Below are positions 1 through 45,821 of a stretch of DNA of 45,821 nt, piece after piece. The notes beneath the pieces are model-generated. The model saw only the letters and a list, made by a program, of their open reading frames with translations, was not told where the DNA came from and ran no database searches. The position numbers and the translations under genes are program-made. Numbering within the stretch: the first letter of the stretch is position 1; every line of letters begins with the position of its first letter. Source of the DNA: Gemmatimonadota bacterium. Its GTDB lineage: Bacteria > Latescibacterota > UBA2968. The stretch lies in assembly GCA_009838845.1 (NCBI GenBank), contig VXRD01000164.1, positions 1-45,821 on the forward strand, in the 5' to 3' direction.

Positions 1-743
1 GACGCTATCATTTTTCAGTAGAATTTATGGATGAAACATCTGGTCTAATTGGCGTAGCACGCGATGAGAAGCAGTATGTCTATGACGATGAGACCTTTCA
101 TCTGAGTGATCTGTTGGTCGGCAGCGATATTCAAGTGAAGAAAGCATTGCCAGAAACCCGTGACGACCTGATCATCACACCCAATCCTGTTCGCACATTT
201 TCACAGTCTGAATCGGTCTTTATCTATCTGGAACTGTATGATCTCCAGCGCGATGACTATGGCAATACCCAGTATGAGATCTCCTACACTATCGGCAAAC
301 CAGAGGTAGATGCGCTATCGCCCACATTATTCGCGTCTCACAGTCTGATTTCTACGATGGGTAAAACAGAGATAAATCTGGAGAGTGGACAAACAGATTA
401 TATGGCTGCTCAAGGGTTGCAGACCGGACTATCAGAGGATAGTGAGGAGGGCAGTAGCGCATTTTCCGATAGCGATATATGGGGCGAGACGAAGGTTTAT
501 ACGAGCGGAGGTCAAGTCCATCACATCGCTGCTGAGGACTTGAAAATCAAGCGATCAAAAGATGGGGATTTAACGCGCACAGTAACAGCGAATTACGAAG
601 GCAATCGAGAAGATGATTTCACGTATTTGCAGATTGATGTGAACCAGGTGCCTGAAGGAATTTATCAATTGACGGTATTGGCGAGGGACAAACAGACTGA
701 TCAGACGGATAGGAAATACGTTTATTTTCGCATCATAGAATAA
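1..743 (+). CDS. GWxTD-family protein, C-terminal end only (cut by window edge)
   Basis: The open frame enters from the left edge. Codons from base 3 already match the downstream paralogue, so the ATG at 27 is internal and not the start. The 238 residues from that Met align almost without gaps with residues 529-764 of the 764-residue TPR-GWxTD protein at 2574-4868. The only length difference is two codons, near 'SGQTDYMAAQG' here against 'SGQIAEAQG' there. The shared part is a beta-rich C-terminal region that carries neither the TPRs nor the GWxTD motif, so the rest presumably lies upstream of the window. It is predicted to be exported like its paralogue. Its molecular role is unknown. Confidence 0.8.
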   Translation, partial: RYHFSVEFMDETSGLIGVARDEKQYVYDDETFHLSDLLVGSDIQVKKALPETRDDLIITPNPVRTFSQSESVFIYLELYDLQRDDYGNTQYEISYTIGKPEVDALSPTLFASHSLISTMGKTEINLESGQTDYMAAQGLQTGLSEDSEEGSSAFSDSDIWGETKVYTSGGQVHHIAAEDLKIKRSKDGDLTRTVTANYEGNREDDFTYLQIDVNQVPEGIYQLTVLARDKQTDQTDRKYVYFRIIE

Positions 744-775
744 ATGGTCTTTCAAATAAGTTTTGTGTCTAAATC

Positions 776-812
776 CACTGGCCTCCAGCCTACGCCGGAG
801 TGACGAATGGCG
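776..812. repeat. REP-like imperfect palindrome in intergenic gap
   Basis: The gap 744-875 carries a short hairpin, CTCC-A-GC, loop CTAC, GC-C-GGAG (783-800), followed by TGACGAA. This resembles the small intergenic palindromes with a CCTACGC core that are dispersed in many bacterial genomes. There is no U-run after it, so it is a poor terminator. Only one copy is in the window, so calling it a dispersed repeat is an inference. The remainder of the gap shows only the AAAGGA ribosome site of the next gene. Confidence 0.3.
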
Positions 813-875
813 GTTGTCATTATTCTTACTGACGCGATTGCGTGAAAAACTCAAGCAACGCAAAGGAAACACATC

Positions 876-2009
876 ATGATCGACACAGCTATACTGGACC
901 CGATTGCCATATTTCTCCTCGATACGACTATCAAGACCACCCTATTTATGGGTCTTGTTCTACTTGCCGTGTGGCTCCTGGACACGCGACAGGCAGCAAA
1001 GCGCAGTCTGCTTTTGAACTGGTGTCTTATCGGCGTGCTGGTCATTCCCATCGCATCTTTGTGTATGCCTTCAATGCGTTTTCAATTTGATTCGCCAGCA
1101 CCGTTTTCAGAACCGGTAATTCCATTCGTCCAACCTGTTGCTGCGTCCGAGACCACTCTGACAAAATCCACACCTGAATTGCAGCAACAACGTGTGTATT
1201 CTGTATCAGGTGTGGTATCCCTAAATGAAGATTCTGTAGAAGGACTGGAAATCAGGGCTTTTCCAGTTGAAAGATCAAATGATCTTACTTATCCAAAAAC
1301 AGACCACACAGATGCCAATAGTGTATATCGTTTAGACGATCTGGAGCCGGGGGAATATCACATTCTCGTGAGTTTACTCAAAAAAAAGGAAATAGACGGA
1401 CGCGCGAAGACAATCCATTACCCCGTTCAATCTCAGACGCTGATAATCGAAGACCGCGATATAACGCGGAACTTTGACATCTCGAACGATATGTATTCTG
1501 TTTCAGGCGTGGTATCCCTGAATGACGGTTCTGTTGAAGGGTTAAAAATCATGGCCTTTTCAGCTAAAAGATCAAGCGGTCATATTTTTCCGAAAACAGA
1601 CCGTACAGATACTAATGGTGCATATCGTTTGGACTACCTGGACCCGGGGGAATATCGCATTCTCATGAGCGGGCCCGAGCCCGAAGAATTGGAAATAGAT
1701 GGTCACACGATGGCAATACATCACTCTGGTCAATCTCGAACAGTGGTAATCGAAGACCGCGATGTGACGCTGAATTTTGAGCCCCTCGGCGATGCGCGAA
1801 TTACAGGTGTTGCAACTCACAATGGACAGCCTGTTTCAGGTGTTTATGTAAGCATCCATATTTTATCAGAGGATCCTGAGAATTTTGTCTCACTAAGCGG
1901 TACTGAAACAGATAAAGAGGGACGGTTTGGATTGCGCGATCTGCCTTCTGCGCGGATTGCCATCAGGTTTCGCAAAACTGACCACCTCGGTTCAGGTAGA
2001 AAACACTAG
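876..2009 (+). CDS. membrane-anchored protein with tandem carboxypeptidase-regulatory-like domains
   Basis: This is a 377-residue product. An ATG follows AAAGGA at 8 nt. Two hydrophobic helices (about residues 17-35 and 47-64) resemble the N-terminus of M56/BlaR1-type membrane proteins, but the HEXXH peptidase part is absent. Residues 108-206 and 207-305 are two tandem repeats of about 99 residues, each starting 'YSVSGVVSLN' and containing 'PGEY' and 'IEDRD'. They look like beta-sandwich CarboxypepD_reg/SpaA domains. A third, more diverged unit covers about 307-368. The frame ends at TAG 2007-2009 and then continues open, in the same frame, into the thioredoxin at 2049. The two are probably one protein split by a nonsense codon. 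The function is not known. Confidence 0.6.
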   Translation: MIDTAILDPIAIFLLDTTIKTTLFMGLVLLAVWLLDTRQAAKRSLLLNWCLIGVLVIPIASLCMPSMRFQFDSPAPFSEPVIPFVQPVAASETTLTKSTPELQQQRVYSVSGVVSLNEDSVEGLEIRAFPVERSNDLTYPKTDHTDANSVYRLDDLEPGEYHILVSLLKKKEIDGRAKTIHYPVQSQTLIIEDRDITRNFDISNDMYSVSGVVSLNDGSVEGLKIMAFSAKRSSGHIFPKTDRTDTNGAYRLDYLDPGEYRILMSGPEPEELEIDGHTMAIHHSGQSRTVVIEDRDVTLNFEPLGDARITGVATHNGQPVSGVYVSIHILSEDPENFVSLSGTETDKEGRFGLRDLPSARIAIRFRKTDHLGSGRKH

Positions 2010-2048
2010 AGCAAAGTCGATACGATTGATCTGACGGATAAAAAAGAA

Positions 2049-2534
2049 TTGAATTATATGGCGGAATTGGAAATGGAGGAACGCACGACATTGAGCCTGG
2101 GAGATATGGCACCCGAATTTGAGGTCAAACGGGTGGATGGATCAACATTTCGGCTCGCAGATTATCGGGGTAAAAAAGCCGTGTTGATCGATTTTTGGGC
2201 AACGTGGTGTGGCCCGTGCATCGATGAAATTCCTACAATTAAAAGAATTGCTGAAACATATCGAGATCAGGGTCTGGAAGTCGTAGGCGTGAGTTTGGAT
2301 CGCGATGAGCAAACACTACGAAATTTTGTCCAAAAAGAAAAGCTGAGCTATGTGCAGGTATTTGACAAAGAAAAGGCGCGAGCAATTTCAAAATCCTACG
2401 GCGTATGGGGCATCCCATCGGCATTTCTGGTAAACCAAAATGGCGTCATCAACGCGCCGAATCTGCGCGGAGACCGCGTTGAAACTGCCGTGAAGGCATT
2501 ATTGACCAATGGGCCTATTCCAGCTAAAAACTGA
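2049..2534 (+). CDS. TlpA/ResA-type thioredoxin-fold protein
   Basis: This is a thioredoxin-fold redox protein of the TlpA/ResA/AhpC-TSA group. 'GDMAPEF' near residue 18 opens the domain. The active site 'WCGPC' is at residues 53-57, and the cis-Pro region 'GIPSAFL' follows later. Such domains usually act outside the cytoplasm, yet no signal peptide or membrane helix is encoded here. The start is weak: TTG at 2049 or ATG at 2058, with no clear Shine-Dalgarno. The frame is continuous with the upstream membrane-anchored ORF apart from the TAG at 2007. The likely original design is anchor, regulatory-like domains, thioredoxin. It may no longer be expressed on its own. Confidence 0.7.
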   Translation: MNYMAELEMEERTTLSLGDMAPEFEVKRVDGSTFRLADYRGKKAVLIDFWATWCGPCIDEIPTIKRIAETYRDQGLEVVGVSLDRDEQTLRNFVQKEKLSYVQVFDKEKARAISKSYGVWGIPSAFLVNQNGVINAPNLRGDRVETAVKALLTNGPIPAKN

Positions 2535-2573
2535 ACCGACGAAAACTATTCACAGTATTCGCAAAAAAAGAGG

Positions 2574-4868
2574 ATGAGAATGCGATTCACAGTTCATATT
2601 GGAATGATTGCGTTGGCCTGCCTATTTGTTTCTGGCTTATCCAGAGGTGAAACAACGATAGACACGCTGTTTCAGAACGCAATAGAGCAAGTCGGTGTGG
2701 TGAGCCATAGAGAAAGCATAAAATCTCTTGAAGAGATTATTTCCAAAGACAAAAAGTATGCACCTGCATACAACGAATTGGCCAAACTACATCTATTGGA
2801 CCATAGTGTAAATAGCCGACAACGCGCAATGCGGATGGTAAAGCAGGCAATCGCAAGTGATCCCGACAATATTGAGTATCAGCTAACGCGCGGAAAGATT
2901 TTGTGGCATCAAGGCTTTCGGTCACGCGCATTCCACCAATTCAAGGACGTGACCGAAAAGCATCCCAACAATACAGATGTCCTCAACGGGCTGGGGATGT
3001 TCTGGGTATATGAGTTTCTCAGAGTAAAAGATAATGCCCAAACCCGGGATTTCAGGGGATTCGCTCAGGAAGCCAAACAAGAAGCTATTCAGGTCCTGCG
3101 AAAAAGCATCCAATTGGATGAGACCAACCAGCAACCCTATTATTTGTTGGGCATACTCTACTTTGAAGATAAATACTGGGATGCCTTTCATGCCCTGATG
3201 CAAACCCTGCGTGCGCAATATCCAGATGACAAAAATGCGCTCTTGTTCTGTGGCCTTGCCGCCTATCAGATTGGCGAATTCGATGAATCGCATGAATACT
3301 ATCAACGCGCCCTTGACTTGATGAGTGTTGAAGAGCGCGAGTTACTGGACTCTATCGACCTGCTCGTGTCCGAAGAAAATCATGCATCCCGCGCGACACA
3401 GACGATTGACGCGCTCTTGAAACGCGAGATGTTTTGGAAGCGCCAGGATCCGCTCTATTTGTCAGAATTTAACGAAAGAAAGATGGCGCACTTTGGTCGT
3501 ATGGCGTATGCGAATTTGCGATTCAGGCGGTTTTCTGATGATGTCGAGGGCTGGCAGACGGATATGGGGAAGACTTATATCAAATTTGGAAGATATAGAA
3601 AAAGAAAAACCTTTTTCTTTTCTGTAGGAAATGACCCGTATAGGGCATTTCATAGAATGATGGAAACATGGTATTACGAAACATTTAAGATCGAATATTG
3701 CGGGAATGGCAGTGATCGCTGGAGCTTCTGTGGTGGTTTTGAGATAGGACAACGTGGTTCTCGTTATTACCCGGGCTACTTCGACGAAGCCTCGCATCAT
3801 ACCTTCCGAAAAACAGCCCAACGCTTTGTCGATCCTTACCTCAATCGCAAATACACCCTCCCCTATCAGATCGCCACCTTTGAAGAACAAAACAGGATGC
3901 GCGTCGAACTCAGCTATATGATTCCCAAAAACCAATTAACAAAAAACCCAGAAACGGGCAAAGTGAGTTTTTGGGATGGCGTCTTCTTCTTTGATGAGCA
4001 GTGGAGCGATATGTATAACTATCGCAAGTTCAAGACCCTTACTTTTCCGAAGCCGCAACCAGCACAAAGCGCCGCAGCACGGCATCGCAACGATCACCTG
4101 TTAATCTCCCGCACGGTACCTGTACGCCAGAGCAGCTATCATTTTTCAATAGAATTTATGGATCAAACATCCGGTCTCATTGGTGTGGCACGCGACGAGA
4201 AACCCTTCGTATATAACCAGGAGACCTTCCACCTGAGTGATCTGCTCGTCGGCAGCGATATTCAAGCTAAGAAAGCATTGCCAGAAAGCCGCGACGACCT
4301 GCTCATCACACCCAATCCAGTCCGCACATTTTCAAAGTCTGAATCAGTGTTTATCTATCTGGAATTGTATGATCTCCAGCGCGACGATTTTGGCAGTACG
4401 CAATATGAGATCTCCTACACCATCGGCAAGCCAGAGGTAGATACGCTGTCGCCCACATTATTCGCGTCTCACAGTCTGATTTCTACGATGGGCAAAACAG
4501 AGATTGATCTACGCAGTGGACAAATAGCAGAAGCTCAGGGGTTGCAGACCGGACGGACAGAGGATGGCGAGGAGGGCAGTAGCGCATTTTCCGATAGCGA
4601 TATATGGGGCGAGACGAAGGTTTATACGAGTGGCGGGCAGATCCATTACATAGCCGCTGAGGACTTGAAGATCAAAAGATCAAAAGATGGCAATTTAACT
4701 CGAACCGTGACAGCCTCTTACGAGGGCAATAGAGAAAATGATTTCACGTATTTGCAGATTGATGTGAATCAGGTGCCCGAGGGTATTTATCAATTGACGG
4801 TATTGGCGAGGGATAAGCGGACAGAGCAGACGGATAGGAAATACGTTTATTTTCGCATTGTAGAGTAA
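2574..4868 (+). CDS. TPR and GWxTD domain-containing secreted protein
   Basis: This is a 764-residue protein with a Sec-type signal sequence (basic MRMRF, hydrophobic 6-22, cut near residue 25). TPR-like helices fill about 57-265. The GWxTD module follows, with the signature 'GWQTD' at 326-330 after 'DPLYLSEFNERK'. The C-terminal beta-rich region (about 523-764) is duplicated in the truncated gene at the window start. GWxTD domains are typical of FCB-group bacteria and their role is unknown. GAGG directly abuts the ATG at 2574. The in-frame ATG at 2580 has better spacing (6 nt) and may be the real start. It is the last gene of the plus-strand locus and converges on galK. Confidence 0.8.
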   Translation: MRMRFTVHIGMIALACLFVSGLSRGETTIDTLFQNAIEQVGVVSHRESIKSLEEIISKDKKYAPAYNELAKLHLLDHSVNSRQRAMRMVKQAIASDPDNIEYQLTRGKILWHQGFRSRAFHQFKDVTEKHPNNTDVLNGLGMFWVYEFLRVKDNAQTRDFRGFAQEAKQEAIQVLRKSIQLDETNQQPYYLLGILYFEDKYWDAFHALMQTLRAQYPDDKNALLFCGLAAYQIGEFDESHEYYQRALDLMSVEERELLDSIDLLVSEENHASRATQTIDALLKREMFWKRQDPLYLSEFNERKMAHFGRMAYANLRFRRFSDDVEGWQTDMGKTYIKFGRYRKRKTFFFSVGNDPYRAFHRMMETWYYETFKIEYCGNGSDRWSFCGGFEIGQRGSRYYPGYFDEASHHTFRKTAQRFVDPYLNRKYTLPYQIATFEEQNRMRVELSYMIPKNQLTKNPETGKVSFWDGVFFFDEQWSDMYNYRKFKTLTFPKPQPAQSAAARHRNDHLLISRTVPVRQSSYHFSIEFMDQTSGLIGVARDEKPFVYNQETFHLSDLLVGSDIQAKKALPESRDDLLITPNPVRTFSKSESVFIYLELYDLQRDDFGSTQYEISYTIGKPEVDTLSPTLFASHSLISTMGKTEIDLRSGQIAEAQGLQTGRTEDGEEGSSAFSDSDIWGETKVYTSGGQIHYIAAEDLKIKRSKDGNLTRTVTASYEGNRENDFTYLQIDVNQVPEGIYQLTVLARDKRTEQTDRKYVYFRIVE

Positions 4869-4906
4869 AGAGCGGATACTACTCTCGAACTTATATACTG
4901 CTCTTT
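4867..4906. terminator. possible bidirectional terminator between convergent genes
   Basis: AAAGAGC (4867-4873) can pair with GCTCTTT (4900-4906) around the 36-bp gap between the convergent GWxTD gene and galK. The loop is long (26 nt) and the arms overlap both stop codons. This is the only candidate stop signal here and it is weak. Confidence 0.25.
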
Positions 4907-6071
4907 ACCCCACCCGCTCTGCGCCATTGACCGCTGAACAAACGTAAATCTCAGGCGTCAAACCAGTTGTCCTGGGATACCGCTCATTTATCGCATCTGT
5001 CAGGGCTGGCACAGCATCCCGGTCAACAATATTTACAGTACACCCCCCAAACCCAGCGCCAGTCATCCGTGCGCCGAGCACTCCTGGCACATTCAGGGCA
5101 ATTTCCACCAGCAGATCAAGTTCATCTCCACTCACCTCGTAATCATCTCGCAAACTCTCGTGGGATGCGACCATCAACTGTCCAAATCCCGACAAATCCC
5201 CTTTCTTGAGCAATGCAACCGCCCGCTGCGTGCGTTCATTTTCCGTTATCACATGGCGGCACCGTTTCAAGACCATCTCCGACAACACACCACCGTAAAC
5301 ATCCAGCATCTCCATCGACACATCACGCAATGCTTGTATATCCGTCCCCATCGCCCGTGCGAGAAGCGAAACCCCACTTTCACACGCAGATCGCCGATTA
5401 TTATACGCCGAATCCGTCAGCCCGCGCGTCACGCCCGAGTTGCAAATCACAATCTGCACATCATCGCCAAAAAGAGGGACAAGTTCAAACGAGAGATCGC
5501 GGCAATCGAGAAACAGCGCGTGACCTGCCCGGCCATTTGCCGAGATAAACTGATCCATGATCCCGCAATTAACACCCACAAAATGATTCTCTGCACGCTG
5601 TCCCAAAAGAGCCAGATCAGATCCACTTATTTCAATGCGGTTTAACACAACCATCCCCTTCCCCACCGCCATCTCCACAGCAGCCGAACTGCTCAGTCCG
5701 GCTCCCATAGGCACGTTGCCCACAATCGCCGCATCAAAACCACACAGCGAATGCCCGAGCTTTTGAAACTCGCGCACCACTCCCTTTGGATAATCCGCCC
5801 AATTGCCCTGTGCCTCCAATACATCATCGACCCGGAACTCAGTCACCTCTTCGTGCATTGCCGAGTAAATCCGCACCCGCGAATCAATTCTCGACCGTGC
5901 AGCAACAACCACCCAACGGTCAATCGCGGCGGGAAACACAAAGCCCTCATTGTAATCCGTGTGTTCCCCAATCAAATTGACGCGCCCCGGTGCCTGCACG
6001 ACGACATCCGCTTTTCCCTCAAAAACCGATACAAAAACGTCTCGCGCCTGTGTGATAATAGGATGCACCAT
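4905..6071 (-). CDS. galK: galactokinase
   Basis: This is a 388-residue GHMP kinase, the usual length for GalK, which phosphorylates galactose to galactose-1-phosphate with ATP in the cytoplasm. The galactokinase signature 'GRVNLIGEHTDYN' is at 29-41. The ATP-binding motif 'PMGAGLSSSAA' is at 121-131. The catalytic Asp is in 'CGIMDQF' (D173), and the third GHMP motif 'MTGAGFGG' lies near the C-terminus. The ATG follows only 5 nt after the stop of the GalE-GalT gene, with GAGAAGGGG as ribosome site inside the upstream gene's end. The two genes are therefore co-transcribed and encode the three core Leloir activities. galM is not in the window. Confidence 0.96.
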   Translation of the reverse strand: MVHPIITQARDVFVSVFEGKADVVVQAPGRVNLIGEHTDYNEGFVFPAAIDRWVVVAARSRIDSRVRIYSAMHEEVTEFRVDDVLEAQGNWADYPKGVVREFQKLGHSLCGFDAAIVGNVPMGAGLSSSAAVEMAVGKGMVVLNRIEISGSDLALLGQRAENHFVGVNCGIMDQFISANGRAGHALFLDCRDLSFELVPLFGDDVQIVICNSGVTRGLTDSAYNNRRSACESGVSLLARAMGTDIQALRDVSMEMLDVYGGVLSEMVLKRCRHVITENERTQRAVALLKKGDLSGFGQLMVASHESLRDDYEVSGDELDLLVEIALNVPGVLGARMTGAGFGGCTVNIVDRDAVPALTDAINERYPRTTGLTPEIYVCSAVNGAERVG

Positions 6072-6076
6072 TGAAA

Positions 6077-8233
6077 TTACCCCTTCTCAACTTTTCGCAT
6101 CGCCCACCGGATCTCCTCTGCCGTCATATCCGGATCTGAGGGATTGATGAGATTCCCAAAAATATCTGCCCCCACCACATGCTTCCGCAAACCAGGTCCC
6201 CGCAAAAGCGACGTAATGTGAATTTGCATGTGATAACCGCGATCCACGCCATCTGTCGGAGCTTGCATCAATGCCAGAGTGTAGTGATACGGCGCGGCAA
6301 ACAAACCGTCTAACCCGCCGAGAACATCGCGCAATCCCGCAGCCAGGCTGCGCCGTTCTTCCCCATCCAAATCCAACAAACTCGCAGCGTGTGCCTTCGG
6401 CACAATGATCACATCGTAGGGGAATTGTGCGGCAAACGGAACATAAGCCAACACATGAGGACGATCAATGAGAATTCGCCGTCCATCTCCGACTTCGACT
6501 CGATTGGCATCGCACACAAAACAACGCCCCGTTTTCTCGCGATGGGATTCAAACATAGCCAATTGCGGTTTCACCATCAGATCGGGAACCTCGCAATACG
6601 CATAAACCTGTCCATGCGGATGCGGTTGAGAATTGCCCATCACCGTGCCCGAATTCTCAAAAATTAGCGGATACACAATCTCTGGCACCTTCCCCAACCG
6701 GTCGTAAATCTCTGCCCATGCGTCAACCACCTGAACGAACGCGTCCAAAGACAGCGTTGACAAACGCTGGGCGTGATTGGGCGTATAGACCACCACCTCG
6801 CACACGCCCCGAGAGGTGCGCGAGAGGTAGGGTCCCAATTGCGCCTGCGTTTGATAGGCATCCAATACCAGCGTGGGAAAATCGTTCTCAAATGTCCACA
6901 CACCCTTGTAATCTGGATTCACATCACCCGACGTTCGCGTATTTCCGGGGCAGAGATAGCATTCGGGATCATAAACCATATCATCTGATCCCTCCATAGA
7001 CTGCGTTTCTCCGCGCCAGGGCCTGTCTGCGCGATGGGCAGCGATATTGACCCACCGATTCCAAAAAGGATTGAATCGTTCTTCCTGCACAACTCGATAG
7101 CCGCATGGATGGAGCCTATGCCAGTGCCAGGCGGACTCCAGCAACTCGTGCAGCGTTTCTCTCGCAGCCCACCCCATATCGCGCTGAATGCGACTCACAT
7201 CGGCAATAAGCGTTGCGGGATCGCCACTTCGCCGCGGTCCAATCGCTTCGGGAATCTCATGACCGGTTACTTCGCGTGCAGCCTCCAAAATCTCCCGCAC
7301 ACTCACGCCCTGCCCCCTGCCGAGATTGTACGTCGCAGAACGACCCCCTGCCAACAACATATCCAGGCTCTTAATATGTGCATCGGCCAATTCCACCACA
7401 GAAATATAATCTCGTACAGCCGTGCCATCGGGGGTTGCATAATCATCTCCAAATACAGTTATCTTCTCGCGCTGCCCCAAAGCCACTTGCAAAACAATGG
7501 GGATCAAATGCGTCTCGGGATCGTGATCTTCACCAATCAACCGCGAAGGATCGGCACCTGCGGCATTAAAATAGCGGAGAACAACATATCTTCCACCAGC
7601 CTCTCGCTCGGCATAGAGCAGCATGCGTTCATCCATCATTTTAGTAACGCCATAAACATTCGTGGGAATTTTTAGCAGAGCAATATCTTCTTCGGAGAGT
7701 TTGAAAGCGATGTGTTTTTTATACCACCCCAAAAGTGTCTCAAAATCCACCGCAGCGGGCATTAACTGGCTTTTCTCAAAGCCGCCATCAGTGATCCAGT
7801 TCTGCTGATAATTTTCCTTCAGCGGAATGTGTTCTGCGCGGGGTTCGCCATACGTCGCCGCCGTAGATGATTTCACAATGGGAACGCCCTTGCCCACATC
7901 CAACAAATTCTGAAAAGCAATCACATTATTCTCAAAATACCTGTACGGCTCATCCTGGGATTCTCCCACCAGCGTCCTGGCGGCAAAATCGATAATGCCA
8001 CAAAAATTGTGTCTCTCAAAAACAGAGACCAGAGCACGACTATCGAGCAAATTGACATGCTCGAAACAAAATTGCTCTGGCCCATACACCCTTTCAAACA
8101 AGGTGACAACTTCCCGATGTCCTGTTGACAGGTCATCCAGCACCACAACCCGGCGATGATCTTCCAACAGACGCCGAACCGCGTGACTGCCAACATATCC
8201 CGCTCCCCCCGTCACCAAAACAGCATCCATCAT
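6077..8233 (-). CDS. bifunctional UDP-glucose 4-epimerase / galactose-1-phosphate uridylyltransferase (GalE-GalT fusion)
   Basis: One uninterrupted 718-residue frame joins two Leloir enzymes. Residues 1 to about 372 are GalE: NAD-binding 'GGAGYVG' at 9-15, 'SSTAATYGE' at 122-130, the catalytic pair in 'YGVTK' (Y194, K198), and substrate-loop 'RYFNAAGAD'. About 55 extra residues lie between 'HIPLKE' and 'YGVTK', where ordinary GalE has a short segment. Residues from about 384 on are GalT: 'FNPFWNRWV', Zn-type 'CYLC' (C425, C428), and the nucleotidyl-transfer motif 'HPHGQ' (538-542, catalytic His 540). The join is short (about 373-383). ATGATG follows GAGGAGCAGGC, a good ribosome site. It should catalyse both epimerisation and uridylyl transfer, and it is followed by galK. 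Confidence 0.93.
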   Translation of the reverse strand: MMDAVLVTGGAGYVGSHAVRRLLEDHRRVVVLDDLSTGHREVVTLFERVYGPEQFCFEHVNLLDSRALVSVFERHNFCGIIDFAARTLVGESQDEPYRYFENNVIAFQNLLDVGKGVPIVKSSTAATYGEPRAEHIPLKENYQQNWITDGGFEKSQLMPAAVDFETLLGWYKKHIAFKLSEEDIALLKIPTNVYGVTKMMDERMLLYAEREAGGRYVVLRYFNAAGADPSRLIGEDHDPETHLIPIVLQVALGQREKITVFGDDYATPDGTAVRDYISVVELADAHIKSLDMLLAGGRSATYNLGRGQGVSVREILEAAREVTGHEIPEAIGPRRSGDPATLIADVSRIQRDMGWAARETLHELLESAWHWHRLHPCGYRVVQEERFNPFWNRWVNIAAHRADRPWRGETQSMEGSDDMVYDPECYLCPGNTRTSGDVNPDYKGVWTFENDFPTLVLDAYQTQAQLGPYLSRTSRGVCEVVVYTPNHAQRLSTLSLDAFVQVVDAWAEIYDRLGKVPEIVYPLIFENSGTVMGNSQPHPHGQVYAYCEVPDLMVKPQLAMFESHREKTGRCFVCDANRVEVGDGRRILIDRPHVLAYVPFAAQFPYDVIIVPKAHAASLLDLDGEERRSLAAGLRDVLGGLDGLFAAPYHYTLALMQAPTDGVDRGYHMQIHITSLLRGPGLRKHVVGADIFGNLINPSDPDMTAEEIRWAMRKVEKG

Positions 8234-8310
8234 GCCTGCTCCTCTACAGAATGGTGTACAACGGGCTGTTTTCCAAGCCCCTTCATCTGAGAAAACATCA
8301 CTTTGTACAA

Positions 8311-8343
8311 TTCAATATACACATTGAACAAGCAGAGATTGAA
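8311..8343 (-). promoter_or_regulatory. possible gal promoter with overlapping palindromic operator
   Basis: Read on the minus strand there is TATATT (8319-8314) with TTCAAT 18 bp upstream (8343-8338), a weak -10/-35 pair about 75-80 bp before the galE-galT start. The -10 sits inside a palindrome, TTCAAT-N6-ATTGAA (8311-8328). TTGAAC occurs at 8324, 8339 and 8380 on the plus strand. The arrangement could be a repressor site for the sugar operon. No regulator gene is nearby. Confidence 0.3.
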
Positions 8344-8385
8344 CTATTTTCAAAACGCAATATATACCTCGCATTTGTTTTGAAC

Positions 8386-8414
8386 TTGACATCTCGCCAT
8401 AAAGGTCTTATTTT
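8386..8414 (+). promoter_or_regulatory. sigma70-type promoter for greA
   Basis: TTGACA (8386-8391), a 17-bp spacer and TATTTT (8409-8414). Transcription should start near 8421, giving a leader of about 110 nt that contains the hairpin at 8470-8511. Confidence 0.6.
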
Positions 8415-8469
8415 TTTACATATAGACAACATACAGCTTTTTAGCGTATTATGCCGTGTGTCAAAAAAG

Positions 8470-8511
8470 TCTATCTCGAAACCCGACAGTGGATTCCGAG
8501 ATAGATTTTTC
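8470..8511 (+). terminator. terminator-like hairpin in the greA leader (possible attenuator)
   Basis: TCTATCTCG (8470-8478) pairs perfectly with CGAGATAGA (8497-8505). Partial pairing continues inward, and TTTTTC follows (8506-8511). It lies only 19 nt before the greA ATG and downstream of the promoter, so it would stop transcription before the gene, or act as a leader structure. Confidence 0.55.
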
Positions 8512-8529
8512 ATTTCATGGGATATTATT

Positions 8530-9003
8530 ATGAATCGCGTTTATCTGACCAAAAATGGGTATGAGAAAATTCGAACTGAGTTGATCCGTCTGCAAACCAA
8601 AGAGCGGCCAATTGTCATTGCAGCGATTAAAAAAGCGCGCGAGTTTGGCGACCTGAGCGAAAACGCCGAATACCATGCAGCCAAAGAGCGGCAGGCATTT
8701 CTCGAAAAGAAAATTGCCGAATTGCAAGAAAAACTCACGAACTCAGAAATTATCGACGAAAGCCAAATCCCCAAAGACAAAGCCTATCTGGGCGCAACGG
8801 TCAAATTGCAAGATAAAAAAAATGGCAGAGAAATGCAGTACACACTGGTCACCGTGGATGAAGCTGATTTTGACCAGAATAAAATATCGACAGCATCTCC
8901 CATTGGCAAAGCTCTGTTGGGCAAACGCGTTGGCGAGGTCGTCGATGTTCAAGTGCCCGTCGGCATACTCACTTATGAGATTCTCGATATCTCAAGAGAC
9001 TGA
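8530..9003 (+). CDS. greA: transcription elongation factor GreA
   Basis: At 157 residues this has the family length. GreA enters the secondary channel of RNA polymerase and stimulates transcript cleavage in backtracked complexes. The N-terminal coiled coil (about 1-75) contains the signature 'GDLSENAEYHAAK', whose acidic tip residues D and E coordinate the catalytic Mg. The C-terminal FKBP-like domain has 'LGATVKL' and ends 'ILTYEILDI'. The frame is open far upstream, but homology begins at MNRVYLTKNGY, so the ATG at 8530 is chosen. The ribosome site is poor (GGGAT). Its own promoter and a leader hairpin lie upstream, and a terminator follows. Confidence 0.96.
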   Translation: MNRVYLTKNGYEKIRTELIRLQTKERPIVIAAIKKAREFGDLSENAEYHAAKERQAFLEKKIAELQEKLTNSEIIDESQIPKDKAYLGATVKLQDKKNGREMQYTLVTVDEADFDQNKISTASPIGKALLGKRVGEVVDVQVPVGILTYEILDISRD

Positions 9004-9018
9004 ATTTTTCATACAAAC

Positions 9019-9050
9019 CAAAAGGTGACATTGTCAATGTCGCCTTTTTT
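9019..9050 (+). terminator. intrinsic terminator of greA
   Basis: AAAAGGTGACATT (9020-9032) pairs with AATGTCGCCTTTT (9036-9048), with one G-T pair, a 3-nt loop and a T-run. It starts 16 bp after the greA stop. Confidence 0.85.
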
Positions 9051-9051
9051 A

Positions 9052-9093
9052 TAAATAAAAAAGGGCAAATCGACATCTGTCGGTTTGCCCTTT
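9052..9093 (-). terminator. strong intrinsic terminator of the ribosomal gene block
   Basis: AAAGGGCAAATCGACA (9060-9075) pairs with TGTCGGTTTGCCCTTT (9078-9093): 16 bp with one wobble and a 2-nt loop. Read on the minus strand it is followed by TTTTTTATTTAT. It lies 20 bp after the rplQ stop and closes the 28-kb block. Confidence 0.88.
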
Positions 9094-9112
9094 AAACAAT
9101 GCATAGACAAGG

Positions 9113-9556
9113 TCAAGCGTCTTTCTTTTCCTCTACAACTTCCTCTTCTTCAGCAGAAGCGTCAGACTCGGTTTCCTCAACATCGGATTCGGTTATTGCG
9201 TCATCGGACACCAGCTCAATCAAACACAATTCACTGCTATCACCTCGCCTGGGACCCAGCTTGAGAATACGCGTATATCCGCCACCTCGGTCGGCAAATG
9301 AGGGACCAATTTCTTCAAATAACTTTGTGAGCACCACCTTATTCTGAATACGCCGCAAAACTTGACGCCGCGCGTGCAAGTCGCCACGCTTGGCAAAAGA
9401 GATCAATCGTTCGGCGACACTGCGCAATTCTTTCGCCTTTGGCAGTGTAGTACGCACCTTGCCGTTGTCAAATAGAGACGTGGCCATATTGTTGAGCATG
9501 GCTTTTTTGTGGCTCGCCGTGCGACCCAGCTTTCTGCCCCTTTTCCCGTGCCTCAT
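9113..9556 (-). CDS. rplQ: 50S ribosomal protein L17
   Basis: This is a 147-residue L17, longer than the roughly 120 usual because of an acidic tail (about 118-147, rich in Glu, Asp and Ser). The N-terminus 'MRHGKRGRKLGR' is the family hallmark, and 'HARRQVLRRI' is also typical. L17 binds domain III/IV of 23S rRNA near the exit tunnel. It is the last gene of the alpha-operon portion, 11 bp after rpoA as in most bacteria, and is followed by a strong terminator. The acidic extension is the only unusual feature. Confidence 0.96.
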   Translation of the reverse strand: MRHGKRGRKLGRTASHKKAMLNNMATSLFDNGKVRTTLPKAKELRSVAERLISFAKRGDLHARRQVLRRIQNKVVLTKLFEEIGPSFADRGGGYTRILKLGPRRGDSSELCLIELVSDDAITESDVEETESDASAEEEEVVEEKKDA

Positions 9557-9567
9557 TGGTTTCCTCG

Positions 9568-10584
9568 TTAAAAATCGTCGTCCAAAATCGAGATGTGGTC
9601 AGATTTGGAAGCGACATCTTGATATTTGCTTACATCAATGCCAAATGCGATACCCAAATTTTCGAGAATAGCTGTCAATTCATTGAGCGATTTGCGGCCA
9701 AAATTGCGGAATTTGAGCATTTCGTTTTCCGTTTTTTGAACGAGATCTTCAAGTGTTATAATATTGGCAGCCTTTAAGCAATTTGCCGACCGCACCGACA
9801 ATTCCAACTCATCTACAGGCATCTTGAGCAGTGTTGCAATGCGGCGCGTTTCCTCATCGACAACTTCTTCCAATTCTTCTTCTGGCTCTTCTTCAAAATT
9901 GATAAACAACTCGAGATGATTTTTCAATATTCTCGCAGCATGAGCCACCGCATCGTCGGGTCGCACAACGCTGTTTGTCCAAACAGCCAGTGAAAGTTTA
10001 TCGTAATCGGTCTGCTGCCCTACGCGCGCATTATCGATTTCATAATGCACTTTTCGGATTGGGGAAAAAGCAGCATCCAACACAATGGTCCCCATGGGCT
10101 GGTCTGCCTGCTTGTTTGCTTCTGCCAGCACATAGCCTCGGCCTTTCCCAACGGTGACTTCCATGTCGAGCACACCGTCTTTGTCGAGTGTTGCAATATG
10201 TAAATCGGGATTCATGACTTCGACATCGGCATCGACTTGCAAATCGCCAGCCTTGAGTTCTCCCGGACCCTCTTTTTTTACATATAGCAATTTGTCTGCA
10301 TCTGTATGCATGCGCAGGCAAATTTCCTTGAGATTTAGAACGACTTCCGTCACATCTTCCACGACGCCCTCAATCACGGTAAACTCGTGCTGAATTCCTT
10401 CAATTTTCACGGCCTTAACAGCAGCCCCCTCAATGGAAGAAAGCAAGACACGGCGCAGTGCATTCCCAATCGTAGCACCAAACCCGCGCTCAAGAGGCTG
10501 AACACTAAACAGGCCGTAATCATCACTCAGGCTTTCTTCATCGATCTGTACAAATCGAGGCATTTGAAAATTTTTCGCGTTCAT
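9568..10584 (-). CDS. rpoA: DNA-directed RNA polymerase alpha subunit
   Basis: This is a 338-residue alpha subunit. The N-terminal dimerisation and assembly domain (about 1-235) has 'ERGFGATIGNALRRVLLSS'. An acidic linker rich in Glu (about 240-255) leads to the C-terminal domain with 'SVRSANCLKAANI', which holds the Arg and Asn that contact UP elements and activators. The start at MNAKNFQMP (10584) is preceded by GGGAG at 9 nt. A longer frame from ATG 10611 overlaps the rpsD stop as TAATG and cannot be excluded. Gene order rpsD-rpoA-rplQ is conserved. Confidence 0.96.
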   Translation of the reverse strand: MNAKNFQMPRFVQIDEESLSDDYGLFSVQPLERGFGATIGNALRRVLLSSIEGAAVKAVKIEGIQHEFTVIEGVVEDVTEVVLNLKEICLRMHTDADKLLYVKKEGPGELKAGDLQVDADVEVMNPDLHIATLDKDGVLDMEVTVGKGRGYVLAEANKQADQPMGTIVLDAAFSPIRKVHYEIDNARVGQQTDYDKLSLAVWTNSVVRPDDAVAHAARILKNHLELFINFEEEPEEELEEVVDEETRRIATLLKMPVDELELSVRSANCLKAANIITLEDLVQKTENEMLKFRNFGRKSLNELTAILENLGIAFGIDVSKYQDVASKSDHISILDDDF

Positions 10585-10610
10585 AAACAAAAGCTCCCGG
10601 TGCGCGTCCA

Positions 10611-11240
10611 TTACTTGGAGTAAAGCTCAACAATGAGCTGCTCTTCAACAGGCGTTGGTATATCATCTCGCTTTGGATATTCTACAAGCGTACCGCTCAA
10701 ATTCACTTTATCTACCGAAAGCCAAGACGATTGACCAGCATCACCAGTGCGCGTGAGTGCATCGTGAATGAGTTGCATCTGGCGACTTTTTTCTCGTACC
10801 TGCACAGTATCTCCCGGCGAAACCTGAAATGAAGGAATATCTACGGTTCGTCCATTGACAGCGATGTGGCGATGTCTCACGAGTTGTCGCGCTGATTTTC
10901 GAGATGGTGCAAAACCCAAGCGATATATCATGTTGTCCAGACGACATTCGAGCATCTGCAAAAGCAACTCACCCGTCACACCCTTTCTACGAGCGGCTTT
11001 TGAATAATACGTGCGAAACTGATTTTCCAGTACGCCGTAGATACGCTTTGTTTTTTGTTTTTCACGAAGCTGAAGTGCGTATTCCGACGGCTTTCGACGC
11101 ATATTTTGTCCATGCATGCCGGGCGCATAACTTCGTCGGTCAAATGAACATTTGTCCATGTGACATCGCGCACCTTTGAGAAACAACTTCATGCCTTCTC
11201 GGCGACACAATTTACAACTTGGGCCAGTGTATCTCGCCAT
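10611..11240 (-). CDS. rpsD: 30S ribosomal protein S4
   Basis: This is a 209-residue primary 16S rRNA-binding protein. The N-terminus carries a four-cysteine zinc knuckle (C9, C12, C26, C31), so it is the C+ form. The S4 RNA-binding domain follows: 'CRLDNMIYRLGFA', 'SRKSARQLVRHRHIAVNG'. S4 nucleates 30S assembly and in some bacteria represses the alpha operon. It lies between rpsK and rpoA, 23 bp after rpsK. Confidence 0.97.
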   Translation of the reverse strand: MARYTGPSCKLCRREGMKLFLKGARCHMDKCSFDRRSYAPGMHGQNMRRKPSEYALQLREKQKTKRIYGVLENQFRTYYSKAARRKGVTGELLLQMLECRLDNMIYRLGFAPSRKSARQLVRHRHIAVNGRTVDIPSFQVSPGDTVQVREKSRQMQLIHDALTRTGDAGQSSWLSVDKVNLSGTLVEYPKRDDIPTPVEEQLIVELYSK

Positions 11241-11263
11241 TCAATATCTCCCTGTTTTCTGTG

Positions 11264-11647
11264 TTAAACGCGGCGGCGCTTAGGAGGACGGCACCCATTG
11301 TGTGGAATTGGGGTAACATCTTTGATCGCTGAAATTTCCAATCCAGCTCCCTGCAGCGACCGCACGGCGGCTTCTCGCCCAACGCCAGGTCCTTTGACCC
11401 AGACTTCCACCCGGCGCAAACCCATTGCCATGGCTTCTCGCGCCGCATCAGTGGCAGCCAACTGAGCAGCATAAGGCGTACTTTTTCTCGACCCTTTAAA
11501 CCCGACTTTCCCCGTTGATGACCAGGAAATAACTCTACCTTCACGGTCACTTAGAGTGACAATAGTATTGTTAAAACTGGCATTGACATGTGCGACGCCA
11601 TGGGCTTCAACGCGTCTATTCCGTCGTCTTCCTCTTCTGACCGCCAA
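11264..11647 (-). CDS. rpsK: 30S ribosomal protein S11 (TTG start)
   Basis: At 127 residues this has the normal length. S11 sits on the 30S platform near the mRNA exit. Signatures are '[13 protein letters not shown]', '[10 protein letters not shown]', and a C-terminal '[16 protein letters not shown]'. The frame is open much further upstream, but homology and a perfect AAAGGAGGAG ribosome site point to TTG at 11647 (6 nt spacing). Starting there gives [10 protein letters not shown]. It is the second gene of the alpha portion after rpsM. Confidence 0.95.
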
Positions 11648-11678
11648 ACGACTCCTCCTTTGATTGTCCTGCGTCCAT

Positions 11679-12053
11679 CTATACGGTTCGTCTGCGACTG
11701 CCAATACCGGGTTTCTTTCCCTTGCGCGTCCTGGCATTGGTGCGCGTCCGCTGCCCTCTCACCGGCAAACCGCGACGCCATCGCAAACCTCGATAGCATC
11801 CAATATCCATCAATCGCTTGATGTTCATTGCAACTTCGCTTCGCAGGTTTCCTTCAACCTTGTACTCGCCTTCGACAACTGAGCGCAATTTGGTGACTTC
11901 CTCGTCAGTCAAAGCATCTACGCGCGTATCAGGCGAAATCTGCGTCTGTGTCAAAATTTTTTGTGAAGTGCTCAAACCAATACCCAAAATATATGTCAAC
12001 GCAACTTCCACGCGCTTTTCTCTTGGAATATCTACACCTGCAATTCGGGCCAT
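11679..12053 (-). CDS. rpsM: 30S ribosomal protein S13
   Basis: This is a 124-residue S13, a 30S head protein that contacts the P-site tRNA and the 50S subunit (bridge B1). It begins '[10 protein letters not shown]' and contains the helix-two-turn-helix region. The basic C-terminal tail '[19 protein letters not shown]' reaches the decoding area. It lies 21 bp after rpmJ and 31 bp before the rpsK TTG. Confidence 0.97.
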
Positions 12054-12074
12054 GCGATTGCGTCTCCTATAAGG

Positions 12075-12191
12075 TTATCCTTGTCGCTGTTTGTGTCGCG
12101 GGTTGACTTTGCAAATCACGCGCACGACACCGCGGCGGCGAATGATCTTGCAGTGATTGCAACGACGGCGAACTGATGATTGAACTTTCAT
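12075..12191 (-). CDS. rpmJ: 50S ribosomal protein L36
   Basis: This is a short gene of 38 residues beginning [11 protein letters not shown]. The zinc ribbon has C11, C14, C27 and H33 (C+ form), with a basic C-terminal end. L36 stabilises 23S rRNA near the L6/L16 region. The ATG is 27 bp after secY, and the gene precedes rpsM. In many bacteria adk, map and infA stand between secY and rpmJ, but here the two genes are adjacent. Confidence 0.95.
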
Positions 12192-12218
12192 AAATAAATC
12201 TCCAGCATTCTGAGTAGA

Positions 12219-13562
12219 TCAAGCTCGGCGTCCTCGAATGCGGCCTTTTTTCATAAACCCATCGTAGTGACGCATCAGCAAATGCGATTCAACCTGCTGT
12301 AAAGTGTCGAGTGCCACACCGACCATAATCAACAAACCCGTACCGCCAAACACTTGTTCGAGACCAGGATGAACCCCCATAGAATTGATAATAAAGTATG
12401 GGCCAACGGCTATTGCAGCTAAGAAAATCGCACCTGGCATGTTGATTCGCGTAAGCACCCGATCGATAAAGTCCGACGTGCGTTTGCCCGGTCTGACGCC
12501 GGGAATAAATCCGCCTTGCCGTTTCATATTATCCGCTAGATCAATCGGATTAAACACAATGGCGGTATAAAAATAAGCAAAGAAAATGACCAGCAAGGAG
12601 TAAATTGACCAGTAAGGCAATGACACCCAGGACATACTCGGCGTAAAAGCAGCCGCGAGATTTTGCATAAATACATTATTAGGGGCAAAGCCAGCCATTG
12701 TCGCAGGTAAAAACATAATGGCCTGAGCAAAAATAATAGGCATCACGCCAGAAGTATTGACTTTGAGCGGTATATGTGTGCTTTGCCCACCATATACCCG
12801 TCGTCCAACGACGCGTTTGGCGTATTGTACCGGAATTCTACGCGTGCCCTGTGTGATGAGCACAACCAGAGCAGTTAAGGCAACAACGATTACTAAAACA
12901 GCTATTTCGATCAAAATTGCTTTGTCATTGGTCACAAAATCGCGATATTCCTGCCGCACGACAAAGGGCAATGCCGCAATAATGCCAATAAAAATGAGTA
13001 GCGACATTCCGTTGCCAATACCGTGTGCGTCAATTTGTTCCCCCAACCACATAATCAACACGGTTCCGGCAGTAATTGTCAATACAGTCAACAGTCGGAA
13101 GCCCCACCCGGGATAGAGGACGACCGAAAGTCCAGTCGCTGGCGACTGAAGGCTCTCCAGGAAAAAACTCACCCCCAAGGATTGCGCCGCAGCCAGTGCA
13201 ACTGTGCCATACCGCGTATATTGTATAATCTTTTTTCGCCCCGCTTCCCCTTCTTTTTGCAACTTTTGAAGAGATGGCACGACAGCACCCATCAATTGAA
13301 AAATAATGGACGCGCTGATATAAGGCATAATACCCAGTGCAAATACCGTCGCACGGGTAAATGCCCCACCTACAAACATGTCGTAGAGACCAAAGATCGT
13401 TTGGCTGGTGCCTGCAAAAAATTCTCCCAGGGCAACCCGATCTATTCCGGGTATGGGAATCTGCCCTCCCAGGCGATAAATCGCCAGAATACCCAGCGTA
13501 AATAACACCTTATATCGCAGTTCCGGAATTTTAAAAACGCTCTTGACGCTCTCGAGCAACAC
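12219..13562 (-). CDS. secY: preprotein translocase subunit SecY
   Basis: This is a 447-residue, ten-helix integral membrane protein, the channel of the Sec translocon. The N-terminus 'FKIPELRYKVLFT' is characteristic. 'GGQIPIPGID' opens the plug region, and the cytoplasmic loop near the end contains 'PGKRTSDFIDRVLTRI'. GTG at 13562 and TTG at 13559 both follow the AGGAGG ribosome site. The TTG has the better spacing (5 nt). The gene follows rplO by 19 bp, as in the classical spc operon. SecE is encoded at the head of the block (37618). Confidence 0.96.
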   Translation of the reverse strand: MLLESVKSVFKIPELRYKVLFTLGILAIYRLGGQIPIPGIDRVALGEFFAGTSQTIFGLYDMFVGGAFTRATVFALGIMPYISASIIFQLMGAVVPSLQKLQKEGEAGRKKIIQYTRYGTVALAAAQSLGVSFFLESLQSPATGLSVVLYPGWGFRLLTVLTITAGTVLIMWLGEQIDAHGIGNGMSLLIFIGIIAALPFVVRQEYRDFVTNDKAILIEIAVLVIVVALTALVVLITQGTRRIPVQYAKRVVGRRVYGGQSTHIPLKVNTSGVMPIIFAQAIMFLPATMAGFAPNNVFMQNLAAAFTPSMSWVSLPYWSIYSLLVIFFAYFYTAIVFNPIDLADNMKRQGGFIPGVRPGKRTSDFIDRVLTRINMPGAIFLAAIAVGPYFIINSMGVHPGLEQVFGGTGLLIMVGVALDTLQQVESHLLMRHYDGFMKKGRIRGRRA

Positions 13563-13581
13563 CGCCTCCTCTCAGCCGAGC

Positions 13582-14028
13582 TCAGTCGGTTTTGGCCTCA
13601 ACATCTCCGCCAGCTGCAAGAACTTTTTTTTCTGCCGCAGCTGATATTGCCTGAACCCGAATCTGCAATGGTACAGAAATTTCGCCTCGCCCCAAAATTT
13701 TCACAGGGCGTTTTGTAGAGGCAATCAAACCCGCATCTTTGAGCACTTCGGGGGTAATCTCACCCGAAAACTCCCTACTTGCCAAATCGTCGAGGTTTAC
13801 GACCTGATAGGTCACCCGAAAAGGATTGTTAAACCCAACTTTCGGCAAGCGCCGGTGCAGGGGTGTTTGTCCCCCTTCAAACCCAACTTTGCGTTTGGAT
13901 CCCGAACGCGCCCGCTGCCCTTTGTGCCCTTTACCCGCAGTCTTGCCTGTTCCAGAGCCAGGGCCAATGCCCAAACGTTTCTTTTTAGAAGTTGCCCCCT
14001 GAGGCGGAGAGAGATTCCCAAGTTTCAT
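13582..14028 (-). CDS. rplO: 50S ribosomal protein L15
   Basis: This is a 148-residue L15, a late-assembly protein. The glycine- and lysine-rich N-terminus is typical ('MKLGNLSPPQGA', 'GIGPGSGTGKTAGKGHKGQ'), as are 'GFEGGQTPLHRRLPK' and a C-terminal globular domain. The frame extends 16 codons upstream, but the family start is the MKLGNL Met at 14028, 16 bp after rpmD. Confidence 0.96.
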   Translation of the reverse strand: MKLGNLSPPQGATSKKKRLGIGPGSGTGKTAGKGHKGQRARSGSKRKVGFEGGQTPLHRRLPKVGFNNPFRVTYQVVNLDDLASREFSGEITPEVLKDAGLIASTKRPVKILGRGEISVPLQIRVQAISAAAEKKVLAAGGDVEAKTD

Positions 14029-14044
14029 TATCGCATCCCGTGTT

Positions 14045-14233
14045 TCAAGTTTCTTCAACTTTGACCAGATGTGCAACAGTCGCCAGCATGCCGCGCAATT
14101 GGGGAGAATCAGCGTGTTCTACAGTATGCCGAATGCGGCGAATTCCCAACGCATCCAGCGTCTGTTGTTGTTTTTTTTGCCGCTTAATTGCACTGCGAAT
14201 TTGTGTAACCCGCAGTGTTTTTTGATCGCCCAT
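14045..14233 (-). CDS. rpmD: 50S ribosomal protein L30
   Basis: This is a 62-residue L30 with the single ferredoxin-like fold: 'LRVTQIRSAIKRQKKQQ' then 'TLDALGIRRIRHTVEH'. The start is ATG 14233, two bases after the rpsE stop (TAGTGATG). The GTG at 14236 overlapping the stop is an alternative. It lies between rpsE and rplO as in most spc operons and is probably translationally coupled to rpsE. Confidence 0.94.
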   Translation of the reverse strand: MGDQKTLRVTQIRSAIKRQKKQQQTLDALGIRRIRHTVEHADSPQLRGMLATVAHLVKVEET

Positions 14234-14235
14234 CA

Positions 14236-14751
14236 CTACCCCCGTACAGAAACCAATTCGGATTCTTCTACGCCTCGCAATAGTGCAAACATTCTCGCAT
14301 CTTTCAACCGCGTTAATCCTTCCATCGCGGCTTTAACAGCATTCTGAGGATTTTGAGATCCCAATGACTTCGTCAGCACATTTTGAACGCCAGCCAGTTC
14401 CAAAACCGCACGCACACCGCCTCCTGCAATAATACCCGTACCGGGCGCAGCGGGTTTGAGCAAAACGCGAGAAGCACCAAACCGTCCAATAATCTCGTGG
14501 GGCAATGTTCCATCAACGACTGGCACGCGCACCAGATTTTTATTTGCATCGTCGGCAGCTTTGCGAATGGCTTCAGAGACTTCGCCCGCTTTCCCCATTC
14601 CAATCCCAACAATACCTTTTTTGTCACCAATTACACAAAGCGCATTAAAAGCAAAACGTCGTCCACCTTTGCGAACGTGAGATACCCGTTTGATGCTATT
14701 GTTGATAACGATTTCCGTCAGATCTAAACCCGTGGCTTCAATTTTGCTCAA
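14236..14751 (-). CDS. rpsE: 30S ribosomal protein S5 (TTG start)
   Basis: This is a 171-residue S5, a 30S protein important for translational fidelity. The dsRBD-like N-terminal domain has '[21 protein letters not shown]', and the C-terminal domain has '[18 protein letters not shown]'. Translation starts at TTG (14751) with AAGGAG 6 nt before it. No ATG fits. It lies 16 bp after rplR. Confidence 0.96.
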
Positions 14752-14767
14752 AATCGGCTCCTTAACA

Positions 14768-15142
14768 TTAAAAATTCAACCCGCCTTCGCGTGCTCCTTC
14801 AGCCAATGCTTTGACACGACCGTGATAGAGATAACCTGCGCGATCAAAAACGACCTGTGAGATACCAGCTTCCTGCGCTCGCACGGCCAATGCTTTCCCC
14901 ACTTCACGGCTTTTATGGCATTTGCCTTCAATAGTTCGCAACTGATCTTTGAGCTGCGGAGCATTTGAGGATATACCCATTAGAGAGCGTCCATTCACAT
15001 CATCAATCAATTGCGCCTGAATGTGTTTTAGACTCCTGAAAATCGTCAGACGCGGGCGATCAGCCGTTCCCAAAAGCCTCTTTCTAATGCGCATTTGACG
15101 ACGCCTGCGCATCCTGGTCTTTTTAATTTGCTTGTCTGCCAT
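14768..15142 (-). CDS. rplR: 50S ribosomal protein L18
   Basis: This is a 124-residue L18, which binds 5S rRNA with L5 and anchors it to the 50S central protuberance. The basic N-terminus is rich in Arg and Lys. '[20 protein letters not shown]' and the closing '[26 protein letters not shown]' are family signatures. It lies 16 bp after rplF. Confidence 0.97.
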
Positions 15143-15158
15143 TGAACAACCTCAAAAT

Positions 15159-15725
15159 TTAAGCTACTGCTGCCTTGCCGGCCTTGCGCCGTACGTATTC
15201 GCCGCTATATCGGATACCTTTCCCCTTATAGGGTTCGGGAGGCCGAATATTTCGGATGTTCGCCGCTGTGCGTCCCACGAGTTCTTTATCGGCTCCACTA
15301 ATCTTAACCAGCGCCTGGGAATTCTCGATCTCAGAGGGAGGCGCATCGACACTAAATTCAATTCCCTGAGGGGCTTCAACCGTTACCGGGTGACTGAACC
15401 CCACGTTGATATCCAAATTTTTTCCTTTCATATCTGCGCGATATCCCACTCCAACAACGACCAGGTACTTCTCAAAACCAGCCGTTACGCCCTGAACAGC
15501 ATTTGCCAATAAAGCACGCGTGAGGCCCCAAATAGATTTGTGATGCCGGTCTTCGGGATCTTCCACGGTGACAGAAAGGGATTCACCCTCTTGCACGACC
15601 TGTGTGAGCGGATGTAAAGGTACCTGTAAAGTCCCTTTAGGGCCTTTTATTTCCGCCTGTGTGGCCCCAATTTGCACATTGACGCCCCCTGGAACGTCAA
15701 TCGGCTGTTGACCTATTCTCGACAC
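15159..15725 (-). CDS. rplF: 50S ribosomal protein L6 (GTG start)
   Basis: This is a 188-residue L6 made of two related domains, located near the factor-binding site of the 50S subunit. It begins 'MSRIGQQPIDVPGGV'. The L6 signature 'PEPYKGKGIRYSGEYVRRK' is near the C-terminus. The start is GTG at 15725 with AGGAG 6 nt before it. It lies 20 bp after rpsH. Confidence 0.97.
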   Translation of the reverse strand: MSRIGQQPIDVPGGVNVQIGATQAEIKGPKGTLQVPLHPLTQVVQEGESLSVTVEDPEDRHHKSIWGLTRALLANAVQGVTAGFEKYLVVVGVGYRADMKGKNLDINVGFSHPVTVEAPQGIEFSVDAPPSEIENSQALVKISGADKELVGRTAANIRNIRPPEPYKGKGIRYSGEYVRRKAGKAAVA

Positions 15726-15745
15726 AATATACTCCTTCCAGACCT

Positions 15746-16141
15746 CTACCAGACGCTACAAACAACTTCGCCGCCAACACCTTCTCGACGCGCAGTCCGA
15801 TCTGTCAAAATACCTTTTGATGTCGATAAAATAGCGACACCCAATCCATTGAGTATTCGAGGAATTTCGTCTTTACCCACATATTTTCTCAGACCGGGGC
15901 GACTTTCGCGCTTCAACCCTTGAATCGCGCTTTCCTCGTCGGGACTGTATTTAAGATAAAGGCGCAAATACCCCTGTCGGTTGTCATCGATATACGCATA
16001 ATTGTGAACAAAGCCGCTTTCTTTTAAGATGCGGGCAATCTCGCGCTTCATCTTGGAACTCGGAATATCCACCTTGCGATGTCCGGCGCGACATGCATTT
16101 CGCACGCGCGTCAACATATCGGCAATCGGATCCGTCATCAT
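15746..16141 (-). CDS. rpsH: 30S ribosomal protein S8
   Basis: This is a 131-residue S8, a primary 16S rRNA-binding protein and, in enterobacteria, the repressor of the spc operon. It begins [15 protein letters not shown]. The C-terminal signature '[18 protein letters not shown]' is intact. Two adjacent ATGs (16141, 16138) follow GAGGGAG. A longer frame from 16165 would overlap rpsN and lacks homology. Confidence 0.96.
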
Positions 16142-16158
16142 GTGGGCTTCTCCCTCAA

Positions 16159-16344
16159 TTACCAACTGGCCTTTGTCACGCCGGGAATCTCACCAGCGAG
16201 GGCCAACTCGCGAAAACATATACGGCAAATACCAAATTTGCGCAAATAACCGCGTGGCCTACCGCATCTGTGACACCGATTATAACGGCGGACTGCAAAT
16301 TTCTGTTTGCGCTTTGCTTTGGCAATCATAGATTTTTTAGCCAT
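16159..16344 (-). CDS. rpsN: 30S ribosomal protein S14, zinc-binding type
   Basis: This is a 61-residue short-form S14 (type Z). The zinc site is C24, C27, C40, C43 within 'RCHRCGRP' and 'ICRICFREL'. It ends '[11 protein letters not shown]' as most short S14 proteins do. It sits in the 30S head. Its place between rplE and rpsH is conserved. Confidence 0.97.
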
Positions 16345-16375
16345 ATTGGACCTGACCTCGTGTTAATTCTTTTAT

Positions 16376-16924
16376 TTAATCTTGATTTTGAAACGGCATG
16401 CCCATTTCGTTGAGCAGTTCAAAAGCCTCTTCATCCGTAGAGGCCGTAGTGACCAGGGTTACATCGAGGCCGCGAATTTTGTCGATTTGATCATAGTCAA
16501 TCTCAGGAAAAATAATTTGTTCCTGAATACCGATCGTATAGTTGCCCCGACCATCAAATGAGCGCATTGAAAGGCCGCGAAAGTCGCGAATACGCGGCAC
16601 AGAAAAATTGAAAAAACGATCGAGAAATTCGTACATACGAGACCTGCGAAGCGTGACAGCACAGCCAATGGGTACACCCTGTCGCAGCTTAAAATTTGAA
16701 ACGGCTTTTCGCGCCCTGCGAATTGAGGGCCGCTGTCCAGCAATGCGGGTCAAGTCTTCAACAGCATTTTCAATGACTTTGGCATTGAGAACAGCTTCAC
16801 CAACACCCATATTTAAGACAACCTTTTCCAATTTGGGCACCTGCATGCGATTTTTATACCCAAATTTTTGGATGAGCACCGATACAACTTCGTTCTCATA
16901 GTATTCTTGTAATCGCGTTACCAT
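16376..16924 (-). CDS. rplE: 50S ribosomal protein L5
   Basis: This is a 182-residue L5, a 5S rRNA-binding protein that also contacts P-site tRNA. '[14 protein letters not shown]' and '[19 protein letters not shown]' are family motifs, as is '[12 protein letters not shown]'. The frame is open 35 codons further upstream across rplX, but MVTRLQEYY at 16924 has GAGG at 6 nt and matches the family N-terminus. It lies 10 bp after rplX. Confidence 0.96.
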
Positions 16925-16934
16925 GTCGTCCTCG

Positions 16935-17255
16935 TTATTCAACTTCGGGAATTTGCTCACCACTTTTTTGAGCAATCCGCACACGCGACCCATCTTCGAG
17001 GCGCTGAATGCGAATCCTTGTCCGCTCATCGGTTTGCGAATCGACGATCATGAGATTGGACACATGCAAGGGCGCTTCCTTTTCCACGATGCCGCCTTGC
17101 TGATTATTGGGATTGGGTCGCGTGTGGCGCTTGACGTTATTGATCCCTTCCACCAGCACGCGTTTTTTCCTGGGCCACACATGCAAAACGCGCCCACGTT
17201 GACCCGTATAAACCCCGCTTATCACCTCAACTTGATCACCCTTGCGAATCCTCAT
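16935..17255 (-). CDS. rplX: 50S ribosomal protein L24
   Basis: This is a 106-residue L24, an assembly initiator at the 5' end of 23S rRNA. The KOW motif '[19 protein letters not shown]' is at the N-terminus, followed by '[12 protein letters not shown]'. It is 20 bp after rplN and precedes rplE, the usual order. Confidence 0.97.
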
Positions 17256-17275
17256 CTCAACACACTTACCTTTCT

Positions 17276-17644
17276 TTATATCACTTCGGGCGCCAAAGAT
17301 ACAATGCGCATAAATCGCCTCTCGCGCAACTCGCGGGCGACGGGTCCAAATATGCGCGTCCCTCGAGGTTCGCCTTCCGCGCTGATCAAAACAGCGGCAT
17401 TGTCATCAAATCGAATATAGGACCCATCTGCCCTTCGCGTCTCTTTCTTTGTACGGACGATCACGGCACGCGCAACCTCACCGCGCTTTACACCACTGTT
17501 GGGCTGTGCATCTTTAACTGAAACCACAACAGTATCACCGAGTTTGGCATACTTGCGCTTCGTGCCTCCTAAAATGCGAAAACACATCACCTTTCGGGCA
17601 CCTGTGTTATCCGCACAATTTAATACCGAATATTCCTGGACCAT
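17276..17644 (-). CDS. rplN: 50S ribosomal protein L14
   Basis: At 122 residues this has the standard length. L14 lies at the subunit interface (bridge B8). It begins '[18 protein letters not shown]'. '[13 protein letters not shown]' and '[15 protein letters not shown]' are family signatures. It lies 11 bp after rpsQ. Confidence 0.98.
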
Positions 17645-17655
17645 GTTCTCTCCGC

Positions 17656-17916
17656 CTAATGCGCCTTTTTTATAATTTCTACCAACCGCCAGCGCTTGGT
17701 CTTGCTCAAAGGCCGCGTTTCCACAACCATCACCTCATCGCCGGCTCTGGCTTCATTATTCTCATCGTGCGCTGCCAATTTTGAACGTCTTTGCATAACT
17801 TTTCCATAAAGGGGGTGTGGCACCTGTCGCCGTACCTCAACGACTATTGTTTTATTAGACTTGTCGCTGACCACCAGCCCTACACGTGTTTTGCGGTGCC
17901 TGCGAGTTTCCACCAT
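17656..17916 (-). CDS. rpsQ: 30S ribosomal protein S17
   Basis: This is an 86-residue OB-fold S17, a primary 16S rRNA binder. '[18 protein letters not shown]' and '[19 protein letters not shown]' are typical, as is '[18 protein letters not shown]'. It lies 20 bp after rpmC. Confidence 0.97.
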
Positions 17917-17936
17917 ACACCGATTCTCCTTAAAAA

Positions 17937-18149
17937 TTACGCATTGGGTAGTTCTCGAATGCCTAACTCGTGTTCGCGCAACACGGTTTTAAGCCGAGCG
18001 AGATCCTTGCAGGCATCTCGAAATGCAATTGGATTATCGAGCTGGCGCGTAGCCAACTGAATGCGGAGATTCACGAGTTCATCCTCTTGTTCAGCAATTC
18101 TTTCCCTTACATCGTTTGCTGTTAGATCTCGAATTTCACTCGGTTTCAT
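17937..18149 (-). CDS. rpmC: 50S ribosomal protein L29
   Basis: This is a 70-residue, two-helix L29, located at the tunnel exit next to L23 and part of the docking site for SRP and trigger factor. It begins [13 protein letters not shown] and has '[13 protein letters not shown]'. Its ATG overlaps the rplP stop as ATGA, implying translational coupling. Confidence 0.95.
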
Positions 18150-18565
18150 TCGTCGTGTCCCCCGCGTTCAACAAAACGGACTTTAATGGGCAATTTCCGA
18201 CTGGCCAATCTGATTGCGCGTTGCGCGCTTTCGCGTGGCACGCCCTCAATTTCAAACAGGATCCGCCCGGGTTTGATGACTGCCACCCAGTATTCGGGAT
18301 TGCCTTTGCCTTTGCCCATACGGGTTTCTGCTGGCTTAACCGTAAGGGGTTTATCTGGAAAAACGCGAATCCAAACTTTCCCACCGCGCCCCAAAGACTT
18401 ATTAATCGCCACGCGGGCAGCTTCAATCTGTCTGTTGGTAATCCATCCCGGTTCAATGGCCTGCAAACCGTATTCGCCAAAAGAAATATTGGCTCCTCGA
18501 TAGGCCATACCTTTGCGACGCCCCCTCTGCTGCTTTCTCCATTTAACCCGTTTTGGCATTAACAT
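18146..18565 (-). CDS. rplP: 50S ribosomal protein L16
   Basis: This is a 139-residue L16, which helps position the A-site tRNA. The family N-terminus [15 protein letters not shown] begins at ATG 18565, 8 nt after AGGAG. A GTG at 18574 abuts the ribosome site and is unlikely. '[15 protein letters not shown]' and '[16 protein letters not shown]' are conserved. It overlaps rpmC by 4 nt. Confidence 0.97.
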
Positions 18566-18586
18566 AATAGCCACTCCTATCCCGAC

Positions 18587-19237
18587 TTACGTCGGCAGAT
18601 GGACGTCCTGACCCATTTTTTCTCCGTGACAGATCCAGACTTTTACCCCTACAGTACCCGAGGTCGTATAAGCAGTAGATCTGGCATAGTCTATATCAGC
18701 GCGAAGCGTGTGGAGTGGAACGCGTCCTGCAGGCTCTGATTTTTCAACGCGAGACATTTCCGCCCCACCAAGGCGCCCTCCACACACGACTTTAATCCCT
18801 TCAGCCCCCATGCGCACCGCTGATGCAACGGCTTTTTTCATTGCACGGCGAAATGAGACGCGCTGCTCGAGTTGTCGGGAGATATTATCGGCGACGAGTT
18901 GGGCGTTGAGTTCTGGTCGCTTAATTTCATTGATGTTAATATAAATTTCTTTGCCTGTCAGGTGCTTTAATTCATCCCGCAATTTATCGACCTCTGCGCC
19001 TTTGCGTCCAATTACAATGCCAGGACGAGCGGTGTGAATCGAAATTGTCACCCGCTTAGGGGCACGTTCAATGTCTATTTGTGCAACGCTTGCCCGCTGC
19101 AGACGGCTGGTAATATATCGCCTGAGCATGAGATCTTCTTGAAGCAGGCTGGCAAAATCGCGATTGGCAAACCAGCGGGAACGCCAGTCTTTGACAATTC
19201 CCAACCTCACTCCGATTGGATGCGTTTTCTGGCCCAA
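18587..19237 (-). CDS. rpsC: 30S ribosomal protein S3 (TTG start)
   Basis: This is a 216-residue S3, a 30S head protein at the mRNA entry with helicase-related contacts. It begins [14 protein letters not shown] type-II KH domain has '[15 protein letters not shown]'. The C-terminal domain has '[12 protein letters not shown]'. Translation starts at TTG (19237) with AGGAG 7 nt upstream. It lies 10 bp after rplV. Confidence 0.96.
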
Positions 19238-19247
19238 AGTGACTCTC

Positions 19248-19589
19248 CTATTCCTCGTCTGAAATAACCAGCGTGATGTGGCTATATCGCTTGCGAATCA
19301 TGCCGGCAGCACCACGCGGCTGAGGACGCAACCGCTTTAATGCGATGCCGCCATCGACAAACGCCTCTTTCACAAAGAGCGCGTCTTCGACTGCGGATTC
19401 TTCTTCGCGGTTGACCGCATTTGCAACCGCGGATTGCAAAGTGCGCGCTACAATACGCGCGGCCTTTTTAGGTGTAAATTGCAGAATGTGGAAAGCTTCC
19501 TCCACATCTTTACCCCGCACCAGATCAACCACCTGTCGCACCTTGCGCGGTGAAATTCTTGAATAGCGCAATACCGCCCGAGCTTCCAT
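19248..19589 (-). CDS. rplV: 50S ribosomal protein L22
   Basis: This is a 113-residue L22. Its beta-hairpin lines the narrow part of the exit tunnel. '[19 protein letters not shown]' opens the protein. The hairpin region around '[20 protein letters not shown]' is of normal length, without the insertions or deletions linked to macrolide resistance. It lies 22 bp after rpsS. Confidence 0.97.
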
Positions 19590-19611
19590 TTAAAATTCCC
19601 GTCTCAAAATA

Positions 19612-19902
19612 TCACTGTAAAGAAGTGGCGCGTTCAGTAGATCGCCCCGCGCGCGCTCCCCGGTGCGTACGCGTGGGAGCAAATTCACCGAGTTTGTGTC
19701 CAACCATGTTTTCTGTAATATAAACGGGGATAAATTTATTCCCATTGTGTACAGCAAGCGTATGCCCCACAAACTCTGGCGCGATTGTCGATCGTCGCGC
19801 CCACGTCTGAATAACCCGCTTATTACCAGCCTTATTCATTTGTTCAATCTTTTTTATGAGACTCGGCTCAATAAAAGGCCCTTTTTTAATTGACCGTGCC
19901 AT
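19612..19902 (-). CDS. rpsS: 30S ribosomal protein S19
   Basis: This is a 96-residue S19, a 30S head protein that forms a complex with S13. It begins '[18 protein letters not shown]'. '[18 protein letters not shown]' and '[13 protein letters not shown]' are signatures. It lies between rplB and rplV as in the S10 operon. Confidence 0.97.
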
Positions 19903-19918
19903 AAAATAATACTCCTGA

Positions 19919-20743
19919 TTACTTGCGTCTCTGAATGATCATTTGGTCAGTTTTATTTTTCTTTTTGCGCGTTTTATATCCTTTTGTGGGTTGTCCCCAG
20001 GGCGTCACCGGATGCCTGCCGCCTGTTGCTCGACCTTCTCCACCACCGTGAGGATGATCAACAGGGTTCATAGCAACACCACGCACTTTTGGACGTTTGC
20101 CCAACCAGCGAGTCCGTCCTGCTTTTCCGACAACGACATTTTCATGCTCTAAATTGCCAACCTGCCCAATAGTCGCATAACACGATACCAGGACCAACCG
20201 ACGCTCGCCTGAAGGCAGGCGGAGAGTTGCAAAATTGCCTTCTTTGGCCATCACCTGAATCTCAGCACCTGCCGAGCGACCAATCTGTCCGCCTTTTCCG
20301 GGCTTGAGTTCAACATTGTGTACATTGCTCCCCAAAGGGATATTTGCCAGAGGGAGCGCATTACCTGGTCTGATCTCTGCATCTGCACCTGAGGCAACCT
20401 CATCTCCAACTCTTAAACCAATCGGTGCCAGAATATAGCGTTTTTCGCCATCGACATAATGCAGGAGTGCAATGCGCGCCGATCGATTTGGATCGTACTC
20501 AATGCTATGCACAATTGCAGGCACACCTACTTTATCGCGCTTGAAATCAATTCGGCGATACTGACGCCGATGTCCGCCACCGCGACGACGGCTCGTGATA
20601 CGCCCTCGATTATTGCGTCCCCCAGATTTTTTATTGGGTTCAACAAGGGATTTTTCTGGCTTATCTTTTGTAATCTCTTCAAAAGAAGAGACTGTCTTAA
20701 ATCGCAACGAAGGCGTTATTGGGCGAAACTTCTTAACAGGCAT
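19919..20743 (-). CDS. rplB: 50S ribosomal protein L2
   Basis: This is a 274-residue L2, one of the most conserved ribosomal proteins, needed for subunit association and peptidyl transferase integrity. '[18 protein letters not shown]' occurs near the N-terminus. The near-invariant '[13 protein letters not shown]' loop, with the key His, is near the C-terminus. It follows rplW by 3 bp. Confidence 0.98.
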
Positions 20744-20746
20744 GAG

Positions 20747-21034
20747 TTATCCTTCAAAAAAGTCGATAATATGTCCATCGGCAAGAGTGACAACAGCCTT
20801 TTTCCAGTTGGAACGGCGGCCTTGAAACCGGCCAAGTCGCTTGATCTTGCCGTGCATAGTGCTCGTATTGACCTTTACGACTTCGACATCGAACATGGCT
20901 TCAACCGCACGCTGAATATCGACTTTGTTTGCACCACTGAGAACTTCAAATACATATTTATTGTGATTTTCCTGCAAATTAGAAGCCCGCTCGGTAATAA
21001 CGGGACGCCGGATAATCTGCTTAGAATTCTTCAC
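20747..21034 (-). CDS. rplW: 50S ribosomal protein L23 (GTG start)
   Basis: This is a 95-residue L23, a tunnel-exit protein that docks trigger factor and SRP. 'IIRRPVITERASNL' is the N-terminal signature, and 'NKYVFEVLSGANKVDIQRAV' follows. GTG at 21034 overlaps the rplD stop as GTGA and has GGGGG just upstream. An in-frame GTG at 21046 lacks a ribosome site. Coupled translation with rplD is likely. Confidence 0.94.
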   Translation of the reverse strand: MKNSKQIIRRPVITERASNLQENHNKYVFEVLSGANKVDIQRAVEAMFDVEVVKVNTSTMHGKIKRLGRFQGRRSNWKKAVVTLADGHIIDFFEG

Positions 21035-21663
21035 GAGGCCCCCCACAGATCACGAATGCGAGAAACTGCACTGCGTGTGAGAACCAGGACATCTGCATTG
21101 ATCACGTCATAAGTGGAAACTTGCGAAACGGGTAATACGGAAAGCCTGGGGATATTCCGACAGGATTTGACGGTATTTTCAGCGATACCATCCGTCAAAA
21201 GCAATATTTTTTGTCCCCTGATTTCAAGCATTTGTGTCATTTGTGCCATTCTCTTTGTTTTGGGCACCTCAAGCTCAAAATCTTCCAGGACAGATATGGA
21301 TTCGCCGAGTGCTTTTTGCGAAAATGCCGAGCGTATGGCCAGTTTTTTGACCTTCTTGGGCACCCGTTCCCGAAAATGTCTCGGTCTGGGGCCATGAGCC
21401 ACCCCACCACCGATCAATATAGGCGACCCAGCTGTTCCCTTACGGGCACGACCCGTACCTTTTTGTCGGTACATCTTCCGTTTTGACCGGTTGACTTCTG
21501 AGCGGGTTTTCGTCGAGGCATTGCCTTGCCGCTGATTGGCCAAATACGCTTTAACGACATAATAGATCGCGTCAGCCGATGGTTCAATTCCAAAAACTGT
21601 TTCGGGTAGCTCCATCGATCCGATTTCTTCACCATCAAGATTGCAAACCTCAACAGATGCCAT
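21031..21663 (-). CDS. rplD: 50S ribosomal protein L4
   Basis: This is a 210-residue L4. The long extended loop that reaches the tunnel contains 'RSKRKMYRQKGTGRARKG' and 'GGGVAHGPRPRHF'. The globular part ends with 'VSTYDVINADVLVLTRSAV'. In enterobacteria L4 also represses the S10 operon. It lies 17 bp after rplC and is coupled to rplW. Confidence 0.97.
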   Translation of the reverse strand: MASVEVCNLDGEEIGSMELPETVFGIEPSADAIYYVVKAYLANQRQGNASTKTRSEVNRSKRKMYRQKGTGRARKGTAGSPILIGGGVAHGPRPRHFRERVPKKVKKLAIRSAFSQKALGESISVLEDFELEVPKTKRMAQMTQMLEIRGQKILLLTDGIAENTVKSCRNIPRLSVLPVSQVSTYDVINADVLVLTRSAVSRIRDLWGAS

Positions 21664-21680
21664 AATCGCCTTACCTCAAA

Positions 21681-22304
21681 TCAGTTGCGTTTCTCAATAA
21701 CAACCGTAGCCCCTTTACCTCCAGGCACGGCACCTTTTAAGAGGAGCAAATTTTGCTCGGTATCTACACCCACGACCTTTAATCCCCGAACAGTTACCTG
21801 CTGATTCCCCATATGACCTGCCATACGCATTCCCTTAAACACCCGCGAAGGATTCGAACTTTGGCCTATAGAACCAGGCGCGCGATGTCTATCGGATTGT
21901 CCATGGGTTTTGGGGCCACCTCTGAATCCGTGGCGCTTGACACCACCCTGGAATCCACGACCTTTTGATCGAGCCGCAACATCGACAACCTCGCCTACCT
22001 CAAACATGCTGACATTGAGTGTCTCGCCTATAGCATATTCGGAGACATCATCAACTCGAAATTCCACAAGACCTCGATGGGGATTAACACCTGCCTTCTT
22101 GAAAATTCCTTGATCCGCGCGGTTCAGCCGATTGGGCCGAATCTCATCGTGCCCAACCCTCAATGCCATATACCCATCCGAATCCCAATTTTTGATCTGC
22201 ACAATGGGACACGGAACAACTTCGAGAACCGTGACAGGCGTCAACATTTCTGCGTCATCAAATGCCTGTGTCATACCGATTTTTTTTCCAATCAATCCCA
22301 ACAC
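21681..22304 (-). CDS. rplC: 50S ribosomal protein L3 (GTG start)
   Basis: This is a 207-residue L3, an early-assembly protein reaching towards the peptidyl transferase centre. 'GKKIGMTQAF' opens the domain. 'GFQGGVKRHGFRGGPKTHG' and 'GSIGQSSNPSRVFKGMRMA' include the Gln that PrmB methylates in other bacteria. GTG 22304 follows the rpsJ stop by 2 nt, with AAGGTG as ribosome site. Confidence 0.96.
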   Translation of the reverse strand: MLGLIGKKIGMTQAFDDAEMLTPVTVLEVVPCPIVQIKNWDSDGYMALRVGHDEIRPNRLNRADQGIFKKAGVNPHRGLVEFRVDDVSEYAIGETLNVSMFEVGEVVDVAARSKGRGFQGGVKRHGFRGGPKTHGQSDRHRAPGSIGQSSNPSRVFKGMRMAGHMGNQQVTVRGLKVVGVDTEQNLLLLKGAVPGGKGATVVIEKRN

Positions 22305-22306
22305 GA

Positions 22307-22615
22307 CTACACCTTGATTTCAATATCTATACCCGCAGGCAGGTCCAGCTTCATCAGAGCATCTACCGTTTGGGGCGTTGAGTTGTGAATGTCGATCAAC
22401 CTTTTGTGTACGCGCATCTCAAATTGCTCGCGCGATTTTTTATCGACATGTGGAGATCGCAATACCGTATAGAGCGAGCGCCTCGTCGGCAGAGGAATGG
22501 GGCCAGAAATAAGCGCCCCAGTCCGTTTTGCTGTCCGAACGATTTCTTCAGCAGAACGATCCAGCGCATTGTGGTTGTATGCTTTTAGTCTAATTCTAAT
22601 TTTTTGTGCAGGCAC
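22307..22615 (-). CDS. rpsJ: 30S ribosomal protein S10 (GTG start)
   Basis: This is a 102-residue S10 (NusE), a 30S head protein and partner of NusB and NusG in antitermination. '[20 protein letters not shown]' and '[19 protein letters not shown]' are signatures. Starts at GTG 22615 with a G-rich ribosome site. It is the first gene of the S10 portion, 20 bp after tuf, with no separate promoter seen in that gap. Confidence 0.97.
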
Positions 22616-22635
22616 GAGCCACCCCTTCGCGGTTC

Positions 22636-23829
22636 TTATTCAACAATTTCAGTAATCACACCCGAGCCAATAGTTCGACCACCTTCCCGCACGGCAAATC
22701 GCAGTTCGGTCTCCATAGCGATTGGCGTAAGCAGTTCTACAGACATGGTCACATTATCGCCGGGCATCACCATTTCTACGCCCTCGGGCAACTCGACTTT
22801 ACCAGTCACATCCGTTGTGCGAAAATAAAACTGAGGTTGATAGCCAGTAAAGAAGGGTTTGCTGCGACCACCTTCTTTATCTGTCAGCACATAAACTTCG
22901 CCTTTAAACTTTTTATGGGGGGTCACTGAACCCGGTTTGGCAACCACCATGCCGCGTTCAATTTCATCTTTGTCAACACCGCGAAGCAACAAACCGACAT
23001 TGTCACCAGCCCTGCCCTCATCCAGCAGTTTGCGGAACATTTCCACGCCCGTAACCGTTGTATTGCGACTCTCGCGAATGCCCACAATCTCAACTTCCTC
23101 ACCGACATTGACCACGCCGCGTTCAATGCGCCCAGTACCTACTGTACCGCGCCCCGTAATCGTAAATACGTCCTCAACCGGCATCAAAAAATCTTTGTCA
23201 ATCTCGCGCACAGGCTCCGGAATATTTTCATCTACGGCTTCCATTAACTCCCAGATACAGGCACAATCTTCGGAATCGGGATCGTCAGACTCCAAAGCTT
23301 TGAGGGCAGAACCCTGGATCACTGGTACATCATCGCCGGGGAAATCATATTGGTCCAACAACTCGCGGACTTCCAGATCAACAAGTTCGAGCAATTCTTC
23401 ATCATCGACCATATCGACCTTATTCATAAATACCACGATAGAAGGCACATTGACCTGGCGTGAAAGCAGAATATGCTCGCGGGTCTGAATCATGGGACCA
23501 TCTGCGGCACTAACGACCAGAATCGCACCATCCATCTGCGCGGCACCCGTGATCATGTTTTTCACATAGTCAGCATGTCCGGGACAATCTACGTGGGCAT
23601 AGTGCCGATTTTCCGTCTGATACTCCACGTGAGCCGTATTAATGGTGATTCCACGCTCTTTTTCTTCGGGTGCTTTGTCAATGTCGTCAAAGGGCATAAA
23701 ATCGGCAAGCCCCTTGGCTGCCAGCGTCTTGGTAATAGCAGCAGTCAGCGTGGTTTTGCCGTGATCGACATGCCCGATTGTGCCGATGTTGACATGGGGT
23801 TTGTCCCGTTCAAATTTTTCCTTCGCCAT
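22636..23829 (-). CDS. tuf: elongation factor Tu
   Basis: This is a 397-residue EF-Tu, the GTPase that brings aminoacyl-tRNA to the ribosome. G1 is 'GHVDHGKT' near residue 18, switch II contains 'DCPGHADY' near 80, and G4 is 'NKVD' near 135. Domains 2 and 3 are complete, ending '[10 protein letters not shown]'. AGGAGG lies 5 nt before the ATG. This is the only tuf in the window. The second copy often found next to the secE-upstream tRNAs is absent there. Confidence 0.98.
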
Positions 23830-23874
23830 ATTTTCCTCCTAAAAAGATCGAACAAAAATAAAAAACGCGTTCGC

Positions 23875-25968
23875 TTAAGTTGCAAATACATTGACTGAAG
23901 AGAGAATGTCTTCAGCGATGCTCTGCGGCATTTCCTCAAATTTGGAAAATTCCATTGAATAAATCGCGCGGCCCTGTGTTATAGACCGCAGCTTTGTTGC
24001 ATAACCAAACATTTCACTCAGCGGCACAGTGGCCGAGATGACCTGTGCATCGGGGCGATTGACAATACCTACAATATGCCCTCGACGCGCATTCAAATCA
24101 CCTATAACATCGCCCATATAGTCTTCGGGCACAACGACTTCCACATCAAAAACAGGTTCCATAAGATAAGTTTTAGCCCTTTTGGCTGCCTCTTGAAAAG
24201 CTATTGAACCAGCAATCTTGAAGGCTATTTCAGAAGAATCAACATCGTGATAGGAACCGTCAAACAGTTCGACTTTGACATCATCTATTGGATACCCCGC
24301 CAGAACGCCACCCGTCATTGCCTCCTGAATTCCCGCACGCACGGCAGGGATATATTCAGACGGAATTGCACCACCTGTAATTTTATTCTCGAAAACAAGT
24401 CCTGTACCGGGTTTACCAGGTTCCAGATTGATAACCACATGACCGTATTGACCCCGACCGCCACTTTGGCGGACAAAGCGCCCGTGAATATTTTGAACAG
24501 CATTGCGGAGGGCCTCTTTATAAGTGACCTGTGGTTTGCCAACATTGGCCTCAACCCTGAATTCGCGTTTGAGGCGATCCACAATAATCTCCAGGTGCAA
24601 TTCACCCATCCCCGAAATAATGGTCTGTCCGGTATCTGGATCAATTGCTACGTGAAAAGTCGGATCTTCTTCAGTCAGCTTGTTCAGCGCGATACCAAGT
24701 TGATCCTGATCAGCTTTGGTTCTCGGTTCAATTGCCACAGAAATCACGGGCTTGGCAAAATCCATTGATTCCAATATCACAGGCTCTTTTTCATCGCAAA
24801 GTGTCTCTCCTGTCGCCGTGTCTTTCAGCCCAACAACAGCAGCAATATCACCTGCGGACACCGCATTGATCTCTTCCCGCTTATTCGCGTGCATTTGCAA
24901 CACACGGCCGATGCGCTCGCGTTTGCCCTTGTTGGCGTTGAGAACATAAGAACCCGTATTTAACTGACCTGAATATACGCGAAAATAAGTCAACCGCCCG
25001 ACATAAGGGTCAGTCATCACCTTAAAAGCCAAAGCAGCAAAAGGCACTTCGTCGGAAACTGGACGAGAAACGCCAATGTCGAAATTTTTGAGATCGTGTC
25101 CCACAATTTCAGGCACATCGCGGGGCGAGGGCAAATATGCGACAATGGCGTCTAACAAGCGCTGCACGCCTTTGTTCTTAAATGCCGACCCACAAAGCAC
25201 AGGCACAGCAGCGCTGTTGATTACAGCCTGGCGCAAAGCAACTCTAATCTCATCTTCGCTGATATCTTCGCCTTCGAGAAATTTTTCCATCAAGGTGTCG
25301 TCAAAATCGGAGACTGCTTCCAGCAATTGCTCGCGGCCTTCATAGGCGCGTTCTTCCAGATCATTTGGAATACTATCTTCCGTAAACATGGTGCCTAAAG
25401 AATCGTCTTCGTAGGTTACGAGTTTCATCTTGATCAAGTCAATCAACCCCGTAAACATCTCACCGGACCCAACCGGCAACTGAACGGGAACAAAATTGGA
25501 CGCCAACCTTTCACGCATCATCTCTACTACGCGGTCGAAATCGGCACCCGTGCGATCCATTTTGTTGACAAATGCAATCCGGGGCACTGAATATTTGTCT
25601 GCCTGACGCCAGACAGTTTCAGTTTGGGGTTCAACACCACCAACTGCACAAAATAGCCCTACAGCACCGTCTAAAACGCGCAACGACCGCTCGACTTCGG
25701 CGGTAAAATCAACGTGTCCTGGCGTATCGATAATATTGATGCGATGGTCATCCCAAAAACACGTTGTAGCTGCCGACGTAATGGTAATGCCACGCTCGCG
25801 CTCTTGAGCCATCCAATCCATCGTGGCTGCACCATCGTGCACCTCACCCATCCTGCGCAAAATACCCGTATAATAGAGAATGCGCTCGGTCGTCGTGGTC
25901 TTACCTGCGTCAATATGCGCCATAATCCCGATATTTCGGGTGCGCTCTAAGTCGTATTTTCTCGGCAT
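23875..25968 (-). CDS. fusA: elongation factor G
   Basis: This is a 697-residue EF-G, the GTPase driving translocation and, with RRF, recycling. G1 is '[15 protein letters not shown]', G3 'DTPGHVDFT' and G4 '[10 protein letters not shown]'. Domain IV has '[15 protein letters not shown]', and domain V ends with 'FSKFEEMPQ'. Start MPRKYDLER at 25968 is favoured. GTG 25977, three codons earlier, sits against the rpsG stop. The order rpsL-rpsG-fusA-tuf is the classical str operon. Confidence 0.97.
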
Positions 25969-25977
25969 CTTAGTCAC

Positions 25978-26445
25978 TTACCAGCGATAATGCGCAAATG
26001 CGCGATTGGCCTCTGCCATGCGGTGCGTTTCTTCACGTCGCTGCATGGCACGTCCTTGCCCATTTGCTGCATCCATAAATTCACCAGCCAAACGCTGAGC
26101 CATTGTCTTTTCGCCTCGTTCCCTGGCAAATAAAATCAACCAGCGAATAGACAGCGCAAGACGTTCATCGGGACGGACTTCTTCGGGCACCTGGTAAGTC
26201 GCACCACCGACGCGACGCGATCTCACCTTGACAACTGGTTTGACATTATCAAGTGCTTTTTCAAAAATCTCTAAGCCGGTATTCCCACTGCGCTCTTCAA
26301 CCAGATCAAGCGCCTCATAAAAAATTCGTTCACCCACACTCTTTTTGCCCTTGCGAAACAAGCAGTTGACAAAACGCGTCACCAACAGGCTACTGTATTT
26401 GGGATCTGGAGCCAGGTATCGTTTTTCCGCTCGCCGCTTTCGCAT
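25978..26445 (-). CDS. rpsG: 30S ribosomal protein S7
   Basis: This is a 155-residue S7, which organises the 3' domain of 16S rRNA and the 30S head and is the str-operon repressor in E. coli. '[17 protein letters not shown]' opens it. '[18 protein letters not shown]' and '[13 protein letters not shown]' are conserved. It is preceded by an 86-nt intergenic region with a strong hairpin (26473-26502). Confidence 0.97.
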
Positions 26446-26472
26446 ATCGAGATCTACCTCTTTTTAAAATAA

Positions 26473-26502
26473 GGGGGATACGCCACCAAGGTGGTATCCC
26501 CC
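26473..26502 (-). promoter_or_regulatory. strong hairpin between rpsL and rpsG
   Basis: GGGGGATAC-G-CCACC, loop AA, GGTGGTATCCCCC form a 14-bp stem with one bulged G in the rpsL-rpsG gap. On the minus strand it is followed by TTATTTT, so it could act as a weak terminator, an mRNA processing or stability element, or a ribosomal-protein binding site. In E. coli S7 represses through this same intergenic position. The sequence itself is not obviously alike. Confidence 0.5.
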
Positions 26503-26531
26503 ATGTTTTATCGAATAATAGGCACTTGAGA

Positions 26532-26903
26532 TTAACCCGCTTTTTTAGTGCCGTATTTGGAACGACCTTGTTTGCGGTCTTCCACGCCAGTTGTGTCGAG
26601 TACGCCCCGAAGAATGTGATACCGAACAGAAGGTAGATCCTTGACGCGACCACCCCGGATGAGTACCACAGAGTGCTCCATGAGATTGTGCCCTTCACCC
26701 GGAATATACGCTGTTACTTCAAGGCCATTGGTCAACCTGACACGCGCTACCTTGCGCAGAGCTGAATTGGGCTTTTTGGGCGTTGTAGTATAAACGCGTG
26801 TACAAACACCGCGTTTTTGAGGACATGCTCTCAGAGCAGGTGCAGAAGAACGCTTGCGCTTGGCTTTTCGCCCTTTCCGAACCAGTTGATTAATTGTGGG
26901 CAA
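26532..26903 (-). CDS. rpsL: 30S ribosomal protein S12 (TTG start)
   Basis: This is a 123-residue S12, a decoding-centre protein. The family N-terminus [11 protein letters not shown] begins at TTG 26903, 6 nt after AAGGAGG. The TTG two codons earlier (26909) touches the ribosome site. '[12 protein letters not shown]' and '[13 protein letters not shown]' retain both lysines whose mutation gives streptomycin resistance (K42, K87 in E. coli), so it looks streptomycin-sensitive. It is the first gene of the str portion and has its own promoter. Confidence 0.96.
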
Positions 26904-26933
26904 ACTCAACCTCCTTAATTATGGGAGACTTGC

Positions 26934-26962
26934 AATATACCTGGTGTAATGATGGCTGTCAA
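26934..26962 (-). promoter_or_regulatory. str-operon promoter overlapping the rpoC stop codon
   Basis: On the minus strand TTGACA (26962-26957), a 17-bp spacer and TATATT (26939-26934). The TGA stop of rpoC (26961-26959) is part of the -35 box. Transcription would start near 26927, leaving a short leader with AAGGAGG before rpsL. Confidence 0.7.
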
Positions 26963-29900
26963 GCATTAATTGGAGGTAAACCAATGCTTTCCGTGCTCTC
27001 TTCTGCGAGAGCTTCAAAAACCTGCGATTCTTCCACCACATCTGTATCCAAATCGCGGTACTTCAAAGCACCTGTACCGGCGGGAATGAGGTGTCCGATG
27101 ATCACATTTTCCTTTAGTCCCAATAGCGTGTCAACCTTGCCCTGTACTGCTGCTTCGGTAAGCACTCGGGTAGTTTCCTGGAAAGACGCTGCTGAAATGA
27201 AACTCTCGGTCAAAAGAGAGGCTCGGGTAATCCCCAACAAGACGGGATTGTGAGTTGCGGGATCGCCTCCTTCAACAAGAACCTTATCATTTTCATCGAG
27301 GAAACGGAATCGGTCAACGAGTTCGTCTTCGAGAAAATTGGTATCTCCAGGATCTGTCACCTGTACTTTCTGCAACATCTGCCGGACGATGGTTTCAATA
27401 TGCTTGTCATTGATTTTCACACCCTGGAGCCGATAAACCTGCTGAATTTCATCGACGAGATACTCCTGAACTTTTCGATCTCCCAAAATAGCCAGAATGT
27501 CGTGTGGATTTACCGACCCCTCAGACAGGCGGTCACCCGCGGTTACGCGATCACCTTCTTGTACGCGCAGATGCCGTCCGTAGGGAATGGTATATTTTTT
27601 TTCTTCACCCTCATCAGCCGTAACCAGGACAACTCGAGAGCCTCTCACCATGCGACCAAAGCTCACCGAGCCGTTGATTTCGGTAACCACTGAAGCCTCT
27701 TTGGGGCGACGCGCCTCAAAAAGCTCAGCTACACGCGGCAAACCACCTGTAATATCTCGTGTTTTGCTGCGCTCACGCGAAATTTTAGCCAGCGTATCAC
27801 CATCTGCTACTTGGTCGCCATCGCGCACCACCAGTCGCGCTCCCAGAGGAATGATATAATGGCCCAGTTCTTCGCCATCTGCATCGATAACCTTAATGTG
27901 GGGCGATAAGGTGCGGTCTCGGTGCTCAATCACGACCAGTCCGGCAATGCTGGTGGTTTCATCAATTTCTTCGCGATATGTCACTCCTTCTACGAGGTCC
28001 CCAAACTGAACTTTACCAGCTTTGGGCGATACGATCACATTATTATACGGGTCCCATTCGTAGAGTGCCTGGTCCTCTTCCACATCTTGTCCTTCCTCCA
28101 CTCGCAACACAGCTCCATGCGGCACGTGGTAGTGCCCTCCCCTTACACGACCCTGATCATCTTGCACTTCGATCTCGCCATTCCGACCGACCACAACCCA
28201 TGAATCTTCATCGCGCTGCACAAACTCGAGATGTTTAAAGATGACTTTTCCCGCACGTTTTGCACCAATCTCGGCCTGCTCGGCAATGCGACTGGAAGTG
28301 CCTCCAATATGAAAGGTGCGCAATGTCAACTGTGTTCCGGGTTCGCCCACACTCTGCGCAGCAATAACACCCACGGCCTCTCCAATATCAACGGGTAGTC
28401 CGGTGGCGGGGTTGCGGCCATAACAGGCCATACAGACCCCTCGTCGAGTTTCACACGTCAACACGGACCGCACCCAGACGCCTTCAATACCCGCATCGGC
28501 AATTTTGTCGGCCAATTCTTCATTTAATAAAACGCCTGCGGCAACAATGCGTTCACCCGTAATGGGATCTTCGACATCTTCCAGTACTGTGCGTCCTACA
28601 ATGCGATCAGATAGCGATTCAACAACTTCTTCGCCTTCCTTCAGGGCTTCCATTTCAATGCCCAATATCGTTCCGCAATCGGCTTCAGAAATAACCACAT
28701 CTTGCGATACATCCACCATGCGACGCGTCAAGTAGCCCGCTTCAGCGGTCTTCAAGGCCGTATCGGCCAGCCCCTTGCGACTGCCGTGCGTCGAAATAAA
28801 ATACTCAAGCACGGTCAGACCTTCTTTAAGTGACGAAATAATAGGTGTTTCAATAATTTCGCCAATCGCTCCCGTCAATTTCTTTTGCGGTTTATTCATC
28901 AGCCCGCGCATACCACCGAGTTGCTTGATCTGATCGTCGTTTCCTCGTGCGCCCGAATCCTTCATAATCCAGATTGAATTGAAGCCTTCTTCGGCTTTTT
29001 CAAATGCACCAATCATGGCCTGGGCAATGTGATTGGTCGTATGCTGCCATACATCAATCACTTTGTTGTAGCGTTCGCCCTCGGTAATAGCCCCGATCGC
29101 GTGTTGTTCAATAATTTTTTCGACTTCGCCCATAGCATCGGTAATCAATTCTTCCTTTTCGGGGGGTACGACCACATCGCTCACCGCAATCGAAATACCC
29201 GACTGCGTCGCATAATCGTATCCCAACTGCTTCAATCCATCGAGAAAATCTGTCGTAATGCGGTTGCCATTCCGACTGTGGACTTCAGAAGAAACTTTGC
29301 GGATACCTTTGTCATCGATCAATTCATTGATAAAGGGCATTGTTTCGGGCATAATTTCGTTAAAAATGACGCGCCCAACCGTAGTCGTCAAAAGCTTACC
29401 ATCTATGCGAACGCGCACGGCTTCATGCAGGTCAATGCGTTCAAAATCATACGCCATGCGAGCTTCATTGGTACTGCTAAAGGTTTTGAGATTCTCTTCC
29501 TTGCCGTGAACAATTTTTGTCAGATAATAAAGGCCTAAAGCTATTTCCTGGGGTTTATCGACCACAACAGGCGATCCATCGGCGGGTTTGAGCAAATTGT
29601 TTGACGACAGCATCAACACCCGCGCTTCAATCTGGGCCTCAAAAGAAAGCGGCAGGTGTACGGCCATCTGATCACCGTCGAAATCGGCATTAAATGCCGC
29701 ACAGACCAGCGGATGAATGCGAATGGCTTTGCCTTCTACGAGCACGGGTAAAAACGCCTGAATGCCCAGGCGATGCAATGTTGGGGCGCGATTGAGCAAA
29801 ACGCAGTGATCCTGGATAATTTCTTCGAGAATATCCCATACTTCAACGCGCTCGCGTTCGACTAATTTCTTCGCACTTTTAACGGTTTGGACGAGGCCCT

Positions 29901-31050
29901 TTTCTTCGAGCCGTCGAATAATAAATGGCTTGAATAATTCCAGAGCCATATGTTTGGGTAGCCCGCATTGATAAAGCCTCAAATGAGGATCTACCACAAT
30001 CACAGAACGACCCGAATAATCGACGCGTTTACCCAAAAGATTCTGGCGGAATCGCCCCTGTTTACCCTTGAGTAGATCGGAAAGCGACTTGAGGGATCGG
30101 TTGCCATCACCGCGAACAGCACGAGACCGACGGCCATTGTCAAACAGAGCGTCTACAGCCTCTTGGAGCATGCGTTTTTCATTGCGTAAAATGACTTCGG
30201 GTGCTTTGATTTCAATCAGTTTTTTGAGCCGATTATTTCTATTGATCACGCGGCGATACAAATCATTGAGATCCGAAGTTGCAAACCGCCCGCCCTCTAA
30301 GGGTACAAGAGGACGCAAGTCGGGCGGGATGACGGGAATTACATCGAGAATCATCCAATCGGGCTGATTATCCGATTGGCGGAACGCCTCGACGACCTTG
30401 AGGCGTTTGAGTGCCTCCTGTTTGCGCTGCACCGAAGTCTCGAAACGAGCTTGCGTTCGCAGTTCAGCAGACAAGTCCTCAATATCGATTGCAGACAGCA
30501 GTTTTTTGATAGCGCCAGCCCCCATATCGACATCAAATGAATACCCCTCGTCTTCGAGATCAATCACCTCATCTTCAGTGAGCAAATCCTTGAATTTGAG
30601 ATCGGGAGCATCACCGGGATCTAACACCACATACGATTCGTAGTAAATGATCCGCTCGAGATTGCGAACGGAAAGATTGAGCAAATACCCCATGCGAGAT
30701 GGGAGCGACTTAAAAAACCAGATATGTGTCACTGGAACCGCCAATTCGATGTGTCCCAGCCGCTCTCGTCTGACCTTTGATTGGGTCACTTCTACCCCAC
30801 ACCGGTCACACACTACACCCCGATATCGAATGCGCTTGTATTTACCGCAATGGCACTCCCAGTCTTTGACAGGCCCAAAAATGCATTCGCAAAATAATCC
30901 GTCGCGCTCGGGCTTAAAAGACCGATAATTGATAGTTTCGGGTTTGGTAACCTCGCCGCGCGACCACCCTCGGATGGTATCTGGCGAAGCCAGTTGAATA
31001 CGAATAGAATTAAAATCTAAGGGTTGATTGGCAAAATTGGTATCGGCCAC
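26959..31050 (-). CDS. rpoC: DNA-directed RNA polymerase beta' subunit (GTG start)
   Basis: This is a 1363-residue beta' subunit. The N-terminal zinc ribbon is C66, C68, C81, C84. The catalytic Mg-binding loop 'NADFDGDQ' is at 454-461. The bridge-helix/trigger-loop region and the second zinc site ('[17 protein letters not shown]') are present, followed by the usual C-terminal segment. The start is GTG at 31050 with a G-rich ribosome site. It lies 30 bp after rpoB and is followed directly by rpsL, so the rpoBC and str operons are contiguous here. Confidence 0.98.
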
Positions 31051-31080
31051 GAGAGAACCCCCTTTTCAAGTCTTATGTCG

Positions 31081-34000
31081 TCAGTCAATCTGCGCGTTTT
31101 CAAGTACCACGTCCAAACACAGGCTTTGCAATTCTTTGACCAGAACATTAAATGATTCTGGCACACCGGGTTCGGGTGGATTTTCTCCCTTCACAATGGT
31201 CTCGTAAATTTTGGATCTGCCTGCCACATCGTCGGATTTGACAGTAAGCATTTCCTGTAACATGTGTGCAGCACCATAAGCTTCGAGTGCCCAAACTTCC
31301 ATTTCTCCAAAGCGCTGTCCGCCAAACTGGGCTTTGCCGCCCAAAGGTTGCTGCGTGACCAGTGAATAGGGTCCGATTGAACGCGCGTGAATCTTATCGC
31401 TAACCAGATGCGATAGTTTCAACATATAAATGATACCGACCATCACTTCTTTATCAAACGGTTCCCCTGTTTTGCCATCGTAAAGGAGCGTTTTTCCGTT
31501 TTCGGGCAAATCAGCTTTTCGCAACATACCCTGGACATCGTCCATGCTCGCGCCATCAAACACAGGAGTCGCAAAGTGGAGATCCAGTTTGTGGGCTGCC
31601 CAACCCAAATGGGTTTCGAGGATTTGGCCAAGATTCATGCGAGAGGGTACACCGAGCGGATTCAAAACCAGATCAATGGGCGTGCCATCGGGCAAATAGG
31701 GCATATCTTCTTCGGGCACAATAATCGAAATTACACCCTTATTGCCGTGCCTACCGGCCATTTTATCCCCTACCATCAGCTTTCTTTTGCGAGCGACATA
31801 CACCTTGACCAGTTGCACAATGCCCGGCGGAAGTTCATCTCCGCGCGCGATTTTTTCAAGCTCTCGCTCGAGTTCTTCTTCCGCCTGCTGCATCAAGTGG
31901 TCGGCCAGTTCAATCAGTCGATCCACCTTTTGGCTTGTCGCTGGACTATCACACCAATCTCCATCGGGTTTCACTGTGCCCAGGTCAAATTTTTCCAGCG
32001 ATCTTTCATTCAACGCCGTGCCAGCTTTTACAACTACCGTACTATCTTCATCGCGCAAGGTATTGACTCTGCGGTTTTTGAGAAGAGCTAAAACCTGCTG
32101 ATCCCGGCTCTGTTTTAATGACTCAATCTTAGAGGCAATGCGTTTTTGGGCAACTCCGGTCTTTTCTTTATCTTCATTTCGCGTCTTTTCATCGCGCTCT
32201 TTGCGAGAAAAAACTTTGCGATCCATGACTACGCCATCCATTCCTGGAGGAGCTTTAAGCGATGCGTCGCGCACATCGCCAGCCTTCTCGCCAAAAATCG
32301 CGCGTAACAAACGCTCTTCAGGTGACAATTCAGTTTCGCCCTTCGGGGTCACCTTCCCAACGAGAATATCGCCCTGATTGACCTCTGCTCCCACGCGAAT
32401 GATGCCGTGCTCATCCAGATTGCGAACAGCTTGCTCACTAACGTTGGGAATTTCACGCGTGATTTCTTCTGTGCCGCGTTTGGTATCGCGAACCTGAAGC
32501 TCAAATTCTTCAATGCTAATTGAAGTAAAAATATCCTTTTTAATGAGCCGCTCAGAAACAATGATGGCATCTTCGAAGTTATACCCATGCCACGACATAA
32601 ACGCCACGAGCACATTGGCACCGAGCGCGAGATCTCCCCTGTCTGTGGCACAACCATCGGCCAATAACTGACCGTTTTCAACTTTATCACCAACTTGTAC
32701 GGCCGGACGCTGGTTAATACAAAAATCTTGATTGGATCGCTTGAATTTGGTCAGATCGTAAATGTCCTCATCAGACAGCGAAATGGTTTCAATACTGCGA
32801 CCCTTTCGGCGCTTAACGACAATTTTGTCGGCACTGACATACGTCACAACACCGGCATTTTTCGCAATAATGACAGCTTTTGAATCAACGGCAACTTTGC
32901 GTTCGAGACCCGTTCCAACACGCGGGGCATCCGTAATTAAGAGAGGCACACCTTGCCGCTGCATATTGGACCCCATCAACGCGCGGTTGGCCTCATCGTG
33001 CTCGAGAAAAGGAATAAGTCCGGCGGCAGCACTCACAAGCTGGAAGGGTGAAACATCCATATAGTCAATCGCATCGGGATCGACCACAGGAAAATCGCCT
33101 CGCCGCCTCGCCTGCACGACATTATTTTCAAATTCGCCCTTGTCATCAAGCGCTAGATTGGCCTGTGCAATGGTATGGCGATCTTCTTCATCGGCGGGCA
33201 AATATGCAATATCCTGTGAAACTTTGCCACTTTTGACCTTCCGATAGGGCGTCTCGAGAAAGCCGAAGGGATTGACCTTGGCATAAGTTGCCACAGACAC
33301 AATCAGGCCGATATTAGGGCCTTCGGGCGTTTCGATGGGACAAATGCGGCCGTAGTGCGTGTGATGCACATCGCGCACCTCAAACCCCGCCCGGTCGCGC
33401 GTTAATCCCCCCGGTCCCAATGCCGATAAACGGCGTTTGTGGGTCAATTCGTCAAGCGGATTGATTTGCTGTAAAAACTGCGACAATTGGCTACTGCCAA
33501 AAAAGGCCTGAACCACAGTAGATACAGTCCGTGCGTTGACCAGATCGTGGGGAGTCAGTTGCTCGGAATCGCGCAAACTCATGCGCTCTCTAATCGTGCG
33601 CGCCATGCGCGCCAAACCAATACTAAATTGCTTGGAGAGCAACTCGCCTACAGAGCGCACCCGCCGATTGCCCAAATGATCGATATCATCGGTAAATCCC
33701 TCCCCCATAGCCAAGATAAGTAGATAGTCAATGACTTTAATAAAGTCATCAATACACAGCATGGTGAAGTCGAGCGGAATATTATCGACCATATCCAGAC
33801 GCTGGTTAATGCGATAGCGCCCGACAGTACCCAGATTATAACGCCTGGGACTGAAAAAATTTCGCTCGAGCAATCCGCGCGCAGTTTCAATATTGGGAGG
33901 ATCGCCGGGACGCAGCAGGCTATAAATCCGCGAGAGTGCTTCTTCCTCATTGTCACACGGATCCTTGTCCAGCGTATTAGTAATAATCCCACCGTCGTTT

Positions 34001-34854
34001 TCGGGATCGATATCCAACACTGTGATTTTGACGACCCCATTTTCCTTAAGGGCTAAGAGATGCTCCTCCATCAACGTGGTATATGCTTCGACAATTACTT
34101 CTCCCGTCTTTTTATTTACCACATCTTCGGTAACAATGTGATCGACGAGTTCTTCAGAAACTTTGACGGTGGTATCACCGTGAAAAATGCCCAGAATTTC
34201 CTCGGACTTGTCAAATCCCAAAGCTCTCAACAAAGTCGTGACCGGCAGTTTGCGTTTGCGGTCGATATGAACGTACATAATATCGTTGATATCGAGACTA
34301 AATTCGAGCCAAGCTCCGTTATCGGGAATGATTCTGGCGGAAAATAAACGCTTGCCATTTGGATGAATAGCATCGTCAAAAAATACGCCAGGAGATCTGT
34401 GTAATTGGCTCACGATCACGCGTTCTGAACCGTTGATGACAAATGTACCTTCATCAGTCATCAACGGCAATTCGCCTAAGAACACCGTCTGCTCAACGAT
34501 ATCTTTAACGCGAAATTCGCCATTTCCCTGCTTTTCACGAGAAATCAGACGAAGCGTTGAACGCAAAGGCACGGCATAAGTCGTACCGCGTTCGAGACAT
34601 TCTTGCACATCGTATTTGGGAGTTCCAACGGAATAATCGACAAACTCTAAAGAATAGAGATTGTGGGCGTCTGTGATCGGGAAGATACCGTGGAAGACCG
34701 CCTGGAGGCCTTGTTTCTCGCGTACTCCAGGCGGTACATCCTTCTGTAAAAACCAGTCATAAGAATCGAGCTGGATATCCAGCAGATTCGGCATTTCGAT
34801 TGCAGACGTGAGAGTTCCGTACGATTTCCGGTCAATAAATCCTCTATCTGCCAA
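31081..34854 (-). CDS. rpoB: DNA-directed RNA polymerase beta subunit (TTG start)
   Basis: This is a 1257-residue beta subunit. The rifampicin-pocket region runs from '[10 protein letters not shown]' to '[13 protein letters not shown]'. At the positions equal to E. coli 516, 518 and 522 it has Q, I and D instead of D, N and S, while H526 and S531 are kept. 'GRHGNKGV' and '[18 protein letters not shown]' are intact. The start is TTG 34854, with AGGAG 9 nt upstream; no ATG is better placed. It lies 73 bp after rplL, with no clear terminator in that gap. Confidence 0.97.
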
Positions 34855-34927
34855 GGGCTCACGCTCCTGTGCTGGAAGGCTAACGGTCAGTTACGGATTA
34901 GTATTGCTGCACAAACTTACAACAACC

Positions 34928-35302
34928 CTACTTGAGTTCCACCACCGCGCCGGCTTCTTCCAGTTCTGCCTTGATCTGTTCGGCTTCTTCTTTTTCCACG
35001 CCTTCTTTAACGGTATTGGGGGCCCCATCAACCAGAGCTTTGGCTTCTCTAAGCCCCAACGAGGTAAGGCTGCGAACAACCTTGATCACCTGGATTTTCT
35101 TGTCTCCAGAAGACGACAAAATCACATCAAATTCTGTCTGCTCTTCAACAGCGGGAGCAGCATCACCGCCACCGCCGCCGGGTGCTGCAACAACAGCTGC
35201 CTGTGCAGTCACACCAAACTTTTCCTCAAGTGCTTTGACCAATTCGGCCAACTCGAGCACCGAGAGTTTTTCAATTTCGCTAATAATAGATTCAACAGCC
35301 AT
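34928..35302 (-). CDS. rplL: 50S ribosomal protein L7/L12
   Basis: This is a 124-residue stalk protein that recruits translational GTPases. The N-terminal dimerisation helices (about 1-35) are followed by an Ala/Gly-rich hinge with a run of five Gly. The C-terminal domain carries '[19 protein letters not shown]'. ATG 35302 has GGAGG 7 nt upstream. It follows rplJ by 45 bp. Confidence 0.97.
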
Positions 35303-35347
35303 GAATATGCCTCCGTCCAACAATGAATTGGGTGTGTAATAAGCGGC

Positions 35348-35881
35348 CTATTCGCCGCCTTCTTCCTTTCTTTTTTCTGCAACAGCTTGAAGTGTACCAA
35401 CGAGTTTTTGCAAAATGCCATTCAGCGTAAAGGCAAGGCCACTTATCGGGCTTTGTATTGCAGATACCATCTGGCCCAGCAGTACATCGCGCGAAGGTAT
35501 TTCGGCCAATCGCTCAATCTGGTCTGCAATAAAGACCTCGCCATCGATATACCCGGCTTTAATCGCGGGCTTGCCATCGGTCTCTTCGGCAAATTTGGTC
35601 AATACACGAGCTGGTGCTACGGGATCTCCATCGGCGCAAACAAGCCCTGTGGGACCGCGGAACACATCGTCGAGTCCCTCAACTCCGGCTTGTTTAACCG
35701 CCAGTTTAGCCAACCGATTTTTTATTACGAGATAAGAAACAGACTCTTCGCGGAGTTGCTTGCGCAACAGGGTAAATGAAGGAACATCTAACCCCGTAAA
35801 ATCAGTTAAATACAACCCTTTGGCTCGTTTTAAGATATCTGTCAACTCTGCGACAGTAGCCTCTTTTTCAGCAGTTGGCAT
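35348..35881 (-). CDS. rplJ: 50S ribosomal protein L10
   Basis: This is a 177-residue L10, the base of the L7/L12 stalk. '[20 protein letters not shown]' and '[10 protein letters not shown]' are family motifs. The C-terminal helix that binds L12 dimers is present. ATG 35881 follows AAGGAAGG. The complex of L10 with L12 often represses this operon, but no clear leader structure was found in the 17-bp gap after rplA. Confidence 0.96.
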
Positions 35882-35898
35882 TTCTGTACCTTCCTTGT

Positions 35899-36600
35899 TC
35901 AATTGGCCGCCAGTGCCGTGCGGTCCAGGCGTATCCCCGGTCCCATTGTGGTAGATAATGTGACCGAACGCATGTATTGTCCTTTTGTAGAAGATGGACG
36001 CGCTCTGACAATTGCATCGATCAATGCCTGGGCATTCTCCCGAAGACGCGGTGCATCAAAAGACGCTTTGCCCACAGGCGTATGCACATTGGCCGTTCTA
36101 TCGACCCGATATTCTACACGCCCCGCTTTGGCCTCCTGCACAGCACGAGCTGCATCGGGTGTCACTGTGCCACTCTTGGGATTGGGCATCAGACCTCGAG
36201 GGCCGAGAATGCGTCCCAATCGCCCGACCTGTCCCATCATGTCGGGCGTGGCAATAGCCACATCAAAATCTGTCCAGCCGTCATTGATCTTCTCCACCAG
36301 ATCTTCGGCACCTACAAAATCTGCACCCGCCGCTTCGGCAGCAGCGGCAGGCTCACCTCTGGCAAAAACTGCAACGCGTACGGATTTGCCCAGCCCGTGT
36401 GGCAAGGCGACTGTACCGCGAACGAGTTGGTCGGATTGCCGCGGATCAACGCCCAGCCGAAACGTGAGTTCAACTGTTTCGTCAAATTTCCGAGTGGGCA
36501 TTTTTTTTAATATATCAACGGCTTCTGCCAGACCGTAATGCGTTTGGCGGTCAAAAAGCGCGGCCGCTTGTTTATAGCGTTTGGATTGCCCTCGTGCCAT
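35899..36600 (-). CDS. rplA: 50S ribosomal protein L1
   Basis: This is a 233-residue L1, the mobile stalk next to the E-site. '[20 protein letters not shown]' and '[20 protein letters not shown]' are the signatures. In many bacteria L1 represses the rplK-rplA unit. It is 12 bp after rplK. Confidence 0.98.
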
Positions 36601-36612
36601 ACATACCTCCGG

Positions 36613-37038
36613 TCAATTGTTGACGGTCAGGCCCATACTGCGAGCCGTTCCCGCAATCATGCGCTTGGCAGCCTCAATGCTACCCGCGTTGAGGTCTTGA
36701 ACTTTCATTTCTGCAATTTCCTGGAGTTGCGCATCGGTCACGGAACCCACTTTTTCCCGGTTGGATTCCGGCGACCCTTTGGCAATCCCCGCAGCCCTCT
36801 TGAGCAACACGGCTGCAGGCGGACTCTTCAACTCAAAAGAAAAACTCCTATCTGCATAAACCGTAATAATCGCGGGGATTATCAAACCCTGTTTATCTTG
36901 AGTTTGTGCATTAAAGGCTTTGCAAAACTCCATAATATTGACACCGTGCTGTCCCAAAGCTGGACCAACCGGTGGTGTCGGCGTCGCCTGTCCAGCGGGA
37001 ATTTGTAACTTGATTGTTGTGAGAATTTTTCTGGCCAT
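36613..37038 (-). CDS. rplK: 50S ribosomal protein L11
   Basis: This is a 141-residue L11, which together with 23S rRNA forms the GTPase-associated centre and is needed for the stringent response. '[19 protein letters not shown]' and '[13 protein letters not shown]' mark the N-terminal domain, where the conserved prolines bind thiostrepton. The rRNA-binding C-terminal domain ends 'ARSMGLTV'. It follows nusG by 12 bp. Confidence 0.98.
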
Positions 37039-37050
37039 TAGTGCCTTTCG

Positions 37051-37587
37051 TTATCGCGATTCGACTGCTTCTTCAACCTGTAAAACATCTAACTCCACGG
37101 GTGTGTTGCGCCCAAAGATGCTAACCATCACTTTGATCTTGCTCTTCTCCGGATTGATGTCGTCAACCAGACCAATAAAATCACTGAAAGGACCATCAAT
37201 CACCTTGACCCGGTCGCCCACTTGATAGGGCACATCAGAAGTTTCCTCAACGGGGCGACGCTCAATTTGCCCCAAAATGCGGTTTACTTCTTCTTCGCGC
37301 AAAGGTTGCGGTCTTCGGCCTGGACCGACAAAGCTCGTCACACCCGGCACACTGGTAACAAAATATAGGGACTCTTTGTCCATATCCAGTTCAACCAAAA
37401 GATAACTGGGTAAAAATTTCTTGAGGGATGTCGTTTTCCGTCCATCCTTCATCTCGACGACTTCCTCAGTAGGCACGATCACCCGACCAATTTTGTCGCC
37501 AACATCGATGTTTTCTTTGGCGGCCTCAATATAGCTCTTGACCTTATTCTCGTGCCCAGAATAAGTGTGGACAACATACCATTTCAT
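37051..37587 (-). CDS. nusG: transcription termination/antitermination protein NusG
   Basis: This is a 178-residue NusG of ordinary size. The NGN domain opens 'MKWYVVHTYSGHENKVK' and has 'FLPSYLLVELDMD'. The KOW domain is 'GDRVKVIDGPFSDFIG', which contacts Rho or S10. ATG 37587 matches the family start; a longer frame from 37608 does not. It sits between secE and rplK as in nearly all bacteria. Confidence 0.97.
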   Translation of the reverse strand: MKWYVVHTYSGHENKVKSYIEAAKENIDVGDKIGRVIVPTEEVVEMKDGRKTTSLKKFLPSYLLVELDMDKESLYFVTSVPGVTSFVGPGRRPQPLREEEVNRILGQIERRPVEETSDVPYQVGDRVKVIDGPFSDFIGLVDDINPEKSKIKVMVSIFGRNTPVELDVLQVEEAVESR

Positions 37588-37617
37588 CGGCCAAAGACTC
37601 CCTGACAAAAAATCCCG

Positions 37618-37803
37618 TTAAATCAGGATAAACTCCATAATACTCGCCAAAAAAGTATCCACAATATAAATGAATCCGGCCAGTGCAAGTGACAATATAA
37701 GCACAATTGTAGTCGATGACTTGAGTTCGTCACGAGTAGGCCAGGTGACCTTTCCCATTTCAACGCGCACTTCGCCGAGAAATTGACTGATTTTGCTAAA
37801 CAT
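37618..37803 (-). CDS. secE: preprotein translocase subunit SecE
   Basis: This is a 61-residue SecE with a single membrane helix (about 30-52), the clamp of the SecY channel. 'GEVRVEMGKVTWPTRDEL' is the conserved amphipathic segment. The ATG at 37803 is used. The upstream extension of the frame runs into tRNA-Trp and is not coding. It lies 15 bp downstream of the tRNA. Confidence 0.95.
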   Translation of the reverse strand: MFSKISQFLGEVRVEMGKVTWPTRDELKSSTTIVLILSLALAGFIYIVDTFLASIMEFILI

Positions 37804-37818
37804 AATAAAATAAAAAAA

Positions 37819-37894
37819 TGGCAGGCCAGGCAGGACTTGAACCCGCAACCGTCGGTTTTGGAGACCGATGCTCTACCAGTTGAGCTACTGACCT
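37819..37894 (-). tRNA. tRNA-Trp (CCA)
   Basis: A complete cloverleaf of 76 nt. Acceptor AGGTCAG pairs with CTGGCCT, discriminator G, encoded CCA. The anticodon loop CTCCAAA gives CCA. It is directly upstream of secE, an arrangement common in several phyla, and was probably processed from the secE-nusG transcript. Confidence 0.97.
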
Positions 37895-37906
37895 ACCCAA
37901 AAACAA

Positions 37907-37982
<76 letters not shown>

Positions 37983-38007
37983 GTTGGGCAATCCCCACTT
38001 GAGGTTC

Positions 38008-38084
38008 TGGAGCGGGAAACGGGACTCGAACCCGCGACCCTCAGCTTGGAAGGCTGACGCTCTGGCCAACTGAGCTATTCCCGC
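38008..38084 (-). tRNA. tRNA-Gly (TCC)
   Basis: 77 nt. Acceptor GCGGGAA pairs with TTCCCGC, discriminator T, encoded CCA. The anticodon loop CTTCCAA reads TCC. It is the first tRNA after the promoter at 38161-38189. Confidence 0.97.
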
Positions 38085-38090
38085 CCGGCT

Positions 38091-38123
38091 ATGTATAAAA
38101 AACAACCCTTTTCTACAAAAGGG
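38091..38123 (-). terminator. terminator-like hairpin before tRNA-Gly
   Basis: On the minus strand CCCTTTT-GTAG-AAAAGGG (38123-38106) is followed by TTGTTTTTTATA. It lies 22 bp before the 5' end of tRNA-Gly and downstream of a good promoter. It may end the tRNA-Tyr transcript or attenuate the tRNA-secE-nusG unit. Confidence 0.55.
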
Positions 38124-38160
38124 ATCGGTATTGCCAAAAAATAATTTTCCGAGAATTAAC

Positions 38161-38189
38161 AAGATATGAAAAAGGTAGTCTCAGGTCAA
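38161..38189 (-). promoter_or_regulatory. promoter of the tRNA-Gly/Thr/Trp-secE-nusG unit
   Basis: On the minus strand TTGACC (38189-38184), a 17-bp spacer and TATCTT (38166-38161). The predicted start is near 38154, giving a leader of about 70 nt before tRNA-Gly. Confidence 0.6.
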
Positions 38190-38305
38190 GAGAATTTTGT
38201 AGAAACTCAAACCTGTGATAGATTTAAAAAAACGGGAAGTCGGTGTTTTGCAATGTGGGCCTGACTCGCCCGCTGTGTCTTGGGGGAGGAAACTGTTGGA
38301 GTTTT

Positions 38306-38391
38306 TGGTGGGGGGTGGCGGATTCGAACCACCGAAGGCATAAGCCAGCAGATTTACAGTCTGCCCCAGTTGGCCGCTTTGGTAACCCCCC
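38306..38391 (-). tRNA. tRNA-Tyr (GTA)
   Basis: 86 nt with the long variable arm of class II tRNAs. Acceptor GGGGGGT pairs with ACCCCCC, discriminator A, encoded CCA. The anticodon is GTA. It is separated from tRNA-Gly by about 220 bp. That gap holds the next promoter and the hairpin at 38106-38123, and no gene was seen in it. Confidence 0.96.
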
Positions 38392-38409
38392 AGTCTATAC
38401 AGCCTGAAA

Positions 38410-38438
38410 AAAATACCAGAAGATATTTTGATAGTCAA
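38410..38438 (-). promoter_or_regulatory. promoter of tRNA-Tyr
   Basis: On the minus strand TTGACT (38438-38433), a 17-bp spacer and TATTTT (38415-38410). It ends 18 bp before the tRNA 5' end. Confidence 0.65.
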
Positions 38439-38467
38439 GACCAAAATCGCTCAATGCCAATTGCAGA

Positions 38468-38496
38468 TTGACAAATCTGCCTACCTTTGCTATTTT
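38468..38496 (+). promoter_or_regulatory. promoter of the sugar isomerase/epimerase gene
   Basis: TTGACA (38468-38473), a 17-bp spacer and TATTTT (38491-38496). It points away from the tRNA-Tyr promoter. The predicted start is near 38503, with a leader of about 50 nt. Confidence 0.65.
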
Positions 38497-38554
38497 CCGA
38501 GTTCAATTTTCCGCATTTAACTTTCTATCAGATGCCTGGCGTGAAAGGAGCAAA

Positions 38555-39469
38555 ATGACTGACCCCATTCAAAACTATGCGCGTATTGGTATTGTTCACT
38601 TTATGGCCTATAAAGCTTGTCTTGGCGGCGAAGGTCCCATTTTGGAAACCCTGGAAAAAATCGCCCTTGATCCCTATTTCCAGGTCGTTGAAGTCACCCA
38701 CATGAAAGACCCACAAGTGCGAACAGAAGCACGCGACTTGCTCACCGCTGCCCACATGGATGTGGCTTTTGGCGCGCAACCCATTCTGCTGGGTAACCAA
38801 CTCAATATCAATGCCCCTGATGTCGCCCACCGTCAAAGTGCTGTTGACGCTGTCAAAGCGGGAATTGACCAAGCCGAAGAACTCGGTGCTCCTGGCTGTG
38901 CCCTGCTTTCAGGTGTAGATCCGGGCCCCGAAGCCCGCGAAGAAGGTCTCGATCTGCTGGTAGATTCTTTGAGCCAACTCTGCGACTATGCCGGCGAAAA
39001 GAATATGGATATTGTACTTGAAACCTTTGACCGCGTACCTTACGGCAAAAACTGTATTGTGGGGCCTAATGCCCTCGCTGTTGAAATCTCAAACCGCCTC
39101 AGACGCCAGTATCCCCATTTTGGCCTGATGCTCGATTTGAGCCATTTTCCACTTCAGGGTGAAAGCACGGTTTACGCCATCAACATCGCTCGGGATCACA
39201 TCGTCCACATGCACGTTGGCAATTGCGTAATGTCCAACCCCAACCACCCGGCCTATGGCGATAACCATCCCCGCTTTGGCTGCGAAGATGGCGAAAACGA
39301 TGTACCCGAAGTTGTGGAATTTCTCCGCGAACTGCTCAACATCGGTTATCTCGACCCCGATAAGCGCCCCATCTTGAGCTTTGAGGTCGGCCCAATGGAA
39401 GGGGAATCCTCGGAAATCATTATCGCCAATGCCAAGCGCGTGCTCGACGAGGCCTGGGCGCAAGTCTAA
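38555..39469 (+). CDS. sugar phosphate isomerase/epimerase-like TIM-barrel protein
   Basis: This is a 304-residue protein of the xylose isomerase-like (AP_endonuc_2) superfamily. Expected metal and catalytic residues are visible: E156 in 'VLETFDR', D194 and H197 in 'LDLSHFP', H218/H220 in 'HIVHMHVGN', and E277 in 'LSFEVGP'. This set fits ketose epimerases and isomerases that use one divalent metal. The exact sugar cannot be told. ATG 38555 follows AAGGAG at 5 nt; the open frame continues upstream without homology. It is monocistronic, with its own promoter and terminator, and cytoplasmic since no signal peptide is seen. Confidence 0.85.
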   Translation: MTDPIQNYARIGIVHFMAYKACLGGEGPILETLEKIALDPYFQVVEVTHMKDPQVRTEARDLLTAAHMDVAFGAQPILLGNQLNINAPDVAHRQSAVDAVKAGIDQAEELGAPGCALLSGVDPGPEAREEGLDLLVDSLSQLCDYAGEKNMDIVLETFDRVPYGKNCIVGPNALAVEISNRLRRQYPHFGLMLDLSHFPLQGESTVYAINIARDHIVHMHVGNCVMSNPNHPAYGDNHPRFGCEDGENDVPEVVEFLRELLNIGYLDPDKRPILSFEVGPMEGESSEIIIANAKRVLDEAWAQV

Positions 39470-39489
39470 ACGCACACAAATTACAATAA

Positions 39490-39530
39490 CCGGGCTTTCC
39501 CAAAAGAGAAGGTCCGGCTATTTTTTTATT
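39490..39530 (+). terminator. intrinsic terminator after the isomerase gene
   Basis: CCGGGCTTT (39490-39498) pairs with AAGGTCCGG (39509-39517) with two G-T pairs. CTATTTTTTTATT follows. It is 20 bp after the stop codon. Confidence 0.75.
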
Positions 39531-39539
39531 TCGATATGC

Positions 39540-40298
39540 TCAATTCCAATATTCACTTCGCGCAGGCGGTCCGGGCTTTAACGCCCTGCGAATCAACAGA
39601 CCCAAAACCCGGGTGAAAACCACCATTAAAAAAAAATTAAACATAGCAGTCAGCACCACCCCAATCAGGGATAGCTGTCCCAATATCAAACTGCCGAGCA
39701 GAGATATCCCAAATAGACCAAAACACGCTTGAATATAATCGACCCTCACAATCTGGCGCAAATCCCGCCAAACAGGCCCCGGTTCAAATGCCATCCACAC
39801 CCGCCCTTCGGCAGCAAATCGCGTAAATACAATGGGAAAAAATCCGTAAAAAAAGATAACCGTGAATATCAGCAATAGCGACAAAGCCCCGGCCTCTTCT
39901 ACAGAACTCGGTATCAAACCCAATACCGAAACCACCATTACAAAACCCGCAACGCCAATGACAGTGTATCCCAGGACAATGAGGAATAACCAGAAGCCCG
40001 CCACCCCGTAAGCCCACCAATTGCTCCATGGGGGTAAGTTCAGTGATTCAGTACCGTTGAGCGCATCGACAAAAATCCGGTATAAGTAGCCCCAGGCAAT
40101 GCACAAAAGCCCTATGGTCACAATCAGCAACACGCCCCCCATCCCAGGCCCAATTTGCCCGGTGAAAATCAGCACCAGCACCAGTGCAGGCGGCAAATTT
40201 AATACGCCGCCCGGGATAATTTTCCCCCACCAGCGCGGCGTATTAAACAGGGAGCGAAGTGTATTAAACAAAATAATGCCAAACATAGCTTTCCACAT
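39540..40298 (-). CDS. DUF4013-like polytopic membrane protein
   Basis: About 252 residues with five or six hydrophobic helices. The segment 'GYLYRIFVDALNGTESLNLP' followed by 'WSNWWAYGVAGFW' resembles the repeating pattern of DUF4013 proteins, and the match is from memory of the family. The function is unknown. ATG 40298 lies one base after the metB-like stop (TGACATG), suggesting coupled translation. A longer TTG-initiated frame from 40355 would overlap metB by 56 bp. It is the last gene of its transcript and converges on the isomerase gene. Confidence 0.6.
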   Translation of the reverse strand: MWKAMFGIILFNTLRSLFNTPRWWGKIIPGGVLNLPPALVLVLIFTGQIGPGMGGVLLIVTIGLLCIAWGYLYRIFVDALNGTESLNLPPWSNWWAYGVAGFWLFLIVLGYTVIGVAGFVMVVSVLGLIPSSVEEAGALSLLLIFTVIFFYGFFPIVFTRFAAEGRVWMAFEPGPVWRDLRQIVRVDYIQACFGLFGISLLGSLILGQLSLIGVVLTAMFNFFLMVVFTRVLGLLIRRALKPGPPARSEYWN

Positions 40299-40299
40299 G

Positions 40300-41493
40300 T
40301 CAGACTGCGTCAAGTGCCTGTCCGACATCGACAATAATATCCTCGGTGTCTTCAATGCCTACGGCATAGCGCACCAACTCATCGGCAATGCCAATTGCCA
40401 ATCGGTCTTCGCGCGCCAATTCGTAATACGAAATAGATGCGGGATGCGAAACGAGACTCTCCACCCCTCCCAGACTGGCCCCGATACACGGAATTTTCAA
40501 GCGGTCAATAAAATCCAGCGTACCTGCCTCATTCGCATCTAAATCAAAACTTACCAGCCCACCAAATCCACGCATCTGCGCTTTGGCAACATCGTGGTGT
40601 GGGTGGCTTTCCAAACCTGGATAATACACGCGCTTTACCCGATCGTGATTTTCCAAAAACCGCGCCAACATCAGCGCTGTTTCATTTTGCTTACCCATTC
40701 GCAGTGGAAAAGTCTTGATCCCACGGATCAACAAATAAGCGCAATGAGGATCGATCACCCCTCCCAAAATACCTCGATAGTCTCGAATCGCACCAACAAG
40801 GGGCGCATTGCCCAGCACAGCACCAGCCATCAAATCGTTGTGCCCCCCCAAATATTTGGTCGCCGAATGAATGACCAGATCGACGCCAAATTCGAGCGGA
40901 CGCTGGTTTAAGGGCGTGGCAAATGTGCTGTCAATAATCGTCTTGACCCGATGCCTTCTTCCAATATCAACCAGTTTTTCCAGATCGATCACATTGAGAT
41001 GTGGATTGGTCGGAGATTCGGAAATAATTACCCGCGTGTTATCCCTGACTGCACCTTCTAATTCGGCGTAATCACCCGCGTGAACAAATGTGGTTTCAAT
41101 GCCAAATTTTCGCAACACCATCTGGCAAAATTGTGCGGTCTTGCGATAGCAGTCATCCATAATCACTGCATGGTTTCCGGTTGATAGCATGCCCAGTAGC
41201 GTAGTCGTCACAGCACTCATACCCGAAGAAAATAAAATAGCGGCCTCCGCGCCTTCCAATTCTGCGAGCTTGGATTCTGCGGCATGCTGTGTTGGATTGC
41301 CGTAGCGCCCATAGTCAATCTGTGGGTTTTGACCATCTACAAACGCTTTAACCGCATGCGTATCTTCAAATACATAAGTCGATGTCTGCGCAATGGGGAC
41401 CGTCAGAGATTTTCCCCAGTGTCCCCTTTCTTCACCTGCATGAACAGCCCGTGTCCCCGAACAGGGCGCGTGCGTCTCGCACTTTTCAGACAT
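40300..41493 (-). CDS. metB: cystathionine gamma-synthase-like PLP enzyme (trans-sulfuration family)
   Basis: This is a 397-residue enzyme of the Cys/Met metabolism PLP family. The PLP lysine is K213 in 'HSATKYLGGHND'. 'DYGRYGNPT' (60-68) and 'LFSSGMSAV' bind the cofactor phosphate, and 'ESPTNPHLNVID' is typical. Family members make cystathionine or homocysteine from an activated homoserine, or break cystathionine down. Sequence alone does not separate them. The SAM-II-like riboswitch upstream favours methionine synthesis. ATG 41493 has GGGAG 7 nt before it. A frame extension to 41526 runs into the leader terminator. It is followed by the DUF4013-like gene after one base. Confidence 0.88.
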   Translation of the reverse strand: MSEKCETHAPCSGTRAVHAGEERGHWGKSLTVPIAQTSTYVFEDTHAVKAFVDGQNPQIDYGRYGNPTQHAAESKLAELEGAEAAILFSSGMSAVTTTLLGMLSTGNHAVIMDDCYRKTAQFCQMVLRKFGIETTFVHAGDYAELEGAVRDNTRVIISESPTNPHLNVIDLEKLVDIGRRHRVKTIIDSTFATPLNQRPLEFGVDLVIHSATKYLGGHNDLMAGAVLGNAPLVGAIRDYRGILGGVIDPHCAYLLIRGIKTFPLRMGKQNETALMLARFLENHDRVKRVYYPGLESHPHHDVAKAQMRGFGGLVSFDLDANEAGTLDFIDRLKIPCIGASLGGVESLVSHPASISYYELAREDRLAIGIADELVRYAVGIEDTEDIIVDVGQALDAV

Positions 41494-41505
41494 GCGCCAT
41501 CTCCC

Positions 41506-41535
41506 AAAAAAAAAGCGGAGCCACAAAAGCCCCGC
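41506..41535 (-). terminator. second leader terminator of metB, U-run abutting the ribosome site
   Basis: On the minus strand GCGGGGC (41535-41529), loop TTTTGTG, GCTCCGC (41521-41515), then nine T (41514-41506) directly followed by GGGAG, the metB ribosome site. This is a complete intrinsic terminator just before the gene. Confidence 0.8.
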
Positions 41536-41544
41536 GCAGTACGC

Positions 41545-41572
41545 AAAAAACCGGACTAAAAAGCCCGGTTTT
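41545..41572 (-). terminator. first leader terminator of metB (riboswitch expression platform)
   Basis: On the minus strand AAAACCGG (41572-41565), loop GCTTTTTAGT, CCGGTTTT (41554-41547), with the T-run continuing to 41545. The loop contains CTTTTTAG, the exact complement of the aptamer tail CTAAAAAG (41588-41581), giving a simple antiterminator. Confidence 0.75.
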
Positions 41573-41580
41573 GGAAATAA

Positions 41581-41631
41581 CTTTTTAGCGACTTGTTTAA
41601 AGTGGCTGCAATATGCCGCAAATCACCACTC
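41581..41631 (-). promoter_or_regulatory. SAM-II-like riboswitch aptamer
   Basis: On the minus strand the element begins AGTGG, then TGATTT, a variable part, TTGCA, then CCACT, an A/T-rich joint, and GTCGCTAAAAAG. These match the conserved blocks of the SAM-II (SAM_alpha) class in order: P1, 'UGAUUU', 'UUGCA', P1', and the tail 'GCUAAAA'. P1 is AGTGG with CCACT. Loop GCGGC can pair with tail GTCGC to make the H-type pseudoknot (inferred). It starts about 13 nt after the predicted transcription start and controls a methionine-family PLP gene, as known examples do. Confidence 0.85.
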
Positions 41632-41650
41632 ACTATAGCTGTGTTTTGGG

Positions 41651-41679
41651 AATGTAAACAAAACCTCCAACCATGTCAA
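41651..41679 (-). promoter_or_regulatory. metB promoter immediately after the thrC stop
   Basis: On the minus strand TTGACA (41679-41674), a 17-bp spacer and TACATT (41656-41651). The -35 box begins at the base after the thrC TAG. The predicted start is near 41644, so the riboswitch controls metB and not thrC. Confidence 0.7.
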
Positions 41680-43041
41680 CTATCGGTTGGCTTCAATCCG
41701 ATCGAAAATCGCCTTTTTTACCGCATCGACTTCAGGAGGCAACACAACGGGTTCATTTTGGTAATGCGGGCCGACACCCCAGTCCTGTAACTGATCCCGA
41801 TGATACCCGAGCTTAAATTCGCTAAACTTCAACCCGTGAGCCGTTGAAATCACGATCACCCGATCGCTTTTCTGAATCACACCCCTTTCAACCAACTTGA
41901 ACAATGCTGCGAAAGCCACCCCGGTATGCGGGCAGGCAAACAAACCCGTGCGGTCGGCACGCGCAGCCGCATCGGCCAATTCCTCCTCGCTGGCTTGCTC
42001 CACGACACCACCAAATATTTTGAGCGTTTGAATCGCCTTTTCCCGACTCACTGGATTGCCGATCTGGATCGCACTCGCCAATGTCGGCTGTGCCTGAATC
42101 GGTTCAAAACTATCAAAATTCTTTTCAAAACTCTGGTAGAGCGGGTTTGCCCTATCGGCCTGGGCAACCGCAATGCGCGGCAACCGGTCAATGAGACCGA
42201 GGGCTTCCATTTCGAGAAACCCCTTACCAAGCGCACTCACATTGCCCAGATTTCCGCCGGGAATCACAACCCAATCGGGCACGTCCCAATCAAATTGTTG
42301 CACCAATTCAATGCTGATCGTTTTTTGTCCCTCTACCCGCAGTGAATTCATCGAATTGGCCAAATAAATATTCTCCTCGCGGCAAATCTCCTGCACGAGC
42401 CTCATACATCCATCAAAGTCCGTCTCCAAACTCAGCACCAGCGCACCATTGGCCAGGGGTTGCAAAAGTTGTGCGGTCGAGATTTTGTCCCTCGGCAAAA
42501 AGACCACCGATTGTATGCCCGCCGCCGCACAATACGCAGCCAATGCCGCCGAGGTGTCCCCAGTAGATGCACACGCAACCGCCGGAATACGCGCCCCCTC
42601 AAACAGCATCTGTTTCACCATGGATACCAGCACCGTCATGCCCAAATCTTTGAACGACCCCGTATGGCTGTTACCACATTGCTTAACCCACAAATCCTCA
42701 ACGCCAATTTCGCGCCCTAAACGCTCGGCCCAAAACAGATTGCTTCCCCCTTCGTACATCGACACCACATTGTCTTCGTGAACTACGGGGCAGACCAGTT
42801 CTTTTTTCCCCCACACCGAACTGCCATAAGGCCATTCTGTCGTCATATAGCGCTTATCAAACAACCCGCGCCAATAACTGCCCGACTTGCGTTTGAGCAC
42901 CTCCATATCGTGCGCCACTTCAAGCAATCCCCCGCACGTTGGGCATGCGTAAATCACATCCGTCAACGCATATCGCCCCTCGCACCCTCGAAAACACCGA
43001 AACCACGCATTATAAGTTGTATCGTCCATAATCACCGCCAT
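41680..43041 (-). CDS. thrC: threonine synthase
   Basis: This is a 453-residue PLP enzyme converting O-phosphohomoserine to threonine. The PLP lysine is K131 in '[12 protein letters not shown]'. The N-terminal four-cysteine ribbon (C16, C20, C33, C36) is typical of one group of threonine synthases. '[15 protein letters not shown]' and 'VIPGGNLGN' are cofactor-phosphate loops. ATG 43041 has GAGG about 12 nt upstream. The open frame reaches 43221 across batE but has no homology there. It follows batE by 13 bp, so it is likely co-transcribed with the Bat genes. Confidence 0.92.
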
Positions 43042-43054
43042 TATAGATGATTCC

Positions 43055-43822
43055 TCAAATTCTCTCCAACACCTGCGCCTCAATCCAGCCGCCGAGGCCC
43101 GAGCGCAGGCGCACCAACAACCATCCACCTTCAACGCGTTCAATCTCGACCTTCGTGCCCTCGTGAAGTGCGAACACCTGTAAAAAGTCGGGCCCTGGCC
43201 CGCTGCGGCCAATGGCCTCATCTACCAGAATGATAGCTTTGGGAATGCTGTGTTGATGCGCCTTAAACGCCAGCATAGCCGCACTGCCCAAAAGTCCGCC
43301 CACAAAAACCACCAGCAACCCACCCCATAGCAAACGACGGACCGGCACAAAAATCCAACATACCGCCACACCGCCTATTAAAAAAACAAACACACAAACC
43401 ATAACTGCCAGCGCATTGAGGGTAAAAAAAGCAAAAATCGCTTGCAAAATCCGCGTCAAAATATTGACTTCATCTTCGTTTTCTCGATCTATCTTCTGGG
43501 CATTGGCAAATTGCAAATTCGCCAGAACATCCCGATCGCCCGGCATCAAATTCAAAGCGCGTTCATAAGATAAAATCGCACGCCCGAGTTGCGCATTTTT
43601 AAAATACGCATTGCCCAGATTATAATACACCTCACCATTATTCAGCCCCTGGGCAATAACGCGCTCATAAGCCGAAATCGCCGCATCAAAATCCCCGGCG
43701 CGATAGTGTTCATTACCCCGATTGTACAGCGCGACAAGAGCTTCTGAGGCGAATACCGCATCTACGCCAAGTATCGCAACTGCGACAACGGGGTATAACA
43801 ACCGTACTATCACCGTCCTCAT
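43055..43822 (-). CDS. BatE-like TPR protein with C-terminal SH3-type domain
   Basis: This is a 255-residue protein. A hydrophobic N-terminus (signal or anchor) precedes two or three TPRs ('[20 protein letters not shown]', then '[14 protein letters not shown]'). Two membrane helices follow (about 140-190), and then an SH3-like tail containing '[19 protein letters not shown]'. This is the domain order of BatE, a partner of BatD in the aerotolerance operon found next to MoxR and VWA genes. ATG 43822 lies two bases after the batD stop (TAGTCATG), implying coupling. The function of Bat proteins is not settled. Confidence 0.8.
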
Positions 43823-43824
43823 GA

Positions 43825-45669
43825 CTAAATACACCGCTCCAGCGCACCGATCAAATCTTCGGTCTGCGCGAACAAAGCCAGCATCTGCTCTGCCGAAATC
43901 TGCCCCGGCGCAAACCGCGCCTGATCGCATTGACCAAATACGTCCTGGACGCCTGCAATCACCTGTGCATCTACACCGCGTTCCACCAGCATAGCACCAA
44001 TCTGATCCGCTGTCAAACCAGCTGCTACACGATTGGTTCGATCTGCGACAAACTGCGACAAAGACCTGTGAACTTCACCGTGAAAACCCGCGCTATCGCC
44101 CGCCTCCATTAACCCTCTCGCCTTGCCCAAACGCCGCTGTGCTTCCGAGCGCGAACGCCTTCTGCGCGCATAAGCCACATCGCCTTCTAAACGCACGCGA
44201 TGACGTCGATAAGCGTAAGCACCAGCCACTCCCAAAACGGGAATTAGCTGCAAAAACCAAAACCCACTGCGCTGATAGAGCAACAAGCCCTGATCGGCCA
44301 AATGCATCCGGTCGGGTTTGATATACCGGATATCTCTCCCCAGCGCACGCACTTCTTCACCCGGCAACCCATCAACCGGCTGGGGCATCTGTTCACCCGG
44401 CGTCACCTGCAACGCGATGGGCTTGGTTTGCACAGTTTTATACAGCTTCTGCACAGGATCAAAATAGGCCAGTGTAAAAGGCGGCAATATCACCTGCCCT
44501 GTTTTATACGGAATCGCCACATACTCAAAAGTTTTTTGTCCGCTTATGCGCGTGCCACGCTTTCGCGTTTCCAAATTCGTCTTGGGATCATAAAACTTAA
44601 AACCCGACCGCTCCGGACGAATAGGCTCGTTAATCGCGTGCAAATTTCCCGCCCCCTGCACCACCACCTTCACCGCAACGGGATCGCCGGCTTTCACCGT
44701 ACCTGGAATCGCCTCTGCACGCATCTCAAATTTCCCAACGGTGCCGCCAAACCCCTTCGGCGCACCAGCAGGCAACGGTATCACCTCAATTTCTATATCG
44801 CCCGACCGCACCGCTACCTGCTGCGTGTCAAACGCACCAAATGGATCAAAATCGAACAGACCGCGTGACCGCCGACCCTCAACAACTTCGCAATTCACCT
44901 CAAGTTGCTCCAGGGTGTGCTTACCTGCCGTTGTCGGAAACAGCGCCAAACGCTTGAGCAATGCCGTATTAAACGCACGCCCATCGACAACCTCCCGCTG
45001 CATATTCAAACGCTGGGCATCAAACACAGTCTCTGCCCAAAATCCCGTAAATGTCGGCACATGGCCGTATTGCACATTTCGCAAATCATAGCGCGTAAAC
45101 AATTTATAAGTCACCCCCACCTGTTCCCCCACATAAACCATCCGCTTTTCGGGAATCGCCTGCAAAAACAAATTTTGTTCAATCTCCTGAATCTCTGACT
45201 GTCCCATTGACCGTCCCGTTGATGGCGCGGGGCGCGTCTGCGGGCGACCACTCCTTTTCACCACCTCTATGCGTACCTGATCGGACCGAAGCGTCTTACC
45301 TTCATGGGCCAACTGTGCCGGACCAAGCACATGGGTGCCTACTCTCTGTGCGCGAAAAGAGAAAACATACGTCGTCGTGCGCTTTGTTGTCATCTCGCCA
45401 TTGACAATATTGACAGACATTGACGTAGAGGACGTACTACCCGTTAATTGCAACCCATCAGGCGTGGGAACCTGAGGTGCAGACACACTACCCATCTGCG
45501 CGGCCTCAACCTCCACCCTGAACTGAATCAAATCGCCGACTTCGACCCGAGTCCGATCCACTGAAGCCCTTATCATCACATCCTGTGCATCAATCCCCTG
45601 TGCCCACAATAGAGCAAAAAAAACACCGCACAAAAATATCCATCTTTTCCTACCATGCATTGCCATCAT
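43825..45669 (-). CDS. BatD-like protein (oxygen tolerance family)
   Basis: This is a 614-residue protein. The signal peptide spans about 1-28 ('WIFLCGVFFALLWAQGIDAQ'). Beta-sandwich modules in the periplasm start with 'RASVDRTRVEVGDLIQF'. A single membrane helix near 'FWFLQLIPVLGVAGAYAY' is followed by a cytoplasmic tail rich in Arg and Ala. This matches BatD. Three ATGs cluster at the start (45669, 45666, 45660), and the first overlaps the upstream gene's end by 20 nt. It lies between the batC-like 3' end and batE. Confidence 0.85.
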   Translation of the reverse strand: MMAMHGRKRWIFLCGVFFALLWAQGIDAQDVMIRASVDRTRVEVGDLIQFRVEVEAAQMGSVSAPQVPTPDGLQLTGSTSSTSMSVNIVNGEMTTKRTTTYVFSFRAQRVGTHVLGPAQLAHEGKTLRSDQVRIEVVKRSGRPQTRPAPSTGRSMGQSEIQEIEQNLFLQAIPEKRMVYVGEQVGVTYKLFTRYDLRNVQYGHVPTFTGFWAETVFDAQRLNMQREVVDGRAFNTALLKRLALFPTTAGKHTLEQLEVNCEVVEGRRSRGLFDFDPFGAFDTQQVAVRSGDIEIEVIPLPAGAPKGFGGTVGKFEMRAEAIPGTVKAGDPVAVKVVVQGAGNLHAINEPIRPERSGFKFYDPKTNLETRKRGTRISGQKTFEYVAIPYKTGQVILPPFTLAYFDPVQKLYKTVQTKPIALQVTPGEQMPQPVDGLPGEEVRALGRDIRYIKPDRMHLADQGLLLYQRSGFWFLQLIPVLGVAGAYAYRRHRVRLEGDVAYARRRRSRSEAQRRLGKARGLMEAGDSAGFHGEVHRSLSQFVADRTNRVAAGLTADQIGAMLVERGVDAQVIAGVQDVFGQCDQARFAPGQISAEQMLALFAQTEDLIGALERCI

Positions 45670-45821
45670 ATCGCCTGCCCCGCAACTTCAATTTGCGTCG
45701 CTTCTGAGACTCTTCTTCTCGCGCCTTCATCGCATTGAGAATTCGAGCCGCCTCCTCGGGTGTCATCTCTCTGGGATCGGGCTGTTGGCCCTGCTGTTGT
45801 TTCTGCTGATCCTGCCCACCC
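45650..45821 (-). CDS. BatC-like protein, C-terminal end only (cut by window edge)
   Basis: The last 56 codons of a gene entering from the right edge. It starts with a Gln-rich stretch followed by 'MTPEEAARILNAMKAREEES' and a basic tail 'RRKLKLRGRR', ending at TAG (45652-45650). The pattern of a low-complexity Gln/Gly linker, a short charged helix and a basic end is that of BatC or of fused BatB-C TPR proteins. It overlaps the batD start by 20 nt. The TPR part would lie outside the window. Confidence 0.7.
   Translation of the reverse strand, partial: GGQDQQKQQQGQQPDPREMTPEEAARILNAMKAREEESQKRRKLKLRGRRYDGNAW

Follow-up and report, generated by a model that had tools for sequence, protein, structure and literature searches.

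As judged from its sequence, the element upstream of a metB/metZ-type gene in the window, the whole stretch of 45,821 nucleotides analysed here, is a genuine SAM-II riboswitch of an ordinary kind. The best overall explanation, with a probability of about 75%, is that it turns the gene off at plentiful SAM, by transcription termination; that the locus carries a SAM-II OFF-switch is very probable. The computational evidence covers the aptamer and its broad conservation, the gene, the terminators and an alternative pairing that recurs among lineages, and we infer SAM binding, a kinetic choice between structures and the direction of control. The antiterminator most likely consists of the conserved core GCTAAAAAG paired with the U-rich apical loop GGCTTTTTAGT of the downstream terminator.

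Identification of the aptamer

The original prediction had described a SAM-II-like element and proposed a search with the Rfam covariance model. When the whole window was compared with 4227 families using cmscan, positions 41639-41564 of the minus strand matched SAM_alpha/SAM-II (RF00521) over its full length (1-79), with 45.7 bits for a gathering score of 36 and an E value of 3.1e-7. Rfam detected four RNAs in the window, this aptamer and three tRNAs. The match is the only one to RF00521 in the 5.75 Mb genome, and none was found in 14 control genomes. No covariance match to the SAM-I S-box (RF00162) was found in the window.

All the expected SAM-II blocks are present on the minus strand between 41631 and 41581, in the order that had been predicted. 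Stem P1 (41600-41631) pairs GAGTGG (41631-41626) with CCACTT (41605-41600) and encloses a U-rich loop. It contains GATTT (41624-41620) and TTGC, and GTCGCTAAAAAG follows its 3' strand. The pseudoknot P2 (41579-41617) is formed by the 5' strand GGCAT..GC (41617-41613 and 41609-41608) and the 3' strand GC..AAGTT (41589-41588 and 41583-41579). The conserved core GCTAAAAAGTT, proposed below as the 5' arm of the antiterminator, occupies 41579-41589.

The structure was examined in an alignment of 17 copies, 15 from Latescibacterota and two from Rhizobiaceae. The SAM-II pairs are formed in 90% of the cells of the alignment (100% for P2a and 90% for P2b), and the inner five pairs of P1 are retained in 16-17 of the 17 copies. 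The covariation score of 0.186 is superior to those of all 500 shuffles (mean 0.108) and of all slid registers (maximum 0.068). Two compensatory exchanges were observed, A-U to C-G at an outer pair of P1 and G-C to A-U at one pair of P2b. The ligand-site blocks GATTT, TTGC and GCTAAA form invariant or near-invariant columns, and the 28 invariant positions cover ATTT, TTGC and GCTAAA. As the core of the aptamer is invariant for reasons of ligand binding, covariation is visible in the flanks only. P2b is weak in the window copy, consisting of a U-A, a C-G and two G-U pairs.

The regulated gene and its leader

The gene downstream of the aptamer (40300-41493, minus strand) was listed as a 408-aa frame starting with TTG. 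An ATG at 41493, located 7 nt after the Shine-Dalgarno sequence GGGAG (41501-41505), gives a protein of 397 aa. This protein matches PF01053, the PLP enzymes of Cys/Met metabolism, with an E value of 5e-132, in agreement with the methionine-pathway PLP gene that had been anticipated. The best NCBIfam models are PRK08249, for the cystathionine gamma-synthase family, and methionine gamma-lyase. As all scored below their equivalog cut-offs, "metB/metZ type" (cystathionine gamma-synthase / homocysteine-forming PLP enzyme family) is the most precise label that the data allow. The nearest relatives of the enzyme, with 95 and 67% identity, are both encoded in Candidatus Latescibacterota genomes. The relatives of the genome also belong to this phylum, and the host indeed lies outside Pseudomonadota, as had been suspected. 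Upstream, and also on the minus strand, lies thrC (41680-43221), encoding a threonine synthase that scores above the TIGR00260 cut-off.

Between thrC and the metB-type gene are found, in this order, a promoter, the aptamer, two terminators and the ribosome-binding site. The sigma-70-like promoter TTGACA-N17-TACATT (41651-41679, minus strand) matches 10 of 12 consensus positions. As the promoter scan by itself is not above chance (three sites seen for 5.2 expected from shuffled sequence), the call rests on conservation: in the relatives, most SAM-II copies are preceded by a TTGACA box and a -10-like box. By spacing from this promoter, transcription would start around position 41644, about 13 nt before P1, which is the distance given by the original prediction.

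The first intrinsic terminator (41547-41572, minus strand; -14.8 kcal/mol) has the form AAAACCGGGC-UUUUUA-GUCCGGUUUU, with a U tract at 41550-41545. Similar hairpins occupy the same place in the relatives. Its apical part (41555-41565) would be the 3' arm of the antiterminator. The second terminator (41506-41535, minus strand; -13.4 kcal/mol) reads GCGGGGC-loop-GCTCCGC followed by nine T, and its stem has eight pairs including six G-C.

A proposed core-to-loop antiterminator

The core (41589-41579) is complementary to the apex of terminator 1 (41565-41555) over 10-11 bp. A helix of this length at the terminator apex was found in seven of 15 lineage representatives; the duplex test gave none in the other eight, and there was zero enrichment of the pairing in three genomes (G027, G028 and G063). 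The pooled duplex energy was -200.2, compared with -163.5 (sd 7.8) for dinucleotide shuffles, none of 400 being as low; the corresponding z of -4.7 is not a strict probability, as the representatives are related to one another. The complementary extensions vary together, with AAAAAGTC/GACTTTTT in the copy L092 and AAAAAGCC/GGCTTTTT in L106. In many other lineages, an apex of the form GC-UUUUU(A/G)-G is kept although the hairpin has a different stem and lies closer to or farther from the aptamer. A generic terminator loop was considered as the source of the complementarity and rejected, since the genome has a single occurrence of the apex pattern GGNCTTTTTAGNCC, at this locus, versus three of the reversed control.

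When the nascent leader was folded up to position 41555, the antiterminator was the best structure (-20.5); with the leader extended to 41547, the terminator was best (-29.8). At equilibrium, the terminator is more stable by about 10 kcal/mol (-30.1 versus -20.2 kcal/mol), so that the choice would have to be kinetic. Without SAM, the core GCUAAAAAGUU would be free to pair with GGCUUUUUAGU as soon as the latter is transcribed. Terminator 1 would then have its apex engaged by the time its 3' strand emerges, and the polymerase would read through. With SAM, the core would be held in the P2 pseudoknot, preventing capture of the apex. Terminator 1, and then terminator 2 behind it, would form and transcription would end before the gene. 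This exact form of the antiterminator is somewhat favoured.

Alternative explanations

The element may instead be a SAM-II OFF-switch in which termination is set by the formation of P2 or by another fold, the core-loop complementarity being incidental. Several lineages do without the core-loop pairing, and in the rhizobial metZ leader it is the 3' strand of P2, GGCCGG, that is complementary to the arms of the terminator. The minimum-energy folds of the aptamer alone also use the 5' flank TAGTGA (41634-41629) paired with TCGCTA (41590-41585). That flank pairing, however, is conserved only in part of the genus and lost beyond it, and it was discarded. By contrast, the core-loop pairing is found again where terminators are located 16-79 nt away, and its loop pattern is unique in the genome. 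Incidental complementarity is unlikely, but it keeps an appreciable share of the probability.

A relative of SAM-II with altered specificity, for SAH or another SAM derivative for example, or a degenerate element that does not bind, is improbable. The covariance score does not reveal specificity, and the weakness of P2b in the window copy would fit such a reading. Against it, the strongly conserved SAM-II blocks are all intact, the leader is kept with its promoter and terminators, and the gene encodes a methionine-pathway enzyme. As for a chance resemblance, nothing was found in its favour and its likelihood is negligible; the E value of the RF00521 match and the conservation across families rule it out.

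Comparison with known systems

The window copy resembles the metA motif, the original SAM-II/SAM_alpha description (RF00521; Corbino et al. 2005, PMC1273637), in its blocks and in P1 and the pseudoknot P2, as well as in the promoter just before P1, the terminator between P2 and the gene, and the methionine gene downstream. It differs in the phylum of the host, in the short and G-U-rich P2b, and in an apparent antiterminator built from the conserved core and the loop of the terminator. In S. meliloti, the metZ SAM-II (PMC9373788; pSymB copy L112) is likewise followed by an intrinsic terminator. The metZ product, an O-succinylhomoserine sulfhydrylase, belongs to the same superfamily as the window enzyme but shares only 37% identity with it. 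The rhizobial leader opposes its P2 3' strand to the terminator arms, unlike the core-loop arrangement of the window, and from sequence comparison the Latescibacterota platform appears to be a variant that differs from the rhizobial metZ layout. Few studies have addressed how SAM-II affects gene expression (PMC9373788).

In the guanidine-IV riboswitch (PMC10907184), a pseudoknot-type contact to the terminal loop of the terminator also governs termination. There the ligand promotes the loop contact (ON), whereas in the window switch the ligand would be expected to block it (OFF), and both the aptamer and the ligand differ from those of SAM-II. SAM-I (S box, RF00162) precedes the same gene family in some Chloroflexota and Myxococcota, with an aptamer fold unrelated to that of SAM-II.

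Distribution of SAM-II

SAM-II has been found mainly in Alphaproteobacteria, with sporadic cases in gamma-proteobacteria and Bacteroidetes (PMC1273637, PMC2258182), and one survey read its narrow spread as evidence that the class emerged recently (PMC3766115). The phylum of the window was represented by 64 genomes, and RF00521 scored above the cut-off in 25 of them: all 15 of its own family and all six of the other family of the order (21/21), 1/1 and 3/25 in two further families of the class, and 0/17 elsewhere in the phylum. None of the 64 genomes has SAM-I. No paper on SAM-II in Latescibacterota was found in the literature searched, which was limited to open-licence papers, so that this absence is weak. 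Beyond the phylum, above-threshold copies were present in six of the 284 genomes in the phylum to which genome G106 belongs, Myxococcota in the NCBI labelling. In Tectimicrobiota (Entotheonella L121, and L119, L128 and L129), SAM-II-like copies stand directly before metB-type genes. These leaders have AGTGGATTGATTT, with two extra bases after P1, and score 21-31 bits, below the Rfam threshold; they may form a variant subclass.

Other arrangements were noticed in the course of the survey. Three genomes from three Latescibacterota families (L083 in G018, L103 in G057 and L106 in G026) have SAM-II directly before L-threonine 3-dehydrogenase genes (TIGR00692/PRK05396), a target of which no description was found in the literature searched. 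In L109 (G019:C12, around 1640-2040), SAM-II precedes a frame whose beginning resembles threonine dehydrogenase (MSDKMKAVRKRDAG) and whose continuation resembles a fragment of a cysteine synthase, which may reflect decay, rearrangement or an assembly error. The top-scoring SAM-II of the phylum (L082 in G040, 55.5 bits) precedes a gene for an AAA-type ATPase, an odd, non-methionine target. Two aptamers stand in tandem in L084/L107 (G063:C175:4777-4853 and 4942-5018), the first with a terminator and the second near a ribosome site; the 490-aa protein encoded downstream has no Pfam or NCBIfam match. Tandem SAM-II is already known from 44 cases (PMC9481103). The Myxococcota genome G106 also seems to have a tandem, as a second SAM-II-like aptamer was spotted by eye after the scored one (L118, around 1501-1760). 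In L131, L134 and L138, where the 3' part of SAM-II is AAGGAGCTAAAGCGATG, the aptamer overlaps or abuts the ribosome site and the start codon, an arrangement suggestive of direct control of translation.

Origin of the switch

The original prediction had considered either a wider range of SAM-II or a transfer. The wider range is supported relative to the surveys consulted; a transfer, recent or together with the gene, finds no support, because SAM-II is present throughout the order, the regulated enzymes form one Latescibacterota clade and the identity to rhizobial MetZ is low. A recent horizontal acquisition of element and gene together from Alphaproteobacteria, the best-known home of SAM-II (PMC1273637, PMC2258182), is very improbable and was rejected. 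In a quick version of the metB-family tree, the enzymes of the SAM-II genomes group with SH-aLRT 97, the Tectimicrobiota enzymes behind a SAM-II-like leader fall in a clade of their own, and rhizobial MetZ is very distant. The thrC-metB order is also found without SAM-II in Latescibacterota, Rokubacteria, Methylomirabilota and Binatia. With this synteny in relatives lacking the switch and 37% identity to the alphaproteobacterial enzyme, the gene did not come with the switch. When the SAM-II consensus was used to look for a phage or plasmid vehicle, the plasmids and megaplasmids recovered were all rhizobial, and the phages gave just two weak matches of 26 nt that carry no weight.

The frequency of SAM-II in the phylum and order, together with the absence of SAM-I from the 64 genomes, indicates that SAM-II is native to Latescibacterota and not a stray transfer. 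On this comparative evidence, it is probably best described as a long-standing resident of this order, in the thrC-metB gap. The gap measures 160-640 nt where SAM-II is present and, for the most part, 15-100 nt where it is absent. The simplest reading is that the thrC-metB pair is older than the switch, which would have been inserted later with its own promoter. The RNA itself, 79 nt long, may be an inheritance, may have arisen independently or may have passed between phyla in the distant past.

The order-wide presence in Latescibacterota, the Tectimicrobiota variants and the scattered copies in the Myxococcota group weaken the view of a recent emergence (PMC3766115). The gene family is preceded by SAM-I in some Chloroflexota and Myxococcota but by SAM-II in the window, two unrelated RNA sensors in the same regulatory position, and the recurring core-to-loop pairing offers a directly testable mechanism of termination. 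The interest of the finding is moderate, and lies in the establishment of SAM-II in an uncultured phylum, this SAM-I/SAM-II alternation and the core-to-loop antiterminator. A broader proposal is put forward tentatively, at slightly less than even odds: the Latescibacterota platform would be distinct in that the conserved ligand-site strand GCUAAAAAG doubles as the antiterminator strand, capturing the U5 apical loop of the terminator before the hairpin closes, one strand serving as pocket and switch, and SAM-II would be old and shared by several phyla (Latescibacterota, Tectimicrobiota, Myxococcota and Alphaproteobacteria), with a regulon including threonine dehydrogenase.

Elsewhere in the window, the minus strand at 26959-34854 has a pair of very long frames, of 1363 and 1257 aa, beside short ones, and the three tRNAs lie at 37822-38084. 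By their size and order, the frames look like rpoC and rpoB with a ribosomal-protein cluster.
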